Source: Streptomyces sp. CB01635 (GTDB lineage: Bacteria; Actinomycetota; Actinomycetes; Streptomycetales; Streptomycetaceae). Taken from it: 64,000 bases of DNA. Below, one piece after another: positions 1 through 64,000 of the stretch; within the stretch, counting starts at the first letter, position 1; each line of letters begins with the position of its first letter. The position numbers and the translations under genes were made by a program. Where the stretch lies: NCBI RefSeq assembly GCF_002803065.1, contig NZ_NNBL01000014.1, forward strand, positions 129,650 through 193,649. The letters are read 5' to 3'. A model generated the notes under the pieces. The model was given only the letters and a program-made list of their open reading frames with translations, was not told the DNA's origin and ran no database searches.

Positions 1-1
1 C

Positions 2-1687
2 TTCTTCGCGCCCGAGCCGATCTCCCGGCGCCTGCTCACCGGCGTCCGCGACGCCCCCGTGCCCCCGGAGCTCAGCGCGGCACTCAGTGACCCGATCCGG
101 CTCAGCCGCGCCATCCGCGAGATCAACCGGTACGCGCTGGCGCGCATCAACCACGAGACCAACACCATCCAGCTGCACCGACTGGTCCAGCGCGTCCTCA
201 TCAACCAGATGACGGAGCCGCTGAAGTCGCAGATGCGCGCCGGCGCCCACCGGCTGCTCGCCAAGGACGACGCCGGCGAGCCCGACAAGTCCCACCGGTG
301 GCAGCAGTACGGCGACCTGCTGCCGCACGTCCTCAACAGCAGGGCCGTCGAGTCGACGGACCCGTGGGTGAGGAATCTCGTCCTGAACGAGATCCTGTAC
401 ATGTACTACTGGGGCGACCACCAGGGCTCCCTCGACCTGGCCAGGGAGACGTACACCACCTGGCGCGAGGCCGACGGGGACACCGCCGAGCACGTACTCA
501 ACGCGGCCCGGATCTACACGAACTCCCTGCGCATCCTGGGCCGCTACTCGGAGGCGTACGAACTCGACCAGCGGACGCTGGCCGGGATGACCCAGGTCCT
601 CGGCCCCGAGCACGAGTCGACGATCGACATCACCAGCATGCTCGCCTGGGACCTGCGGCTGCGCGGCGACTTCCAGGCGGCGCTCGACCTCGACAAGCAC
701 GCCTTCGAGACCTGCGAGCGCCTCTTCGGGCCCAACGACCCCTCCACCCTCCTCAGCGCCCACCGGCACGCGCTGAACCTGCGGTTCATCGGGCACTTCC
801 GGGCGGCGCTCGCGCTCGACCGCATGACGCACGGCCGCAAGGTCGCCGAGCTCGGCGAGAACGCGGTGTCGACGCTGTCGACCCTGGCGGCGGTGACGTT
901 CGACCTCCAGGAGGGCGGCGAGTACCTGGCGGCCCGCGACCAGGCGCGCGACGTCGAGGAGCGCTTCCGCAACACCGTCGGCGACAGCCACCCGAACACG
1001 ATCTCCGCGATGCGGGTCCTGTCGGTGGCCGAACGACGCGCCGGACAGCACGCCCTGGCCCTGGAGCTCTCGGGCCGGGCCCTCGTCATGTTCCGCACCC
1101 GCTACGGCGACCTGTACCCGCAGACGGTGAACGCGCTGGCCTCGCACGCCATCGACGTACGGCACAGCGGCGACCTCGCCCGGGCGCTCGAACTCGGGCA
1201 GGAGGGGTACGAGGGGTACGAGGCGCTGCTCGGCGCGCGGCATCCGCACTCCGTGGCGGCACACGTCAACCACGCGATCTGTCTGCGCCTCGCCGGGCGG
1301 ACCGAGGAGGCCCGCGCGAGCGACGTGGACTCGCAGGAGAAGCTGATCGAGCTGATCGGCGAGGACCACCCCAACACCCTTTCCTGCACCGCGAATCTCG
1401 CCGCCGACCTGTTCGAACTCGGCGAGATGCAGGCTTCGGCGGACATCGCCACGAGGGGGCTCGACCTGTGCCGCACCCACCTCGGCGAGGACCACCCCAT
1501 CACCCTCGCCACAGCCCTCAACCTCTCGCTCGGGCTGCGCCAGCTGCGGCGTGACGACGAGGCGGACGAGCTGTACGCCGACACGGCCGAGCGCTACGGA
1601 CGCACCCTCGGCGAGGACCACCCGGCGACGGTGGCGGCCGCGGACGGCAGGCCCGCGAACTGCGACATCGACCCGCTGCTGATGTGA
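2..1687 (+). CDS. fxsT: FxSxx-COOH system TPR protein (FxsT-like), 5'-truncated by window edge
   Basis: The reading frame is open from base 2, so the gene starts outside the window and about 561 C-terminal residues are visible. The protein is a chain of TPR/Kinesin-light-chain-like repeats of about 42 residues, each carrying a G-x-x-HP-x-T signature (LGPEHEST, GDSHPNT, GEDHPNT, GEDHPIT, GEDHPAT). The N-terminal visible part (AREINRYAL..., LHRLVQRVL) resembles the segment after the NB-ARC-like ATPase of FxsT proteins. By family knowledge, FxsT accompanies a radical SAM enzyme (FxsB) and a small precursor (FxsA) in actinobacterial cyclophane RiPP loci; those genes would lie upstream. It is convergent with the HExxH protein and shares a hairpin terminator at 1706-1736. 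A generic NB-ARC/TPR regulator is the alternative. Confidence 0.75.
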   Translation, partial: FFAPEPISRRLLTGVRDAPVPPELSAALSDPIRLSRAIREINRYALARINHETNTIQLHRLVQRVLINQMTEPLKSQMRAGAHRLLAKDDAGEPDKSHRWQQYGDLLPHVLNSRAVESTDPWVRNLVLNEILYMYYWGDHQGSLDLARETYTTWREADGDTAEHVLNAARIYTNSLRILGRYSEAYELDQRTLAGMTQVLGPEHESTIDITSMLAWDLRLRGDFQAALDLDKHAFETCERLFGPNDPSTLLSAHRHALNLRFIGHFRAALALDRMTHGRKVAELGENAVSTLSTLAAVTFDLQEGGEYLAARDQARDVEERFRNTVGDSHPNTISAMRVLSVAERRAGQHALALELSGRALVMFRTRYGDLYPQTVNALASHAIDVRHSGDLARALELGQEGYEGYEALLGARHPHSVAAHVNHAICLRLAGRTEEARASDVDSQEKLIELIGEDHPNTLSCTANLAADLFELGEMQASADIATRGLDLCRTHLGEDHPITLATALNLSLGLRQLRRDDEADELYADTAERYGRTLGEDHPATVAAADGRPANCDIDPLLM

Positions 1688-1705
1688 CGTCGGCTGTATC
1701 GCGCC

Positions 1706-1736
1706 GACCCCGCCCGGGACCCTTCCGGGCGGGGTC
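1706..1736. terminator. Bidirectional hairpin terminator between convergent genes
   Basis: A 12-bp perfect stem, GACCCCGCCCGG (1706-1717) paired with 1725-1736, with a 7-nt loop. It sits between two convergent stop codons and its right arm touches the stop of the HExxH gene, so it can serve both genes. Confidence 0.7.
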
Positions 1737-3633
1737 AGCGCTGTGGCACGTCCGTCGCGGCCTGCGCGGTGAGTCCGGGGATCCGCGCGGTCCAGCGGGC
1801 CAGTACCAGCGGGTCGGGCGTCTGCGCGCCGCGGGCCCGCGCGTCCAGGGCGAGCGCCCGCACCAGCTCGGGCCGGTGCAGCAGGGCCGTGGCCGGGCCG
1901 TCCTCGCCGGAAGCCTCCAGGGCGAGGCCGAGGCCGACCCAGGCCGGGCGGGTCCCGGGGGCACCGGTCAGGACGGCGCGGTAGCGGTCGACGGCCCGTG
2001 CCGTGTTCGCCGACCCGCCGCGCAGGAGGCACATGTCCGCCTCCAGGAGGTCCGGGGACCGGTCCACCCCGGAGAACCGGGCCCGCGTGTCCGGGGTGAA
2101 CGTTCCTGCGTCGGCGAGGTGCAACCGCCGCATCTCACAACGGAGTTCGGGCAGGCGCGGCGGCGGGTCCGTGCGCAGCCGGGACAGCGGGGCGGTCGCC
2201 TCCTCGCCGGGGCCGCCGCCGAGGCGGTGGTCGGTGAGCAGACGGGTGGCTGCCGGGTCGGGCGCGAGGTTGTGGCTGCACCACGTGGCGCGCAGATCGG
2301 CGAGTTCGGCTTCCGCCGGGGCGAGGGCCTCGGCCGGTACGTCCTCGTCGGCCCACGGAGCGGCCTGGCGCGCCATCCCGTCGACGAAGCGGCGGCCCCA
2401 CGGGGTGAGCCCGGGCTGGGCGGACAGCGTGCGCAGGGCGATGGCCACCGCCTCGCGCCACACGGCGAACTCGAAGTGCGCGAGGGCGGCCCGGGGTCCG
2501 GTCAGGGCGTGCCGTTCGGTGCGCCAGAAGCCGGCGACGCCGGTGAACGCGTACGTGCCGTGCAGCAGGCCCCACGGCGGGCGCGGGTCGCTGCGCCAGG
2601 GCGCGTAGAGCAGCGTGTCCTGCCGTGGTCCGCGCGCCGCCCTGTCGACGAGCTGGATCTGGTGGCTCAGGGCGTTGAGCACGGAGTGCCGTGACTCGTG
2701 GACGAGGGTGACGGCGAAGTCGACGGCGTCGCGCGGCAGGGAGACCAGCGCGCTCCCGAACGCCTCGGCGTACGAGGCGCTGGAGGCGCGGAAGCGGGGT
2801 GCGCCCGGCAGGGGCACGAGCGAGCTCAGGACGAGCGGCACCGTGCGGGCCGCGTCCGGGTGGCGGGCCCCGAGAAGGCGTGCCGCGTCGTGCAGATGCC
2901 GCTGCCAGGTGTCCGACTCCGCGTCGGTGAGCGGGGCCGGGGGCGGCCAGGGGGACCGGAAGTCGCGGTAGGGGTCGGCGTCGTCCAGGAGGACGCCGGG
3001 GCCCGGCTCGCGCGGGGTCCAGCTCAGCAGGCGCGCGGGGTGCCAGCCGGGGGCCGGCAGGTGCGGGGCGGCGGGCAGTTCGAGGGCGTGCGGGCCGAGC
3101 GTGACGCGGGCCGTGCCGTGCCCGTCCGTCTCGAGAGTGGCGACGTCGTGGCAGCGGGAGGCGTCATCCAGTACGGCGTGCCCCACCGTCGGCAGGATCA
3201 CCCTGCCCGCGCGGGCCGGTACGCGGACGCGCGCGGGAAGTCCCGCCCGCAGCGCGGCCGCCGCGGCGAGCGCGTGCGCGTAGCCCGCCTCCCGCCACAA
3301 GGGGGGCTCCCCGGGCCGGGGCCCGGCGCCGCCGGCCCGCAGCCGCCCGAGCAGGCGGACCGCCCAGACCCCGACCGGCGGGTGCCCGAGCACGCTCGCC
3401 ACCGCCTGCGGATCGTGGGCCTCCGCACCGGCCAGCAGCTCGAAGGCGTGCGCCAGCGGGGGCAGCGGTCCTGCGCTTTCTTCCGTCTCGCGTTCCGCGG
3501 CTACCAGGGCCCGCAGCATGAGCATGCGGCGGCTGCGCTCCGCCGCCGCGATGCGGGTCGCGGTGGGTGCGGTGATGCGGCCGGTGGCGATGGCCTCCAG
3601 GTCGGCGACCGGCACGTGGTGCCGCGTCAGCAC
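1735..3633 (-). CDS. HExxH-motif putative peptide-modifying enzyme (aKG-HExxH beta-hydroxylase-like)
   Basis: A 632-aa protein with a central HESRH motif near residue 311 (context TLVHESRHSVLNAL), the hallmark of the HEXXH putative peptide-modification family now often called aKG-HExxH-type peptide beta-hydroxylases. The N-terminal third is an Ala/Leu-rich helical region (LAHAFELLAGAEAHDP). The C-terminal part resembles a TPR-like helical tail with a PGTRPAWVGLGLALEASG segment. The GTG start (3631-3633) overlaps the stop of the small upstream ORF by seven bases, which implies translational coupling. Inferred role: modification (for example beta-hydroxylation) of that upstream peptide. The reaction is family knowledge, not visible here. 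The adjacent convergent FxsT-like gene supports a RiPP setting. No signal peptide is seen, so it is probably cytoplasmic. Confidence 0.75.
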   Translation of the reverse strand: MLTRHHVPVADLEAIATGRITAPTATRIAAAERSRRMLMLRALVAAERETEESAGPLPPLAHAFELLAGAEAHDPQAVASVLGHPPVGVWAVRLLGRLRAGGAGPRPGEPPLWREAGYAHALAAAAALRAGLPARVRVPARAGRVILPTVGHAVLDDASRCHDVATLETDGHGTARVTLGPHALELPAAPHLPAPGWHPARLLSWTPREPGPGVLLDDADPYRDFRSPWPPPAPLTDAESDTWQRHLHDAARLLGARHPDAARTVPLVLSSLVPLPGAPRFRASSASYAEAFGSALVSLPRDAVDFAVTLVHESRHSVLNALSHQIQLVDRAARGPRQDTLLYAPWRSDPRPPWGLLHGTYAFTGVAGFWRTERHALTGPRAALAHFEFAVWREAVAIALRTLSAQPGLTPWGRRFVDGMARQAAPWADEDVPAEALAPAEAELADLRATWCSHNLAPDPAATRLLTDHRLGGGPGEEATAPLSRLRTDPPPRLPELRCEMRRLHLADAGTFTPDTRARFSGVDRSPDLLEADMCLLRGGSANTARAVDRYRAVLTGAPGTRPAWVGLGLALEASGEDGPATALLHRPELVRALALDARARGAQTPDPLVLARWTARIPGLTAQAATDVPQR

Positions 3634-3935
3634 GGCAGGGCAGGACAGTCGGGCTCGTCAGACAGGTCGCACGGGGATGCCGGCTCTGGCGGCTCGGGCG
3701 GCCCGTGTTCGTGCCGAGGCTCCTGGGGAGCCGTGCCGACGTGCTGTCGCGGGCTGAAGTACGGATTCCCGTCCCCGCCGCCCACGACCTGCCCGACAGC
3801 GTCCTCCGTCAAATGCTCGAGCAGCGCGTTCTGCGCCGCCGCCACCAACGGGTCCCTCAGTGCCATGGCCTCCTGAAGGCCCCAACGGCTGAGATCGACA
3901 AGTCCGGTCTCGATGTCAGTCGTAGAAGTCCTCAC
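3627..3935 (-). CDS. Small leader-like peptide, candidate RiPP precursor for the HExxH enzyme
   Basis: A 102-aa ORF. I chose the GTG at 3933-3935 because a strong AGGGGGAAG ribosome-binding site lies about 6 nt upstream. Residues 10-45 (TGLVDLSRWGLQEA..., followed by DPLVAAAQNALLEHL) have the LVDLS-x-x-x-L helical pattern that I associate with FxsA/HExxH-linked leader peptides. The C-terminal half is rich in Gly, Pro, Glu and His, and ends with three cysteines (89, 97 and the terminal residue 102). It does not end in FxSxx. The stop overlaps the start of the HExxH enzyme, so the two are co-translated. Its function as a precursor is an inference; a regulatory adaptor is the alternative. Confidence 0.6.
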   Translation of the reverse strand: MRTSTTDIETGLVDLSRWGLQEAMALRDPLVAAAQNALLEHLTEDAVGQVVGGGDGNPYFSPRQHVGTAPQEPRHEHGPPEPPEPASPCDLSDEPDCPALPC

Positions 3936-4338
3936 GTCAAACTTCCCCCTGTCGGCTCCCGCTCGCGGCCCCGCGGCGCAGACCCACCTCCTTCCCATAG
4001 TGGCCCGTGGTCAGCCGCGCCGAAAGGGGCTCCGGTGGCCATCAAGGCTTGAATTGTTCGATTCATGTCCGGGGGAGACGGCATCCGGTGCCGCGGCCAG
4101 CCGTTGGCCGGGGGCTCAACTGGCGTGTCCTGTGGGGAAATTGGTGCGACGCGACGGTACGGGTCCCTGCCTCGGCCACTTACACCGCTTCTGTCGTACA
4201 GAGGCACATTCCTGACGCACCGACATGAGGCCTCTCCGCGCCCCGTTGTCACGCAGCCGCGCCGACCGTCCGTCATCGGCACCCGTGCGGACCCTCCCGG
4301 CTCGCGCGCCCCGCGCGGTGCCCGCAGGGTGCGGAGAT
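3936..4338. other. Intergenic region with divergent promoters, no gene seen
   Basis: About 400 bp between the divergent precursor candidate and the mannosyltransferase. It has locally lower GC (around 4040-4070 and 4180-4205) than the flanking genes. Open frames here lack ribosome-binding sites and read as shadows. It probably holds two divergent promoters, but no clear -10/-35 pair could be assigned. Confidence 0.5.
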
Positions 4339-5550
4339 GTGACCCAGCAGCAACTTGCCCCGGCCCCCGCCACCGTCCCCGTCGCGGAGCCCGGCGCCGG
4401 ACCGCGTTCCCGCTCGGCCCGGCTCAGGGCTGCCGCCCCCCTGCTCACCGCACTCGGCCTGTTCGCCGTGGTCCGGCTCACCGGTGTCGCCGCGATGAGC
4501 CTCGCCGCCTCACTGACCGGAAAGCGCCCCGCCGTCCTGCTCGGCCGGTCCTGGGACTCGCTCTGGTACCTCAGGATCGCCGCGGACGGCTACGGCCGCT
4601 CCGTCCCCTACAAGCCGGGCATCATCTTCAACGACCTCGCGTTCTTCCCGCTCTACCCGGGCCTGGTCCGCACGGTGCGGACCGTGCTCCCCCTCAGCGG
4701 CGGCGCCACCGGCATGCTCATCGCCTGGACCGCGTCCCTGGCCGCCGCGGCCGGGATCTACGCGATCGGGGTGCGCCTGCACTCCCGGCCGGTCGCCATC
4801 CTCCTCGTCCTGCTGTGGGGACTGCTGCCGCACTCCGTGATCCTCACGATGGCGTACACCGAGCCGCTGCTCACCGCCTTCGCCGCGTGGTCCCTGTACG
4901 CGGTCCTGACCGGCCGGTGGATCTGGGCGGGCACGCTCGCCTCGCTGGCCGGAGTGTCCCGCCCCAACGGCTTCGCGGTCGCCGCCGCGGTCCTCGTCAC
5001 GGCGGCGTACGAGGTGATCGACAAACGCGGCAGAAACGTTTCCCACAGGCTGTGGACAGGCGCGGCGATCGCCCCGATCGGCTGGACCGGGTACGTGCTG
5101 TGGGTCGGTGTCCAGAGGGGCGATCCGCTCGGCGGCTACTTCGCCGTGCAGCGGGCCTGGGGCTCGCGCTTCGACTTCGGCGTCGGCGCGCTGCGCGTCG
5201 TACGGCATCTGCTGCTCAAGGGCGACCCCCTCGTCTTCCCCATGACGGTCCTGATCGTCGCCGCCGCGGTGCTGCTGTTCGCACTGCTCATCGCCGAGCG
5301 GGCGGCCCCGCTGCCACTCATCGTCTACAGCGGCGTACTCCTGCTCATCGCGCTCGGCGGCGCCGGCTTCTTCCCGTCCAAGCCGCGCTTCCTGCTGCCC
5401 GCGTTCCCGCTGCTGCTGCCGCTGGCCCTCGCGCTGGCGCGAACGGCGAAAGCCCGGCCGCGCAGCGCCCTCCTGGTGGTGGGCGCCCTGGCCGGGCTCT
5501 CACTTGCGTACGGGACGTATCTGGTCGCGTTCGCGCACAGGCCCCTGTAG
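4339..5550 (+). CDS. PIG-V-like membrane mannosyltransferase / glycosyltransferase
   Basis: A polytopic membrane protein of about 403 aa from the GTG at 4339; an ATG at 4225 would add 38 Arg/Ala-rich residues without a ribosome-binding site. After a Pro/Ala-rich N-terminus, about eight hydrophobic segments follow. The first luminal/extracellular loop contains SWDSLWYLRIAADGY and then FFPLYPGLV, which match the W-D-x-x-W-Y and F-x-P-x-Y-P signatures of the PIG-V-type (Mannosyl_trans2) and actinobacterial mannosyltransferase families. These enzymes use polyprenyl-phosphate sugars to glycosylate cell-envelope lipids or proteins. The substrate cannot be inferred. It is convergent with the YbjN gene, with only 17 bp between the stops. 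Confidence 0.75.
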   Translation: MTQQQLAPAPATVPVAEPGAGPRSRSARLRAAAPLLTALGLFAVVRLTGVAAMSLAASLTGKRPAVLLGRSWDSLWYLRIAADGYGRSVPYKPGIIFNDLAFFPLYPGLVRTVRTVLPLSGGATGMLIAWTASLAAAAGIYAIGVRLHSRPVAILLVLLWGLLPHSVILTMAYTEPLLTAFAAWSLYAVLTGRWIWAGTLASLAGVSRPNGFAVAAAVLVTAAYEVIDKRGRNVSHRLWTGAAIAPIGWTGYVLWVGVQRGDPLGGYFAVQRAWGSRFDFGVGALRVVRHLLLKGDPLVFPMTVLIVAAAVLLFALLIAERAAPLPLIVYSGVLLLIALGGAGFFPSKPRFLLPAFPLLLPLALALARTAKARPRSALLVVGALAGLSLAYGTYLVAFAHRPL

Positions 5551-5567
5551 GCAGTTACGGAAACTGC

Positions 5568-6107
5568 CTACTCGTCGTCGGACGGCTTCTCGTCGTCGGC
5601 GGCGGAGTCCACGGCCTGCTCCAGGCCGAGCTGCTCGACCAGCCAGCGGTCGAACTCGATGGCGGCGCGCACCCAGCTGACCGTCGACGACACGAAGTGC
5701 TCCAGGCTGACGCCCGTACCGATGAGCATCTGCGCCTCACCGATGAGGCGGACCGTGCCGTCGTCGTGGGTGTGGCTGTAGACCTTGGGCCACAGGGTGC
5801 GGCGGTTCCAGTCGTCGATGGTCTCGAGGAGCGCCGGCTTGGTCTCGAGCTCGTGCGGGCGGTCGTAGAACGTCCGCACCGAGAAGACCTGCTGGTCGTC
5901 CTCGCCGCGGAACATGAAGTAGGTGCGGAACTCCTCCCACGGAGCCGCGAGGTCACCCTCTTCGTCGAGGACGTACTTGAGCTCCATCTGCTCCAGGAGC
6001 TGCTTGACGAGGTCCTGATCGGGGACGACGGGGCCCGCCGGTCCTGAGCCCTGCGGCTGCTCGGGCTGTCCCCCGAAGTTCGGAATCGAGGACGGGTCGA
6101 TGCTCAC
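5568..6107 (-). CDS. YbjN domain-containing protein
   Basis: A 179-aa acidic soluble protein from the GTG at 6105-6107, which has an AAGGGA site upstream (an ATG at 6167 has none). After a Pro/Gly-rich N-terminal tail, residues of about 30-160 form a YbjN/type III secretion chaperone-like fold (FRTYFMFRGEDDQQVFSV, then a segment ending VRLIGEAQMLIG). The tail is Asp/Glu-rich (ADDEKPSDDE). Actinobacterial YbjN proteins are widely conserved and of unknown biochemical role, often proposed to be stress- or secretion-related. The upstream neighbour on the same strand is the end of clpB, with no sign of co-transcription. Confidence 0.75.
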   Translation of the reverse strand: MSIDPSSIPNFGGQPEQPQGSGPAGPVVPDQDLVKQLLEQMELKYVLDEEGDLAAPWEEFRTYFMFRGEDDQQVFSVRTFYDRPHELETKPALLETIDDWNRRTLWPKVYSHTHDDGTVRLIGEAQMLIGTGVSLEHFVSSTVSWVRAAIEFDRWLVEQLGLEQAVDSAADDEKPSDDE

Positions 6108-6233
6108 GTGCTTGGTCCCTTCGTACGGATTCCGCCATCCTCCCCCATGCCGGGTGGGAAGTGACAACCCCCGACCGGTTGGATCGGCCGAGTTGTGTCC
6201 CCGCCCCGGCCCGGCATCGGCTTTCGCCCTGCG

Positions 6234-8849
<2,616 letters not shown>

Positions 8850-8910
8850 GTGCGCACTCTCCTCCTTGCGTATACCTTTCCAGCACACTGACCCTGCCAG
8901 CATACACAAA

Positions 8911-8931
8911 GTTGAGTCGATTCCACTCAAG
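8911..8931. promoter_or_regulatory. HAIR operator (HspR-binding inverted repeat) upstream of clpB
   Basis: GTTGAGT-N7-ACTCAAG, a match to the HspR-associated inverted repeat consensus CTTGAGT-N7-ACTCAAG with one mismatch. It lies 62 bp upstream of the clpB start and 60 bp upstream of the divergent small oxidoreductase gene, so it could act on both. Confidence 0.9.
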
Positions 8932-8990
8932 GGTGCGAGGCGGGTACCCCCGGGCGGGATATGTCCTGGAACGGGGATATCTTCCGGAGC

Positions 8991-9419
8991 ATGGCCAAGC
9001 GGAACGACCCCCTGAACCCGGACCCGGCCTTCCTCGGCTTCTGGCGGGAACGGCACCTGTGCACGCTGACGACCCTGCGCCCCGACGGCACCCCGCACGT
9101 GGTGCCGGTCGGCGTCACGTACGACCCGGAGGCGGGCCTCGCGCGGGTGATCGCGAACAAGTCGAGCGCGAAGGTGTCGCACGTGCTCGCGGGGTCGGGA
9201 ACGGCGGAGGGCGGGGCCCGGGTCGCGGTCTGCCAGGTCGACGGCCGGCGCTGGGCGACGCTGGAGGGCCTCGCGGTGGTCCGTACGGAGCCGGACCGCG
9301 TCGAGGAGGCGGTACGCCGGTACGCGGAGCGCTACGAGCGCGTGCCCGCACCCAACCCGGACCGGGTGGCCATCGAGATCATGCTGACACGGGCGACGGG
9401 AAACGGGTCGCCCGCGTAA
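8991..9419 (+). CDS. Pyridoxamine 5'-phosphate oxidase-fold, F420/flavin-dependent oxidoreductase
   Basis: A 142-aa single-domain protein from the ATG at 8991; an ATG at 8961 would add ten residues. The pattern [19 protein letters not shown] followed by [13 protein letters not shown] is the split-barrel flavin-binding motif of the PPOX class of F420-dependent reductases (TIGR03618-like). It would bind F420 or FMN and reduce an unknown substrate in the cytoplasm. It is divergent from clpB, and the HAIR element sits between the two genes, so heat-shock control is possible but not shown. A 17-bp hairpin follows at 9435-9476. Confidence 0.75.
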
Positions 9420-9434
9420 CGGTGGCACAAAGCT

Positions 9435-9476
9435 GCAGCGGCGTCACCGTGTTCAGGTCCACGGTGACGCCGCTGC
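9435..9476. terminator. Bidirectional hairpin terminator
   Basis: A 17-bp perfect inverted repeat, GCAGCGGCGTCACCGTG (9435-9451), with an 8-nt loop, located between convergent genes. Confidence 0.75.
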
Positions 9477-9519
9477 GGGGGGAAGCACCTGCGCGATCTA
9501 CAACGACGGGGGAATCGCG

Positions 9520-9864
9520 TCAGGCACTGCGGGGGGTGGCTGAGGCTGTACGCGGAACTTCTGGTCCCGCCTCCCGATCCAGCTGGTGGTCACGCTGGTC
9601 GAGGTTGACGAAGACCATTCCGTATCTGACGGCACACCGCACAGGCTGCGGGGCGCCCCGAGGGCGGCGAAGACACCGGTAGGCCCGGATCTCCTCGTCG
9701 TCGAACTCGTCCCGCACGACGACGATCGGCTCACCGAACAGGGTGACCATCAACGAATCGCCGCGATGAGGAATCGCCGTGGCGAGGTCGATGAAATGCC
9801 ACCCGGACCGGTAGGCGGTCGCCATCTCACGGCGAAATGTTCTGTCGTCGGGGGGTGTCGTCAT
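9520..9864 (-). CDS. Small degenerate Rieske-like protein
   Basis: A 114-aa protein. The ATG at 9862-9864 overlaps the stop of the upstream small peptide gene (ATGA), giving translational coupling. The stretch GWHFIDLATAIPHRGDS, then FGEPIVVVRDEFDDEEIRAY and YGMVFVNLD, follows the layout of the Rieske domain of ring-hydroxylating oxygenases (W, ip-x-x-Gd, G-x-pivv-x-Rd, G-x-x-F-v-n-l-d). The cluster-binding C-x-H and C-x2-H motifs are replaced (CLRRPRGAP, VRCAVRYGM), so it probably binds no [2Fe-2S] cluster. Function unknown. It may be a scaffold or accessory to the peptide encoded just upstream. Confidence 0.6.
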   Translation of the reverse strand: MTTPPDDRTFRREMATAYRSGWHFIDLATAIPHRGDSLMVTLFGEPIVVVRDEFDDEEIRAYRCLRRPRGAPQPVRCAVRYGMVFVNLDQRDHQLDREAGPEVPRTASATPRSA

Positions 9865-10067
9865 ACGGCCGCGTCCACGGGAGCGACACTCCAGGAAAGA
9901 TCCGGAGGCGCGATGTTCTTTCCGGCGGACGCGTGAGTGGCGGGTGTGCCACTCCAGGAGAGGTCCTGGGTGCTGAGCACACCGAAAGCCAGACCGGCGG
10001 AGAAGGCAACAGCCATCACCGAGCGAAGCATTTTCTTGCACATAGTGGGCTTCGTCCTCACTTCCAT
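9861..10067 (-). CDS. Short secreted or membrane peptide with two DLSWS motifs
   Basis: A 68-aa ORF. I chose the ATG at 10065-10067 because GGGGGAG lies about 7 nt upstream; an inner ATG at 10043 is possible. A basic N-terminus (KKMLRS) is followed by a hydrophobic segment (about residues 13-31, MLRSVMAVAFSAGLAFGVL), which looks like a signal peptide. The remaining ~35 residues contain the pentapeptide DLSWS twice, at 35-39 and 56-60, separated by an Ala/Thr/Lys linker. It overlaps the Rieske-like gene and is divergent from two LuxR-type regulators, with about 105 bp between starts. I do not recognise the family. The duplicated motif suggests a mature peptide or signalling product, which is inference. 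Confidence 0.55.
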   Translation of the reverse strand: MEVRTKPTMCKKMLRSVMAVAFSAGLAFGVLSTQDLSWSGTPATHASAGKNIAPPDLSWSVAPVDAAV

Positions 10068-10173
10068 GGCTTCTCTCCCCCGACTCACTAGACGATGGCT
10101 CATTCGGCCATCCAAACACCACAGGATCGATGCATCATGTTCCTGCACGTTCAGGACCCTGGGGGGTGGATCT

Positions 10174-11157
10174 ATGGCCATGAATGACACATATCGGACA
10201 CATCCTCATGCCACGACTGAACTGTGCGACGAGGGCAGGCGGTTGTACGCCAATGCGCTGCGTTCCGGACGCATCGCCCGAAGCGAAGTGACGGCCGCTC
10301 CCTGCCTGATGGATTTCGCCCTTCTCCACCCAGACCCGGATGACGCCAACTGGCTCCGCCCGCTTCCTCCCGCCGCCGCCCTGGCACAGCGCCTCCACCC
10401 CATCGAACGGGAAATCCAGGAGCGAAGAAGCCTGGCGGTCGAACTGACCGAATACTTCGAGCCATTCATGGCCATCAGCGCGCAGGATCGGCCCACGACG
10501 CACGCCGTCACCGTGCTCGAAGGAATCAACAGGATCAATTCGGCCATCGAACTCGCCATCGCAGAGTGCCAGTCGGAGATCCTCACGGTCCAGCCCGGCG
10601 GCGGCCGCAGCGAGCATTCCCTGACGGAGGCGCTCGAACGGGGCCAGGCGGTCATCGCGCGCGGCATCACGATGCGCACGCTCTATCAGCACACGGCCCG
10701 GCACAGCCAGGGAACTCTCGTGTACGCCGAGCACATGGCCAAGGGGAACGTAGAGATACGCACTCTTGAGGAACTCATAGAGCGGCTGATGGTCTTCGAC
10801 CGGACCGTCGCGTTCATACCGGTCCCCGGAGACCACCCGGTCGCCCTGGAACTCCGGCATCCGGGCCTCGTCGAATACCTGGCCAAGGTCTTCGAGCAAC
10901 TGTGGCGCCGTGGGGTCCCCCTCCTGGAGGAGACCCCCTACGCACCCCCGACCGACGGCATCACCGGAGTCCAGCGGTCGATCGCCAAGCTGCTCATCGA
11001 AGGCCACGTGGACGAGGCGATCGCCCGCCGCCTCGGCATGAACGTCCGCACCTGCCGCGCCCACATCGCCAAGCTCGCCGCCGCGCTCGGCAGCGGAAGC
11101 CGCGCGCAACTCGGCTTTCTGATAGCGCAGTCGGGGATCCTCGACCAGGATCACTGA
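10174..11157 (+). CDS. LuxR-type HTH regulator with TrmB/PLD-like sensor domain (paralogue 1)
   Basis: A 327-aa protein from the ATG at 10174, preceded by GGGGGGTGG. The N-terminal region (residues 10-110) is helical (LCDEGRRLYANALRSGRI). The middle (about 115-240) has the ILTVQPGGG-to-TLYQHTARHS arrangement typical of TrmB-C/phospholipase D-like effector domains in Streptomyces regulators. The C-terminus (about 260-327) is a GerE/LuxR helix-turn-helix (EAIARRLGMNVRTCRAHIAK). It probably binds DNA and senses an unknown ligand. It is followed after 23 bp by a paralogue and is divergent from the DLSWS peptide gene, so control of that peptide is plausible. Confidence 0.75.
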   Translation: MAMNDTYRTHPHATTELCDEGRRLYANALRSGRIARSEVTAAPCLMDFALLHPDPDDANWLRPLPPAAALAQRLHPIEREIQERRSLAVELTEYFEPFMAISAQDRPTTHAVTVLEGINRINSAIELAIAECQSEILTVQPGGGRSEHSLTEALERGQAVIARGITMRTLYQHTARHSQGTLVYAEHMAKGNVEIRTLEELIERLMVFDRTVAFIPVPGDHPVALELRHPGLVEYLAKVFEQLWRRGVPLLEETPYAPPTDGITGVQRSIAKLLIEGHVDEAIARRLGMNVRTCRAHIAKLAAALGSGSRAQLGFLIAQSGILDQDH

Positions 11158-11180
11158 ATGTCGAAGGAGGAGAGCCACAC

Positions 11181-12158
11181 GTGACCGCCGAGGTCCATCC
11201 CCATGGAGTCGAGGAGCTGTGCGCGGCCGGCTCGCAGCTGTACGCGCGCGCTCTGCGAGAGGGCCGTATCCACCGCGAGGACGCCGACCCCACGCCCTGT
11301 CTTCTCGAATTCGGTCTCCTGCACACCGCCGCCGACGACATCCAGTGGCTCACACCCGTCGCGCCGGCCGTGGCCCTGCCCGGTCTCCTTCGCACCATAG
11401 AAGACGAGATCGCCCAGCAGCGCCGCCGCGAAGCCCGCCTGGCAGAGGCGTTCGCGCCGCTGATGGCCCTCGACGCACAGCGCGCCGCCGTCCCCCACGC
11501 CCCCATGCTCACGGTGCTGCTCGGCTTCCAGCGCATCAACGACGCCATCGGCGAAGCCATGGCGGAGTCCGAGGCGGAGCTGCTCACCATCCAGCCCGGC
11601 GGGAACCGCCCCCCGACACTCCTGGCCGCGGCCCTGCCGCGCGAACAGGAAATGCTGGCCCGCGGCTGCCGTATGCGCACCCTCTACCAGCACACGTCCC
11701 GTCACTCGCCCGCGGTGCTCGCCCACTACGAGCAGTTGGAGGGCGACGTCGAGGTCCGCACCCTGGACGAGGTCACCGAACGGCTCATCCTGCTCGACAG
11801 GAGCGTCGCGTTCATCCCGGCGAACCCCGACCGCACGGTCGCCCTGGAGATCCGGCACCCCGCCCTGATCGCGTACCTGGTCACGACCTTCGAACGGCTG
11901 TGGCGCCTGGCCACCCCCATGTTCCCCGACACGGGCCGGGGGACCCCGGTCACGAGCGGTGTCCCCACCCGTCAGCGGACCATAGCCGGGCTGCTGATCG
12001 AGGGTCACAACGATGCCGTCATCGCCGAACGCCTGGGCATGAACATCCGCACCGTCCGCGTCCACATCGCCAAGCTCGCCAGCACACTCGGCAGCGACAG
12101 CCGCGCCCAACTGGGCTATCTCATCGGTCAGTCCGGAATACTGGAACAGGACCGCTGA
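11181..12158 (+). CDS. LuxR-type HTH regulator with TrmB/PLD-like sensor domain (paralogue 2)
   Basis: A 325-aa protein from the GTG at 11181, with GAAGGAGGAG upstream. It is a clear paralogue of the preceding gene along its whole length: shared segments include LLTIQPGGN, MRTLYQHTSRHSP and the C-terminal HTH AERLGMNIRTVRVHIAKLA, both ending SGILxQD. The two genes are tandem, 23 bp apart and probably one transcript. The tandem copy may allow heterodimers or two ligand specificities (inference). Confidence 0.75.
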   Translation: MTAEVHPHGVEELCAAGSQLYARALREGRIHREDADPTPCLLEFGLLHTAADDIQWLTPVAPAVALPGLLRTIEDEIAQQRRREARLAEAFAPLMALDAQRAAVPHAPMLTVLLGFQRINDAIGEAMAESEAELLTIQPGGNRPPTLLAAALPREQEMLARGCRMRTLYQHTSRHSPAVLAHYEQLEGDVEVRTLDEVTERLILLDRSVAFIPANPDRTVALEIRHPALIAYLVTTFERLWRLATPMFPDTGRGTPVTSGVPTRQRTIAGLLIEGHNDAVIAERLGMNIRTVRVHIAKLASTLGSDSRAQLGYLIGQSGILEQDR

Positions 12159-12169
12159 CCTCAGGTCCA

Positions 12170-12529
12170 GCACTCCGGGTCAAGGCCCGCGTCGGTGTGG
12201 AGAACCGCCGCCCGGCGTGGGTGGCCTCGATCGGCGCGGGTGAACCCGTCGCTACGTTCGACGCGCGCCTCCCGGAGGGCACGACCGTCACCGGCAAGCC
12301 CGCCGGCTGCGACGAGACGGGCACCCACCAGCACACGTGCCGGCCCCCGAGCCTGCCTCTGGAGAAGACCGGTTCGACGTTCGGCTTCGTCCCGCGCGTC
12401 GACCGCGTCGTGGACGGCGGCGCGAAGGGTCCGGTCGCCACGCGGAACGACGACCCGGACCTGCGCATCTCGACGTGCGCCCCTCAACCGGCCGGCCTCG
12501 CGGCCGAGTTCACGATCCGCCACAGTTGA
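12170..12529 (+). pseudogene. Remnant of a secreted or surface protein, C-terminal fragment
   Basis: An open frame continues from within the preceding gene (in another frame) to the stop at 12529. It reads as plausible protein only after about 12170: VKARVGVENRRPAW, PEGTTVTGKPAGCDE, STFGFVPRVDRVVDGG and a final EFTIRHS. The style (V-x-N-x-G-PA, LPeGTTVTG-x-P-x-C, RVDRVVD-x-x-x-G) matches extracellular DUF11/surface repeat proteins. No ribosome-binding site or convincing start is present (only a GTG at 12197), so I read it as a 5'-truncated relic. A short intact gene from the GTG is possible. Confidence 0.4.
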
Positions 12530-12535
12530 GCGGAC

Positions 12536-12567
12536 ACGGCGCCCCGCACCAAGGGGAGGGGCGCCGT
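12536..12567. terminator. Hairpin terminator downstream of the sugar-binding protein gene
   Basis: ACGGCGCCCC (12536-12545) pairs with GGGGCGCCGT (12558-12567), 10 bp, with a 12-nt loop. It lies 22 bp past the stop of the leftward gene. Confidence 0.55.
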
Positions 12568-12588
12568 ACGATCTGCCGATCCGCCGGC

Positions 12589-13716
12589 CTACTTCAGCCC
12601 GATCCGCGCACAGTCCGTCGCGTACTTCGTCGTGCAGATGTCCCCGACCTTGTAGATCCCGTCCCTGACCACCGTCGACTTGATGTTGCTCTGCGTCATC
12701 GGGACGACCTGGACCAGGAGCGAAGGGACATCCGGGGTGGTCGGGCTGTCGACCCGGTCCTTCGTGAGCGCGTCGAACTCGATGTTGCGCTGCTGTGCGA
12801 TGAGGACGGCCATCTGCGCGGCGGTGGACGCCTCTTCCGGGTACGGCTTGTAGACCGTCATGTACTGGTCGCCCGCCACAATGCGCTGGACGGCGGCGAG
12901 TTCGGCGTCCTGGCCGGTCACCGGCGGGAGGTCGGTGACACCGGCGGCCTTGAGGGCGGTGATGATGCCGCCCGCCATGCCGTCGTTCGCGGAGTAGACA
13001 CCGGCGATGTTCCGCGCGCCGATGGCCTGGATCGCGCCCGCCATGTTGGCCCGCGCGTTCTCCGGCTTCCAGTCCTTGGTGTCGTACGACTTCGAGATCG
13101 TCACCTGGTCCTTGAGCTCGGCCAGGGCGCCGTCCTTGTAGAGCGCGGCGTTCGGGTCGGTGACCGAGCCGTTCATCATGACGATCCGGCTGTTCTTGGA
13201 CGCCTTGCTGCCCAGCGCCTTGAGGAGCGCCATGCCCTGCACATGGCCGACCTGGTCGCTGTCGAACGACACATAGCCGTCGACGGGGCCCTCGGCCAGG
13301 CGGTCGTAGGCGATGACGGGGATGCCCGCGTCCTTGGCCTTCTTGACCGATCCCGCGATGGACTTGGAGTCGACCGCGTCCAGGATGAGTACGTCGACCC
13401 GGTCGGCGATCATCTGGTCGACCTGTCTCTCCTGGCGCTTCGCGTTCTGTTCCGCGTTGGCGTAGAGGACACGGCCCTTGCCGCTGGTGAGGCCCTCGAC
13501 TTCCTTCTTGATGTGCGGATAGTCGAACTTCTCGTAGCGGGCGGTCTCCTTCTCCGGCATGAGGACGCCGATCTTCAGGTCCTGGTTCTGCCGGGCGGAC
13601 GCCTTGCCCGCGGAGTCACTCTCCGGCTCGAGCCAGCTGCTCCCGCACCCGGTGAGAGCCACTGCCATGGCGGACGCAACGCCGACAACGGCGGCGCGCT
13701 TCGTACGCGGATTCAC
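12589..13716 (-). CDS. Sugar ABC transporter substrate-binding lipoprotein (XylF/ribose type)
   Basis: A 375-aa protein with a lipoprotein signal peptide: basic start MNPRTKR, hydrophobic core, and lipobox ALTGC ending at about residue 24. The mature part is a type I periplasmic-binding fold (Peripla_BP_4) with DLKIGVLMPEKETARYEKFD, ADRVDVLILDAVD, IPVIAYDRL and PPVTGQDAE, typical of xylose/multi-sugar binding proteins. It would be anchored on the outer membrane face and deliver a pentose- or hexose-like sugar. No permease or ATPase gene is adjacent, so the gene is an orphan that either uses a distant transporter or has a sensing role. Start ATG at 13714-13716 with GGAGG upstream. Confidence 0.88.
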   Translation of the reverse strand: MNPRTKRAAVVGVASAMAVALTGCGSSWLEPESDSAGKASARQNQDLKIGVLMPEKETARYEKFDYPHIKKEVEGLTSGKGRVLYANAEQNAKRQERQVDQMIADRVDVLILDAVDSKSIAGSVKKAKDAGIPVIAYDRLAEGPVDGYVSFDSDQVGHVQGMALLKALGSKASKNSRIVMMNGSVTDPNAALYKDGALAELKDQVTISKSYDTKDWKPENARANMAGAIQAIGARNIAGVYSANDGMAGGIITALKAAGVTDLPPVTGQDAELAAVQRIVAGDQYMTVYKPYPEEASTAAQMAVLIAQQRNIEFDALTKDRVDSPTTPDVPSLLVQVVPMTQSNIKSTVVRDGIYKVGDICTTKYATDCARIGLK

Positions 13717-14755
13717 TTTCCATACCTCCCTGAAGTGACCGCGTCGTTGCGGCCGAGGTGGCTGGAAGCCAACTCCGCCTGAAACACAGCGTCAAGAGGT
13801 GAATCCGTAACGACTCGTAATCGGGTCCATGCGTTCCGGAGATGAACCCGCCCATACTCCGGGTAACCCCAGTAGCCGCAACCGTCACAGCCGTCCGCCC
13901 CGACCGCGCCCGGTCCCTTCGGTGAGCAAAGTCACGGTTCCCCCATGCTTCCTCCGCACCCTGTTCACGCCACCGCCGCTTCGGCGTCCCGCGCTGACCC
14001 AACTGCAACCTCGTGTCCCAAATCTGCCCGTCACTGCCTCCGGGCAGCAGACCCGGCCCTCCCCTTCACGAACGCGCAGGTCATCTGCGTGACGCCCTGC
14101 CGAGGGCCGCACAACTGACGGACATAGGCGGGTAATCGGCAGAATGCGGCCATTACGCCCCCCTCTCGCGGGAGGGCAGCGCCCCGCGCCGCACGCGGGG
14201 TCTGAGCGTGCGACGGGCCGGCCGTCGTGCCCGCCCCGGCCTCGGTGAATCTCCTCGCCCCGTACCAGGCCGCCGGGCAGAGCAGTTCGCGCAGCGGCAC
14301 CGACCACTGGTTCACCGTGCAGGGAACCGTCGTCATCGGGTCCTTCATCGGTGGCACCGTCGTCGGCGGCTGTCAGGACTCCGCCGCCCGGATCGGCCGG
14401 CGGCACGGCACCTGGTCGGGATGGCCCGTTGCACCGGGCCTGCGGATGTGGTGCCTCGTGCGCCCGGCTGGAGCACAGGCACAGGCACCGGCACCGCGCC
14501 GCCCGGCGCCGCCTTCGTCACCCCTTCGGCGGCCCCTGCGCCGCCGGTCGGGCTCGCCGTACGCTGCCGGCCTTCCGCGGCACCGTACGGTCCCGCTCCG
14601 CCCCGTCCGGCGGCGACACCGTGCAGGTCCTCGACGGCACGGAGCGGCTGCGCGGTCCCCACGCCGGCCCCTGCCCTCCCTGGCGGCGATCACCTCCTGC
14701 GCGGCCCTCGCCATCGCCGTGCGGGAGGCGTCGGGGCGGCGCCGAGGGACACACG
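13717..14755. other. Approximately 1 kb without a convincing gene
   Basis: No frame has a ribosome-binding site plus typical codon bias. Around 14227-14400 a short plus-strand frame (VNLLAPYQAAGQ, GTVVIGSFIGGTVVGG) looks protein-like and then loses sense; other frames take over at about 14470-14640, as in a frameshifted relic. The leftward promoter of the sugar-binding gene lies near 13717-13850. I see nothing else firm. Confidence 0.4.
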
Positions 14756-14797
14756 AAGGGGCCTGGAGGCCGACGACTGTCGGCCTCCAGGCCCCTT
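14756..14797. terminator. Strong terminator of the dnaK-grpE-dnaJ-hspR operon
   Basis: A 19-bp perfect inverted repeat, AAGGGGCCTGGAGGCCGAC at 14756-14774 pairing with 14779-14797, with a 4-nt loop. It lies 25 bp downstream of the hspR stop. Confidence 0.85.
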
Positions 14798-14821
14798 CAC
14801 GCATGCGCGTATCCGTTGCGC

Positions 14822-15289
14822 CTACTGCTCCGGCGCCCGCTTGGGCCGCCACACCACCAGCGCGCTCGTCTGCTGGACCTCCTGGTACGGGACCAGGTCC
14901 CGCCGGTAGGAGGCGTGAACGGCCGCCTCGCGCTGCTGCATCGCCGCCGCCGCTCCCTCGACCGCCGTCGAGAGTTCCGCGACCCGCTGCTGAAGCGCCG
15001 CGACCTGGTTCTCCAGTTCGATGATGCGCTTGATGCCCGCGAGGTTGATGCCCTCGTCCTGCGACAACTGCTGCACCTGGCGGAGCAGTTCGATGTCGCG
15101 GGCCGAGTAGCGCCGGCCGCGGCCCGCCGTGCGGTCCGGGGAGACCAGGCCGAGACGGTCGTACTGGCGCAGGGTCTGCGGATGCAGCCCGCTGAGCTGG
15201 GCGGCCACCGAGATGACATAGACCGGACTCTCGTCGGTCAGCTCGTAGGCCCTGCCAACAAAGGAACTCTGTCGTCGACGGCCGTCCAT
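14822..15289 (-). CDS. hspR: HspR, MerR-family heat-shock repressor
   Basis: A 155-aa protein. A MerR-type winged HTH spans about residues 22-90 (VYVISVAAQLSGLHPQTLRQY, then GLVSPDRT and RRYSARDIELL), followed by a coiled-coil (LENQVAALQQRVAEL) and a basic tail. HspR binds HAIR operators and represses the dnaK operon, clpB and its own synthesis; in Streptomyces DnaK acts as co-repressor. It is the last gene of the operon, starting 4 bp after the dnaJ stop. HAIR sites are present upstream of both dnaK and clpB in this window. Confidence 0.97.
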   Translation of the reverse strand: MDGRRRQSSFVGRAYELTDESPVYVISVAAQLSGLHPQTLRQYDRLGLVSPDRTAGRGRRYSARDIELLRQVQQLSQDEGINLAGIKRIIELENQVAALQQRVAELSTAVEGAAAAMQQREAAVHASYRRDLVPYQEVQQTSALVVWRPKRAPEQ

Positions 15290-15293
15290 ACGC

Positions 15294-16484
15294 TCATGCT
15301 CCCTTCGCGGCCTGGAACAGTTCTGCCCGCGGATCGGCCTCCGCAGTCGCCTTCCGGTACGCCTCGAGGGCGTCCTTCGCGGCGTCGGTCAGATCCGTGG
15401 GGACCGCGACCTCCACCGTGACGAGCAGATCGCCGCGGGTGCCGTCCTTGCGGACGGCGCCCTTGCCGCGGGCCCGCATCGTCCGCCCGTGCGGCGTGCC
15501 CGGGGGCAGCTTGAGCGTGACCGGAGGCCCGCCGAGCGTGGGGACCTTGACCTCGCCGCCGAGCGCGGCCTCCGGGTAGCTGACCGGGACCGTGACCGTG
15601 AGGTTGTCGCCCTTGCGGCCGAAGACCGGGTGGGAGTCCACGTGCACGACCACGTACAGGTCGCCCGCGGGGCCGCCCCGCTCGCCCGGCGCTCCCTTGC
15701 CGCGCAGCCGGATGCGCTGGTTGTCCGAGACACCGGCCGGAATGCGGACCTGCATCGTCCGGGAGGACTTCGCACGGCCCGACCCCTTGCAGACCTCGCA
15801 GGGGGTCTCCGCGATCAGGCCGCGGCCCTTGCAGTCCACGCACGGGTCGGTCAGCGAGAAACCGCCGCCGCCGCCGCGCGAGACCTGGCCCGTGCCGACG
15901 CAGGTCGGGCACACGCGCGGTGTGCCGTTCTTGTCGCCGGTGCCGGAACAGGCCTTGCAGGGCGCCTGCGACGACATGCGCAGCGGCACCGTCGCCCCGT
16001 CGACCGCCTCGGTGAAGCTGAGGGTGACCTCGGACTCGATGTCCTGACCGCGGCGCGGCTGCGTGCGCGTGCCGGCGCCCGCGCCGCCCCGGTTGAACAG
16101 GCCGCCGAAGACGTCCCCGAGTCCGCCGCCGAACCCGCCGGCACCCCCCGCCGTACCGCCCTGGGCGCCGCCTCCGAAGAGGTCGCCCAGGTCGAAGTTG
16201 AAGGAGCCGCCGCCCGGCCCGCCCGGCCCCGGACGGAATCCGCCGTTGCCGAAGAGGGCGCGCGCCTCGTCGTACTCCTTGCGCTTCTTGGGGTCACCGA
16301 GGACATCGTTCGCCTCGGAGATCTCCTTGAAGCGCTCCTCCGCCTTGGCGTTGCCCTTGTTGGCATCGGGGTGGTTCTCACGGGCGAGCTTGCGGTACGC
16401 CTTCTTGATCTCGGCGTCGGTGGCGTCCTTGGGGACGCCGAGGACCTTGTAGTAGTCCTTCTCGATGAAGTCCTTCGTGCTCAT
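15294..16484 (-). CDS. dnaJ: Co-chaperone DnaJ (type I, operon copy)
   Basis: A 396-aa type I DnaJ. J-domain at residues 1-72 with the HPD tripeptide (ENHPDANKG), then a long Gly/Phe-rich linker (about 85-150). The zinc-binding region has four CxxCxGxG repeats (CKACSGTG, CPTCVGTG, CVDCKGRG, CEVCKGSG; about 165-235), followed by two C-terminal substrate-binding barrels. It delivers substrates to DnaK and stimulates its ATPase. It sits between grpE (33 bp upstream) and hspR. Start ATG at 16482-16484 with a GGAGGGACG-like site. This is the dnaJ1-type copy of the HspR-controlled operon. Confidence 0.96.
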   Translation of the reverse strand: MSTKDFIEKDYYKVLGVPKDATDAEIKKAYRKLARENHPDANKGNAKAEERFKEISEANDVLGDPKKRKEYDEARALFGNGGFRPGPGGPGGGSFNFDLGDLFGGGAQGGTAGGAGGFGGGLGDVFGGLFNRGGAGAGTRTQPRRGQDIESEVTLSFTEAVDGATVPLRMSSQAPCKACSGTGDKNGTPRVCPTCVGTGQVSRGGGGGFSLTDPCVDCKGRGLIAETPCEVCKGSGRAKSSRTMQVRIPAGVSDNQRIRLRGKGAPGERGGPAGDLYVVVHVDSHPVFGRKGDNLTVTVPVSYPEAALGGEVKVPTLGGPPVTLKLPPGTPHGRTMRARGKGAVRKDGTRGDLLVTVEVAVPTDLTDAAKDALEAYRKATAEADPRAELFQAAKGA

Positions 16485-16517
16485 CCTCGACGTCCCTCCT
16501 CTCGCTGCTTACTGACG

Positions 16518-19126
<2,609 letters not shown>

Positions 19127-19134
19127 TCAACAGA

Positions 19135-19155
19135 GCTGAGTCGGGCCGACTCAAC
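19135..19155. promoter_or_regulatory. HAIR operator 2 upstream of dnaK
   Basis: GCTGAGT-N7-ACTCAAC, a second HspR-type inverted repeat centred 52 bp from the first (about five helical turns), which suits cooperative binding on one face of the DNA. Confidence 0.8.
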
Positions 19156-19219
19156 TTTTATGTGGCCCTTATGGAAGCCAGGGGATACGCGCAGGTCAGC
19201 TACCGCGTCGGGGCCTTCG

Positions 19220-20251
19220 TCATGAACCTGCGACGTCCACAACGGCGGTCCTTACGGGCCGGTGAACCCGCCGCCGCAGCCCGTAGACCGGCACCCGCAG
19301 CAGCCCGGCGACCGACCCGGCCGCCGCGCAGAGCGGCAACAGCGCGGCCAGCGGATCCAGCGTCCCGTCGTGCAGCAGGAGTCCGGTCACCGCACCGGCG
19401 AGCGACGCGACGCCGAGCACCACCGCCACGCCCCGCGGGGTGAGGCCGAGCAGGCGGAGCCGGTGCGCGATGTGGTCGGCGCCGCCCTGGAAGAGCGGCC
19501 GCCCCGCGCGCCGCCGCGACACCGCGACGAGGGCCGCGTCCGCCGTCACCACGACCGTCACGGCGAACAGCGAGCCCGCGCCGGGCAGCGCCTCGTGGCC
19601 CGCGTTCACCAGGACCGCGGCGGACGCCAGCAGGAAGCCCGTGAACAGGGACCCGCAGCTCCCGAGGTGCATCCGCGCGGGGTACCAGTTGTGCATGAGG
19701 AACCCGGTGAGCGCCGCCGCGAGCACCCCGAGAGTGGCGGCGAGCGGGCCGAGCCCCTGGGTGGTGGCACAGGCGCTCAGGCCGAGCGCGGCCACGACGG
19801 CGACGGTGCCGAGCGCCCCGTCCGAGGTGTCGAAGAGCCGGCAGGCGTTGGTGACGAAGACGATCCACAGGACGGCCAGCGCGCCGACCAGAAAGCCGAG
19901 TTGAGCGGTGTGCACGACGAAGGTCGCCGCCCCCGCCTCGACGACGACGCGGGCCCGCGCCCCCACCGGCCGCAGGTCGTCGAGGAACCCGAGCGCGGCG
20001 ACGGCCCCCGCCGCGATCAGCAGCGTCAGCGCGCCGGAGCCGAGCGGAAGGAGTCCGGTGCAGGCTCCGACGGTGGCGACCACGGCCGTCACCGTGGCGA
20101 CGGCGGCGCCGCCCAGGCGCGGCGTCCTGCGCCCCGCGCGGCCCACCCGCCGGACGGTGAATCCGGTGCGCAGGGCGACAAGGCGGAGCAGGGCGGTGAG
20201 GGCGGAGGCCGCCAGCAGGGCGGTCGCGGCGGCGGCGATCCCGTAGGACAC
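19220..20251 (-). CDS. MraY/WecA/TagO-family membrane transferase with altered motifs
   Basis: A 343-aa polytopic membrane protein (about ten hydrophobic segments), the usual size of WecA/TagO phosphosugar-polyprenyl transferases. The LGFLDD motif (Asp-Asp, about residue 91) and NACRLFDTSDG (the NxxNxxDGxDG position) are present. The third motif, normally GDxGS, reads GSCGS, and the usual HxHHR loop reads HIAHR, so a conserved Asp and one His are missing. It could be a divergent or weakly active enzyme that loads a sugar phosphate on undecaprenyl phosphate. GTG start at 20249-20251. It is followed by the dnaK promoter region and is divergent from the EtfD-like gene. Confidence 0.7.
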   Translation of the reverse strand: MSYGIAAAATALLAASALTALLRLVALRTGFTVRRVGRAGRRTPRLGGAAVATVTAVVATVGACTGLLPLGSGALTLLIAAGAVAALGFLDDLRPVGARARVVVEAGAATFVVHTAQLGFLVGALAVLWIVFVTNACRLFDTSDGALGTVAVVAALGLSACATTQGLGPLAATLGVLAAALTGFLMHNWYPARMHLGSCGSLFTGFLLASAAVLVNAGHEALPGAGSLFAVTVVVTADAALVAVSRRRAGRPLFQGGADHIAHRLRLLGLTPRGVAVVLGVASLAGAVTGLLLHDGTLDPLAALLPLCAAAGSVAGLLRVPVYGLRRRVHRPVRTAVVDVAGS

Positions 20252-20321
20252 GGCGGACGTCCCGTCAGCTCGGTTTGCGGTATCGGGGTGACACCGGAGG
20301 GCACGCCCGGCCGGAGACCTT

Positions 20322-20340
20322 CATAAGCTAGTCGCTTATG
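20322..20340. promoter_or_regulatory. Palindromic operator candidate
   Basis: CATAAGC-N5-GCTTATG, a perfect 7-bp inverted repeat in the AT-richer divergent promoter region between the WecA-like and EtfD-like genes. A second imperfect palindrome (TTAC-N6-GTAA) lies at 20473-20486. The binding protein is unknown. Confidence 0.45.
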
Positions 20341-20525
20341 TCGCAATATGGAGTGAATAACACGATTTGCTTTCGCTGTCGACCGAGGGTTGCCTCAGCG
20401 ACGCAGATCACCGCCCGGCTGGCTACAGTGCGGCCACACAAGTGGGTAGTCTCAGCATGGACTGAAATAAGTTACCGCTTAGTAATCGCTGAATATCCAC
20501 CCTCGCAGGCCCGAGGAGCCCCCGA

Positions 20526-22808
20526 ATGCAACTCGCCGCGATCATCGTGTCGCTGGTCCTGATCGTGGTCGGCGTCGCACTGTTCGTCCGAGCCATCGCG
20601 CAGATCTACCGCTTCATGCGGCTCGGCCAGAACGTCCCCGCCGGCACCCGAACCGACGAACCCGTACAGCGCACCGTGACGGTGGCCAAGGAGTTCCTCG
20701 GCCACACCCGGATGAACCGCTGGGGCATCGTCGGCGTGGCGCACTGGTTCGTGGCGGTGGGCTTCTTCTCGCTGCTGCTGACGATCGTGAACGCCATCGG
20801 CCAGCTCTTCCAGGCCGACTGGCTGCTCCCGATCATCGGTGAATGGGCCCCGTACAACGTCTTCGTCGAGTTCCTCGGCACGATGACGGCCCTCGGGATC
20901 CTGACGCTGATCGTCATCCGGCAGCTGAACCGGCCGGACCGGCCGGGCCGCAAGTCCCGCTTCGCCGGGTCCAACACCGGCCAGGCGTACTTCGTCGAGG
21001 CCGTCATCCTCATCGTCGGCATCTGCATCTTCACGCTGCACGCCCTGGAGGGCGCCCAGCACCATGTGGACAGCTACGAGGCCTCGTTCTTCGTCTCGTA
21101 CCCGGTCGTCTCCTGGTTCCGCGGCATGGACGTCTCCACGCTGCAGAACCTCACGTACTTCTTCGCCGGGCTGAAGATCGCGACCTCCTTCATCTGGATG
21201 ATCACGGTCGCCCTGAAGACCGACATGGGTGTCGCCTGGCACCGCTTCCTCGCGTTCCCGAACATCTGGTTCAAGCGCGAGGCGGACGGCGGTACGGCCC
21301 TCGGCGCGCTGCAGCCGATGACCAGCGGCGGCAAGGAGATCGACTTCGAGGACCCGGGCGAGGACGACGTCTTCGGCGTCAGCCAGGTCGAGCAGTTCTC
21401 GTGGAAGGGTCTGCTGGACTTCTCCACCTGCACCGAGTGCGGCCGCTGCCAGTCGCAGTGCCCCGCCTGGAACACCGGCAAGCCGCTCTCGCCGAAGCTC
21501 CTGATCATGTCGCTGCGCGACCACGCGCACGCCAAGGCCCCCTACCTGCTCGCCGGTGGCGGCAAGTCGATGGAGGGCGAGGAGAAGGCGACCGAGGAAC
21601 AGCTCAAGGACGTTCCCGCCGCCGCGCTGGCCGAGGCCGAGCGCCCGCTGATCGGCACCCTCGAAGAGAACGGCGTCATCGACCCGGACGTCCTGTGGTC
21701 CTGCACCACCTGTGGCGCCTGCGTCGAGCAGTGCCCGGTCGACATCGAGCACATCGACCACATCGTCGACATGCGCCGCTACCAGGTGATGATCGAGTCC
21801 GCGTTCCCGTCCGAGGCGGGCACGATGCTCAAGAACCTGGAGAAGAAGGGCAACCCCTGGGGCCTGGCGAAGAAGCAGCGCCTTGAGTGGCTCAAGGAGC
21901 TCGACTTCGAGGTCCCGGTCGTCGGCAAGGACATCGAGGACCTCACCGAGGTCGAGTACCTCTACTGGGTCGGCTGCGCGGGGTCCCTGGAGGACCGGGC
22001 GAAGAAGACCACCAAGGCCTTCGCGGAGCTGCTGCACATGGCGGGCGTCAAGTTCGCGATCATGGGCGGCGACGAGAAGTGCACCGGTGACTCCGCCCGC
22101 CGCCTGGGCAACGAGCCGCTGTTCCAGCAGCTCGGCCAGGAGAACGTCATGGCGCTGAACATGGCGTTCGGCGAGGAGCTCGACGACGACGGCAAGGTCG
22201 TTGCCGAGTCGGCGAAGCCCAAGTCGGCGAAGAAGATCGTCGCGACCTGCCCGCACTGCCTCAACACCATCGGCAACGAGTACCCGCAGCTCGGCGGCGA
22301 TTACGAAGTAATCCACCACACCCAGCTGCTCCAGCACCTCATCGACGAGGGCAAGCTCGTCCCGGTCACGCCGGTCGAGGGTCTGATCACCTACCACGAC
22401 CCCTGCTACCTGGGCCGTCACAACAAGGTCTACACGCCCCCGCGTCAGATCATGGACGCCGTCCCAGGCCTGCGTCAGCAGGAGATGCACCGCCACAAGG
22501 AGCGCGGCTTCTGCTGCGGCGCCGGCGGCGCGCGGATGTGGATGGAGGAGCGGATCGGCAAGCGCATCAACAACGAACGTGTTGACGAGGCGCTGTCGCT
22601 GAACCCCGACATCGTCTCCACCGCCTGCCCGTTCTGCCTCGTCATGCTGACCGACTCCGTCAACGGCAAGAAGAACGACGGCCAGGCCAAGGAGTCCGTC
22701 ACGGTCGTCGACGTGGCCCAGCTGCTCCTCGACTCCGTGAAGACGCCGGTCGACCCGGCGGGTTCGGAGGAGACCGAGGACGCGCCGGAGCCGGAGCCGG
22801 TGAAGTAG
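20526..22808 (+). CDS. Membrane iron-sulfur oxidoreductase (EtfD / heterodisulfide reductase-related)
   Basis: A 760-aa protein. Residues 1-250 form a membrane part of five to six helices (LAAIIVSLVLIVVGVALFV, and HWFVAVGFFSLLLTIVNA). Then come two 4Fe-4S ferredoxin motifs: CTECGRCQSQCP near residue 301 and CTTCGACVEQCP near residue 393. Two CCG/heterodisulfide-reductase domains follow (YHDPCYLGRH; GFCCGAGGARMW; CPFC). The architecture matches mycobacterial Rv0338c, EtfD, which passes electrons from ETF (fatty-acid beta-oxidation) to menaquinone. Length and order are normal. The tail is acidic. The upstream intergenic region carries two palindromes. A terminator follows at 22854-22885. Confidence 0.9.
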   Translation: MQLAAIIVSLVLIVVGVALFVRAIAQIYRFMRLGQNVPAGTRTDEPVQRTVTVAKEFLGHTRMNRWGIVGVAHWFVAVGFFSLLLTIVNAIGQLFQADWLLPIIGEWAPYNVFVEFLGTMTALGILTLIVIRQLNRPDRPGRKSRFAGSNTGQAYFVEAVILIVGICIFTLHALEGAQHHVDSYEASFFVSYPVVSWFRGMDVSTLQNLTYFFAGLKIATSFIWMITVALKTDMGVAWHRFLAFPNIWFKREADGGTALGALQPMTSGGKEIDFEDPGEDDVFGVSQVEQFSWKGLLDFSTCTECGRCQSQCPAWNTGKPLSPKLLIMSLRDHAHAKAPYLLAGGGKSMEGEEKATEEQLKDVPAAALAEAERPLIGTLEENGVIDPDVLWSCTTCGACVEQCPVDIEHIDHIVDMRRYQVMIESAFPSEAGTMLKNLEKKGNPWGLAKKQRLEWLKELDFEVPVVGKDIEDLTEVEYLYWVGCAGSLEDRAKKTTKAFAELLHMAGVKFAIMGGDEKCTGDSARRLGNEPLFQQLGQENVMALNMAFGEELDDDGKVVAESAKPKSAKKIVATCPHCLNTIGNEYPQLGGDYEVIHHTQLLQHLIDEGKLVPVTPVEGLITYHDPCYLGRHNKVYTPPRQIMDAVPGLRQQEMHRHKERGFCCGAGGARMWMEERIGKRINNERVDEALSLNPDIVSTACPFCLVMLTDSVNGKKNDGQAKESVTVVDVAQLLLDSVKTPVDPAGSEETEDAPEPEPVK

Positions 22809-22853
22809 CGGTCCGGTAACCGGGGGTTCCGTACGCGGATCCGACGTACGTGG

Positions 22854-22885
22854 AGGGGCCGATCGGGGAGACCCGGTCGGCCCCT
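22854..22885 (+). terminator. Hairpin terminator after the EtfD-like gene
   Basis: AGGGGCCGA (22854-22862) pairs with TCGGCCCCT (22877-22885), with additional interior pairing. It lies 46 bp downstream of the stop. Confidence 0.55.
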
Positions 22886-23047
22886 TCGGCGTTCCCGGAG
22901 AGGCGTGTGACGGGCCACCGGAGGGGCGTTTTCGGGACAGAGAAAGGGCGTTTACGGGACAGGGGCCGCGCTCCGTGACCAAACCGGCAGGCCCCGCCCC
23001 TACCCCCTCCCTCACCCCGGCGGCATCATGAACGGGTCAAGTGGCGC

Positions 23048-24364
23048 ATGAGGCGGGCGGGGTCAGAGGCGATGGTGGGCATACGGGGCGGCCGCAGCGC
23101 CGCGATACGCAGGGCCGCGGCGGGGTGCACCCTGCTCATGGTCGCCGCCGTCACCGGCTGCGGCGGCGACGACAAGCCCGCCGCCGCCAAGCACCGCCCC
23201 GTGGCCATGGCCGGCAAGTCCGGCGCCGCGCTCCCCGTCCCGCACGGCCGCGGCAGCAAGGTGCCGCACGACTTCAACGGGGACGGCGCCCCCGACCTCG
23301 TACTGGACGATCTCGTGCACGACGGGCTCGGGGACGACGCCGGGATCGGGGTCGTGTACGGGAAGAAGGGGCACGGACTCGTGCCCGGGGCGCGGCAGTT
23401 GCTGCGTCCCGCGAAGTACGCGGCGCCGACGAAGGGCGAGACGCCCGCCGCGTTCGACTCCGAGGCGAGCTGCGACCTCGACAAGGACGGCTTCACCGAT
23501 CTGGTGGTGTCGACCGATCCGCCGTTCGACGGGCAGGGGCAGCCGCCGGTGCCGCTGCAGATCCTGTTCGGCGGCCCGGGCGGGCTCACCCACCAGGGCG
23601 TGAAGCTCGTCGTCCCCGCCCAGGCGCGGTTCGGCAACGACTGGCCGGACCAGCCGGTGTGCGGCGATTTCGACGGGGACGGCTCGGTAGACCTCACGGT
23701 CCACGCGAGCGGCGGGCGGCTGAGCTTCCTGCGCGGCCCCTTCACGCGCAAGGGCGCCCCGCGCGCGGCCGGCAAGCCGCTGACCGCACCCGGCAACGTA
23801 CCCGTGGGCCCCGCCTTCGACGTCGACCGCGACGGGTACGACGACCTCCTCGTGCGGCGCACCTCCCGCGGCTCGTCACCGTCCCGGATCGTCCTGGGCG
23901 GCCCGCAGGGACCGGCCCGCTCCGGCGCCGCGCTGCCGTCCGGCCTCGGCCTCGCGGTGGGCCGTTTCACCAAGGGCGCCGGCGCGGACACCGCGCTGCT
24001 CACGGCCTCCGGCGTCACCCTCTCGCAGCCGGGCGCCGCCGCCCTCAAGGCCACCGGAACGGCCATCACCGCGGGTGACTTCGACGGGGACGGCGTGGCA
24101 GAACTCGTCGTGTCCGGCGGCGCGTCGAAGGCCCCGAAGGTCCTGCCCGCGAACGGAAGGGCGGCCGCGACCGTCACCCCCGGGGCCGCCGGCACCACCC
24201 AGGTCCTCGAGGCGACCGACTTCGACGGCGACGGACGCGCCGACCTCGTGGTCCGCACGTACCGCGGCGAGAGCACGGACACGATCGCCGTGTACCCCGG
24301 GGTCAAGGGCGGCGCGCTCCTGGCCGGAGAGCCTCAAGTCACCTTCTCCACCGCGGAGTTCTGA
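23048..24364 (+). CDS. FG-GAP repeat lipoprotein
   Basis: A 438-aa protein with a lipoprotein signal (MVAAVTGC, about residues 30-37); the start may be 23048 or 23072. The mature part is a beta-propeller of FG-GAP/VCBS repeats with Ca-binding loops: DFNGDGAPDLVL, DLDKDGFTDLVV, DFDGDGSVDLTV, DVDRDGYDDLLV, DFDGDGVAELVV and DFDGDGRADLVV. It would be anchored outside the membrane, with probable ligand or wall binding as in integrin-alpha-like propellers; the substrate is unknown. It is the first of six consecutive FG-GAP genes and the only one with a lipobox. No PhoP-like array is visible upstream. Confidence 0.82.
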   Translation: MRRAGSEAMVGIRGGRSAAIRRAAAGCTLLMVAAVTGCGGDDKPAAAKHRPVAMAGKSGAALPVPHGRGSKVPHDFNGDGAPDLVLDDLVHDGLGDDAGIGVVYGKKGHGLVPGARQLLRPAKYAAPTKGETPAAFDSEASCDLDKDGFTDLVVSTDPPFDGQGQPPVPLQILFGGPGGLTHQGVKLVVPAQARFGNDWPDQPVCGDFDGDGSVDLTVHASGGRLSFLRGPFTRKGAPRAAGKPLTAPGNVPVGPAFDVDRDGYDDLLVRRTSRGSSPSRIVLGGPQGPARSGAALPSGLGLAVGRFTKGAGADTALLTASGVTLSQPGAAALKATGTAITAGDFDGDGVAELVVSGGASKAPKVLPANGRAAATVTPGAAGTTQVLEATDFDGDGRADLVVRTYRGESTDTIAVYPGVKGGALLAGEPQVTFSTAEF

Positions 24365-24431
24365 GAGCGGGCGGGGCCGGCGTGCGCCACGCTCGGTGCC
24401 GCCGGCGTCCACCCCGCCTCCCGCATCCGCT

Positions 24432-24464
24432 GTTCACCGCACGGCCACCCGGACACAACCATCC
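24432..24464. promoter_or_regulatory. Candidate PhoP-like box (three 11-nt direct repeat units)
   Basis: Units beginning GTTCACC, GGCCACC and CACAACC follow each other exactly every 11 nt, about 61 nt before the start at 24525. The spacing and the GTTCACC core match the Streptomyces PhoP direct-repeat unit. Binding is inferred. Confidence 0.5.
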
Positions 24465-24524
24465 CCTCACCTCACGAGTCCCACCCCCGGAACCCCTTCC
24501 CCCCATTTCCCGGGAGTGCTTCTC

Positions 24525-25907
24525 GTGCGTATGCGCAAGCTCGTCATCGCCGCAGGTGCCGCCGTCGTCGCGGCGGCCGGACTCACCCTGCCGCTCGCCG
24601 GAACCGCCTCCGCTGCCACCACGCTCAAGGACGACTTCAACGGCGACGGCTACCGCGACCTGGCCGTCGGCACCCCGGGCGCCAACTCCGTCACGGTCAC
24701 GTTCGGCTCCGCGAGCGGCGTGAGCCCGTCCCACGCCGTGACCGTCACCCAGAGCACGGCCGGGGTGCCCGGAGTCACCGAGCCGGAGGACGAGTTCGGC
24801 GAGAACGTCACCTCGGGCGACGTCGACGACGACGGCTACGCGGACCTGATCGTCGGCGCGCCCGGCGAGCGGGTCACCGGCAACACCACGGGCTCCGTCA
24901 CCATCGTCTGGGGCGGCCCCAAGGCCTTCAACAAGGGCGCCAAGGTCCTCAACTCCCCCACCACCGACACCGAACGCTTCGGCGAAGGCACCTCCTTCGT
25001 CGACATCGACGGGGACGAGGCCGAGAACCTCGCCGTGATCAGCGCCGACGGCTGGTGGTACTACGCCGAGAGCGAGGACCCGACCCGCGCGATCGCCCCC
25101 GAGGTCGACTTCTTGCCGGACGGCGTACACCTGGAGGGCATGGAGGCCGCCCACTTCCTCTCCAAGGACGGCTACACGTACGTCCTCTACGGGGAGCGCG
25201 CCGACGGCAAGCCCTACAGCGTGTACATGAAGGGCGGCGTCGGCGACATCGGCTACTACTCGGGCGTAGTCGCCGAGGGCGACGACCCGCGCGCCACCCG
25301 GGAAGCGGCCGCGGCCGCCGACGTGAACGGCGACGGCTACACCGACCTCGTCACCGGCAACGCCGCCGCGAACTCGGTCACCGTGCGCTACGGCGCGCAG
25401 GGCTCCTTCGGGACCACGAAGACGTACACGCAGGACTCCGCGGGCGTACCCGGCGCCGACGAGCCGGAGGACCGCTTCGGCGCCGCCGTGAGCGCCGGCG
25501 ACCTCGACCACGACGGGTACGCGGACGTCGCCGTGGGCGCGCCCGGCGAGAGCGTCGGCACGGTCACGGGAACGGGCAGCGTCACCGTCCTCAAGGGCGG
25601 CACCGGCGGGCTCGGCGCGGGCCGTGCCTACCACCAGGACACGGCCGGGGTACCCGGCGTCCCGGAGGCGGGCGACCACTTCGGCTCGTCCCTGCGCTTC
25701 AAGGACATCAACAAGAACAGCCGGGCCGACCTGGCGATCGGCGCGAACGGCGAGGACATCGGCACCTCGGCCGACGCGGGCGCCGTCTGGGTCCTGCGCG
25801 GCGCGGTCCCGTACGTCACCACGTCGTACGCCACGTCCTTCAACGGCGCGGACTTCGGAACGGCGACGAGCGGAGCGGGCCGCGCCTTCGGGACGGTCCT
25901 GCGCTGA
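24525..25907 (+). CDS. Secreted FG-GAP repeat (integrin-alpha-like) protein
   Basis: A 460-aa protein. The GTG at 24525 is preferred because GGGAG lies 8 nt upstream; ATG 24531 is the alternative. Signal peptide: RKLVIAAGAAVVAAAGL, with cleavage after about TASA. Repeats include DDFNGDGYRDLAVG, DVDDDGYADLIVG, DVNGDGYTDLVTG, DLDHDGYADVAVG and the related DINKNSRADLAIG. Each is followed by a G-x-V-x-V-x-(Y/L)-G segment as in FG-GAP propeller blades. The QDTAGVPGVPEAGDHFG type linkers recur in the paralogues. It is extracellular and role unknown. A PhoP-like array lies just upstream. Confidence 0.85.
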   Translation: MRMRKLVIAAGAAVVAAAGLTLPLAGTASAATTLKDDFNGDGYRDLAVGTPGANSVTVTFGSASGVSPSHAVTVTQSTAGVPGVTEPEDEFGENVTSGDVDDDGYADLIVGAPGERVTGNTTGSVTIVWGGPKAFNKGAKVLNSPTTDTERFGEGTSFVDIDGDEAENLAVISADGWWYYAESEDPTRAIAPEVDFLPDGVHLEGMEAAHFLSKDGYTYVLYGERADGKPYSVYMKGGVGDIGYYSGVVAEGDDPRATREAAAAADVNGDGYTDLVTGNAAANSVTVRYGAQGSFGTTKTYTQDSAGVPGADEPEDRFGAAVSAGDLDHDGYADVAVGAPGESVGTVTGTGSVTVLKGGTGGLGAGRAYHQDTAGVPGVPEAGDHFGSSLRFKDINKNSRADLAIGANGEDIGTSADAGAVWVLRGAVPYVTTSYATSFNGADFGTATSGAGRAFGTVLR

Positions 25908-25995
25908 ACGGGCCCCGGAACACCGAAAGCCCGGGCGGCCGGAAATAACTGTGAACCACATACAACCCTCCGGCCCCACTACGAGTCTCCTGTTC

Positions 25996-26050
25996 GCCAA
26001 CCGCAGGGCCACGCCTGGGACAACTCCCGGCAAACACCGGCGGAACGCAC
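25996..26050. promoter_or_regulatory. Candidate PhoP-like box (five 11-nt units)
   Basis: Five in-phase 11-nt units whose cores are GCCAACC, GGCCACG, GGACAAC, GGCAAAC and GCGGAAC. The array ends 55 nt before the start at 26106. An almost identical array (four or so base changes) stands at the same distance before the gene at 29775. Confidence 0.5.
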
Positions 26051-26105
26051 CCCATTGACTGCGGATGCCCGCCAGGCATCCCCGCATGCTGCAGGAGAAT
26101 CCCGC

Positions 26106-27578
26106 ATGCACAAGCACATACGTATCGCCCTCGCCTCGGCCGCCGCGGTCGCGCTGACGGGCGGGCTGCTCTCCCTCTCCACGGGCTCGGCCCTCGCCGC
26201 CGACTCCGTCCACCACCACGAGGCCGACTTCAACGGCGACCACATCGGGGACGTCGCGTTCTCCGCCGGCTGGTCGACGGTCGGCGGCAAGAAGGGCGCC
26301 GGCCAGTTCGTCGCCCTGTACGGCTCCGCGAACGGCCTGAACGCCGCCACCCGCAAGACCGTCAGCCAGAACACGACGGGCGTCCCCGGCACCGCCGAGA
26401 CCAACGACGGCTTCGGCTGGGTCAGCGCGTACGGCGACTTCAACGACGACGGCTACGACGACCTGGCCGCGTCCGCGCGCTACGAGGACGTGGACGGCGA
26501 CACCGACGGCGGCACCGTCATGATCATGTGGGGCTCTCCGTCGGGCCTCACCGGCGGCACGACGATCGCGGACCCCGCCGTCTCCTCCCACGACCAGTGG
26601 GGCAAGACGCTCGCCGCCGGCGACTTCGACGGCGACGGCAAGGACGACCTCGCGGTCGGCTCCACGGCCGCCACGGTCTACGTCTACAAGGGCGGCATCG
26701 CCAAGACCGGTACCGCGGGCGGCCGTTACACGCTCAAGCCCCCGATCCAGTCCGGCAGCGGCACCGGCCCGCTCACCCTCACCGCGGGTGACGTGAACGG
26801 CGACGGAGCCACCGACCTCGTGGTCGACGGCTTCGAGACGAACACCAGCGACGGCTGGAACACCAACTACTACATCCCCGGCAGCGCGTCCGGCCTCGTC
26901 GCCTCGTCCGCGCAGACACTGAGGCCCGGCGTCATCACCGACATCGGCGACGTGAACGGCGACGGCTTCGGCGACATCGTGACCGGCCAGCAGTGGGACG
27001 AGCCCACGGACGGGTCCCCGGACCCGACCGGATCGACCGACGGCGGCAAGGTCAACATCACGTACGGCTCGGCGAGCGGCCCCGCCACCACCACCGCCAT
27101 CAGCCAGGACACCGGCAACGTGCCCGGCGGCTCCGAGCGCGGCGACGACTTCGGCGGCGAGCTGTCCCTCGGCGACATCAACGGCGACCACTACCAGGAC
27201 CTGGTCGTCGGCGCCGCCGGCGAGAACCTGGGCGGCGTCACCGACGCCGGTTCGGTGACGGTCCTCTACGGCTCGGCGAGCGGCATCAACACGCAGTCCG
27301 GCGGCCAGTTCTTCGCCCAGTCCACGGCCGGCGTCCCCGGCTCGGACGAGACGAAGGACTACTTCGGCAACGAGGTCAAGCTCACCGACGTCACCGGCGA
27401 CGGCAAGGCCGACCTGACGATCGGCGCGTACGGCGAGAACAGCGGCAACGGCGCGCTGACGTACCTCCCGTCGAACGGCACGAAGATCACCACGACGGGC
27501 ACGCGTTCCTTCTCGGCGACTTCCCTCGCCATCTCGACGGACGCCTCCCCGACGCTGGGCGGCAACGCGGCCAACTGA
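26106..27578 (+). CDS. Secreted FG-GAP repeat protein
   Basis: A 490-aa protein from the ATG at 26106, with GCAGGAG upstream. Signal peptide with a hydrophobic core (ALASAAAVALTGGLLSL) and cleavage after ALA. About seven FG-GAP blades carry Ca-loop motifs (DFNGDHIGDVAF, DFNDDGYDDLAA, DFDGDGKDDLAVG, DVNGDGATDLVV, DVNGDGFGDIVTG, DINGDHYQDLVVG, DVTGDGKADLTIG), so it is likely a closed seven-bladed propeller. It is closest to the gene at 29775: they share upstream DNA, signal-peptide wording and the final LGGN ending. Role unknown. A hairpin at 27598-27624 follows. Confidence 0.85.
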   Translation: MHKHIRIALASAAAVALTGGLLSLSTGSALAADSVHHHEADFNGDHIGDVAFSAGWSTVGGKKGAGQFVALYGSANGLNAATRKTVSQNTTGVPGTAETNDGFGWVSAYGDFNDDGYDDLAASARYEDVDGDTDGGTVMIMWGSPSGLTGGTTIADPAVSSHDQWGKTLAAGDFDGDGKDDLAVGSTAATVYVYKGGIAKTGTAGGRYTLKPPIQSGSGTGPLTLTAGDVNGDGATDLVVDGFETNTSDGWNTNYYIPGSASGLVASSAQTLRPGVITDIGDVNGDGFGDIVTGQQWDEPTDGSPDPTGSTDGGKVNITYGSASGPATTTAISQDTGNVPGGSERGDDFGGELSLGDINGDHYQDLVVGAAGENLGGVTDAGSVTVLYGSASGINTQSGGQFFAQSTAGVPGSDETKDYFGNEVKLTDVTGDGKADLTIGAYGENSGNGALTYLPSNGTKITTTGTRSFSATSLAISTDASPTLGGNAAN

Positions 27579-27597
27579 CGGCCTTCTGCTCCAGGTT

Positions 27598-27624
27598 GGG
27601 CCCGCGCCTCTTCGGCGCGGGCCC
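27598..27624 (+). terminator. Hairpin terminator
   Basis: GGGCCCGCGCC (27598-27608) with a TCTTC loop and a perfect 11-bp complement at 27614-27624. Confidence 0.75.
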
Positions 27625-27702
27625 ATGCACCACCCCCAGCCGGCCGGGCCCGCGTCCCCGTCGCGGGCCCGGCCTCCCCTGACTCCAGGAAAGCCCGACA
27701 CC

Positions 27703-29091
27703 ATGCGCAAGCGCGCCCTTGCCCTGGCAGCAGCCGTGACCTCCGGCCTGCTCGCCCCCGCGGCCCTCACCACCCCGGCGACGGCCGCCACCGCTGCGTC
27801 CGCGGACGACTTCAACGGCGACGGCTACCGTGACCTCGCCGTCGGCGACCGCGGTGCCACGGTCGGCGGGGCCTCGAAGGCGGGTGCCGTCGTCGTCGTG
27901 TACGGCTCCGCCACCGGCCTCGGCCCGGCGTCCCGGCACACCACCGTCTCCCAGAACAGCGCCGGCATCCCCGGCTCGGCGGAGGCCGGCGACGGGTTCG
28001 GCACCGACATCACCAGCCGCGACCTCAACAGCGACGGCTACGCCGACGTGATCGCCACGGCGCCCGGCGAGAACGACGGCAGCTACCACGGCACGTTCAC
28101 CGTCCTGTGGGGCTCCGCGTCCGGCCTGACCAGCGGCAGCGCGTACAAGAACCCCAAGTACCCGGACAAGGGGTTCGTCAAGGACCTCGCCGTCGGTGAC
28201 TTCAACGCCGACGGCAAGCAGGACGTCGTGACCATTGACGACGACAACATCTGGTACCTGCGCGGCCCGTTCACCAAGTCGGGCTCGCGCGGCAGCGCCA
28301 CCAACCTCGACCCGATCGACGGCGAGAACATCTCCCCCGACCGCGTCGTCGCGGGCACCGTCACGAAGGACGGCACCGCCGACTTCGCGGTCCTCGGCGA
28401 CGACTGGGACACCGACAGCAACCGCGTCTGGTTCTACAAGGGGTCGTCGAGCGGCCCCACCAAGACCAAGAAGGTCAGCCTGCCCGCCGCCGCCTCCCTC
28501 ATGGAGGCCTCGGTCACCATCGCCGACTACGACAAGAACGGCTACGGCGACCTGACCGTCGGCGCCCCGCGCACCGGCACCGGCGGCGCGGTCTACATCC
28601 TGCCCGGCACGTCCACCGGCCCCAGCGCCTCCGCCAAGAAGATCACCCAGTCCACGTCCGGCATCGCGGGCTCCCCGGAGTCCGCGGACTCCTTCGGCAG
28701 CGACGTCTCGGCCGCGGACACCAACGGCGACGGCTACCCGGACCTGGCCGTCGGCGTGAAGGGCGAGATGATCGGCGACGGCCCGTTCCGCGCGGGCGGC
28801 ATCACCGTCCTGCGCGGCACCTCCTCCGGCATCACCGGCACGAACTCCCGCTGGTACGACTACGCCACGCCGGGCGTCGAGGGCGAGACCACCGAGGAGG
28901 GCTGGCTCGGCGCCTCCGTCCAGCTGCGCGACTTCAACCGCGACGGCCGCGCCGAACTGGTCGCATCCGCCCCTGAGGTGAACCGCCTCTACCTTCTGCC
29001 CGGCACCGCATCGGGCCCGACCGGCACGGGCTCCTTCCTCGCCCAGGCCCCGGAACTCGCCGGCTTCTACTGGGCCGAACTCACCGACTGA
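27703..29091 (+). CDS. Secreted FG-GAP repeat protein
   Basis: A 462-aa protein from the ATG at 27703 with CCAGGAAAG upstream. The signal peptide (KRALALAAAVTSGLLAPAAL) ends near ATAATAAS. Blades include DDFNGDGYRDLAVG, DLNSDGYADVIAT, DFNADGKQDVVT, DYDKNGYGDLTVG, DTNGDGYPDLAVG and DFNRDGRAELVAS. The first blade is nearly identical to that of the protein at 24525. No PhoP-like array is visible directly upstream, so it may depend on another promoter or on read-through. Extracellular; function unknown. Confidence 0.85.
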   Translation: MRKRALALAAAVTSGLLAPAALTTPATAATAASADDFNGDGYRDLAVGDRGATVGGASKAGAVVVVYGSATGLGPASRHTTVSQNSAGIPGSAEAGDGFGTDITSRDLNSDGYADVIATAPGENDGSYHGTFTVLWGSASGLTSGSAYKNPKYPDKGFVKDLAVGDFNADGKQDVVTIDDDNIWYLRGPFTKSGSRGSATNLDPIDGENISPDRVVAGTVTKDGTADFAVLGDDWDTDSNRVWFYKGSSSGPTKTKKVSLPAAASLMEASVTIADYDKNGYGDLTVGAPRTGTGGAVYILPGTSTGPSASAKKITQSTSGIAGSPESADSFGSDVSAADTNGDGYPDLAVGVKGEMIGDGPFRAGGITVLRGTSSGITGTNSRWYDYATPGVEGETTEEGWLGASVQLRDFNRDGRAELVASAPEVNRLYLLPGTASGPTGTGSFLAQAPELAGFYWAELTD

Positions 29092-29127
29092 CCCCACCCC
29101 TCCCGGTCTCACCCACAGGAGCCCGAC

Positions 29128-29520
29128 GTGCGCCTGCGCACCATCACAGCCCTGACGGCCCTCGTAGCGGCCGCCCTCGGCGACGGCTACCAGGACCTGG
29201 CCGTCGGCGCCTACGGCGAGAAGATCGACGACAAGGAGTACGCGGGCGGCGTCCGCGTCTTCAAGGGCCGCGCCGCCGGCATCAGCGGCACCGGCTCCCA
29301 GTGGTTCGCCCGCAACAGCCCCGGCGTCACCGGGGCGCTCGACTCGGACGACTCGTTCGGCTCCGCGGTGCGGCTGCGGGACACCGACCGCGACGGCTAC
29401 GCCGACCTGTACGTGGCGGGGACGGTCGGCTCGCTCCGCCTGCCCGGCTCGGCCTCCGGAATCACCACCACGGGCGCCGCATCGGTCCCGTCGGACCTGA
29501 TCGAGGGCTTCCTTCAGTAG
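29128..29520 (+). CDS. Truncated FG-GAP protein (signal peptide fused to the last repeats)
   Basis: A 130-aa ORF from the GTG at 29128 with CACAGGAG upstream. A short signal peptide (RLRTITALTALVAAAL) runs straight into GDGYQDLAVGAYGEK, the middle of an FG-GAP loop. Only one more loop (DTDRDGYADLYVAG) follows before a normal C-terminus. The family length is 440-500 aa, so about 330 residues are missing in frame. This looks like an internal deletion between repeats. A protein of two blades cannot form a propeller alone, so it may be non-functional or work as a partner. An 18-bp terminator follows. Confidence 0.65.
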   Translation: MRLRTITALTALVAAALGDGYQDLAVGAYGEKIDDKEYAGGVRVFKGRAAGISGTGSQWFARNSPGVTGALDSDDSFGSAVRLRDTDRDGYADLYVAGTVGSLRLPGSASGITTTGAASVPSDLIEGFLQ

Positions 29521-29532
29521 GGCACACCCGCG

Positions 29533-29576
29533 TGAACGAGCCCCGTCGGCCCGCCCCGGCCGACGGGGCTCGTTCA
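29533..29576 (+). terminator. Strong hairpin terminator
   Basis: An 18-19 bp perfect inverted repeat (left arm GAACGAGCCCCGTCGGCC, 29534-29551) with a 6-nt loop. Confidence 0.85.
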
Positions 29577-29665
29577 TGTCCGGTGGCGCGCCGCCCCGCC
29601 CGCGGATCCCACGGATTCCCACTCGCCCCGTACAACCCTCCACCCCCACCAACCGTCTCCTGTTC

Positions 29666-29720
29666 GCCAACCGCAAGGCCACGCCCGGGACAACTCCCGG
29701 CAAACGCCGACGGAACGCAC
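29666..29720. promoter_or_regulatory. Candidate PhoP-like box (five 11-nt units)
   Basis: The same five-unit array as at 25996-26050, cores GCCAACC, GGCCACG, GGACAAC, GGCAAAC and ACGGAAC, ending 54 nt before the start at 29775. The unit phase is conserved between copies while flanking DNA differs. Confidence 0.5.
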
Positions 29721-29774
29721 CCTTACTGACTGCGGATGCCCCCACATCCCCCGGTTGACGCAGGAGTCACACGC

Positions 29775-31265
29775 ATGACCAGGCACGCCAAGCACAAGCG
29801 CACGCCCGAGCCCTCCCCCGCCCGGATCCGGCTCGCCACGGCCACGGCGGCCGCCGCCGCGCTGACCGGGGGCCTGCTGGCCACGTCGGCCGGGGTGGCG
29901 TCAGCCGACACAGTTCCGGCCGGTGTCGCCCAGGGTGACGCCGACTTCAACGGCGACGGCTACGCGGACGCCGTCGCCTCCGCGTCCGGCGCCTACGTGA
30001 GCGGCAAGGCGAACGCCGGCCAGCTCGCCGTCATCTACGGCGGAGCCACCGGCAACCACTACGCCACCGTCAGCCAGAACACGGCCGGAATCCCCGGCAC
30101 CGCCGAGAGCGACGACTTCTTCGGCGCCGACTCCGCATACGGCGACTTCGACGGCGACGGCTATGACGACGTCCTGGTCGCCGCGCCCGGCGAGGATGTC
30201 GGCACGGACAAGGACGGCGGCACGGCCGCCATCCTGTGGGGCTCGCCGAACGGGCTGACCCGCGGCAGCACGGTGGCGGACCCGCGGCCCACCAGCCACG
30301 ACCACTTCGGCGGCCCCGTCGAGGCGGGCGACTTCGACGGCGACGGCAAGGACGACCTCGCCATCGGCGCCTTCGGCTCCACCAAGGTCGACGTCTTCTC
30401 CGGCGGCTTCACCCGTAGCGCGAGCGCCGCGAGCCGCGCGACGCTGAGCACCGGCGTCCAGACCGGCGACGGCATCAACAACCTGCACTCCGGCGACGCG
30501 AACGGCGACGGCAAGGACGACCTGATCGTCAACGGCTACGACCCGGCGGACAACCTCAACGCCAACTACTGGATCCCCGGCAGCGCCACGGGCCTGGCCG
30601 CCGCCGGCTCCCAGAAGCTCCCCGCCGGCATCATCACCGACCTCGGTGACACCGACGAGGACGGCTACGACGACATCGTCATCGGCAACGACTGGGACTC
30701 CGGCATCGCGGGCGCCACCACGGGCGGCTCGGTGTACGTCGTGCACGGCACGGCGAGCGGCCCGTCCGCCGGCGACACCGAGAAGTTCACGCAGAACACC
30801 GCGGGCGTCCCCGGCTCCAGCGAGAAGGGTGACTCCTTCGGCGGCGAGATCGACCTCGGCGACGTCAACGGCGACGGCCACCTCGACCTGGTCGTCGGCG
30901 CCCCCGGCGAGGACCTGACGGGCGGCGCCAACGCGGGCGCGGCCACCGTCCTGTACGGCTCCGCCGACGGCTCGGGCATCACCGGCACGGGCGCCCTGTT
31001 CCTGGAGCAGAACAACGCCTACGTCCCCAACACCAACGAGAAGAACGACGAGTTCGGCTCCGACGTGCACCTGGACGACCTCAACCACGACGGCCGGGAC
31101 GAGATCCTCGTCGGCGCCGACGGCGAGAACGGCTACAACGGCGCCGTCTACCCGGTGAAGGTGAAGGCCGACGGCACGCTCGCCGCGTCCTCCGGCATCT
31201 ACACCTCCACGCTCGGCATCTCCGCGTCGGGCACCCCGGCCCTCGGCGGCAACTTCACCGACTGA
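29775..31265 (+). CDS. Secreted FG-GAP repeat protein
   Basis: A 496-aa protein from the ATG at 29775 with CGCAGGAGT upstream. A long basic n-region (TRHAKHKRTPEP) precedes a hydrophobic core, with cleavage after ASA. Blades: DFNGDGYADAVAS, DFDGDGYDDVLVA, DFDGDGKDDLAIG, DANGDGKDDLIVN, DTDEDGYDDIVIG, DVNGDGHLDLVVG and DLNHDGRDEILVG, seven in all, consistent with a full propeller. It is the closest paralogue of the gene at 26106. Extracellular; role unknown. Confidence 0.85.
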   Translation: MTRHAKHKRTPEPSPARIRLATATAAAAALTGGLLATSAGVASADTVPAGVAQGDADFNGDGYADAVASASGAYVSGKANAGQLAVIYGGATGNHYATVSQNTAGIPGTAESDDFFGADSAYGDFDGDGYDDVLVAAPGEDVGTDKDGGTAAILWGSPNGLTRGSTVADPRPTSHDHFGGPVEAGDFDGDGKDDLAIGAFGSTKVDVFSGGFTRSASAASRATLSTGVQTGDGINNLHSGDANGDGKDDLIVNGYDPADNLNANYWIPGSATGLAAAGSQKLPAGIITDLGDTDEDGYDDIVIGNDWDSGIAGATTGGSVYVVHGTASGPSAGDTEKFTQNTAGVPGSSEKGDSFGGEIDLGDVNGDGHLDLVVGAPGEDLTGGANAGAATVLYGSADGSGITGTGALFLEQNNAYVPNTNEKNDEFGSDVHLDDLNHDGRDEILVGADGENGYNGAVYPVKVKADGTLAASSGIYTSTLGISASGTPALGGNFTD

Positions 31266-31396
31266 CGCCCCACCCGCCCCGGCCCCCGGGAACACCCTGA
31301 AAGTTCCCTTAGGGGATGTCACAGCTCGGCAGCAAAGCCGGGCCCGATCCACCGGGCCCGGCACCTCACTCCCCGGGACCAGGTACGTTCGATGAC

Positions 31397-32317
31397 GTGG
31401 CTGGATTCAGGATCGGACGCGGCCGGGACAACCGCGCCTCGCAATCGCGACCGTACGGACAGGGTGCCCCCCAGGGGCAGGCCCCGTACGGCTACCCTCC
31501 CGCGCCCCCGAACGGGCAACCGCAGCAGCACCGGTACGGCGGCCGGCAACCGCAGCAGCCGTACGGTCAGCAGCAGTGGCCCCAGTCCGGAGGCCACGGC
31601 GAGCCGGAGTACTTCGGCGACCCGAACGGCCCGCAGGGGCACGGTCAGCAGGGCCAGGGCTATGACCCGTACGCGGCGAACAACCCGGGGCACACCCAGG
31701 CGTTCTCCGTGGGCGAGGACCCGTACAGCCAGGGCGACACGTACCGGGCGGGCTCGGCCCCGGCCGCGCCCGTCGGTCCGCGGCTGCACTGGAAGCAGCT
31801 GCTGTCCGGGGTCGTCCTGCGCCCCGGCCAGACGTACCTCCAGATGCGGGACTACGCGATGTGGGGCCCCGCCCTCATCGTGACGTTCCTCTACGGGCTG
31901 CTCGCGATCTTCGGCTTCGACTCGGCCCGCGAGGACGTGATCAATGCCACGCTCTCGGCGGCGGTCCCGTACGTCCTCACGACCGGCGTGGCGATCACCC
32001 TCAGCTTCTTCGTGCTCGGCGTGGTCACGCACACGCTGGCCCGCCAGCTCGGCGGTGACGGAGCGTGGCAGCCCACGGTCGGCCTCGCGATGCTGATCAC
32101 CGCGATCACGGACGCCCCGCGCCTGCTCTTCGCGATGTTCCTCGGCGGCGACGCCCCGTTCGTGCAGATCATCGGCTGGGCGACGTGGGCGCTCGCGGGC
32201 TTCCTGCTGACGCTCATGGTCGGCAGATCGCACGACCTCCCGTGGCCGAAGGCGCTGGCCGCCTCCGCGATCCAGCTGATCGCGCTCCTGTCGATCATCA
32301 AGCTGGGCACGTTCTAG
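31397..32317 (+). CDS. Yip1-family membrane protein with Gln/Pro/Gly-rich N-terminus
   Basis: A 306-aa protein from the GTG at 31397 (MAGFRIGRGRDN). Residues 10-140 are low complexity, rich in Gln, Gly, Pro and Tyr (PYGQQQWPQ). Residues 145-306 form a Yip1 domain with five membrane helices (WKQLLSGVVLRPGQTYLQM; ALIVTFLYGLLAIFGF; ITLSFFVLGVVTHTLA; IQLIALLSIIKLGTF). Bacterial Yip1 proteins are integral membrane proteins of unknown role. It is followed by a 16-bp terminator. Confidence 0.8.
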   Translation: MAGFRIGRGRDNRASQSRPYGQGAPQGQAPYGYPPAPPNGQPQQHRYGGRQPQQPYGQQQWPQSGGHGEPEYFGDPNGPQGHGQQGQGYDPYAANNPGHTQAFSVGEDPYSQGDTYRAGSAPAAPVGPRLHWKQLLSGVVLRPGQTYLQMRDYAMWGPALIVTFLYGLLAIFGFDSAREDVINATLSAAVPYVLTTGVAITLSFFVLGVVTHTLARQLGGDGAWQPTVGLAMLITAITDAPRLLFAMFLGGDAPFVQIIGWATWALAGFLLTLMVGRSHDLPWPKALAASAIQLIALLSIIKLGTF

Positions 32318-32332
32318 AGACCTGGGACACCT

Positions 32333-32369
32333 GAGTGGGGCCCGGCACACACAGTGCCGGGCCCCACTC
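32333..32369 (+). terminator. Hairpin terminator after the Yip1 gene
   Basis: GAGTGGGGCCCGGCAC (32333-32348) with an ACACA loop and a perfect 16-bp complement. Confidence 0.85.
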
Positions 32370-32457
32370 GCGTTCGCCGCCACCTCGTCGCCGCCAACGG
32401 GTGACGCCGGTGGCGGGTCGGAACAGCGGCCTCCGGGGCAGCTGCCACCATGCGCCC

Positions 32458-34074
32458 ATGGCACCTGCGGCAGGCACGGCTGAGAGTTCGACGACGGCGC
32501 GACTGGTCCTGCTGACACTCGCGGCAGGTCAGTTCCTGATGGCTCTCGACAGCTCGGTCATGAACGTCTCGATCGCCACCGTGGCCGAGGACGTGGGCAC
32601 GACCGTGACGGGGATCCAGGGCGCCATCACGGCGTACACCCTCGTGATGGCGATGTTCATGATCCCGGGCGGCAAGGTCGGTGCGCTGATCGGCCGCAAA
32701 CGCGCCTTCATGATCGGCTGCATCATCTACGGCTGCGGCTCCCTGACCACAGCACTCGCGCCCAACCTCCCCGTACTGCTGCTCGGCTGGGCGCTCCTCG
32801 AAGGCGTCGGAGCCGCTCTCATCATGCCCGCGATCGTGGCGCTCGTGGCGGGCAACTTCGTCACGGAACGCCGTCCCGCCGCGTACGGACTCGTCGCGGC
32901 CGCAGGGGCCGTGGCGATCGCGGTGGGGCCGCTCATCGGAGGCGTCGCGACGACGTACTTCTCCTGGCGCTGGGTGTTCGCCGGTGAGGTCGTGGTGGTG
33001 CTCGGCATCCTCGTACTCGCCCGCCGCATCGCCGACGCGCCGGTGGGCGAACGCTCCCGCATCGATCTCCTCGGCTGCGTGCTCTCCGCCCTCGGACTCG
33101 GGATCTTCGTCTACGGAGTGCTCCGCTCTGACGAATGGGGATGGTTCCAGCCCAAACCCGGCGCGCCTTCCTGGCTCGGGATCTCGCTGGTCGTGTGGCT
33201 GGCGCTGGCCGGTCTGCTGCTGATCTGGCTCTTCCTCCGCTGGGAGGCCCGCCTGGTGAAGCGGCGCAAGGAGCCACTCATCGACCCGGCCCTGCTGCAG
33301 AACAAGCAGCTCACCGGTGGCCTCACGATGTTCTTCTTCCAGTACCTCGTGCAGATGGGCGTGTTCTTCGTCGTCCCGCTGTATCTGTCGGTCGCCCTGG
33401 GCCTGTCCGCGCTCAAGACCGGTGCCCGCATCCTGCCGCTCTCGCTGACGCTGCTGGCCGCCGCAATCCTGATCCCGCGCTTCCTCCCGGATGTCTCACC
33501 GCGCCGGGTGGTGCGGCTCGGGATCCTCGCGCTGCTCGCCGGCGCGGTGGCCCTGATGGCCGCACTCGACGCGGGAGCCGGTGCGGAGATCGTCACCCTC
33601 CCCCTCCTGCTGATCGGGCTCGGCATGGGCGCGCTGGCGTCCCAGCTCGGGTCGGTCACCGTGTCCGCGGTGCCGGAGGCACAGAGCGCGGAGGTCGGCG
33701 GGGTCCAGAACGCCGTCACCAACCTGGGCGCCTCGCTCGGTACAGCACTCGCCGGGTCGATCCTCATCGCCGCGCTCACGACCTCGTTCGTCACCGGCAT
33801 CGAGCAGAACCCGGCGGTCCCGGCCGACGTCAAGAGCCAGACCTCCGTCGAGCTCCAGAGCGGCGCGCCCTTCCTCTCGGACGCTCAGCTCAAGACCGCG
33901 CTCGGCGAAGCCGGCACGAGCGCGGAGGTCTCGCAGGCGGCGCTCGACGCGAACAACGAAGCACGGCTCGACGGCCTCCGCGCCGCACTGGCCGTCCTCG
34001 CCCTCGCCTCGCTGCTCGCCATGTTCTTCACCTCACGGATCCCGACGACCCAGCCCCGCTCGGCCACGCCCTAG
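32458..34074 (+). CDS. MFS transporter, DHA2 (14-TMS) drug-exporter type
   Basis: A 538-aa protein from the ATG at 32458. About 14 hydrophobic segments, with the DHA2 motif LDSSVMNVSIATVAEDVG in helix 1 and GALIGRKRAFMIG (motif A) in loop 2-3; motif C-like GAVAIAVGPLIGG follows. Such pumps use the proton gradient to export drugs or metabolites from the cytoplasm. There is a Thr/Gln/Ala-rich extracellular loop before the last helix (SVELQSGAPFLSDAQLK). It stands alone between two near-identical terminators (32333 and 34086). The substrate is unknown. Confidence 0.85.
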   Translation: MAPAAGTAESSTTARLVLLTLAAGQFLMALDSSVMNVSIATVAEDVGTTVTGIQGAITAYTLVMAMFMIPGGKVGALIGRKRAFMIGCIIYGCGSLTTALAPNLPVLLLGWALLEGVGAALIMPAIVALVAGNFVTERRPAAYGLVAAAGAVAIAVGPLIGGVATTYFSWRWVFAGEVVVVLGILVLARRIADAPVGERSRIDLLGCVLSALGLGIFVYGVLRSDEWGWFQPKPGAPSWLGISLVVWLALAGLLLIWLFLRWEARLVKRRKEPLIDPALLQNKQLTGGLTMFFFQYLVQMGVFFVVPLYLSVALGLSALKTGARILPLSLTLLAAAILIPRFLPDVSPRRVVRLGILALLAGAVALMAALDAGAGAEIVTLPLLLIGLGMGALASQLGSVTVSAVPEAQSAEVGGVQNAVTNLGASLGTALAGSILIAALTTSFVTGIEQNPAVPADVKSQTSVELQSGAPFLSDAQLKTALGEAGTSAEVSQAALDANNEARLDGLRAALAVLALASLLAMFFTSRIPTTQPRSATP

Positions 34075-34085
34075 CCCGCCGGAAA

Positions 34086-34127
34086 CGCGCGTGGGGCCCG
34101 GCACTGTGTGTCCGGGCCCCACGCGCG
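34086..34127 (+). terminator. Hairpin terminator after the MFS gene
   Basis: GCGCGTGGGGCCCGG (34087-34101) with a 10-nt loop and a complementary right arm at 34112-34126. The stem core resembles that at 32333-32369. Confidence 0.85.
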
Positions 34128-34258
34128 CTGTATGCCGTGCCGCCTGCTCAGGCGTCCAGAACCTGCCCGGCCCGGCTCACGACGGGCGGCTCGACGGACC
34201 AGGCTGCTCTGTGACGTTAGTTGCTTGTCACCCCGCGCCATCTGTCAGCGCTTTGATC

Positions 34259-35917
34259 TCAGATGGTGCAGCCGGGGCCGCTGAGGGGGCGGACGCAGAC
34301 GTTGGTGCCGGGGCCGCCGTTGTTGGTGTTGGTGCCGGGGCCGCCGTCCTGGACGTCGTTGCCGTTGCCGCCGAAGAGGGCGTCGTTGCCGTTGCCGCCG
34401 GTGAGGACGTCGGCGCCGTCCTGGCCTTCGATGCGGTCGTTGCCGTCGCCACCGATGACGCGGTCGCTGTCGGCGCCGCCGCACAGGACGTCGTTGCCGC
34501 CGCGGCCGTCGATGTAGTCGTTGCCGCCGAGGCCGAAGATGACGTCGTCACCGGGGGTGCCGATGAGTACGTTGGCGCGATTGGTGCCGGTGATAGTCGG
34601 GGTGGCGGTGGCGCAGGTGGGGGCCTGGACCGTGATGGTGAACTCCCTTACGGCCGGCGGGACATCCGGATCGGGGTCGGTGGCCGTGACGGTGAAGGTG
34701 AAAGCGCCGGTCGTGGTCGGGGTGCCGGTGATGGCGCCAGTGGTGGCGTTGAGGGTGAGGCCGGGGGGCAGCGCGCCGCCGGTGACGGCGAAGGTGGGGT
34801 TGCCGGTGCCGCCCGTGGTCTGCAGGGTGGTGGAGTAGGGGGTGTTCTGGGTCGCGCCGGGTAGCGGGCTGGTGGTGACGAAGGCCAGATCCTGGATCGT
34901 GTAGCTGATCGTCACCTGGCCGTTGGCACTGGGTGTTCCGATCGGCGAGGCGCTGTACGTGGTGCCCGTTGCCGTGGGGGTGGCGAAGCTGCTGCCCCCA
35001 CCACCGCTCCCCCCGCCGGCCGCACCAGCGGTGGTGGCGGAGGCGCCACCACCGCCACCACCGAAGTAGCCACCTCCGCCGCCTCCGCCGCCACTGACAA
35101 CGAGACTGGCGCCACAGCCGGAGTAGTTACCGCCGGCACCTCCCGTGCCGACCGTCGCACCGGAGAATCCGCCCCCTGTGTTGCCGGCCTGGCCCGTGCA
35201 GGGCCCGGCGACAGCTCCCGTGCCTGCCGTACCTCCCGCACTGGTGGTGCCTCCGCCACCGCCGCCCCCGGGCGAACCGCCGAGAGTCCCGCCTGTGCCT
35301 CCCGCAGTGCCGTCGGGGGTTCCGCCATTACCTCCCTGGGATGGGAGATTGCGTCCCCCGGTGCCGCCTCCTCCACCCGCTACCAGGAGCAGGCTTCCGC
35401 CCGTCGCCACGCTTGACGCCCCGCCCCCGCCCGAGCCGGTGGACACGGGAGTGGTGGTTCCATTTCCGCCGGTACCTCCGCCGTTGTAGCCACCGGTGCC
35501 ACCGCCGTTAGTACAGGCTGCGCCGCCGGTGCCACCCACATTGACGGTGACGACCCTCGGGGTCGCGGAGGCCGGAAGAGTGCTGACCACCCGCGCCCCG
35601 GTGCCACCCGTCCCTCCATTGGGACAGGTTCCACTGACAGCACTGCCGCCGCCGGCGCCGTCAGCTGTGATCGTCGCTACCGCGTTCGCAGGGATGGTGA
35701 GACTTTGCGGGGCACCCGTGAAGGTGAAGGTCTGATCGATGTCGACTGCACGATGGGACGCCGTGGCCGCCGCCACCGGAGCCATCCCGAGACCGGACAA
35801 GACCACGCAAAGGGCTGTCGCGGTGCCCACGCTGCACCAGCGCCGGCCATTGCCAGGCTCCGCGCGCCGTCGCCACGCCCCCGTGATCAAAGACGGTCGC
35901 GTATGTCTTTCGTTCAC
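34259..35917 (-). CDS. Secreted glycine-rich, Ig-like and RTX calcium-binding protein
   Basis: A 552-aa protein from the GTG at 35915-35917 with AGGAGAG upstream. Signal peptide: about residues 30-55 (SVGTATALCVVLSGLGMAP). Domains: an N-terminal segment (TFTFTGAPQSLTIPANAVAT) leading into a glycine-rich domain (about 75-310, GGGGGG runs), as in bacterial and phage Gly-rich fibre-like proteins. Then comes a putative Ig domain (about 320-430, GALPPGLTLNATTGAITGTP) and a C-terminal RTX block (about 440-530) with GGNDYIDGRGGND, GGDGNDRIEGQDGAD and similar nonapeptides that bind Ca2+. It ends with a Cys-containing tail. It is likely exported by Sec and folds with calcium outside. Role unknown; adhesion or matrix is possible. 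Confidence 0.8.
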   Translation of the reverse strand: MNERHTRPSLITGAWRRRAEPGNGRRWCSVGTATALCVVLSGLGMAPVAAATASHRAVDIDQTFTFTGAPQSLTIPANAVATITADGAGGGSAVSGTCPNGGTGGTGARVVSTLPASATPRVVTVNVGGTGGAACTNGGGTGGYNGGGTGGNGTTTPVSTGSGGGGASSVATGGSLLLVAGGGGGTGGRNLPSQGGNGGTPDGTAGGTGGTLGGSPGGGGGGGTTSAGGTAGTGAVAGPCTGQAGNTGGGFSGATVGTGGAGGNYSGCGASLVVSGGGGGGGGYFGGGGGGASATTAGAAGGGSGGGGSSFATPTATGTTYSASPIGTPSANGQVTISYTIQDLAFVTTSPLPGATQNTPYSTTLQTTGGTGNPTFAVTGGALPPGLTLNATTGAITGTPTTTGAFTFTVTATDPDPDVPPAVREFTITVQAPTCATATPTITGTNRANVLIGTPGDDVIFGLGGNDYIDGRGGNDVLCGGADSDRVIGGDGNDRIEGQDGADVLTGGNGNDALFGGNGNDVQDGGPGTNTNNGGPGTNVCVRPLSGPGCTI

Positions 35918-36237
35918 CGATCTCTCCTGGTTCCTTGGTGTCAGCCCTGTCAGCACCCGTGCGCAGTCAGCAGCAGGCCCGCGCCTCCATACCCCACGAT
36001 GCGCGCAGGCGCACTCTATGTGACGGAAAGAACCACAATGGTGAATAAGTCCTTTTTATGTACCTTTCGAGCGTGTCTGGCATGCCCCTGCCTGGTCAGG
36101 TAGCTGCATCCATCCGCAACCGCCCAGAAGAAGACCGAGAACACCGGGCGGCATCCGCTGACATCAACGCCGACGAACGTCACAGGAACGCATGGCACGC
36201 GCCTACGGATCAGCAGGTCTCAACACTCCTGACAGCG
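35918..36237. other. Intergenic region upstream of the RTX-type gene, no gene seen
   Basis: About 320 bp with an AT-richer patch near 36030-36065 that may hold the leftward promoter of the secreted protein. Short frames here are antisense shadows. Confidence 0.5.
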
Positions 36238-36272
36238 CTAGGGCCCCTCAGTCATCAACTGAGGGGCCCTAG
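36238..36272. terminator. Hairpin terminator downstream of the phosphoribosyltransferase gene
   Basis: CTAGGGCCCCTCAGT (36238-36252), a 5-nt loop and a perfect 15-bp complement, 38 bp past the stop of the leftward gene. Confidence 0.85.
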
Positions 36273-36309
36273 TACGTCCGCTGCGCCCAGGCGTGCGAAT
36301 CGTCACGCG

Positions 36310-36819
36310 TCAGAGCGCTTCCAAGTTCTCCTTGGGGGCCTCGCCAGACCTGTGTACCGGAGGCAAGACACTCCACGGGAAGTTGATCCACTCATCCGTA
36401 CGCTTCCACACGTACTCGCACTTCACGAGCGAGTGCGACTTCTCGTAGATCACGGCGGAGCGCACCTCGGCCACGGTGTCGAGGCAGAAGTCGTGGACCA
36501 GCTTCAGGGTCTTCCCGGTGTCGGCGACGTCATCGGTGATGAGCACCTTCTTGTCCGAGAAGTCGATCGCGTTGGGCACGGGCGCCAGCATGACGGGCAT
36601 CTCGAGCGTCGTTCCCACGCCCGTGTAGAACTCGACGTTCACGAGGTGGATGTTCTTGCAGTCGAGCGCGTACGCGAGGCCGCCGGCCACGAAGACGCCA
36701 CCGCGCGCGATGGACAGCACGATGTCCGGCTCGTACCCGTCGTCGGCGATCGTCTGCGCCAGCTCGCGCACGGCAACGCCGAACTTCTCGTACGTAAGGT
36801 TCTCGCGTACGTCACTCAT
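36310..36819 (-). CDS. Purine phosphoribosyltransferase family protein (Gpt-like)
   Basis: A 169-aa protein from the ATG at 36817-36819. A type I PRTase fold: the PRPP-binding loop is VLITDDVADTGKTL (about residues 93-106); the upstream strand is DIVLSIARGGVFVAGGLAYAL; the hood is short. It is close in layout to xanthine/hypoxanthine-guanine phosphoribosyltransferases that salvage purine bases with PRPP. The substrate base cannot be read from the sequence. It starts 8 bp after the dcd stop on the same strand, so the two nucleotide genes probably form an operon ending at the 36238 hairpin. Confidence 0.8.
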   Translation of the reverse strand: MSDVRENLTYEKFGVAVRELAQTIADDGYEPDIVLSIARGGVFVAGGLAYALDCKNIHLVNVEFYTGVGTTLEMPVMLAPVPNAIDFSDKKVLITDDVADTGKTLKLVHDFCLDTVAEVRSAVIYEKSHSLVKCEYVWKRTDEWINFPWSVLPPVHRSGEAPKENLEAL

Positions 36820-36827
36820 GCTGCTGC

Positions 36828-37403
36828 TCACACCTGCGTTCGATGGAAATTGAGGAAGGAACGGGAGGCCGTCGGGCCGCGCTGGCCCTGGTAGCGGGAC
36901 CCGTAGCGCTCGTTGCCGTAGGGGAACTCGGCGGGCGAGCTGAGCCGGAACATGCACAGCTGCCCGATCTTCATGCCCGGCCACAGCTTGATCGGCAGCG
37001 TCGCGAGGTTCGACAGCTCCAGCGTGACGTGCCCGGAGAACCCGGGGTCGATGAAGCCGGCGGTGGAGTGCGTGACGAGCCCGAGCCGGCCGAGGGAGCT
37101 CTTGCCCTCGAGGCGCGAGGCGAGATCGTCCGGCAGTGAGATGACCTCGTACGTGGAGGCGAGCACGAACTCGCCGGGGTGGAGGATGAAGGGCTCGTCG
37201 CCCTCCGGCTCCACGAGCCGCGTCAGGTCGGCCTGCTCCACCGCGGGGTCGATGTGCGGGTAGCGGTGGTTCTCGAACACCCGGAAGTAGCGGTCGAGCC
37301 GCACGTCGATGCTCGAGGGCTGCACCATGGATTCGTCGTACGGATCGATGCGGACCCGCCCGGCGTCGATCTCGGCCCGGATGTCCTTGTCTGAGAGAAG
37401 CAC
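36828..37403 (-). CDS. dcd: dCTP deaminase
   Basis: A 191-aa trimeric dUTPase-fold enzyme from the GTG at 37401-37403 ([13 protein letters not shown]). Signatures: [10 protein letters not shown] (about residues 110-120), [21 protein letters not shown] with the catalytic Glu, and [10 protein letters not shown]. It converts dCTP to dUTP in the cytoplasm for dTMP synthesis. Length is normal. A tight spacing to the phosphoribosyltransferase downstream suggests co-transcription. Confidence 0.95.
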
Positions 37404-37500
37404 GTAGCGAGGATACGCAGAGCGCGCGGGCCCGCCACAATCCGGCCATTGCACCGCGACTGTGGCGCACCCGCGCGCCTGCCTTCCGGCTATGCGCCGG

Positions 37501-37683
37501 CTACCGCTTCTCGAACTCCACAGGAACCGCGTTCCTCAGCCGCGCACACCGCGGACATCGGATCAGCCGGCCGGGTCCGAGCCGGTCGGCCTGCTGCATC
37601 GGGAACGAAGCGGTGCTGAACACGTGCCCCTCGGCACAACGGACGAATGTGCGCTCCATCGAGTCCCAGAGTCCCTTCCCCAC
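37501..37683 (-). CDS. Small zinc-ribbon-like protein
   Basis: A 60-aa ORF (GTG at 37681-37683; an inner ATG at 37662 is possible). Residues of interest: [15 protein letters not shown] and [12 protein letters not shown], giving the pattern C-x4-H...C-x2-C, suitable for one zinc ion. I recognise similar short proteins in many Streptomyces genomes, but no function is known. It lies about 100 bp upstream of dcd on the same strand. Confidence 0.65.
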
Positions 37684-37928
37684 GAGCCACTACGCCATTT
37701 CTGGCTGACAACGATGGGTCACATTACGGGATGAAAGGGACGCCACTCCAGGCGGCACTCCGCACGCGGAAGGACCCTCGAAGCCGGCCCCACCGTACGC
37801 CCCAACTCCCTTCACCCGCAGTCACTTCCAGCACGCGCAACGCATCCGGGCCCCACGGCGAAAGCACCGGGGGCCCGAGGTGAGGTACAGTGTGCGACGT
37901 TACGACTCCGGCTCAACCGGCGTCTTAC

Positions 37929-38002
37929 GCGGGTGTAGTTTAGTGGTAGAACATCAGCTTCCCAAGCTGAGAGTGCGAGTTCGATTCTCGTCACCCGCTC
38001 CA
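37929..38002 (+). tRNA. tRNA-Gly (anticodon CCC), CCA encoded
   Basis: A cloverleaf can be drawn by eye: acceptor GCGGGTG (37929-37935) pairs with CACCCGC (37992-37998); the D-arm contains TAGTGGTAGA; the anticodon stem TCAGC/GCTGA encloses the loop TTCCCAA with anticodon CCC; the T-arm is GAGTTCGATTCTC. Discriminator T is followed by genomic CCA (38000-38002). It reads GGG codons. The 3' 48 bp are repeated at 40853-40900 with one mismatch, which suggests use as an attachment site. Confidence 0.95.
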
Positions 38003-38034
38003 TATTTGAGGCCCAGGTCAGCGACCTGGGCCTT
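37955..38034. repeat. Putative attL: tRNA-Gly 3' half plus downstream hairpin
   Basis: This segment recurs at 40853-40931. The tRNA part (48 bp) differs at one base, the five following bases differ, and the hairpin part (26 bp) again matches with one mismatch. Such duplication of a tRNA 3' end is the usual footprint of tyrosine-integrase elements. No integrase gene is visible between the copies. Confidence 0.65.
38009..38033 (+). terminator. Hairpin terminator of tRNA-Gly
   Basis: AGGCCCAGGTC (38009-38019), a 3-nt loop, and a perfect complement at 38023-38033. Confidence 0.75.
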
Positions 38035-38129
38035 GTTCGTTGTCTGGACCTGTTCAGCTGTCGCGCAGCACATCCGCACCATTACGGCTGTCGGACGGAT
38101 CCTTGTGGCGCTTCGCACGTTGAGCCCGC

Positions 38130-38259
38130 ACCCTCTCGTCGAGTTGACGTTGCCGGACGTGATGGCCGTGGTGCCGCCTCCGATGTCGGCGACACCTCCG
38201 GCCCGCTGGGCATTGTTCTCGTTGATGCTGGTGCGCGAGATGTGCAGGCTGCCGTCCAT
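38130..38259 (-). pseudogene. Fragment of a right-handed beta-helix-type secreted protein
   Basis: In the minus frame, the stretch from DGSLHISRTSINENNAQ to GGVADIGGGTTAITSGNVNS has the look of one or two coils of a beta-helix surface protein (I-x-x-N-x-A-x-x-GGG...T-x-S-x-V-x-N). The rest of such a protein is absent on both sides, and the frame runs into the antisense of the tRNA. I read it as a relic left next to the att site; confidence is low because it is short. Confidence 0.3.
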
Positions 38260-38316
38260 GTGGAGGACGCGGAGAGGTGCCCTCCCCCAACAGCGGAAGG
38301 GCACCCCCAAGGACGG

Positions 38317-38667
38317 TCAGCGGTGGTTGTAGCGGTCGTGACCCCAGCGGCTGTCGCGGTGGTGGCCCCAGCGGCCGTCACGGTCGTGACCCCAGCGGCT
38401 GTCGCGGTGGTGACCCCAGCGGCCATCGCGGTGGTGACCCCAGCGGCTGTCGCGGTGGTGGCCCCAGCGGCCGTCACGGTCGCCACGGTGGTGACCCCAG
38501 CGGCCGTCGTGGTCGCCGCGCCTGTAGTTGTCACCGTGGCCGTCACCACGGTCGTGCGCGGCATGAGATGCCACCGGAGGCGCGGCGGCGGCGCTGGCGC
38601 CAGTGGCGCCGCCCACCAGGATGGCGCCCGCGACGCCCAGCGCGGCGACAAAACGGGAAACCTGCAT
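38317..38667 (-). CDS. Secreted His/Arg/Trp-rich octapeptide-repeat protein
   Basis: A 116-aa protein from the ATG at 38665-38667, with GAAAGGAG upstream. Signal peptide at residues 1-26 (QVSRFVAALGVAGAILVGG, then cleavage near ASA). Residues 54-112 consist of seven copies of an eight-residue unit D-(G/S)-RWGH-(H/D)-R. The mature protein is therefore very rich in His, Arg, Trp and Gly, which suggests metal (Cu, Zn, Ni) or polyanion binding; that is inference. It lies inside the tRNA-flanked region. I know no matching characterised family. Confidence 0.65.
   Translation of the reverse strand: MQVSRFVAALGVAGAILVGGATGASAAAAPPVASHAAHDRGDGHGDNYRRGDHDGRWGHHRGDRDGRWGHHRDSRWGHHRDGRWGHHRDSRWGHDRDGRWGHHRDSRWGHDRYNHR
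38332..38508. repeat. Coding tandem repeat, about seven 24-bp units
   Basis: The 24-bp unit encodes D(G/S)RWGH(H/D)R. DNA units are similar but alternate between GGC- and AGC-type second codons. It can expand or contract by slippage or unequal exchange. Confidence 0.8.
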
Positions 38668-39310
38668 TCCATGCTCCTTTCACGGCAGGTGCCTCATGCG
38701 CCTGCCTGGGTCGGACATATGCATGTTGACGTCCGCAATGCGCCGTTACGTCCGACTCGCCATCAAAGGCGCCTTATGTAGCGAAAAATCGTTGAATCGG
38801 GAACCGACGCCTGGCGTGTCGGCGTCACGCGCGCGCGTCACGGATGGCTCCCCCGTCCATCAGGGTGAATTTGCGCCTCACGATCCCGCCGAGTCCGCGC
38901 TCCCGTACGACCCGCTTCTCCGCGAGTACCTCCACCAGCAGCAACCCCCACCCCGCCGCCGCTCACTGCGAGATCGCCTACGAGATCCCCATCAACCGAG
39001 ATCAGCCCCTGAACGCCCTGCCAGAGAATTGGGTCGGGTTCAGTTCTCGGCGATACGGCAGGCGTTGGCCACGAGGCTCCGAGGCAGCCCTTGCCCCGCG
39101 CACGCGTAAATGGTCTCCGAGCCGGCCGTCCACTCACACGTTGAAGACCGAACTCCACAGGGGTCCCTGTCAGTCGCGCCTCGTACAGCCACCGAGCCGC
39201 ACAACCTTGAGGGCTTCTCGTGGGTCCAGTGGGGCGACTGAGCTTCAAGTGCTGTCGCTCCAGTCGCTCCGCGGTCCCTGCAGTCCTCGTCCTTCCGTCA
39301 AGGAGTTCCG
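38668..39310. other. Intergenic 640 bp, no convincing gene
   Basis: A lower-GC patch at 38755-38800 probably holds the leftward promoter of the repeat protein. From 38860 to 39120 fragments on the minus strand (for example WGLLLVEVLAEKRVVRERG) faintly recall HATPase anti-sigma proteins but are broken by stops and have no start. Otherwise nothing is seen. Confidence 0.4.
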
Positions 39311-40798
39311 TTGCGCAGAGCAGCCACGGCAGCCGCCGCCGTGCTCGCACCTCTCATCGCCTTCGCCCTCACCTCGACGACGGCTTCCGCCACCAGCCCT
39401 TACAAGGGGGCCAACACCGCGGCCGTCCAGGACGACTTCAACGGTGACGGCTACCGGGACCTGGCTGTCGGCGCGCCCTACGCCGCCAATGGCAGCGTGG
39501 AGGAAGCCGGTGCCGTCGTCGTCCTGTACGGGTCGGCCTCATCCGTGAGCACCACGCACCGGACGCTCGTCACGCAGGCCACCTCCGGTGTCCCCGGCGC
39601 CCCCGAGGAATGGGACGCCTTCGGCGCGACGGTCGCCAGCGCCGATCTGGATCGGGACGGGTACGCGGATCTGATCGTCGGCACCCCGAGGGAGCAGGTC
39701 GGCGACAAGGAGTCCCGGGGCTCTGCGACCGTCGTATGGGGTGGGCCCAGCGGGCTGACGGGCGGTGCGACCATCTCTCCGCCGGCCGGATACGGGGACG
39801 GCCGCACGTACTGCGGCTTCGGGAACTCCCTGGCCACAGGCGACATGAACGGGGACGGCGCCCCGGAGGTGACCATCGGCTCGCGCTGCGAGGGCGCCTC
39901 CTACACCGGCCCCTTCACTCGCACCGGAAAGGCCGCCTCCAACTACCGGGAAAGCCGCCTCGGCGAGACCCGTGGCGTGGTGATGGGAGATGTGAACGGC
40001 GACGGCAGAGCGGAGCGTTTCTGGCTGGTCGGGCCCGCGGACGACGACCTTCGTGGACCTGTGTACGCCGACAACGGTCCTCCGACCGACGACTATCTCG
40101 CCAATTGGCCCACCGAACTTCCCCACGCCGACGGCCACGCCGGCCAGATCGGTGACATCAACGGTGACGGCTACGGCGACCTCGTCACGGGTGTCGCGGA
40201 TGACGATTCCCTTATGAACGCGACCGGCGCGGCGCACCGCGGTGGCGAGATCCAGGTCCTCTACGGCAGCGCGCAGGGCATCACTGTCGACCAGCAGCCA
40301 CAGGTCTTCCACCAGGGCACGGCCGGAGTCCCGGGAACAGCCGAGGACGGCGACCAGTTCGGACAGTCGCTCAGCGTCGGTGACGTCAACGCCGACGGGT
40401 ACGCCGACGTCCTCGTCGGCTCTCCCGGTGAGGCGGTCGGCACGCTCAAATCGGCAGGCACGGCCGTTTTGCTGCGTGGCTCCGCCTCCGGCCTGACCGC
40501 GACCAAGGCGGTCGGGTACACCCAGAGCACGGCTGATGTACCCGGTGCCGCAGAGGCCGGCGACTGGTTCGGCGCGACCGTCCACCTCGCCGACCTCAAT
40601 AAGGACGGCAAGGCCGAGACGGTCGTCGGCGTACCCACGGAGAACAGCGACGGTTGCCTGTGGACCGCCCGCGGCTCGGCCTCCGGCCCGGTCCTGAGCG
40701 GTTCGCTCAACCTCTGCGGCAAGAGCGCAGGAATCACCGTCCGCAATACCAAGGGCTACTTCGGAGCCGCCCTGCCGAGCCCTCACGTCTCCAACTAG
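39311..40798 (+). CDS. Secreted FG-GAP repeat protein within the tRNA-flanked region
   Basis: A 495-aa protein. The TTG start at 39311 is supported by AAGGAG five bases upstream and by the signal peptide that follows (RRAATAAAAVLAPLIAFAL, cleavage after ASA). Blades: DDFNGDGYRDLAVG, DLDRDGYADLIVG, DMNGDGAPEVTIG, DVNGDGRAERFWL, DINGDGYGDLVTG, DVNADGYADVLVG and DLNKDGKAETVVG, a full seven-blade propeller with four Cys residues. It is a clear relative of the cluster at 23-31 kb but carries no PhoP-like array. Codon use is slightly less GC-biased than its relatives. Extracellular; role unknown. Confidence 0.83.
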   Translation: MRRAATAAAAVLAPLIAFALTSTTASATSPYKGANTAAVQDDFNGDGYRDLAVGAPYAANGSVEEAGAVVVLYGSASSVSTTHRTLVTQATSGVPGAPEEWDAFGATVASADLDRDGYADLIVGTPREQVGDKESRGSATVVWGGPSGLTGGATISPPAGYGDGRTYCGFGNSLATGDMNGDGAPEVTIGSRCEGASYTGPFTRTGKAASNYRESRLGETRGVVMGDVNGDGRAERFWLVGPADDDLRGPVYADNGPPTDDYLANWPTELPHADGHAGQIGDINGDGYGDLVTGVADDDSLMNATGAAHRGGEIQVLYGSAQGITVDQQPQVFHQGTAGVPGTAEDGDQFGQSLSVGDVNADGYADVLVGSPGEAVGTLKSAGTAVLLRGSASGLTATKAVGYTQSTADVPGAAEAGDWFGATVHLADLNKDGKAETVVGVPTENSDGCLWTARGSASGPVLSGSLNLCGKSAGITVRNTKGYFGAALPSPHVSN

Positions 40799-40852
40799 GC
40801 AGGGCGCGCACAACCACCCTGGCACCTAGGCCCCGCACCACAGCGATCACCC

Positions 40853-40931
40853 CAGCTTCCCGAGCTGAGAGTGCGAGTTCGATTCTCGTCACCCGCTCCA
40901 CAAAAGAGGCCCAGGTCATCGACCTGGGCCT
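40853..40931. repeat. Putative attR: partial duplicate of tRNA-Gly 3' end and hairpin
   Basis: CAGCTTCCC, then one mismatch (G for A), then AGCTGAGAGTGCGAG continuing to the encoded CCA (40898-40900): 48 bp with one mismatch to 37955-38002. The 5' half of the tRNA is missing, so it cannot make a tRNA. A related hairpin follows directly. Confidence 0.7.
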
Positions 40932-40936
40932 CTTTT
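40902..40936. terminator. Strong hairpin terminator adjacent to attR
   Basis: AAAAGAGGCCCAGGTC (40902-40917), a 3-nt loop, and a perfect 16-bp complement ending in TTTT. It can serve the FG-GAP gene and the convergent small secreted protein. Confidence 0.85.
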
Positions 40937-40953
40937 GAGGCACTACGGAAGAT

Positions 40954-41349
40954 TCAGTGGCGGCAAGACCTCTGCCCCTGGTGGACCCCGGATTTGAAGC
41001 CGTCCTTGAAGCCGCGCCGGTAGTCCTGCTGGGCGTTCTTGTGGTGGACGGCAGAGGCTCGTTTGCCGTCCACATGCCCGTTCTTCCCGTTGTCCTGCCT
41101 GTTGCTGTTGTGCCCGTTCCCGTGCCTGCAGTTGTTCTGCCCCTGACGGAGCCCGGATTTGAAGCCGTCCTTGAAGCCGCGCCGGTAGTCCCGGTCCGAC
41201 TTGGGAACCTTGACGCTTGCACTTGTACTGACGTGGGTCTCGCTCGGTGTGGCCGCGGAAGCCTGCGTCCAGCCGACGGGCGCGAGGCCAATGGATGCGG
41301 CGATGAAGACCGAGCTCAGAATGACCCTTTTCCTCTTCATTGCGAGCAT
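40954..41349 (-). CDS. Small secreted protein with duplicated DYRRGFKDGFKSG motif
   Basis: A 131-aa protein. The ATG at 41347-41349 has AAGGGGAT five bases upstream. Signal peptide: residues 1-32 (KRKRVILSSVFIAASIGL, cleavage after ASA). The mature chain holds two 23-residue repeats, at residues 54-76 and 109-131, each DYRRGFKDGFKSG followed by (L/V)(R/H)QGQ and ending CRH. They are separated by an Asn/Gly/His/Lys-rich linker. Each repeat has one Cys, so a disulfide between repeats is possible. Highly basic. The repeats are also near-identical at the DNA level, implying recent duplication. Family unknown to me. It lies just outside attR. Confidence 0.7.
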   Translation of the reverse strand: MLAMKRKRVILSSVFIAASIGLAPVGWTQASAATPSETHVSTSASVKVPKSDRDYRRGFKDGFKSGLRQGQNNCRHGNGHNSNRQDNGKNGHVDGKRASAVHHKNAQQDYRRGFKDGFKSGVHQGQRSCRH

Positions 41350-41460
41350 AACTATCCCCTTGGACTAGTTACTCACATAAGTTCTATTTCACTGTAGCCG
41401 CCCCTATGGGCGTCGCAACTGCACCTGCCATGCACGCTCCGTGCCCGGTCCAGCCGCGCG

Positions 41461-43290
41461 TCATCGCCCGGCCCGGTCGAGTTCTTCGTCCAGGGCCAGC
41501 GCAGCGGTGATCAGGGCGAGGTGGGTGAACGCCTGGGGGAAGTTGCCCAGTTGCTCACCGGTGGGGCCGATCTCCTCGGAGAAGAGGCCGACGTGGTTGG
41601 CGTAGGTGAGCATCTTGTCGAAGGCGTACCTGGCCTGGCCGAGGCGGCCGGCGCGGGCGAGGGCGTCGACGTAGAAGAAGCTGCACAGCGAGAAGGTGCC
41701 TTCGCTGCCGCGCAGGCCGTCGGGGGAAGCGGCGGGGTCGTAGCGGTAGACCAGGCTGTCGGAGACCAGCTCGGTGTCCATGGCGTCGAGTGTGGAGAGC
41801 CAGCGCGGATCCCGTGGTGTGACGAAGCGGACCCCCGGCATCAGCAGGAGCGAGGCGTCGAGGACGTCGCTGCCGTAATGCTGGACGAACGCCCGCCGCT
41901 TCTCGCTCCAGCCGCGGTCCATGATCTGCCGGAGGATGGTGTCGCGGGCGGCGGTCCACGCGGTCAGGTCGGCGGGCCGGGCCAGCTCCTGCGCGACCCG
42001 GATGCCCCGGTCGAAGGCCGTCCAGCACATCAGCCGGCTGTAGGTGAAGTCCTTTCGGCCGCCGCGCGTCTCCCAGATGCCCTCGTCCGGGCGGTCCCAG
42101 TTCTGCGCCAGCCAGTCGAGTACGTCGGAGACTCCGAGCCAGCCGTCGTACCCCATGACGTGGGCGAGGTCATCGGTGTGGGTGAGGGCATAGACCGCTT
42201 CGCCGTAGATATCCAGCTGGAGTTGGCAGGCGGCGCCGTTGCCGATGCGGACGGGGGCTGAGCCGCGATAGCCCTCCAGGTGGTCCAGGGTCTCCTCGGC
42301 CAGGTGCGGGTCGCCGTCGATGCGGTACATGATCTGGAGCGGCTCACCGGTGACCGTGCGGTCCGGGCCCTCGAGCAGCCGGCCGGCGAGCCAGCGCCGG
42401 AAGGCGTGCGCCTCCTCGGTGAAGCCCAGTCCGAAGAGGGCGTGCAGGGAGAGGGAGGCGTCGCGGACCCAGGTGTAGCGGTAGTCCCAGTTCCGTTCAC
42501 CGCCGAGCTGCTCGGGCAGGCCCGCCGTCGCGGCGGCGACCGGAGCACCGGTGGGAGCGTAGGTGAGCAGCTTGAGCGTGATCGCCGACCTGTGGACCGT
42601 CTGCTGCCAGCGGCCCCGGTAGCGGCTGCGGCTGATCCACCGGTACCAGAACGCGCAGGTCGCGTCGAACTCCTCTTTCAGGCGCTCGCGGGTCGGGGGC
42701 GGGGGCGCCTCGCCGCCCGTCGCGTACACCGTCAGCACGGCGGCCGCCATTTGCTCCTGCTCCAGCTCGACGACGGCCCGGACGGCCTCACCGTCCCGCT
42801 CCAGCTCCACCGGTCCCAGGGTCTGGAGGTGGGCGTCGGTGCCGGGGCCCGCGAAGTGCGCAGCGCCCTCGTCCAGGGTGAGCCGGTGGACCGCACGGGC
42901 GTAGTCGAAGCGGGGGCTGCAGGTCAGCGCGAAGCGGATCCGGCCACGCGTCACCCGCATCACCCTGATGAGCCGGTGACGGTCGGTGGCGGTCTCCGGG
43001 CGGTCCAGCGGCATGAAGTCGACGACTTCGCCGACTCCGTGCGGGGTGAGGAAGCGGGTGATGAGGACGGCGGTGTCGGCCAGGTACAGCTGGCGCGTGG
43101 TCACGTCCGGACCCTCCACGGTGATCGCGAAGTGACCGCCGCGGTCGTGGTCGAGGAGGGACGCGAAGAGGCTGGGCGAGTCGAATCGGGGCGCACAGAA
43201 CCAGTCGACCACGCCGTCGGAGGAGACGAGGGCCGCGGTCTGGAGGTCTCCGACCATTCCGTGGTCCGCGATGGGCGGGTAGCGCCGCAT
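41461..43290 (-). CDS. Glycoside hydrolase family 15 protein (glucoamylase/trehalase-like)
   Basis: A 609-aa protein from the ATG at 43288-43290 with GAAGGGATC upstream. N-terminal beta-sandwich domain (IADHGMVGDLQTAALVSSDG, VDWFCAPRFDSPSLFA). An (alpha/alpha)6 barrel begins near residue 240 (ERNWDYRYTWVRDASLSLHA). The catalytic Glu region is GIWETRGGRKDFTYSRLMCW, and the second acid is in LFSEEIGPTGEQLGNFPQAF. There is no signal peptide, so it is cytoplasmic. Actinobacterial members of this type act on trehalose or alpha-glucans. Single gene, with no evident operon partner. Confidence 0.9.
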   Translation of the reverse strand: MRRYPPIADHGMVGDLQTAALVSSDGVVDWFCAPRFDSPSLFASLLDHDRGGHFAITVEGPDVTTRQLYLADTAVLITRFLTPHGVGEVVDFMPLDRPETATDRHRLIRVMRVTRGRIRFALTCSPRFDYARAVHRLTLDEGAAHFAGPGTDAHLQTLGPVELERDGEAVRAVVELEQEQMAAAVLTVYATGGEAPPPPTRERLKEEFDATCAFWYRWISRSRYRGRWQQTVHRSAITLKLLTYAPTGAPVAAATAGLPEQLGGERNWDYRYTWVRDASLSLHALFGLGFTEEAHAFRRWLAGRLLEGPDRTVTGEPLQIMYRIDGDPHLAEETLDHLEGYRGSAPVRIGNGAACQLQLDIYGEAVYALTHTDDLAHVMGYDGWLGVSDVLDWLAQNWDRPDEGIWETRGGRKDFTYSRLMCWTAFDRGIRVAQELARPADLTAWTAARDTILRQIMDRGWSEKRRAFVQHYGSDVLDASLLLMPGVRFVTPRDPRWLSTLDAMDTELVSDSLVYRYDPAASPDGLRGSEGTFSLCSFFYVDALARAGRLGQARYAFDKMLTYANHVGLFSEEIGPTGEQLGNFPQAFTHLALITAALALDEELDRAGR

Positions 43291-43507
43291 GGTGATCCCT
43301 TCCGGTCCGGTCACTGACCGGCGGATGCTCAGCCGACCTGCTTCGACCTTCCGCGCCGTGCGCCGGACCGGCCACGCCGGTTGAGCTGTTCGGGTGCCAT
43401 GGGCTCATGCGACGGGGGCCGCGCACGCCTCCCTTTCCCGCTGCCGAATACAAGCTGGATGCAAGAGGATCGGGCACAGGGTCGAGGAACGAAGGAGGGG
43501 GGTCGCT

Positions 43508-43852
43508 GTGGTGGAACGGTCTCCGGCCGCGCAGTCGCTGCGTCGCTCGTACGTCACCGCTGACGGGTGCCGGTTCGACGTCATCGAGATGTCGGTCGAG
43601 CATCATGCGGACCGCAGCGCGACATTGACGTACTGGCTGACTGTGGGCTGCCCGGGGCACCCGGATGAGCACTGGGTGGTCGCTCTGCCCTGGGGGGACA
43701 AGTCCTGGGCGGATGTGCTCACTTCGCCCGCGTCGCCCCCGCCCGACCGGCTGCGGCAGCTCGTACACCTCGTCCGTGCCCATCTGGAGGAGTGGTGGGA
43801 CACGAAGGGACACAACCGGCGGTCGGCGAGGATGGGGCGGCGGATCGCCTGA
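43508..43852 (+). CDS. Conserved hypothetical protein
   Basis: A 114-aa soluble protein. Start GTG at 43508 (or the next codon), with GAAGGAGGGGGG upstream. Residues of about 15-100 look like a compact alpha/beta domain (YVTADGCRFDVIEMSVEH, LTYWLTVGCPGHPDEHW, LVHLVRAHLEEWWDTKGHN), rich in Trp and His. No known motif is recognised. It is divergent from the GH15 gene. Function unknown. Confidence 0.6.
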   Translation: MVERSPAAQSLRRSYVTADGCRFDVIEMSVEHHADRSATLTYWLTVGCPGHPDEHWVVALPWGDKSWADVLTSPASPPPDRLRQLVHLVRAHLEEWWDTKGHNRRSARMGRRIA

Positions 43853-44110
43853 TCCCGCGCCCGACGCCAGGCGTATGTGCGTGACGGGTCCGGGGCGCTG
43901 ATGCGGTCAATGCGGTCCGGGACGCTGGTGCGGTCCGGGACTCTTCCGTCACAGGAATCACAGGCGTCACACATCTTCGCAAGAGCATCACATCGTGCCC
44001 GCATTGCCTTCGGAAAGCGTCGATAGCGTTGCAGGCCGCTCGATCTCGCGTACGAACGTGACCAAATGCCCGGCGTCCCGGCGGCGCAGTCAGCCACAGA
44101 AAGATCGAAG

Positions 44111-45070
44111 ATGGACTACTGCTCCTCATGCCGTCGGACCCTCAACGGAGCGCTGGTGTGCCCGGGTTGCGGCGCGTACGCCCCCGACATAGCCCCGCCC
44201 GCGACGACGTCGTTCTCGTCGCGTTCGTCGGTCTCGTCGCAGTCGGCTTCCCCGGCCTCCTCGTCGTTCTTCGGGGTATCGCCCGCCGACGACCTTGGCC
44301 ACAGGGGCGGCTCTGCCGGTGCCGCCGACTCGTTCGACGACTTCGACGCCTTCTCCGCCGCCAAGGCCTTCGACCTGGACGACACGGGCGGTGAGGCCGC
44401 CGCCGCTGCGGTCGATGTCTCCGCGCCCTTGGCCGCTTCGCGGGGTGGCCGCGCCGCCCGGCGGCGGAAGCTGGCGCAGTGGAAGAAGAACAAGCGCCGC
44501 GCCGTCGCCGCGACCGCCGTCGCCATCGTCGGTGGCGGGCTCACGATCGCCGCGCTGCCGAACGACGCCTCTCCCGACCGCACCCACGCCTCCGCGGCCC
44601 CGGACCCGGTGACCACCTCACCGGCCCTGGCCAACACGGACTCCTCGACGGACACGCCGGACGACCGCGCCTCGCGGAGCGGCGGCGACCGCGCGCACAA
44701 GGCCACCGGCCCGCGCCACGCCCGCCCGGCCAACGCGCCTACGCCGGCCGCGACCGCCGCGCCGACCGGAGCCCCGCGCCACGCCGCCCCGGCCCGGAGC
44801 GCCGCGCCGCACACCACCTCCGCGCCGGCCGCCGCCGCGCACACCGCCGCTCCTGCCCCGCAGACCTCCTCGCCCGCACCGGCCCACCAGTCCGGCAGCG
44901 GTACGAGTACGGGTTCCGGCTCGGGTACGGGTTCCGGCTCGGGTACGGGTTCCGGCTCGGGTACGGGTTCGGGGTCGTCCGGCGGGGACCAGGCGACGAC
45001 GCCCGCGCCCGCCCCCTCCACGGCGTCACCCGAGCCCATCTGCGTGCTCGGCCTTCTCTGCATCAGCTGA
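44111..45070 (+). CDS. SCO2400-type membrane protein with N-terminal zinc ribbon
   Basis: A 319-aa protein from the ATG at 44111. The N-terminus MDYCSSCRRTLNGALVCPGC has two CxxC knuckles (zinc ribbon), as in the Streptomyces-restricted SCO2400 family. Then come Ser/Asp-rich cytoplasmic residues, a basic patch with one membrane helix at about 145-165 (AVAATAVAIVGGGLTIAAL), and a long extracellular Ala/Pro/Thr-rich tail. The tail contains an 18-bp minisatellite encoding Gly-Ser/Thr (44907-44977) and ends CVLGLLCIS. Function unknown. A strong terminator follows. Confidence 0.75.
   Translation: MDYCSSCRRTLNGALVCPGCGAYAPDIAPPATTSFSSRSSVSSQSASPASSSFFGVSPADDLGHRGGSAGAADSFDDFDAFSAAKAFDLDDTGGEAAAAAVDVSAPLAASRGGRAARRRKLAQWKKNKRRAVAATAVAIVGGGLTIAALPNDASPDRTHASAAPDPVTTSPALANTDSSTDTPDDRASRSGGDRAHKATGPRHARPANAPTPAATAAPTGAPRHAAPARSAAPHTTSAPAAAAHTAAPAPQTSSPAPAHQSGSGTSTGSGSGTGSGSGTGSGSGTGSGSSGGDQATTPAPAPSTASPEPICVLGLLCIS
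44907..44977. repeat. Minisatellite, 18-bp unit, three perfect copies plus a partial
   Basis: The unit GTACGGGTTCCGGCTCGG starts at 44907, 44925 and 44943 and is partly repeated from 44961. It encodes GTGSGS in the linker of the SCO2400-type protein; length variation would stay in frame. Confidence 0.85.
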
Positions 45071-45088
45071 GCATCGCCGCAACGACCG

Positions 45089-45125
45089 AGGCCCGGCCCG
45101 GGGTTCTGACCCCCGGGCCGGGCCT
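45089..45125. terminator. Strong bidirectional hairpin terminator
   Basis: AGGCCCGGCCCGGGG (45089-45103), a 7-nt loop, and a perfect 15-bp complement, placed between convergent stops. Confidence 0.85.
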
Positions 45126-45151
45126 TCGCACGAACCGACGTAAACGACTCC

Positions 45152-46093
45152 TCAGGCGCCGCTCTCGGACTCCCACAGGGTCTCCAGCGCCCTGGTGGGC
45201 CCGCCCAGCGAGCGCACATGCTCCAGCGCGGCACCCACGAACGCCCGCAGCCGGCCCGTCTCGTGGTCGGTGGGCCAGATGAACGCGTACTCGATGCGGG
45301 GGGCATCACTGAACGGCCGGAACACCAGGCCGGGGCGTGCGTAGTACCGCACGCCCGCCGCAGCGACCGGCGTCACCCCCTTGCCCGCGAGGACCAGCGA
45401 CAGCGCGTCCTCCCAGTGCGTGATCGCCTGGCCGTGCGGAATGGGCCGCCCCGACGGCGTCTGCCGCGGGAAGTGATGGTCCAGCCAGTGGGCCGGCACC
45501 GGCCTCGTCACCGTCAGCAGCGTCGACTCCGCCAGATCCTCCACGCTCAGCGTCTCGCGCCGCGCGAACGGATGCGTGGACGGCATGAGCAGCATCCGCG
45601 GCTGCGACAGCAGCACCGGCCCTGTCGTCAAGTCGGCCTCCGCCACCGGGAGTTCGGTGACCTGGAGGTCGATGTCCCCGGCCCGCAGCGGCCCGTACGG
45701 GTCGGATATCTGCACCTGGCGTATCTGCACGTCCACGCCCGGATGACGGCGCGCGAACACCGCTGCGACGCTGTGCAGCAGATGGCCGGTGAACGCCCCC
45801 GAGAAGCCGATCCGCAGCGTGCCGGTGATCCCCCGGCCGGCCGCTGTGGCCTTGGCGATCTCCTCCTCGATACGGCGCTGGGCCGGGCCGATGCCGTCCC
45901 TCAGCTGCTCCCCGATGGCCGTCATCGTCACGCGCCGGCTGCTGCGCTCGAACAGCTTCGCGCCGATGCGGCGCTCGACCCGGGCGATGGTCTGGCTGAC
46001 ACGGCTCTGCGAGACACCCACACGTTCGGCGGTCCGGCCGAAGTGCAGTTCCTCCGCCAGCGTCAGAAAGATCTCGATCTCCTGGCGTTCCAT
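45152..46093 (-). CDS. LysR-family transcriptional regulator
   Basis: A 313-aa protein. N-terminal winged HTH (FLTLAEELHFGRTAERVGVS, then QSRVSQTIARVERRIGAKLF), a linker helix, and a LysR substrate-binding domain (TLRIGFSGAFTGHLLHSVAA). It is divergent from the MFS gene at 46246 and probably regulates it and the following hydrolase gene. The 150-bp gap contains a duplicated GATCGTT (46162 and 46174, 12 nt apart) and TTGCGCA, a possible LysR site. The inducer is unknown. Confidence 0.88.
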   Translation of the reverse strand: MERQEIEIFLTLAEELHFGRTAERVGVSQSRVSQTIARVERRIGAKLFERSSRRVTMTAIGEQLRDGIGPAQRRIEEEIAKATAAGRGITGTLRIGFSGAFTGHLLHSVAAVFARRHPGVDVQIRQVQISDPYGPLRAGDIDLQVTELPVAEADLTTGPVLLSQPRMLLMPSTHPFARRETLSVEDLAESTLLTVTRPVPAHWLDHHFPRQTPSGRPIPHGQAITHWEDALSLVLAGKGVTPVAAAGVRYYARPGLVFRPFSDAPRIEYAFIWPTDHETGRLRAFVGAALEHVRSLGGPTRALETLWESESGA

Positions 46094-46245
46094 GTCCTCC
46101 CCGTCCCCGGCCTCGTGCCCCTCGCCAACCCGCTCACCTCGAACTATGAGCCCGGCGAATCGATCGTTGCACAGATCGTTCTTGTTGCGCAGGTGCCCCG
46201 ATTCGATGCTGGTCAGGCCCGATCGCTTACGAAAGGACCCCCCTG

Positions 46246-47718
46246 ATGGCTGTCACCGAGTCCCCTCCGCCGACCGAGACCGACGTCCTCGCCCCGCCAC
46301 CGCCGGTCGCCGATGTCGGCCCCGCCGACAGCTCGTTCAGCACGCGGGGGTTGCTGGTCCTGATCACGCTGTGCTGCGCGACGTTCATGTGCGGCCTGGA
46401 CTTCTCCATCGTCACCGTGGCGCTGCCCGACATCGGCGGCAGCCTCGGCTTCTCCTCGCCCGGCACGCTCCAGTGGGTCGCCACCGCGAGCCTGCTGCCC
46501 TCCGCGAGCCTGCTGCCTCTGTTCGCCCGCGTCGCCGACCTGGTGGGCCGCAAGAAGCTCTTCACGTTCGGCGTCGCCCTGTTCACCCTGTTCTCGCTGG
46601 GCGCGGCCCTCGCCAACAGCCCCGGCGTCCTGATCGCCACCCGCGCCGGCCAGGGCACCGCCGCCGCGATGATCGCCCCCGCCGCCATCGCACTGATGAC
46701 GGGCTACTTCCCCGAGGGCCCGCAGCGCGCCCGCGCCCTGGGCCTCAACGGCGCCGTCATGTCGCTCGGCTTCGTGCTCGGCGCGCTCGGCGGCGGCGTC
46801 ATCACCAGCGACTTCAGCTGGCGCTGGACGATGGTCGTGCTGTGCGTCATGGGCGCCGTCGCCCTGGCCGGCGCGCTCGCGCTGCCCGTGATGCGGGAGT
46901 CCGCCGCCGCCAAGCGCATGGACATCCCCGGCGCGGTCCTCGCCACGCTCGGCCTGTTCGGTCTCGTCTTCGGCATCTCCAACGGCGGCGACAAGGGCTG
47001 GGTCCGTGCCGACTCGCTCGGCTCCGTCGTCGGCGGCCTCGTCCTGCTCGGCGCGTTCCTCGTGGTCGAGCGGCGCCACCCCGAGCCGCTGATCCCGCTC
47101 GGCGTCCTGGGCCGCCCCACCATCAAGTGGTCCGGCCTGTTCGGTGTCGTCACGTTCGGCATGTGCGCCGGCACGACCGTGCTGCTCAGTCTCTACATGC
47201 AGGACGTCCTCGGCTTCACCCCGCTCCAGGCCGGTCTGAGCTACCTCGGTGAGGGCGCGGCCGCGATGCTCGGCGGCATGTACGTCTCGAAGCTGCTCGG
47301 CCGGTTCGGCGGCGGGCGGGTCCTCACGGCCGGTCTGCTGATCCAGGGCGCCGGCACCGTCGCCATGTTCAGCCTGCCGCAGAGCGGCAGCATCGCGCCG
47401 CTCATCATCACGTCCTCGGTCATGGGCCTCGGCCACGTCTTCAGCGTCGTCTCCTTCATCACCGTCATGACCACGGGCGTCAGCGAGGAGGACCAGGGCG
47501 TTGTCGGTGGCCTGTCGCAGCTCCCGCAGTACGTCGCCGCGATCGGCGTGGCCGGGCTCAGCGCGATTGCTGCTGCCCGCACGCATGTCCTCTCGGGCGG
47601 GGCCGGTTCTGATGCGGGCGCCACGCTCGGGGGGTTGCACGCCGGAATGGTCACCGCGGGTGTCATCGCCCTGGTGGGCGGGGGCCTCGCGGCGGCTGTG
47701 CTGCGCAGGCGCGCCTAG
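46246..47718 (+). CDS. MFS transporter, DHA2/EmrB-QacA type
   Basis: A 490-aa protein from the ATG at 46246, with GAAAGGACC upstream. About 14 membrane helices. Motif 1 is FMCGLDFSIVTVALPDIGG; motif A is ADLVGRKKLFTFG; motif C-like GFVLGALGGGVI. The cytoplasmic N-terminus is Pro-rich. It would export a small molecule using the proton gradient. It is controlled most likely by the divergent LysR gene. A lone MBL-fold hydrolase follows after 160 bp, possibly acting on the same compound (inference). Confidence 0.87.
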   Translation: MAVTESPPPTETDVLAPPPPVADVGPADSSFSTRGLLVLITLCCATFMCGLDFSIVTVALPDIGGSLGFSSPGTLQWVATASLLPSASLLPLFARVADLVGRKKLFTFGVALFTLFSLGAALANSPGVLIATRAGQGTAAAMIAPAAIALMTGYFPEGPQRARALGLNGAVMSLGFVLGALGGGVITSDFSWRWTMVVLCVMGAVALAGALALPVMRESAAAKRMDIPGAVLATLGLFGLVFGISNGGDKGWVRADSLGSVVGGLVLLGAFLVVERRHPEPLIPLGVLGRPTIKWSGLFGVVTFGMCAGTTVLLSLYMQDVLGFTPLQAGLSYLGEGAAAMLGGMYVSKLLGRFGGGRVLTAGLLIQGAGTVAMFSLPQSGSIAPLIITSSVMGLGHVFSVVSFITVMTTGVSEEDQGVVGGLSQLPQYVAAIGVAGLSAIAAARTHVLSGGAGSDAGATLGGLHAGMVTAGVIALVGGGLAAAVLRRRA

Positions 47719-47878
47719 CCGTTTCGCGGGGGCGGGAATGTGGTCGCGGGGAGCGTGTGTGCCGATTGCCTGATTCTCAGCGTGCGCGCTGCGGCTTCTC
47801 GCGCCCACGCGGCGGAGCCGCACATCGATACAGCCCCGCGTCCCTTTCAGGGGCGCTGCATCACCTAGGAGACCTACC

Positions 47879-48715
47879 GTGAACGACCGGCGACTGCGGC
47901 GGCCTTCGGCCGTGTGTTCTCTGCAGGTGGGTGAGCTGAAGGTCAGTTATGTGCCTGATGGCGCCATGCTGTTCAAGCCGCCTGGGCCACCTCGGGCGGG
48001 GGGCGGTGGCGCCTATCTCAATGACACCGCCCGTCTCGTCGCCAACACCGGTGGGCTGCTTGTCCAGTTCGACGGGCGGGCGCTGCTCATCGACGCGGGG
48101 TTCGGTCCGCACTCCGTGCCGGAGGACCCCGAGCACCCTTACATCGGCGCGGTGCACGGCGGTTCGCTGCTCGACAATCTGGCGCGGCTCGGTGTGCGGC
48201 CCGACGAGATAGAGGTCGTGGCCTTCACCCATCTGCACCGGGACCACATCGGCTGGGCGTGCACGGATCCGCCGGTCTTCACCGCTGCCACGTTCGCGGT
48301 GCCGAAGAGCGAGTGGGAGAACCGGCATCAGGCGACGGGGCCGACCACCGGGACGCCGGCCACGCTGGAGCGGCGGCTGCGGCTTGTCGTCCCTGGTGAG
48401 GAGATCTTCCCGGGCGTGCGGGCGCTGGCGCTGCCCGGCCACACCGCGGGCCACACCGGCTTCACCATCACCTCGCGGGGCCGCCGCCTGCTCGCGTTCG
48501 GGGACGCGCTGCACTCGCCGCTCCAGGTGCGCCACCCCGAGTGGTTCACGGTGTCGGAGGGCGACCCGGCCCAGTCGGAGCGCCACCGGCGCCGGCTGAT
48601 CAGCGAACTGCAGCAGCCGGGCACCCTCGGCTTCGGCATCCACTTCGCGGACGTCGTCTTCGGCCAGGTCGTCCCGGACGGGGCGGGGGAGGGCGCCGAC
48701 TGGCTTCCCGTGTGA
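47879..48715 (+). CDS. Metallo-beta-lactamase-fold hydrolase
   Basis: A 278-aa protein from the GTG at 47879, with CTAGGAGACC upstream. Metal motif THLHRDHIGW (HxHxDH), then further ligands in PGHTAGHTGF and the Asp in LLAFGDALHSP. This is the layout of quorum-quenching lactonase/N-acyl-homoserine lactonase-like and other MBL hydrolases that use two zinc ions. No signal peptide; cytoplasmic. The substrate is unknown. It lies downstream of the MFS gene, with independent transcription possible. Confidence 0.85.
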   Translation: MNDRRLRRPSAVCSLQVGELKVSYVPDGAMLFKPPGPPRAGGGGAYLNDTARLVANTGGLLVQFDGRALLIDAGFGPHSVPEDPEHPYIGAVHGGSLLDNLARLGVRPDEIEVVAFTHLHRDHIGWACTDPPVFTAATFAVPKSEWENRHQATGPTTGTPATLERRLRLVVPGEEIFPGVRALALPGHTAGHTGFTITSRGRRLLAFGDALHSPLQVRHPEWFTVSEGDPAQSERHRRRLISELQQPGTLGFGIHFADVVFGQVVPDGAGEGADWLPV

Positions 48716-48894
48716 CGCCGCGCCCGGACCCGCAGAGGACAGGACCCGTGCAGGACAGGACCCGTTACGAGTCAGAACCCGTACGGGACGGGGCAGTACG
48801 CGCTTTCCCTCCGGGCCCGTGAACCTCTTGTCGCCCTCGGGCCCATCTGCTTGACTCCGCGCGCCAGCACTCCAACTCACCGGCGGAGGAAGCC

Positions 48895-51477
48895 ATGGAG
48901 ATCACCCGCAGACGCCTGCTGTCCGCCCTGTCAGCCGCCGGTCTTATGACGGTGGTCCCCACCGGTTGGGCGAGCGCCGCCGACGCGGCCGCGGACAGCG
49001 CGCGGCTCCTGGCCAACACCGTGGAGGTCTTCGCCGGGAGCGCCGAGTCCAACGCCCGGCCGGAGACCGCCGCGAAGCGCGCCGCGATCGACAAGGCCGC
49101 CCGCGCGAACCTGAACTCGATGGACGCGGCGGGCCCCGGTGAACTCTTCGCCGGGCTCGTGCTCGGCACCGACGAGGGCAGACTCAACACGGCGTACAAG
49201 CAGCTGTACGAGATCGCCCTCGCGACGCGCGCGCCGGGCGCGGCTCCCGACCTGTACGGCAACGCGACGGTGCAGCGCCGCGTCATCGACGGTCTCGCGT
49301 GGCTGCACGAGCGCTACTACGGCGACCAGTCCAAGGGCTACTACGGCAACTGGTTCTACTGGGAGATCGGCCTCTCCCAGTTCATCAGCAAGACCCTCGT
49401 CCTCCTCGCCGACGAGGTGAAGGCCCACCGCCCGGACCTCCTGCGCACCTACGTCGCCTCCATGGACGCGTACCTGCGCAACGGCACCGACGGCGACGTG
49501 AACCTCGACTCGCGCTTCCACACGGGCGCCAACCTCGCCGACATCACCACGAACCGCCTCCTCCAGGGCGCCCTCCTCATCGCGGACGGCGGCGGCGCAC
49601 CCGACGGCGAGGCCCGTATCCGCAAGGCCCTCACCGACCAGCTCACGGTCTTCGCGACGATCGACCCGTACGCCCTCGACCACGGTGTCACGGACGGGTA
49701 TTACGCCGACGGCTCGTTCATCCAGCACGCCTCCGTCGCCTACACCGGGTCGTACGGGAAGGGCCTGCTCACGCGGGTCGTGCAGACCCTCAAGATCCTC
49801 GACGGCACGGGCTTCGCGCACGGCGGGGAGCTGGTGCCGACCGTCGTGGGCTGGGTGCGCAACGGATTCGCGCCGCTCATCTTCGAGGGCTGGATGATGG
49901 AGATCGTCAAGGGCCGGGCGGTGTCCCGGCCGGACACCGGCTACACCGACGTCGCGATCGTCGTCGAGGCGGTCGTGGATCTGGCGTCACTCGCCGAGGA
50001 CACCGCAGGCGCCGACGCCACGGCGCTGAAGAGCTACGTCAAACACATCCGGGCCACCTCGCGCGCCGCCCTCGACCCGTCGTCGTTCGTCTCCCCGGTG
50101 AGCATCACGCGTTTCGCGGACATCACCGGCGACGCGTCCGTCCCGGCCGAGGACCTCAACCCGGCGGCGCGCACGGTCGCGTTCAACTCCATGGACCGGA
50201 CCGTGCACCGCAGGCCGGGCTACGCCTTCGCCCTCGCGCGCAGCTCGTCCCGCATCAGCAAGTACGAGTACATGAGCGGCGAGAACCTCATGCCGTGGTT
50301 CCAGGGCGACGGCGCGTACTACCTGTACCTGTCCGGCCAGGACCAGACGCAGGCGTACGGCGTCGACTACTTCACGACGGTCTCGCCGTACGCCCTGTCC
50401 GGCGTCACCGCGCCGGTCGAGGAGCGCCGCACGGTCCCCGAGCTCTACGGGAAGCCGTACTACGACAACCCGGGCCACCCACTGAACTTCACGTCGTCGT
50501 CCGAGTCGCAGAACCGATACGTCTACTTCCCGTGCGGCACCGGCCCGCACTCGGGCGGCGCCGTGCTCGGCGCGTACGGCGCGGCCGCCATGGTGCAGTC
50601 GGACGACGTCCCCTACCGGGACAAGCAGAAGGGCATCCTGCCCGACGACTTCGTGGTCTACCGCAACGCGACGTCCACGAAGTCGTGGTTCCTCTTCGAC
50701 GACGAGATCGTGGTCCTCGCGGCCGGTGTCGGCGACGCGGCCGGGCGGGCCGTGACGACGACCGTCGACTCCCGCACGGCCGCCCCTGACGACCTGACCA
50801 CGGTCACCGGAGCGCTGCGTGACGGCCGCCCGTGGTCCGGCCCGGGCACCGGCGACCTGCACTGGCTGCGCTACGCCAACACGACCCGCGGCACGTCGCT
50901 CGGCTATGTCTTCCTCGACACCCCGCGCGTGCGGGTCTCCCTCGACGAGGTCACCCGCAGCCGCCGCGTGGTCCGCACCTCGAACCCGGACACGGCGGTG
51001 ACCCGCGAGGTCCTCGGCGTGACGGTCGACCATGCGGCGGGGGACGAACCCGCTTGCCTGGCCTACGCGTTGGTGCCCGACGCGGCGGCGGCCGCCCTGC
51101 GCTCGTACACCCGCCACGACGGGCCCCTGACCGTCCACGCGAACACACCGCGCCTCCAGGCCGTCACCCACAATGGCCTCGGTCTGACCGCCGCCAACAC
51201 CTTCACGCCCGGCCGGCACGAGACCGCGGGCCTGCGCGTCGAGGGCCCGGCGTCGGTGCTCGTCCGGCGCGGGCGGCGCCACGGCGACCCGACCGCCGTC
51301 GCGGTCGCGGACCCGACGACACAGCGCGACACCGTGAGCGTCCTGCTCCACGGACGCCCCCTGAGCAGAGTCACCGCGGACCCGCAGGTGCGGGTGACCC
51401 GCGTCCCCGGCGGCACCCGCCTGGACGTGGACACCCGCCACGCGTACGGGCGGAGCTTCACGGTGACGCTGCGCTAG
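48895..51477 (+). CDS. Polysaccharide lyase family 8 (hyaluronate/xanthan/chondroitin lyase-like), secreted
   Basis: An 860-aa protein. A twin-arginine-like signal (TRRRLLSALSAAGLM) with cleavage near SAADA. The catalytic alpha-toroid (residues of about 40-390) has GNWFYWEIGLSQF, TGANLADITTN (Asn213) and DGSFIQHASVAYTGSYGKG. The His278 to Tyr287 spacing of nine equals that of known PL8 enzymes, so these are the likely catalytic pair. Central and C-terminal beta-sandwich domains follow. It cleaves uronic-acid-containing polysaccharides by beta-elimination outside the cell. Length is normal. Single gene; the exact substrate is unknown. Confidence 0.9.
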   Translation: MEITRRRLLSALSAAGLMTVVPTGWASAADAAADSARLLANTVEVFAGSAESNARPETAAKRAAIDKAARANLNSMDAAGPGELFAGLVLGTDEGRLNTAYKQLYEIALATRAPGAAPDLYGNATVQRRVIDGLAWLHERYYGDQSKGYYGNWFYWEIGLSQFISKTLVLLADEVKAHRPDLLRTYVASMDAYLRNGTDGDVNLDSRFHTGANLADITTNRLLQGALLIADGGGAPDGEARIRKALTDQLTVFATIDPYALDHGVTDGYYADGSFIQHASVAYTGSYGKGLLTRVVQTLKILDGTGFAHGGELVPTVVGWVRNGFAPLIFEGWMMEIVKGRAVSRPDTGYTDVAIVVEAVVDLASLAEDTAGADATALKSYVKHIRATSRAALDPSSFVSPVSITRFADITGDASVPAEDLNPAARTVAFNSMDRTVHRRPGYAFALARSSSRISKYEYMSGENLMPWFQGDGAYYLYLSGQDQTQAYGVDYFTTVSPYALSGVTAPVEERRTVPELYGKPYYDNPGHPLNFTSSSESQNRYVYFPCGTGPHSGGAVLGAYGAAAMVQSDDVPYRDKQKGILPDDFVVYRNATSTKSWFLFDDEIVVLAAGVGDAAGRAVTTTVDSRTAAPDDLTTVTGALRDGRPWSGPGTGDLHWLRYANTTRGTSLGYVFLDTPRVRVSLDEVTRSRRVVRTSNPDTAVTREVLGVTVDHAAGDEPACLAYALVPDAAAAALRSYTRHDGPLTVHANTPRLQAVTHNGLGLTAANTFTPGRHETAGLRVEGPASVLVRRGRRHGDPTAVAVADPTTQRDTVSVLLHGRPLSRVTADPQVRVTRVPGGTRLDVDTRHAYGRSFTVTLR

Positions 51478-51490
51478 GGGCTTTCGTGTG

Positions 51491-51523
51491 GATCAGGCCG
51501 GGCCCCGCGAGCCCGGCGTGATC
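51491..51523. terminator. Hairpin terminator between convergent genes
   Basis: GATCAGGCCGGG (51491-51502) pairs with CCCGGCGTGATC (51512-51523), 11 of 12 bp. Confidence 0.6.
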
Positions 51524-51549
51524 CGAACGAGAGGCCCTGGAGGGGGTTG

Positions 51550-51927
51550 TCACGCTGCCGGGACCCGGTCCAGGAACCCCTGCACCGTACGGATCCGGCC
51601 GTCCTTGGCCAGCGAGATCACGTCGGACCCCGCGACGGGCGCGGAGCCGTCCGCGGTGGACACCAGCTCCCAGGTGAACCGGGCGACGTCGTGGTGCCCG
51701 TCGACCGTGCCGGTCCGCCGGAACGCGAACCCGGGGAACTGTTCGCGGGCCGCGGCGATCACGGCGGCGATGCCCTCGTGCCCCGCCACGTCGGCCAGGG
51801 GGTCGGTGTAGCTGCCGTCCTCGCTCCACGCGGCGGCGACGGCCTCGGCGCGGGCGTCGGCGCCCTCGGCGTTCCATGCCTCGAAGTAGCGGGTGACTGC
51901 GGCTTCGTGAACGGAGATGACGGACAT
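51550..51927 (-). CDS. NTF2/SnoaL-like protein
   Basis: A 125-aa protein. Fold signatures: RYFEAWNAEGADAR, AWSEDGSYTDPLAD, GHHDVARFTWELVS and the closing RIRTVQGFLDRV, all typical of the nuclear-transport-factor-2-like/SnoaL ester cyclase superfamily. Start ATG at 51925-51927 with a GGAGGCC site. It could be an isomerase or binding protein for a small hydrophobic compound. No operon partner identifies a pathway. It is divergent from the acyl-CoA synthetase, 203 bp apart. Confidence 0.8.
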   Translation of the reverse strand: MSVISVHEAAVTRYFEAWNAEGADARAEAVAAAWSEDGSYTDPLADVAGHEGIAAVIAAAREQFPGFAFRRTGTVDGHHDVARFTWELVSTADGSAPVAGSDVISLAKDGRIRTVQGFLDRVPAA

Positions 51928-52130
51928 ACGAATCGGCCTCCAGCCAGGTCGGATGAGGGTCCGGAGCCCGGGAGGAGTGCGCCGCCCGGGTTCCGGATGC
52001 CTTCAGCCTGCCGGGCGGGCGGACCGGGGTCGATTACGCCGGAGGTAATGCCGGGAGCGGCCCGGTTCACCCATGCTGTGGTCGGACAGAACCAGATGTG
52101 TTGTTCATCGTCAGTGCTCGGGAGGCCAGG

Positions 52131-53666
52131 ATGTTCGTCCCGTTCGGGGCCCTTGATTTTCTGGAACGTGCCGCCACCGTCTACGGAGACCGGATCGGTG
52201 TGGTCGACGAGCCGGTCCAGCCGGCCGAACCCTGGGAGGACCTCACCTACCGTCGGGTCGCCGAGCTGGCACGGGCCCAGGCAGCAGGGCTCGACGCGCT
52301 CGGGGTGCCGCTCGGCGCTCGCGTCGCGGTCGTGTCGCCGAACAGCGCGCGGCTGCTGACGTCGTTCTTCGGGGTGAGCGGCTACGGCCGCGTCCTCGTG
52401 CCGGTCAACTTCCGCCTCACCGCGGAGGAGGTGAGCTACGTGGTCTCGCACTCGGGCGCGGACGTCCTCCTCGTGGACCCCGAACTGACCGACCGCCTGG
52501 CCCAAGTCCCCGCCAAGCACCGCTTCACCATCGGAGCGGCCGCCGACTCCGAGCTCTACCGCTTCGACGCGGACCCCGGCGACTGGACGCCCGACGAGAA
52601 CGCCACCGCCACGATCAACTACACGAGCGGCACGACCGCCCGGCCCAAGGGCGTCCAGATCACCCACCGCAACATCTGGGTCAACGCTGTCACCTTCGCC
52701 CTGCACGCGGGCGTCACCGACCGGGATGTCTATCTGCACACGCTGCCGATGTTCCACGCCAACGGCTGGGGCATGCCGTTCGCCATGTCCGCGCTCGGCG
52801 TGCGCCAGATCGCGCTGCGCAAGGTCGACGGCGCCGAGATCCTGCGCCGCGTCGCCGAGCACGGCGTGACCGTGATGTGCGCCGCGCCCGCCGTCGTCAA
52901 CGCCGTCCTCGACGCCGCGCGCTCCTGGAAGGGCGCGATCCCGGGGCGCGACCGGGTCCGCATCATCGTCGCCGGGGCGCCGCCGCCCACGCGCACGGTG
53001 GCCCGCGTCGAGTCCGAACTCGGCTGGGAGTTCATCCAGATCTACGGCCTCACGGAGACGTCGCCGCTGCTCACGGTCAATCGCGGGCGCGCCGAGTGGG
53101 ACGAGCTGGACGCCTCCGAGCGCGCCGAGAAGCTCGTACGGGCCGGGGCGCCCGCGCTCGGCGTGACGCTGCGCACCGACGAGGAGGGCGAGGTGCTCGC
53201 CCGCTCGAACGTGATCCTGGAGGGCTACTGGGAGCAGCCCGAGGAGAGCGCGAAGGCCCTCGCGGGCGGCTGGTTCCACACGGGCGACGGCGGTGCGGTC
53301 GGCGAGGACGGCTACCTGACGATCAGCGACCGCAAGAAGGACGTGATCATCACGGGCGGCGAGAACGTCTCGTCGATCGAGGTGGAGGACGCCCTCTTCA
53401 GCCACTCCGGCGTCGCGGAGGTCGCCGTCATCGGCGTCCCGCACGAGAAGTGGGGCGAGACGATCAAGGCCCTGGTCGTCCTGTCCCCCGACGCGACGGT
53501 CACAGAGGACGAACTGATCCGCCACTGCAAGGCGCGCCTGGCCGGCTTCAAGGCCCCCACATCGGTGGAATTCCGCGAAGAACTGGCCCGCACAGCAACC
53601 GGCAAACTCCAGAAGTACAAGCTGCGGGCGCCGTATTGGGAGGGCCGGGACCGGGGGGTGAACTGA
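52131..53666 (+). CDS. Acyl-CoA synthetase (AMP-forming, fatty-acid-CoA ligase)
   Basis: A 511-aa ANL-superfamily enzyme from the ATG at 52131 with GGGAGG upstream. P-loop TINYTSGTTARPKGVQITHRN near residue 163; LPMFHANGW; YGLTETSP near residue 303; HTGDGG; DRKKDVIITGGENVSS with the A8 hinge; and PRTATGK-like RTATGKLQKYKLR with the catalytic Lys. It activates a fatty or aryl acid to the acyl-CoA via an acyl-AMP. Length is typical of the medium/long-chain and FadD-like class. Single gene; substrate length unknown. Confidence 0.93.
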   Translation: MFVPFGALDFLERAATVYGDRIGVVDEPVQPAEPWEDLTYRRVAELARAQAAGLDALGVPLGARVAVVSPNSARLLTSFFGVSGYGRVLVPVNFRLTAEEVSYVVSHSGADVLLVDPELTDRLAQVPAKHRFTIGAAADSELYRFDADPGDWTPDENATATINYTSGTTARPKGVQITHRNIWVNAVTFALHAGVTDRDVYLHTLPMFHANGWGMPFAMSALGVRQIALRKVDGAEILRRVAEHGVTVMCAAPAVVNAVLDAARSWKGAIPGRDRVRIIVAGAPPPTRTVARVESELGWEFIQIYGLTETSPLLTVNRGRAEWDELDASERAEKLVRAGAPALGVTLRTDEEGEVLARSNVILEGYWEQPEESAKALAGGWFHTGDGGAVGEDGYLTISDRKKDVIITGGENVSSIEVEDALFSHSGVAEVAVIGVPHEKWGETIKALVVLSPDATVTEDELIRHCKARLAGFKAPTSVEFREELARTATGKLQKYKLRAPYWEGRDRGVN

Positions 53667-53865
53667 GCCGCCCGCCCGGGGTGCACTCGGCGGGCAGGGC
53701 GGTGCCGGGCCCATCGCCAACGGCTGCCTTCCGCAGCAGAGACGGCCCGGCGGTGGCTGGTGCGTGCGATCGCAAGGCGCCGGGAGGCGCGTGTCGGCCA
53801 CCGCCGTCCACCCGGGCGGACGACCCGGGGTGCCCGTACCCGTTCCCCTCGGCAGAGTTACCGGC

Positions 53866-54663
53866 ATGGAACCCCACTACGGCACGGTCCCGCTGGTTCC
53901 GGGGGCCGAGGCCCTGCCCGAGTTGGACATCCCGCATCCGGGGCGGCAGAACCGGCTCTTCGTGCTGGTGCGGCTCCTGCTGCTCCTGCCGCATCTCGTC
54001 GTGCTCGCCCTGCTGTCGGTGGTGGCGTTCTTCGCGGTGGTCGCCGGCTGGTTCGCGGCGCTGCTCATCGGGCGGCTGCCCGATCCGGTCGAGCGGTATC
54101 TCGCGGGGTTCCTCGGCTACGACACCCGCGTGAACGCCTCCGCGATGCTCCTCACCGGCCGCTATCCGCCCTTCGAGTTCGGCGAGCCGATGGGCTACCC
54201 GGTGCGGGTGCGCGTACTCCGGTCCGTGCACCTCAACCGGCTGGCCGTGCTCCTCCGGCTGCTCCTGGTGATCCCCGCGGCGCTCGTCGGGGCGATCGCC
54301 ACCGCAGGCTGGTGGGCCGTCTCCGTGCTGTCGTGGCTCGTCGTGCTGCTCCTCGGCCGGATGCCCCTGCCGCTGTTCGAGGCGACGGCCGCGGTCCTGC
54401 GCTACCGGATGCGGCTCAACGCGTACCTGCTGCTGCTGACCCCCGCCTACCCGAAGCGGCTCTTCGGCGACCAGTCGGCACCGGACGCCGTCGTCGGCAC
54501 CATCGCGGGCCCGTCCGCGACGCGGCCCCTGTTCCTGGGGGCGGGAGCGAAGATGCTGGTCGGGGCGTTCCTCGTGCTCGGTCTCGCCGGCGGCGCGGTC
54601 AACAGCTCCCGCTACGGCGCGGACGGCTCCGCCGCCGTACAGGCTTCGCTGCCCGGCTTCTGA
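53866..54663 (+). CDS. DUF4389 membrane protein
   Basis: A 265-aa protein from the ATG at 53866. Two similar DUF4389 units: the first has RLFVLVRLLLLLPHLVVLAL and then AGWFAALLIGRLPDPVERYL; the second has RLAVLLRLLLVIPAALVGAI and then LLLGRMPLPLFEA. Each gives two membrane helices and a conserved R-x-x-YLLL segment. Integral membrane; function unknown but widespread in actinobacteria. It is followed by a GC-rich hairpin and a small gene. Confidence 0.82.
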   Translation: MEPHYGTVPLVPGAEALPELDIPHPGRQNRLFVLVRLLLLLPHLVVLALLSVVAFFAVVAGWFAALLIGRLPDPVERYLAGFLGYDTRVNASAMLLTGRYPPFEFGEPMGYPVRVRVLRSVHLNRLAVLLRLLLVIPAALVGAIATAGWWAVSVLSWLVVLLLGRMPLPLFEATAAVLRYRMRLNAYLLLLTPAYPKRLFGDQSAPDAVVGTIAGPSATRPLFLGAGAKMLVGAFLVLGLAGGAVNSSRYGADGSAAVQASLPGF

Positions 54664-54666
54664 TCA

Positions 54667-54685
54667 CCCCCGGGCGCGCCCGGGG
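54667..54685 (+). terminator. Small GC-rich hairpin after the DUF4389 gene
   Basis: CCCCGGGC (54668-54675) and GCCCGGGG (54678-54685) form a palindrome, a few bases after the stop. Confidence 0.45.
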
Positions 54686-54750
54686 CCTGTGACCAAGGGC
54701 ATGCCAAAAGACCTGTTCCGGGACGCTATGCCCCGTTTACGGTGGAGCGC

Positions 54751-55047
54751 ATGTCTCCCCTGGCCCGCATCAGCACCTCGTACACCCCGCGCTTCGCGGA
54801 GTTCGCGTTCGAGCCCGGCTTCACGGCCGCCGTCGACCAGCATGTCGCGGAACTGCGGGACAAGCTGGAGGCGGGCGGGGGCGCGCTGCTGCCGCAGGCC
54901 CCCGACCGGGAGGTCCTCTCGGACTACGCACTCGGCTTCCTCGACGCCCTCGCGGAGAACGGCTGGCGCGAGCCCGTGGGCCACGACTACGCGGTGTGCC
55001 GCCTCACCGCCATCAGCTGGCTGGTGAGACGGCACGATCTCGCGTAG
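54751..55047 (+). CDS. DUF6401-like small protein
   Basis: A 98-aa helical protein from the ATG at 54751 (GGAG just upstream; a GTG at 54742 adds three residues). Signature LRDKLEAGGGALLPQAPDRE, LSDYALGFLDALAENGWRE and YAVCRLTAISWLVR. This matches the DUF6401 family as I recall it, sometimes noted near natural-product loci. Function unknown. It is convergent with the channel-like gene, with stops 6 bp apart. Confidence 0.6.
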   Translation: MSPLARISTSYTPRFAEFAFEPGFTAAVDQHVAELRDKLEAGGGALLPQAPDREVLSDYALGFLDALAENGWREPVGHDYAVCRLTAISWLVRRHDLA

Positions 55048-55053
55048 GACCGA

Positions 55054-55836
55054 TCACATGTCGTCGGTGCGCTCGCGCTCCTGGACGGGCTGGTTCGTCA
55101 GCGCGTCCGCACGGCCCGCCTGGTAGGCGGAGATGCCGCCGCGGGCCTTGGCCGTCTCCTGCTCGGCGGTGTTCAGCATGCGTTCCCAGCGCTGCCGCAT
55201 CGGGCCGATGAGACCGCCGCCCACACCCACGACGATGATGCCGACGACGGCGGCGAGCGCCGCGATCAGGATCGGCTGGGTGATCGCCGTGGCGATGCCC
55301 GCCTGGCCGAGCGCCGCGATCACGCCGAGTGCGACGATGCACGCCCAGACGATCGTGCCGATCGTCTTCCCGTACGAGACCGACGACAGCGCGTTGGTGA
55401 CGATGTCGCGCACGACGTTGGCGATGGCCATGGCGATGACGACCAGGACGATGGCGACGATGGCGCGCGGCAGCCAGGCCACGATGCCGTTGATCATGTT
55501 GCTGACCGGGTTCGGGCCGAAGACACCCAAGGCGATCTGCAGGGTGATCAGCAGCAGGGCGTAGTACACGACCTTGACGACGATCGCCGTCATGTCGTAC
55601 TTCGAGCCCTCGAGCATGCGGGCCGCGCCGGCACGCTCGGCCAGTTTCTCCGAGCCGACCCGGCGCAGGACCCGGTCGAGCACCTTGGCGATCATCTTCG
55701 AGATGAACCAGCCGATGGCCAGAACGACCAGGAAGCCCACGAGCTTCGGCACGAACTGGGCGACTTTCGACCAGGCGTCGCTGAGGCCCGAGGTGAAGTC
55801 CACGGCGAGCGTGGGTCTGTCGGCGAGCTGGGGCAT
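55054..55836 (-). CDS. Mechanosensitive ion channel-like membrane protein
   Basis: A 260-aa protein from the ATG at 55834-55836 with TGGAGGACC upstream. Helices: VPKLVGFLVVLAIGWFISKM, VKVVYYALLLITLQIALGV, VAWLPRAIVAIVLVVIAMAI, TIGTIVWACIVALGVIAALG and VVGIIVVGVGGGLIG. These resemble the TM_helix repeats of CmpX/MscS-related proteins. The cytoplasmic MscS beta domain is absent, and the tail is short and charged (RERTDDM). It may be a small membrane-tension or ion-conducting protein. Single gene followed by a convergent neighbour. Confidence 0.75.
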   Translation of the reverse strand: MPQLADRPTLAVDFTSGLSDAWSKVAQFVPKLVGFLVVLAIGWFISKMIAKVLDRVLRRVGSEKLAERAGAARMLEGSKYDMTAIVVKVVYYALLLITLQIALGVFGPNPVSNMINGIVAWLPRAIVAIVLVVIAMAIANVVRDIVTNALSSVSYGKTIGTIVWACIVALGVIAALGQAGIATAITQPILIAALAAVVGIIVVGVGGGLIGPMRQRWERMLNTAEQETAKARGGISAYQAGRADALTNQPVQERERTDDM

Positions 55837-55935
55837 GAGTGGTCCTCCACTCGATGGGGCCCGGACGCGCTGCCGCGCCGGGCGGTCAGGCCCCCCACAG
55901 ATTCGGTGATGTGCTCCTTCGTGGATATCAGCGAG

Positions 55936-55969
55936 CGAATGGACGCGGCCCGTGGGCCGCGTCCATTCG
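55936..55969. terminator. Hairpin terminator after the amidohydrolase gene
   Basis: CGAATGGACGCGGCCC (55936-55951) and its perfect 16-bp complement at 55954-55969, with a very short loop. Confidence 0.75.
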
Positions 55970-55984
55970 TGTGACAGGTGAGGG

Positions 55985-57265
55985 TCAGGCTGCGAGGCCG
56001 TCCGTGTCCTTGTAGGGGACGCCGTCCTTCGCCACGAGCAGGACGTTCTCGGGCTTGCCGAGCGAGGCGATGTCGGTGAGCGGGTTGCCGCGCGCGATGA
56101 CGAGGTCGGCGCGCTTGCCGGGCTCCAGCGTGCCGATCTCGTGGGCGAGGCCGAGCAGTTCCGCCGCCTCGGACGTCCCCGCGAGGATCGCACCCATCGG
56201 GGTCATGCCGGACTCGACGAGATGGGCGAGCTCACGCAGGTTCGTGCCGTGCGCCGCGATGCCGCAGTCCGTGCCCATGGCGACGCGCACACCGCGCTCG
56301 ATCGCGTGCGGGATGTGCCGGCGCGCGACGGTCTGCCAGTGCTTCTTCTTCGCGTACGCCCAGCTCGCGGCCTTCAGCGGGTCGGGGTCGGTGTTCGCCG
56401 TGGTCAGCGTCGGCACGAGGAACGTGCCGCGCTCCAGCATCAGGTCGATGGCCTCGTCGTCGATCTCGTAGCCGTGCTCGACACTGGCGACGCCGCCGCG
56501 CACGGCGTTGAGGATGCCGCCGCGGCCCTGCGCGTGCGCGGCGACCCGCTTGCCGCGGTGGCCCGCCGCGATCTCGGTGATCGTGCGGATCTCGTCCTCG
56601 AGGAACCCGTCGTCGTCGGGCTGGTCGGTGGGGCTCCACACGCCGCCGGTCGCGGCGACCTTGATGCAGTCGGCGCCCTTGCGCAGCAGGTCGCGCACCG
56701 CGCGCCGGCAGTCGTCGACGCCGTCCGCGAGGCGGCTCATCGTGGGGTCGGTGACACCGTCGTCCGTCCCGGCACGGAAGTCGCCGTGGCCGCCGGTGGG
56801 GCTGAGCATGGCGATCGCGACCTGCAGGCGCGGGCCGACGAGGAGCCCGTCGTCGACGGCCTTCTTGTGGCCGGCGTCCGCGCCGCCCAGGTCGCGCACC
56901 GTGGTGACCCCGGCGAACAGCGTCTGCCGCATCCGGGGCGCCGACAGGAAGGTGCGCAGGGACCTGGGCATCGCGCTGAGTTCGGCGTGGTCGAGCGCTC
57001 CGCCCGGCGCCGCCATGTGGACGTGGCAGTCGATGAAGCCGGGCAGGATCGCGTCGCCCCGGACGTCTATCTCCCTTGTACCGGCGGGGAGTTCGGGCCG
57101 CTCGGCACCGGGCCCCGCCCACCGGACCAGACCGTCCTCGACGAGGACGGCACCGTCCCGCACCGGCTCGCCGCCTCTGCCGTCGATGAGCAGTCCGTTG
57201 TGGAACAGGAGGGGGACGGCGGAGGTGGGAGCGGCGGTGGCTTCGGGGGTCGGTCCGGTGGTCAT
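55985..57265 (-). CDS. Metal-dependent amidohydrolase
   Basis: A 426-aa TIM-barrel enzyme. Metal-binding and catalytic motifs: DCHVHMAAPGG (HxH), KVAATGGVW (Lys), HAQGRGG, SVEHGYEIDDE and GTDCGIAAHG (catalytic Asp). This is the amidohydrolase_1 subset close to imidazolonepropionase/Xaa-Pro-peptidase-like and carboxypeptidase-like enzymes of soil actinobacteria. It is cytoplasmic and hydrolyses an amide or cyclic amide. It is the last of the leftward set amidase, MFS, amidohydrolase, which suggests stepwise breakdown of an imported amide. Confidence 0.88.
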   Translation of the reverse strand: MTTGPTPEATAAPTSAVPLLFHNGLLIDGRGGEPVRDGAVLVEDGLVRWAGPGAERPELPAGTREIDVRGDAILPGFIDCHVHMAAPGGALDHAELSAMPRSLRTFLSAPRMRQTLFAGVTTVRDLGGADAGHKKAVDDGLLVGPRLQVAIAMLSPTGGHGDFRAGTDDGVTDPTMSRLADGVDDCRRAVRDLLRKGADCIKVAATGGVWSPTDQPDDDGFLEDEIRTITEIAAGHRGKRVAAHAQGRGGILNAVRGGVASVEHGYEIDDEAIDLMLERGTFLVPTLTTANTDPDPLKAASWAYAKKKHWQTVARRHIPHAIERGVRVAMGTDCGIAAHGTNLRELAHLVESGMTPMGAILAGTSEAAELLGLAHEIGTLEPGKRADLVIARGNPLTDIASLGKPENVLLVAKDGVPYKDTDGLAA

Positions 57266-57332
57266 GGCGGGCGGGTCCTTCCGTGATGCGGGTGGAGACG
57301 GGTGGTGCGGTCGGTACGCGGGCGGGCGGCCG

Positions 57333-58802
57333 TCAGGCGACCGGGGCCGGCTGCTGCGGTGCGGCGTCCGTTTCGGCGGGGGCCTGGCGGGCCCGTACGA
57401 CCAGGGCGGCCGCGGCGGCGACGAGCAGCGAGACGCCCGCGCAGCACCACCACACGGTCGTGTAGGCGGACTCGGTCGGGATCTCGGTGCCCTTGAAGGT
57501 GATCGCCGTGAGGATCGCGGCGAACACGGCGCCGGAGACGCTGCCGCCGAGGGTCTTGGAGGTGTTGTAGACGCCGGTCGCGATGCCGGTGCGGTCGGCG
57601 GGGCTGGCGTCGAGGACCAGGGCGGGCATGGCGCTCAGGGCGAGCCCCATGCCGAAGCCGAGGACGAGGTTCGCGACGACGAACTGCCACGGCTCGGCGT
57701 GCGCGAAGGCCAGCGCCGTATAGCCGGCTGCCATGAACGCGCCGCTCAGGGCGAGGACGGCGCGCGCCCCGATCGCGCGGGCGAGCCGGGGCACGGTCGC
57801 CGAGCCCGCGAAGGCCATCAGGCCCCAGGGGGCCATCATCCAGCCGATGCCGAGGGTCCCGTAGCCGAAGCCGTAGCCGAGCCTCTCCGGCGGGCTCGAC
57901 AGGAACAGGGACGCGGCGGTCTGCGAGCCGAACAGCGCGCCGCCGAGCAGGAAGCTCGCCCCGTAGACCGGCAGCAGGGTGCGCTTCACGGTCAGGCGGA
58001 TGTCCACGACGGGGTGCGCCACGCGCAGTTCGACGAGGACCCAGACGACGAGGACGAGCGCGGCGACGGCGAACAGGCCGAGCGTACCGCCGCCCGTCCA
58101 GCCCCAGCGCGGGCCCTGCGAGATGGCGAGCAGCAGGGCGGCGAGCCCCACGCTCAGCAGCCCGGCGCCCGCCCAGTCGACGGTGCCGCCGGCCCGGGTC
58201 CTGGACTCGGGGACGAGGAAGAAGACGATGCCGACGCAGAGCGCGGTCGCGGCGGCGGGGATCCACAGGATGCCGTGCACGCTGGTGACGACCTCGCTGA
58301 GCAGCCCGGCCAGGACCGTTCCCGCGCTCGCGCCGAAGGTGAGCGCGCCGACGAGGAGGCCGATCGCACTGCGCGCGCCCTCCGGGCTGAGCCGGTCGCG
58401 GACCAGGCCCATCTCCAGCGGGAGCAGTGCGGCGAGGGGCCCCTGCAGGACACGGCCGAGCAGCAGCAGCTCGAACGACGGCGCCCAGGCGACGAGTACG
58501 GAGCCGGCGGCCAGGCACAGTGCGGCGATGCGCAGGAGACGGCGGTGGCCGTAGAGGTCGCCGAGCCGGCCGAAGATCGGCACGGAGATGGCGGCCGCGA
58601 GGAGTTGTGCGCTGCTGACCCAGTTCAGGTCACCGGCGGTGATCTCCAGATCGGCGCCGAGCCCCGGCAACAGGGTCGGCATCATGCCCTGGAGGATGCC
58701 GCTGATGAGCTCGACGAAGACCAGGAAACCGACGACCGCGGCGACGCGGGCGCCGCCGGGGCCGGGCGCTGCGGGGCCGTGAGCGGCCTTGACACGCGAC
58801 AT
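57333..58802 (-). CDS. MFS transporter, 14-TMS type
   Basis: A 489-aa protein from the ATG at 58800-58802 with CTGGAG upstream. About 14 membrane helices. The N-terminal segment is LVFVELISGILQGMMPTLLP; motif A is FGRLGDLYGHRRLLRIA; the fifth helix has LLVGALTFGASAGTVLAG. Situated between an amidase and an amidohydrolase on the same strand, with gaps of 148 and 67 bp, it probably imports the substrate of these enzymes or exports a product. Regulation may come from the divergent AsnC gene. Confidence 0.87.
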   Translation of the reverse strand: MSRVKAAHGPAAPGPGGARVAAVVGFLVFVELISGILQGMMPTLLPGLGADLEITAGDLNWVSSAQLLAAAISVPIFGRLGDLYGHRRLLRIAALCLAAGSVLVAWAPSFELLLLGRVLQGPLAALLPLEMGLVRDRLSPEGARSAIGLLVGALTFGASAGTVLAGLLSEVVTSVHGILWIPAAATALCVGIVFFLVPESRTRAGGTVDWAGAGLLSVGLAALLLAISQGPRWGWTGGGTLGLFAVAALVLVVWVLVELRVAHPVVDIRLTVKRTLLPVYGASFLLGGALFGSQTAASLFLSSPPERLGYGFGYGTLGIGWMMAPWGLMAFAGSATVPRLARAIGARAVLALSGAFMAAGYTALAFAHAEPWQFVVANLVLGFGMGLALSAMPALVLDASPADRTGIATGVYNTSKTLGGSVSGAVFAAILTAITFKGTEIPTESAYTTVWWCCAGVSLLVAAAAALVVRARQAPAETDAAPQQPAPVA

Positions 58803-58949
58803 GGGTTCTCCAGGGTGAACGGCCGCACGCGGGCGGCGGGGACGGGGCGTTCGGGCGGGGCGTGGGGGGCTGCCTTGCTGTTGAGCGGATGAGCGGTGCG
58901 GGTGTGGTGGCGGGGAGTGGGCGGCCACCGGGTGGGTCGAGCGGGTGGG

Positions 58950-60524
58950 TCAGGCGGGCTCGGGGTGGGCCTGTGCCAGTTCGTGGGCGGACTTGAGCAG
59001 GGCGTGGGCCGTGGCCCGTACCGCGGTCAGGTCTGCGGGGTCCGGGGTGAGGCCGGCGGCGTTGAGCGCGGCCGTCACCAGGTCGTCTGCCGTCTCTCGC
59101 GCCGCCTCGGTGGAGGGCGGTTCCGGCAGCGGGCGGGGGCAGGCGGCCGGGTCGGGGGTCGCCCGGCGCAGATGCCAGGCGGTCGCCCGCTGGTAGGCGG
59201 CGCCCGCCCCGAGCAGCGTGCGCTCGGCGTGCGGGCGGGCCACGAGCTGGAGCGACAGGGGCAGGCCCGCCCCGTCCGCGCCCATGGGCAGCGCGAGCGC
59301 GGGGAATCCGGTCGCGTTCCAGGGCGCGGTGAGGTTCAGCTCGTCGCCGGGCGCCGCCTCCTGGGCGTAGGGGCGGGCGCCGGCCGGCCAGGTCGGCGTC
59401 GCGATGACGTCCACGCCGCCGGGGCCGTCCATCCGCTCCAGGAGCCCGGCGGTGAGCGCCGCTCCGGTGAGGCGGGCCCCGTCGACGAGCCCCGGCCCGA
59501 GCGCGGCACCGGCCGCGGCGAGGCGGCGGAAGGCCCGCCCGTGCAGCTCCCAGCGCGCGGCGAGCCGCGCCCCGTGGGCGACGAAAGCCTCGCCGAGCAT
59601 GACGGTCGCGTTGACGGCGAGCAGTGACGAGAACTCAGGGAGCTCGAACTCCCTTGTTTCCGCGCCGAGTTCAGTGAGTACACGCAGCGCTTCGGCGAAC
59701 GCGGAACGGCAGGCACCGGTGATGCCGGGCGCGTCGACGAGCCCGTACGGGACGCCTATGCGCAGCCCTCGTACACCGGCCTCACCAACCCCTCTGGGTG
59801 CGTACGACCCTCCCGTGAGCGCCGACAACAGGAGCCCGCAGTCGGCGGCGGAGACCGCCATCGGGCCCGCCACGTCCTGCGACGGGCTGAGCGGGAGGCA
59901 GCGGTCGAGGGGGACGAGGCCGTGGGTGGGCTTGAGGCCCGTCGTGCCGCACAGGGCGGCGGGCAGCCGCACGCTGCCGGAGGTGTCCGTGCCGAGCGCG
60001 CCGAGGAAGATCCCGGCGGCGATCCCGGCGCCGTTGCCGGTGCTGGAGCCGCCGGTCCAGCGCTCCACGTCCCACGGGTTGCGCGGTACGGGGAAGGAGT
60101 GCGCCGGGTCGGGGCGGCCCATCGCGTACTCGGCCATGGTCGTCTTGCCGATGACCACCGCCCCGGCCGAGCGCAGGCGTGTCACCGCCGGGGCGTCGAG
60201 TCCGCGCCACAGGCCGGGGTCGTGGGCCGGGCTCTGCGCGGTGACCGGGCCCTCGACGGCGGCGAAGTTGTCCTTCACGGCCACGGGCACGCCGTGCAGG
60301 GGTCCGCGCTCGCCGGCGGGCAGCGCGTCCGCCGCCCGTGCGGTGGCGAGCGCCTGCTCGGGGAAGCGGGTGACGAAGACGCCGAGCAGCGGGTCGAGCG
60401 CGTCGGCGTCGGCGAGCGCGGCGGTCACGAGCTCACGGCTGCTGACGGCGCCGGTGCGCAGGGCGTGCACCGCACCACTCAATGTTTCGAACGATTGTTC
60501 CATGCAAGACATGCGACGCTCCAT
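58950..60524 (-). CDS. Amidase (amidase-signature family)
   Basis: A 524-aa protein from the ATG at 60522-60524, which has TTGGAGG 9 nt upstream. Ser-Ser-Lys triad: Lys84 in GVPVAVKDNF, Ser160 in WTGGSSTGNGAG, and nucleophile Ser184 in GTDTSGSVRLP. The C-terminal part (about 400-524) is Ala/Leu-rich, with LNLTAPWNATGFPALALP. It hydrolyses a carboxamide to acid plus ammonia in the cytoplasm. It is the first gene of the leftward cluster and is divergent from the AsnC regulator across 175 bp that are AT-richer than the surroundings. Confidence 0.9.
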   Translation of the reverse strand: MERRMSCMEQSFETLSGAVHALRTGAVSSRELVTAALADADALDPLLGVFVTRFPEQALATARAADALPAGERGPLHGVPVAVKDNFAAVEGPVTAQSPAHDPGLWRGLDAPAVTRLRSAGAVVIGKTTMAEYAMGRPDPAHSFPVPRNPWDVERWTGGSSTGNGAGIAAGIFLGALGTDTSGSVRLPAALCGTTGLKPTHGLVPLDRCLPLSPSQDVAGPMAVSAADCGLLLSALTGGSYAPRGVGEAGVRGLRIGVPYGLVDAPGITGACRSAFAEALRVLTELGAETREFELPEFSSLLAVNATVMLGEAFVAHGARLAARWELHGRAFRRLAAAGAALGPGLVDGARLTGAALTAGLLERMDGPGGVDVIATPTWPAGARPYAQEAAPGDELNLTAPWNATGFPALALPMGADGAGLPLSLQLVARPHAERTLLGAGAAYQRATAWHLRRATPDPAACPRPLPEPPSTEAARETADDLVTAALNAAGLTPDPADLTAVRATAHALLKSAHELAQAHPEPA

Positions 60525-60699
60525 GCGATGACACCTCCAACGTCTTGGCGTGGCCGGTTCCGATCGATGGGGCGATGCTATTCAGACGCCATTCGGACCG
60601 GCAGAATTGCTTTTCTGTGGCACTTGCGTAGATCAAATGCAGGTATGTGTCACACGGCCGTCAGGCCGCCTCGCGCCGTGGAGAAGGAGCCGACCCCGC
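60525..60699. promoter_or_regulatory. Divergent promoter region of amidase and AsnC genes
   Basis: 175 bp with reduced GC, including GCTTTTCTGTGGCAC (60610-60624) and TGCTATTCAGACGCCATTC. It should hold both promoters and AsnC sites. No exact operator can be named. Confidence 0.4.
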
Positions 60700-61725
60700 A
60701 TGGCCGAAACGCCCACCCGCACGCCCGCCCGCACCCCGGACCATCTCGACGAGCTCGACCTCGCCCTGGTCAACGCCCTGCAGATCGATCCGCGCGCCCC
60801 CTGGACCAAGCTCGCCGCCGCCCTCGACGTGGACGCGGCCACCGTCGCCCGGCGCTGGGAACGCCTGCGCTCGGCGGGGCTCGCCTGGGTCACCGCGTAC
60901 GCGTACGACGTCGGCGGCGGGGCGCTGGTCGAGGTCGACTGCGCGCCCGGCCAGGACGCGGCCGTCGCGGCCGTCCTGTCCGAGGATCCGAAGGTCGTCA
61001 CCGTCGAGCACACGGCGGGCGGCCGCGATCTGCTCGTCACCGTCATGACGCCCGACTTCAGCGCCCTGTCCGCGTACATCGTCGACGCGCTCGGCGCCGT
61101 CCCCGGCGTCACATCCTCGCGCGCGCACCTCATCACCCGCAGCTACACCGAGGGCAGCATCTGGCGCCTGCGCAGCCTCACCCGCACCCAGCAGGAGGCC
61201 CTCGCCGCGTCCCGCCGCTCCGCCGGCGGCGCCGCCCCCTACCTGGCGGACCACCGCGCCCTGGTCACCGCGCTCGGCGAGGACGGCCGCCTGCCCGTCG
61301 GGGAACTCGCCACGCGCCTCGGCGTCAGCGTGAACACCGCGAGCCGGCGCCTCGGCCGGCTCCTCGACTCGGGCCGCCTGGTCCTGCGCTGCGACCTGGC
61401 CCGTTCCCTGTCAGGCTCCCCCGTCTCCGTCACGTTCTTCGGATCCGTACCGCCCGAGCATCTCGATGCCACGGCACGGGAACTGGCGAAGCTCCCGGAG
61501 ATCCGGCTCTGCGTGGGGACCGCGGGGCCGCAGAACCTGATCGCCACCGTCTGGGTCGCGTCCCTGCTCGACGCGCAGCTCCTGGAGGTCAAACTCGCCG
61601 GAAAACTCCCCCACCTGCGCATCGCCGACCGGGCCGTCGCCCTGCGCGCCGTGAAGCTGATGGGGCGGCTCCTGGACGCCGAGGGGCGGGCCGTGGGGTA
61701 CGCGCAGGTGGATGTCTGGGCGTAA
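60700..61725 (+). CDS. Lrp/AsnC-family regulator with two HTH-effector halves
   Basis: A 341-aa protein from the ATG at 60700, with GAGAAGGAGCC upstream. It is twice the length of a normal Lrp (about 150 aa). First half: HTH (LVNALQIDPRAPWTKLAAAL, then DVDAATVARRWERLR) and an AsnC effector domain (VEVDCAPGQDAAVAAVL). Second half: HTH (LVTALGEDGRLPVGELATRL, then GVSVNTASRRLGRLL) and another effector-like domain. Double-AsnC proteins are known in Streptomyces. It is divergent from the amidase cluster and probably senses an amino acid or amide product of it. Confidence 0.88.
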   Translation: MAETPTRTPARTPDHLDELDLALVNALQIDPRAPWTKLAAALDVDAATVARRWERLRSAGLAWVTAYAYDVGGGALVEVDCAPGQDAAVAAVLSEDPKVVTVEHTAGGRDLLVTVMTPDFSALSAYIVDALGAVPGVTSSRAHLITRSYTEGSIWRLRSLTRTQQEALAASRRSAGGAAPYLADHRALVTALGEDGRLPVGELATRLGVSVNTASRRLGRLLDSGRLVLRCDLARSLSGSPVSVTFFGSVPPEHLDATARELAKLPEIRLCVGTAGPQNLIATVWVASLLDAQLLEVKLAGKLPHLRIADRAVALRAVKLMGRLLDAEGRAVGYAQVDVWA

Positions 61726-61860
61726 CCACCCGCCGTCCACGGCGTGTTCGCTCCCCGCACCCCTGCCCGCACTGCCACAGTGACCAGGTACAGAATCACC
61801 CGTTTCGCGCGTTTCATCAGATTCGTTCGTTACGCCGGTCTCTCAGGGAGTGTGGTGAGC

Positions 61861-62709
61861 ATGGCCCACGTGCACGTGATCCTCAATCAGAAGGGCGGCG
61901 TGGGTAAGTCCACGCTCGCCGTCAACCTCGCCGCCGTGACCGCGGACGTGCTCGGCGCGGGGACCGAGGGCGGCCAGCCGCCCGTCGTCGCCGTCTCCAT
62001 CGACCCGCAGGGCTCCGCCGTGTGGTGGTCGGAGCGCGTCGGCGGCGGCCTCCCCTTCGACTTCGTGCAGGCCCACGACGACCTGGCCGGGCTCGCCGCA
62101 CTCTCCCGCATCCCCTCCGCCCAGCACGTGTTCGTCGACACCCCGGGCTGGCTCGACCTCGCCGAGTCCGCCGGCGAGGACCCGCTCGGCAAGGGCGCCG
62201 CCGCGGACGCGCTGCGCGCCGTCCTGTCCAACGCCCACGACGTGATCGTGCCGATCGAGCCCGAGCCGCTCGGCTTCCAGCCCACGCAGCGCACCATCGA
62301 GCGCGTCGTGAAGCCGCGCGGCCTGCCCTACCGCGTGGTCATCAACAACTGGGACCCGCGCGACGGCAAGGCCGACCTGGAGCAGACGCGCGCCTTCGTC
62401 GAGGCCCAGGACTGGCCGCTGGCCCGTACGGTCGTACGGCACTACAAGCTGCACACGCGTGCCTCCGCGGACGGCCTCGTCGTCACCCAGTACGGCGCGA
62501 ACCGCGTCGCGCTCCAGGCCCGCGAGGACTTCTTCCGCCTCGCCCTGGAGGTGGGCCTCGCCGCGATCCCGGCCCCCGCCAAGCGCTCCGCGAGCAGCGC
62601 CCGTACGAGTACGAAGAAGAGCGCGCAGCCCGCGGCGGCCAAGGGCACCAAGGCCAAGAGCGCCGGGAACACCAAGAACGACAAGAACGCCAAGAAGGTG
62701 AACGTCTGA
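61861..62709 (+). CDS. ParA-family ATPase
   Basis: A 282-aa protein from the ATG at 61861 with AGGGAG upstream. The deviant Walker A is LNQKGGVGKSTLAVNLA, residues 8-24; Walker A' is VSIDPQGSAVWW; Walker B is HVFVDTPGW. The C-terminal ~45 residues are Lys/Ala/Ser-rich (KSAGNTKNDKNAKK), a likely nonspecific DNA-binding tail. It partitions DNA or positions a complex, with the ParB-like partner. Stop and start of the pair overlap (TGATG). It is smaller in context than chromosomal parAB, which lie near oriC; this pair is probably a plasmid-type or extra copy. Confidence 0.85.
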   Translation: MAHVHVILNQKGGVGKSTLAVNLAAVTADVLGAGTEGGQPPVVAVSIDPQGSAVWWSERVGGGLPFDFVQAHDDLAGLAALSRIPSAQHVFVDTPGWLDLAESAGEDPLGKGAAADALRAVLSNAHDVIVPIEPEPLGFQPTQRTIERVVKPRGLPYRVVINNWDPRDGKADLEQTRAFVEAQDWPLARTVVRHYKLHTRASADGLVVTQYGANRVALQAREDFFRLALEVGLAAIPAPAKRSASSARTSTKKSAQPAAAKGTKAKSAGNTKNDKNAKKVNV

Positions 62710-63527
62710 TGGGGCGCCGTACCGATCTGTCCTCCCTGCTGTCCTCCGGTGCCGCCGCCCCGGCCCCGGAGCCGTCACAGGGAGACGCCCAGCCCGTTGC
62801 CCGCGACGCCGCGCACCCCGTCACCGTCGCGCTCGCCGACCTCGCCGAGAACCCCGACAACCCGCGCCACGAGCTGCGCGACCTGGACGGGCTCGCCGAG
62901 ACGGTGCGCGAGCGCGGGGTGCTCCAGGCGCTCGGGGTGGTCCCCCGTGCCGTGTTCGTCGCGGCGCACCCGCACCATGAGGAGGCCGTGGGCCGGGCCC
63001 CGTACGTCGTCCTGCACGGCCACCGGCGGCTCGCCGCGGCCCGGATGGCGGGCCTGGACGAGGTGCCCGTGCTGGTGCGCGAGGACGCGTCCCGCACCGA
63101 CGAGGACGCCCTGATCGAGAACGTCCAGCGCGACGACCTCACCGAGCTGGAGCAGGCCCAGGCCATCCAGGGCCTCATCAGGAGCTACGGCTACTCGCAG
63201 CGCCAGGTCGCCGCCCGCATCGGCAAGACGCAGGGCTTCGTCTCGCAGCGGCTGTCCCTGATGAAGCTGCGCGAGGACCTCCAGGAGGCGCTGGCCGACG
63301 GACGCGTCTCGGTCGAGGACGCCCGCCGCATCGCCCGCCTCCCCCAGGAGGAGCAGGCGCTCCCCGGCGACACCGGCACGCCCCCGCCGTCCGTGCCGAA
63401 GGCCCGGCGTGATTACGGCGTAATCAAGATCGACAGCCGGGGCACCCCGGAAGAGGTCGTCGAGTCCCTGCGCCGCCATCTCGCCCCCGCGGCGCTCGAC
63501 CGGATCCTGGAACTCCTCGCCCGCTGA
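62709..63527 (+). CDS. ParB/Spo0J-family DNA-binding protein
   Basis: A 272-aa protein from the ATG at 62709, overlapping the ParA stop by one base. ParB N-terminal domain: DLAENPDNPRHELRDLDGLA, and HGHRRLAAARMAGLDEVPV (GxRRxxA-type NTPase motif), then ENVQRDDLTELEQAQAI. HTH: YSQRQVAARIGKTQGFVSQRLS. A C-terminal segment (about 225-272) ends RILELLAR. It should bind a parS-like site and CTP, activating the ParA ATPase. No consensus parS (GTTTCACGTGAAAC) was noticed in the window. Confidence 0.87.
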   Translation: MGRRTDLSSLLSSGAAAPAPEPSQGDAQPVARDAAHPVTVALADLAENPDNPRHELRDLDGLAETVRERGVLQALGVVPRAVFVAAHPHHEEAVGRAPYVVLHGHRRLAAARMAGLDEVPVLVREDASRTDEDALIENVQRDDLTELEQAQAIQGLIRSYGYSQRQVAARIGKTQGFVSQRLSLMKLREDLQEALADGRVSVEDARRIARLPQEEQALPGDTGTPPPSVPKARRDYGVIKIDSRGTPEEVVESLRRHLAPAALDRILELLAR

Positions 63528-63628
63528 GCGCACCCGCGACGGGCGCTCACGCTCGGGCGGGGAGCCGGCCTGCGGGGGGATTCCTCTACCGTTGCCGGAG
63601 AATGCGTCACGGAGAGCAGTCATCGCAC

Positions 63629-64000
63629 ATGTCCACTGGACCGGTTCCCACCCTCGACCCCGGCGTCGCGGCGCCCGCGGAGGCCGTCACGCCGCTGATG
63701 CGCGGCATCGACGTGCTGCGGCGGCTCACCGACGCCGGCGGCACGCTGAGCCTCAGCGAGCTCGCGCGGGCGACCGGCCTCGCCCGGTCCACGGTCGACC
63801 GGATCTGCGCGACCCTCGCGCACATGGGGTGCCTGCGCCTCGACGGGCGTGACGCCACGCTGGCGCCGCCGCTGATGGCCGTGGGCAACGCCTGTCTGAG
63901 CGCTCTGCGGGTGCCCGCGCTGCTCGGGCCGCGCGCCGAGCGGCTCGCGGACGAGCTGGACGAGTCGGTGTCCCTCGCGGTCCCGGACGGGGACGGGATC
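63629..64000 (+). CDS. IclR-family transcriptional regulator, 3'-truncated by window end
   Basis: 124 residues are visible from the ATG at 63629, open to the window end. An N-terminal winged HTH (MRGIDVLRRLTDAGGTLSLS, then ELARATGLARSTVDRICATL) is followed by the start of the IclR effector domain (LSALRVPALLGPRAERLADE). IclR proteins usually repress catabolic operons. The controlled genes are probably outside this window. It lies 101 bp after the ParB-like gene. Confidence 0.88.
   Translation, partial: MSTGPVPTLDPGVAAPAEAVTPLMRGIDVLRRLTDAGGTLSLSELARATGLARSTVDRICATLAHMGCLRLDGRDATLAPPLMAVGNACLSALRVPALLGPRAERLADELDESVSLAVPDGDGI

What the first reader, a model, noticed from the sequence alone, without database searches (positions are those of the whole stretch)
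1735..3935. HExxH enzyme translationally coupled to a leader-like, Cys-ended peptide beside an FxsT-like gene
A 102-aa ORF with a good ribosome-binding site and an LVDLS-type helical leader overlaps by seven bases the start of a HESRH protein. Its C-terminal half is Pro/Glu/His-rich and ends with cysteines at 89, 97 and 102 instead of FxSxx. The neighbouring FxsT-like gene belongs to a known RiPP locus type. Together this suggests a hybrid or side-branch RiPP system in which the HExxH enzyme modifies a non-FxSxx core. The overlap, motif and neighbours are seen; the product is inference.
Basis: partly seen in the sequence, partly recalled or inferred. Interest (0 to 1): 0.75.

Follow-up and report, generated by a model that had tools for sequence, protein, structure and literature searches.

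The report
Peptide-oxidising pair beside a conflict system
A Streptomyces gene pair, a small peptide-like protein and an iron-oxygenase-like enzyme that probably modifies it, forms one half of a known type of bacterial self-defence ("VMAP-ternary") system; here the peptide has an unusual long tail, and in a close relative it is fused to its enzyme, which makes the poorly understood peptide arm of these systems easy to test.

Summary
In detail: a 102-aa ORF (3627-3935, minus) overlaps by 7 nt a HESRH gene (1735-3633, minus). The enzyme belongs to NCBI's aKG-HExxH peptide beta-hydroxylase family and folds like SjiH and ChlBH. The "FxsT-like" gene is the C-terminus of a 1426-aa vWA/NB-ARC/TPR protein preceded by an AAA+ and an EAD2-VMAP gene: a VMAP-ternary conflict system. 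The same tail-to-tail layout with a leader-bearing small gene before the HExxH gene recurs in about 37 of 41 related loci examined. A "peptide-processing system" in this position is published (Kaur et al. 2020). So this is a known kind of locus.

What is new is the core. Close sisters end in a short CD-motif tail; the window's clade (5 genomes) carries a conserved insertion (EPRHEHGPP...) and a longer tail overlapping the enzyme start. In a sister genome precursor and enzyme are one 714-aa ORF. Of the three cysteines, Cys89 is the ancestral CD motif, Cys97 is private to this strain, and Cys102 is a by-product of the overlap. No radical SAM gene is nearby, so the enzyme would act on a linear peptide. 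Chemistry, target and role are inferred.

The parts
3627..3935 (-). small precursor-like protein, 102 aa, GTG start
   Evidence: orthologues with the same start and 7-nt overlap in 4 genomes; core dN/dS below 1
3780..3935 (-). leader part (about residues 1-52, TDIETGLVDLSRWGLQEAMAL...)
   Evidence: profile match to precursors of other HExxH loci, probability 96.4, E 1.3e-9
3627..3779 (-). core/extension (PYFSPRQH...EPRHEHGPP...SPCDLSDEPDCPALPC); His65, His75, His77 and Cys89 kept in the clade
   Evidence: alignments
3669..3671 (-). Cys89 codon of the CD motif shared with sister clades
3627..3633 (-). 7-nt overlap GTGCTGA (stop of the small gene, start of the enzyme gene)
   Evidence: conserved in 5 of 5 members of the clade
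1735..3633 (-). aKG-HExxH-type peptide oxygenase, 632 aa
   Evidence: TIGR04267 156 bits, cut-off 40; AF2 pLDDT 90; Z 42.4 to 22ob, 28.8 to 8s5f
2686..2700 (-). HESRH motif (residues 312-316)
   Evidence: H312, E313, H316 invariant in 36 homologues
2578..2601 (-). PWRSDPRP motif (residues 345-352)
   Evidence: W346, R347, P350, R351, P352 invariant; PWRxDxRP also in ChlH and 22nu
1744..2166 (-). helical, TPR-like C-terminal part of the enzyme (about residues 490-630)
   Evidence: model and weak TPR matches, Z about 6-7
1..1687 (+). C-terminal TPR part of the 1426-aa vWA/NB-ARC/TPR (FxsT-like) protein; the gene starts about 2.6 kb before the window
3942..3950 (-). ribosome-binding site AGGGGGAAG of the small gene
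   Evidence: conserved in relatives
3996..4028 (-). conserved upstream element CCCTTTCGG-N20-TATG, promoter-like
   Evidence: found upstream of the small gene in both related clades

Best explanation
The two overlapping genes are the peptide-processing arm of a VMAP-ternary (EAD2-VMAP, AAA+, vWA/NB-ARC/TPR) conflict system. The small protein is a ribosomal precursor: its N-terminal LVDLS leader docks on the HExxH enzyme, and its C-terminal core is the substrate. The enzyme is an Fe(II)/2-oxoglutarate oxygenase of the aKG-HExxH family. It most likely beta-hydroxylates core residues (candidates: the conserved His65, His75 and His77 and the acidic residues around the CD motif at 89-90), acting on a linear peptide because no radical SAM partner is present. 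Translation of the enzyme is coupled to that of its substrate by the 7-nt overlap. The modified peptide would then act as signal, co-ligand or effector for the convergently encoded STAND protein. Shown: gene layout, conservation, family, fold and leader homology. Inferred: that the small protein is the substrate, the chemistry, the sites and the role in the conflict system.
For: Enzyme family and fold. Leader homology to precursors of other HExxH loci. Pairing seen in 40 of 52 loci by pattern and about 7 more by eye. Convergent VMAP/AAA+/vWA/NB-ARC/TPR operon in about 37 of 41 loci and in the closest relatives. A natural in-frame fusion of the precursor to its HExxH enzyme, with the full VMAP operon beside it. 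Purifying selection on the core. Published description of such a peptide arm in VMAP-ternary systems (PMC7159879). Family chemistry: Asp/His beta-hydroxylation by ChlBH and Gln hydroxylation by PflC, as described in PMC12636437.
Against: No modification has been measured. The characterised rSAM-linked enzyme needs a preinstalled cyclophane (PMC12636437), which cannot form here by a local rSAM. The core is not conserved between clades, so one common target residue is not evident. In the fusion homologue the core would be an internal linker rather than a free tail. A related enzyme (PflC) can also hydrolyse and oxidatively cleave peptides.
Confidence: 0.6

Rival explanations
1. The HExxH enzyme is a protease (or oxidative cleaving enzyme) that releases a C-terminal peptide from the small protein, as first proposed for these systems.
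For: Kaur et al. 2020 call it a zincin-like metallopeptidase that cleaves the precursor. PflC, a family member, cleaves its peptide oxidatively and hydrolyses leaderless peptides.
Against: The closest solved relatives are SjiH and the 2-oxoglutarate oxygenase ChlBH. The family's PWRxDPRP motif is almost wholly invariant. In the fusion homologue a C-terminal cleavage would cut enzyme from substrate.
Confidence: 0.2
2. The small protein is not a substrate but an adaptor or regulatory subunit of the enzyme, which acts on another protein such as the vWA/NB-ARC/TPR or VMAP protein.
For: Leader region far better conserved than the core; natural fusion to the enzyme; core type differs widely between loci.
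Against: Sequence type and length resemble RiPP precursors; the core is under purifying selection within the clade; short defined C-terminal tails occur in sister clades.
Confidence: 0.15
3. The long C-terminal extension is a neutral read-through product; only the short ancestral core mattered, and the extension has no function beyond translational coupling.
For: Cys102 lies in the overlap; Cys97 is private; the tail length varies by in-frame indels.
Against: EPRHEHG is identical in all five members although synonymous changes in the core are frequent.
Confidence: 0.12

Closest known systems
VMAP-ternary conflict systems with peptide-processing module (Kaur, Burroughs, Iyer, Aravind, eLife 2020, PMC7159879)
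   Same: VMAP, AAA+ and vWA genes; AP-ATPase/TPR fused to the vWA protein; HExxH zincin-fold gene plus small variable protein
   Different: Core is none of the FxSxx, RxD or four-acid types as worded in that paper; an extended, overlapping precursor and a fusion variant are not mentioned in the section read
aKG-HExxH peptide beta-hydroxylases (TIGR04267; SjiH 22ob, ChlBH 8s5f)
   Same: Family model, HExxH and PWRxDxRP motifs, fold (Z 42.4 and 28.8)
   Different: Stand-alone, with a TPR-like C-terminal part; no radical SAM partner or domain
FxSxx-COOH cyclophane RiPP systems (FxsA/FxsB/FxsT)
   Same: FxsT-like TPR protein, LxDLS-type leader; a second VMAP system of this genome (contig C1) has an FxSxx-type precursor, rSAM and HExxH gene
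   Different: No FxSxx end, no TIGR04268 match and no rSAM at the window locus
PflC/PosC RiPP pathway of Pseudomonas (PMC12636437)
   Same: HExxH enzyme guided by a leader, acting on a linear core without a radical SAM enzyme
   Different: Nitrile-hydratase-type leader, MNIO partner, transporters, no conflict system

Membership tests
VMAP-ternary conflict system | VMAP protein | tested here: met
   VMAP-C 4.6e-37, VMAP-M0 3.4e-16, EAD2 1.2e-14
VMAP-ternary conflict system | MoxR-type AAA+ ATPase | tested here: inconclusive
   AAA_5 7.4e-8; bpMoxR only 0.02; AAA+ is clear, the MoxR subfamily was not established
VMAP-ternary conflict system | vWA protein with fused AP-ATPase and TPR | tested here: met
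   SAV_2336 N-terminal domain 4.7e-94, NB-ARC 8.9e-7, FxSxx_TPR 869 bits in one protein; vWA itself read from a DSGDSM metal-site-like motif, no Pfam vWA hit
VMAP-ternary conflict system | peptide-processing pair (HExxH gene plus small variable protein) | tested here: met
aKG-HExxH peptide beta-hydroxylase | family model above cut-off | tested here: met
   TIGR04267 156.1 bits, cut-off 40
aKG-HExxH peptide beta-hydroxylase | fold and HExxH motif | tested here: met
aKG-HExxH peptide beta-hydroxylase | Fe(II)/2-oxoglutarate-dependent peptide hydroxylation | not testable with these tools
   needs enzyme assay and mass spectrometry
FxSxx-COOH RiPP | precursor matches TIGR04268 and ends FxSxx | tested here: not met
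   no NCBIfam match; genome-wide search finds another precursor on C1, not this one; ends LPC
FxSxx-COOH RiPP | radical SAM FxsB next to it | tested here: not met
   no Radical_SAM match on contig C6
[quoted passage not shown]
   sequence; sister clades also lack them
RiPP | modified, ribosomally made product | not testable with these tools
   no product data

The most novel reading that the evidence does not exclude
In the window's clade and its fused sister the precursor has stopped being a peptide that is released. It has become a tethered domain oxidised in cis or in a tight co-translated complex, so the modified core works as a protein-bound sensor or bait module of the STAND conflict system rather than as a diffusible peptide.
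Probability: 0.18. Interest if true: 0.72.

Novelty: new variant of a known kind. Interest (0 to 1): 0.45.

Why it matters
The peptide arm of VMAP-ternary systems has been described only from genome neighbourhoods, and I found no biochemistry on it in the papers searched. This locus type gives a compact two-gene test case (and a single-gene fusion) with solved homologues of the enzyme, a defined leader and a small list of candidate residues, so it becomes directly testable whether bacterial STAND conflict systems use an oxidised peptide as signal or effector.

Tried and rejected
Small ORF against Pfam, NCBIfam and PADLOC: no match. Small ORF against its own genome: no second copy. FxsA membership: rejected. 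Three-cysteine core as a hallmark: rejected (Cys97 private, Cys102 in the overlap). Radical SAM partner: none on the contig. Special RNA structure in the conserved 5' region: z-score -0.65, nothing. Sigma-70-type promoter scan: nothing. PADLOC on the VMAP genes: only weak AAA hits. A pseudogene or non-coding reading was rejected by purifying selection and the conserved overlap. Literature searches for the pair itself returned only the 2020 paper as relevant. One family-level genome search failed and was repeated with 300 genomes; it gave no member outside the genus at E 1e-100.

Full report
Observation. The 102-aa ORF at 3627-3935 (minus) and the 632-aa HESRH gene at 1735-3633 (minus) are as described, with a 7-nt overlap GTGCTGA. 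The small gene has an AGGGGGAAG ribosome-binding site; the enzyme's GTG has none directly upstream, which fits termination-reinitiation coupling. The neighbour at 59-1687 (plus) hits the FxSxx_TPR model NF040586.

Context outside the window. The window starts inside the neighbour. In the genome contig the neighbour is a 1426-aa protein with a SAV_2336-type N-terminal domain (vWA-like, E 4.7e-94), an NB-ARC domain (8.9e-7) and the FxSxx_TPR region (869 bits). It is preceded by an AAA+ protein and by an EAD2/VMAP-M0/VMAP-C protein (VMAP-C 4.6e-37). This is a VMAP-ternary conflict system. Kaur et al. (eLife 2020, PMC7159879, section 24; [quoted passage not shown]

Conservation of the arrangement. 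Among 41 loci taken from genomes of the same genus by similarity to the enzyme, about 37 show the same operon (vWA, NB-ARC and TPR parts) running tail-to-tail into the HExxH gene; the closest relatives, which are named Streptomyces, do so too. In 40 of 52 loci a leader-bearing small ORF was found by pattern immediately before the HExxH gene, and about seven more by eye, including a Frankia locus and one fusion. Loci were chosen by enzyme similarity, and a few represent the same organism, so these are not independent counts.

The enzyme. It exceeds the TIGR04267 cut-off (156 bits against 40). Its AlphaFold2 model (pLDDT 90) matches SjiH-Ni (22ob, Z 42.4, 403 residues, 2.6 A) and the HExxH domain of ChlBH, described as an alpha-ketoglutarate-dependent oxygenase (8s5f, Z 28.8), far above the next match at Z 7. 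H312, E313, H316 and W346, R347, P350, R351, P352 are invariant in 36 homologues, and the motifs are present in both solved relatives. Residues about 490-630 are helical and TPR-like. The name metallopeptidase used in 2020 is therefore probably outdated, although PflC of the same family can hydrolyse and oxidatively cleave peptides (PMC12636437).

The small protein. Its leader matches the profile of precursors from other HExxH loci (probability 96.4, E 1.3e-9). The enzyme tree gives the window clade (5 genomes, support 1.0), sister to the fusion genome (0.998), then a clade with short SSARCDASDD / SPARCDAPED tails (0.975), then one with SPYFAAGCDAGDL-type tails (1.0). The short tail with one Cys in a CD motif is in both outer clades, so it is probably ancestral. 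By alignment, the window clade has an insertion of about 20-25 residues (QHxGTxPxEPRHEHGPP...) between PYFSxR and CDLSDE, plus an eight-residue tail that runs into the enzyme start. Cys89 is the old CD cysteine; Cys97 is Arg in the four relatives; the Cys102 codon lies in the overlap, and the same ccGTGCTG start sequence occurs in non-overlapping sisters, so Cys102 need not be selected in the peptide. His65, His75 and His77 are kept in all five. Core dN/dS is about 0.19-0.46 for informative pairs. Leader synonymous change is lower than core synonymous change (about 0.25 against 0.72 for the window versus L086), hinting at an additional nucleotide-level constraint that I could not explain by RNA folding.

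The fusion. In genome G285 (L083/L106) the precursor reads in frame into the HExxH enzyme: 714 aa, with the ribosome-binding site and leader kept, no GTG at the usual enzyme start, and the VMAP operon beside it. This is one genome, so an assembly error is not fully excluded. If real, it argues strongly that the two proteins act together.

Paralogue. The same genome has a second VMAP system on contig C1 with an FxSxx-COOH-type precursor (35.8 bits, cut-off 28), a radical SAM protein, an HExxH gene and VMAP. The window locus has no radical SAM gene on its whole contig. So the two arms in one cell probably differ in chemistry: cyclophane plus oxidation there (inferred from the gene content), oxidation only here.

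Mechanism and verdict. Most likely the leader docks the small protein on the enzyme and core residues are oxidised, with the product serving the STAND protein as signal or effector. The locus type is known; the extended, overlapping core and the fusion are a new variant. The modification, its site and the biological role are not shown.

Noticed in passing
window 3996-4028 (-), and upstream of the small gene in L082, L084-L090, L092: Conserved upstream element CCCTTTCGG-N20-TATG, followed in the window clade by an almost identical 5' region; may be a promoter for an unusual sigma factor or an operator.
   Followed up: partly
L045, L047, L053: Loci with two divergent HExxH genes beside one vWA/NB-ARC/TPR gene; in L047 both have their own precursor (ends GGYNPQRDEA and SDFNPSAERYD).
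   Followed up: partly
L075 and L078: HExxH homologues inside open frames of more than 1800 codons, with a weak NB-ARC match and no VMAP operon; possibly a different, fused architecture.
   Followed up: no
L004 (contig C1:765001-785000): Second VMAP system of the same genome, with FxSxx-type precursor, radical SAM gene and HExxH gene.
   Followed up: partly
window 9937-12158 (+): Two tandem, similar regulator-like proteins (about 406 and 418 aa, seemingly LuxR-type helix-turn-helix C-termini by eye).
   Followed up: no
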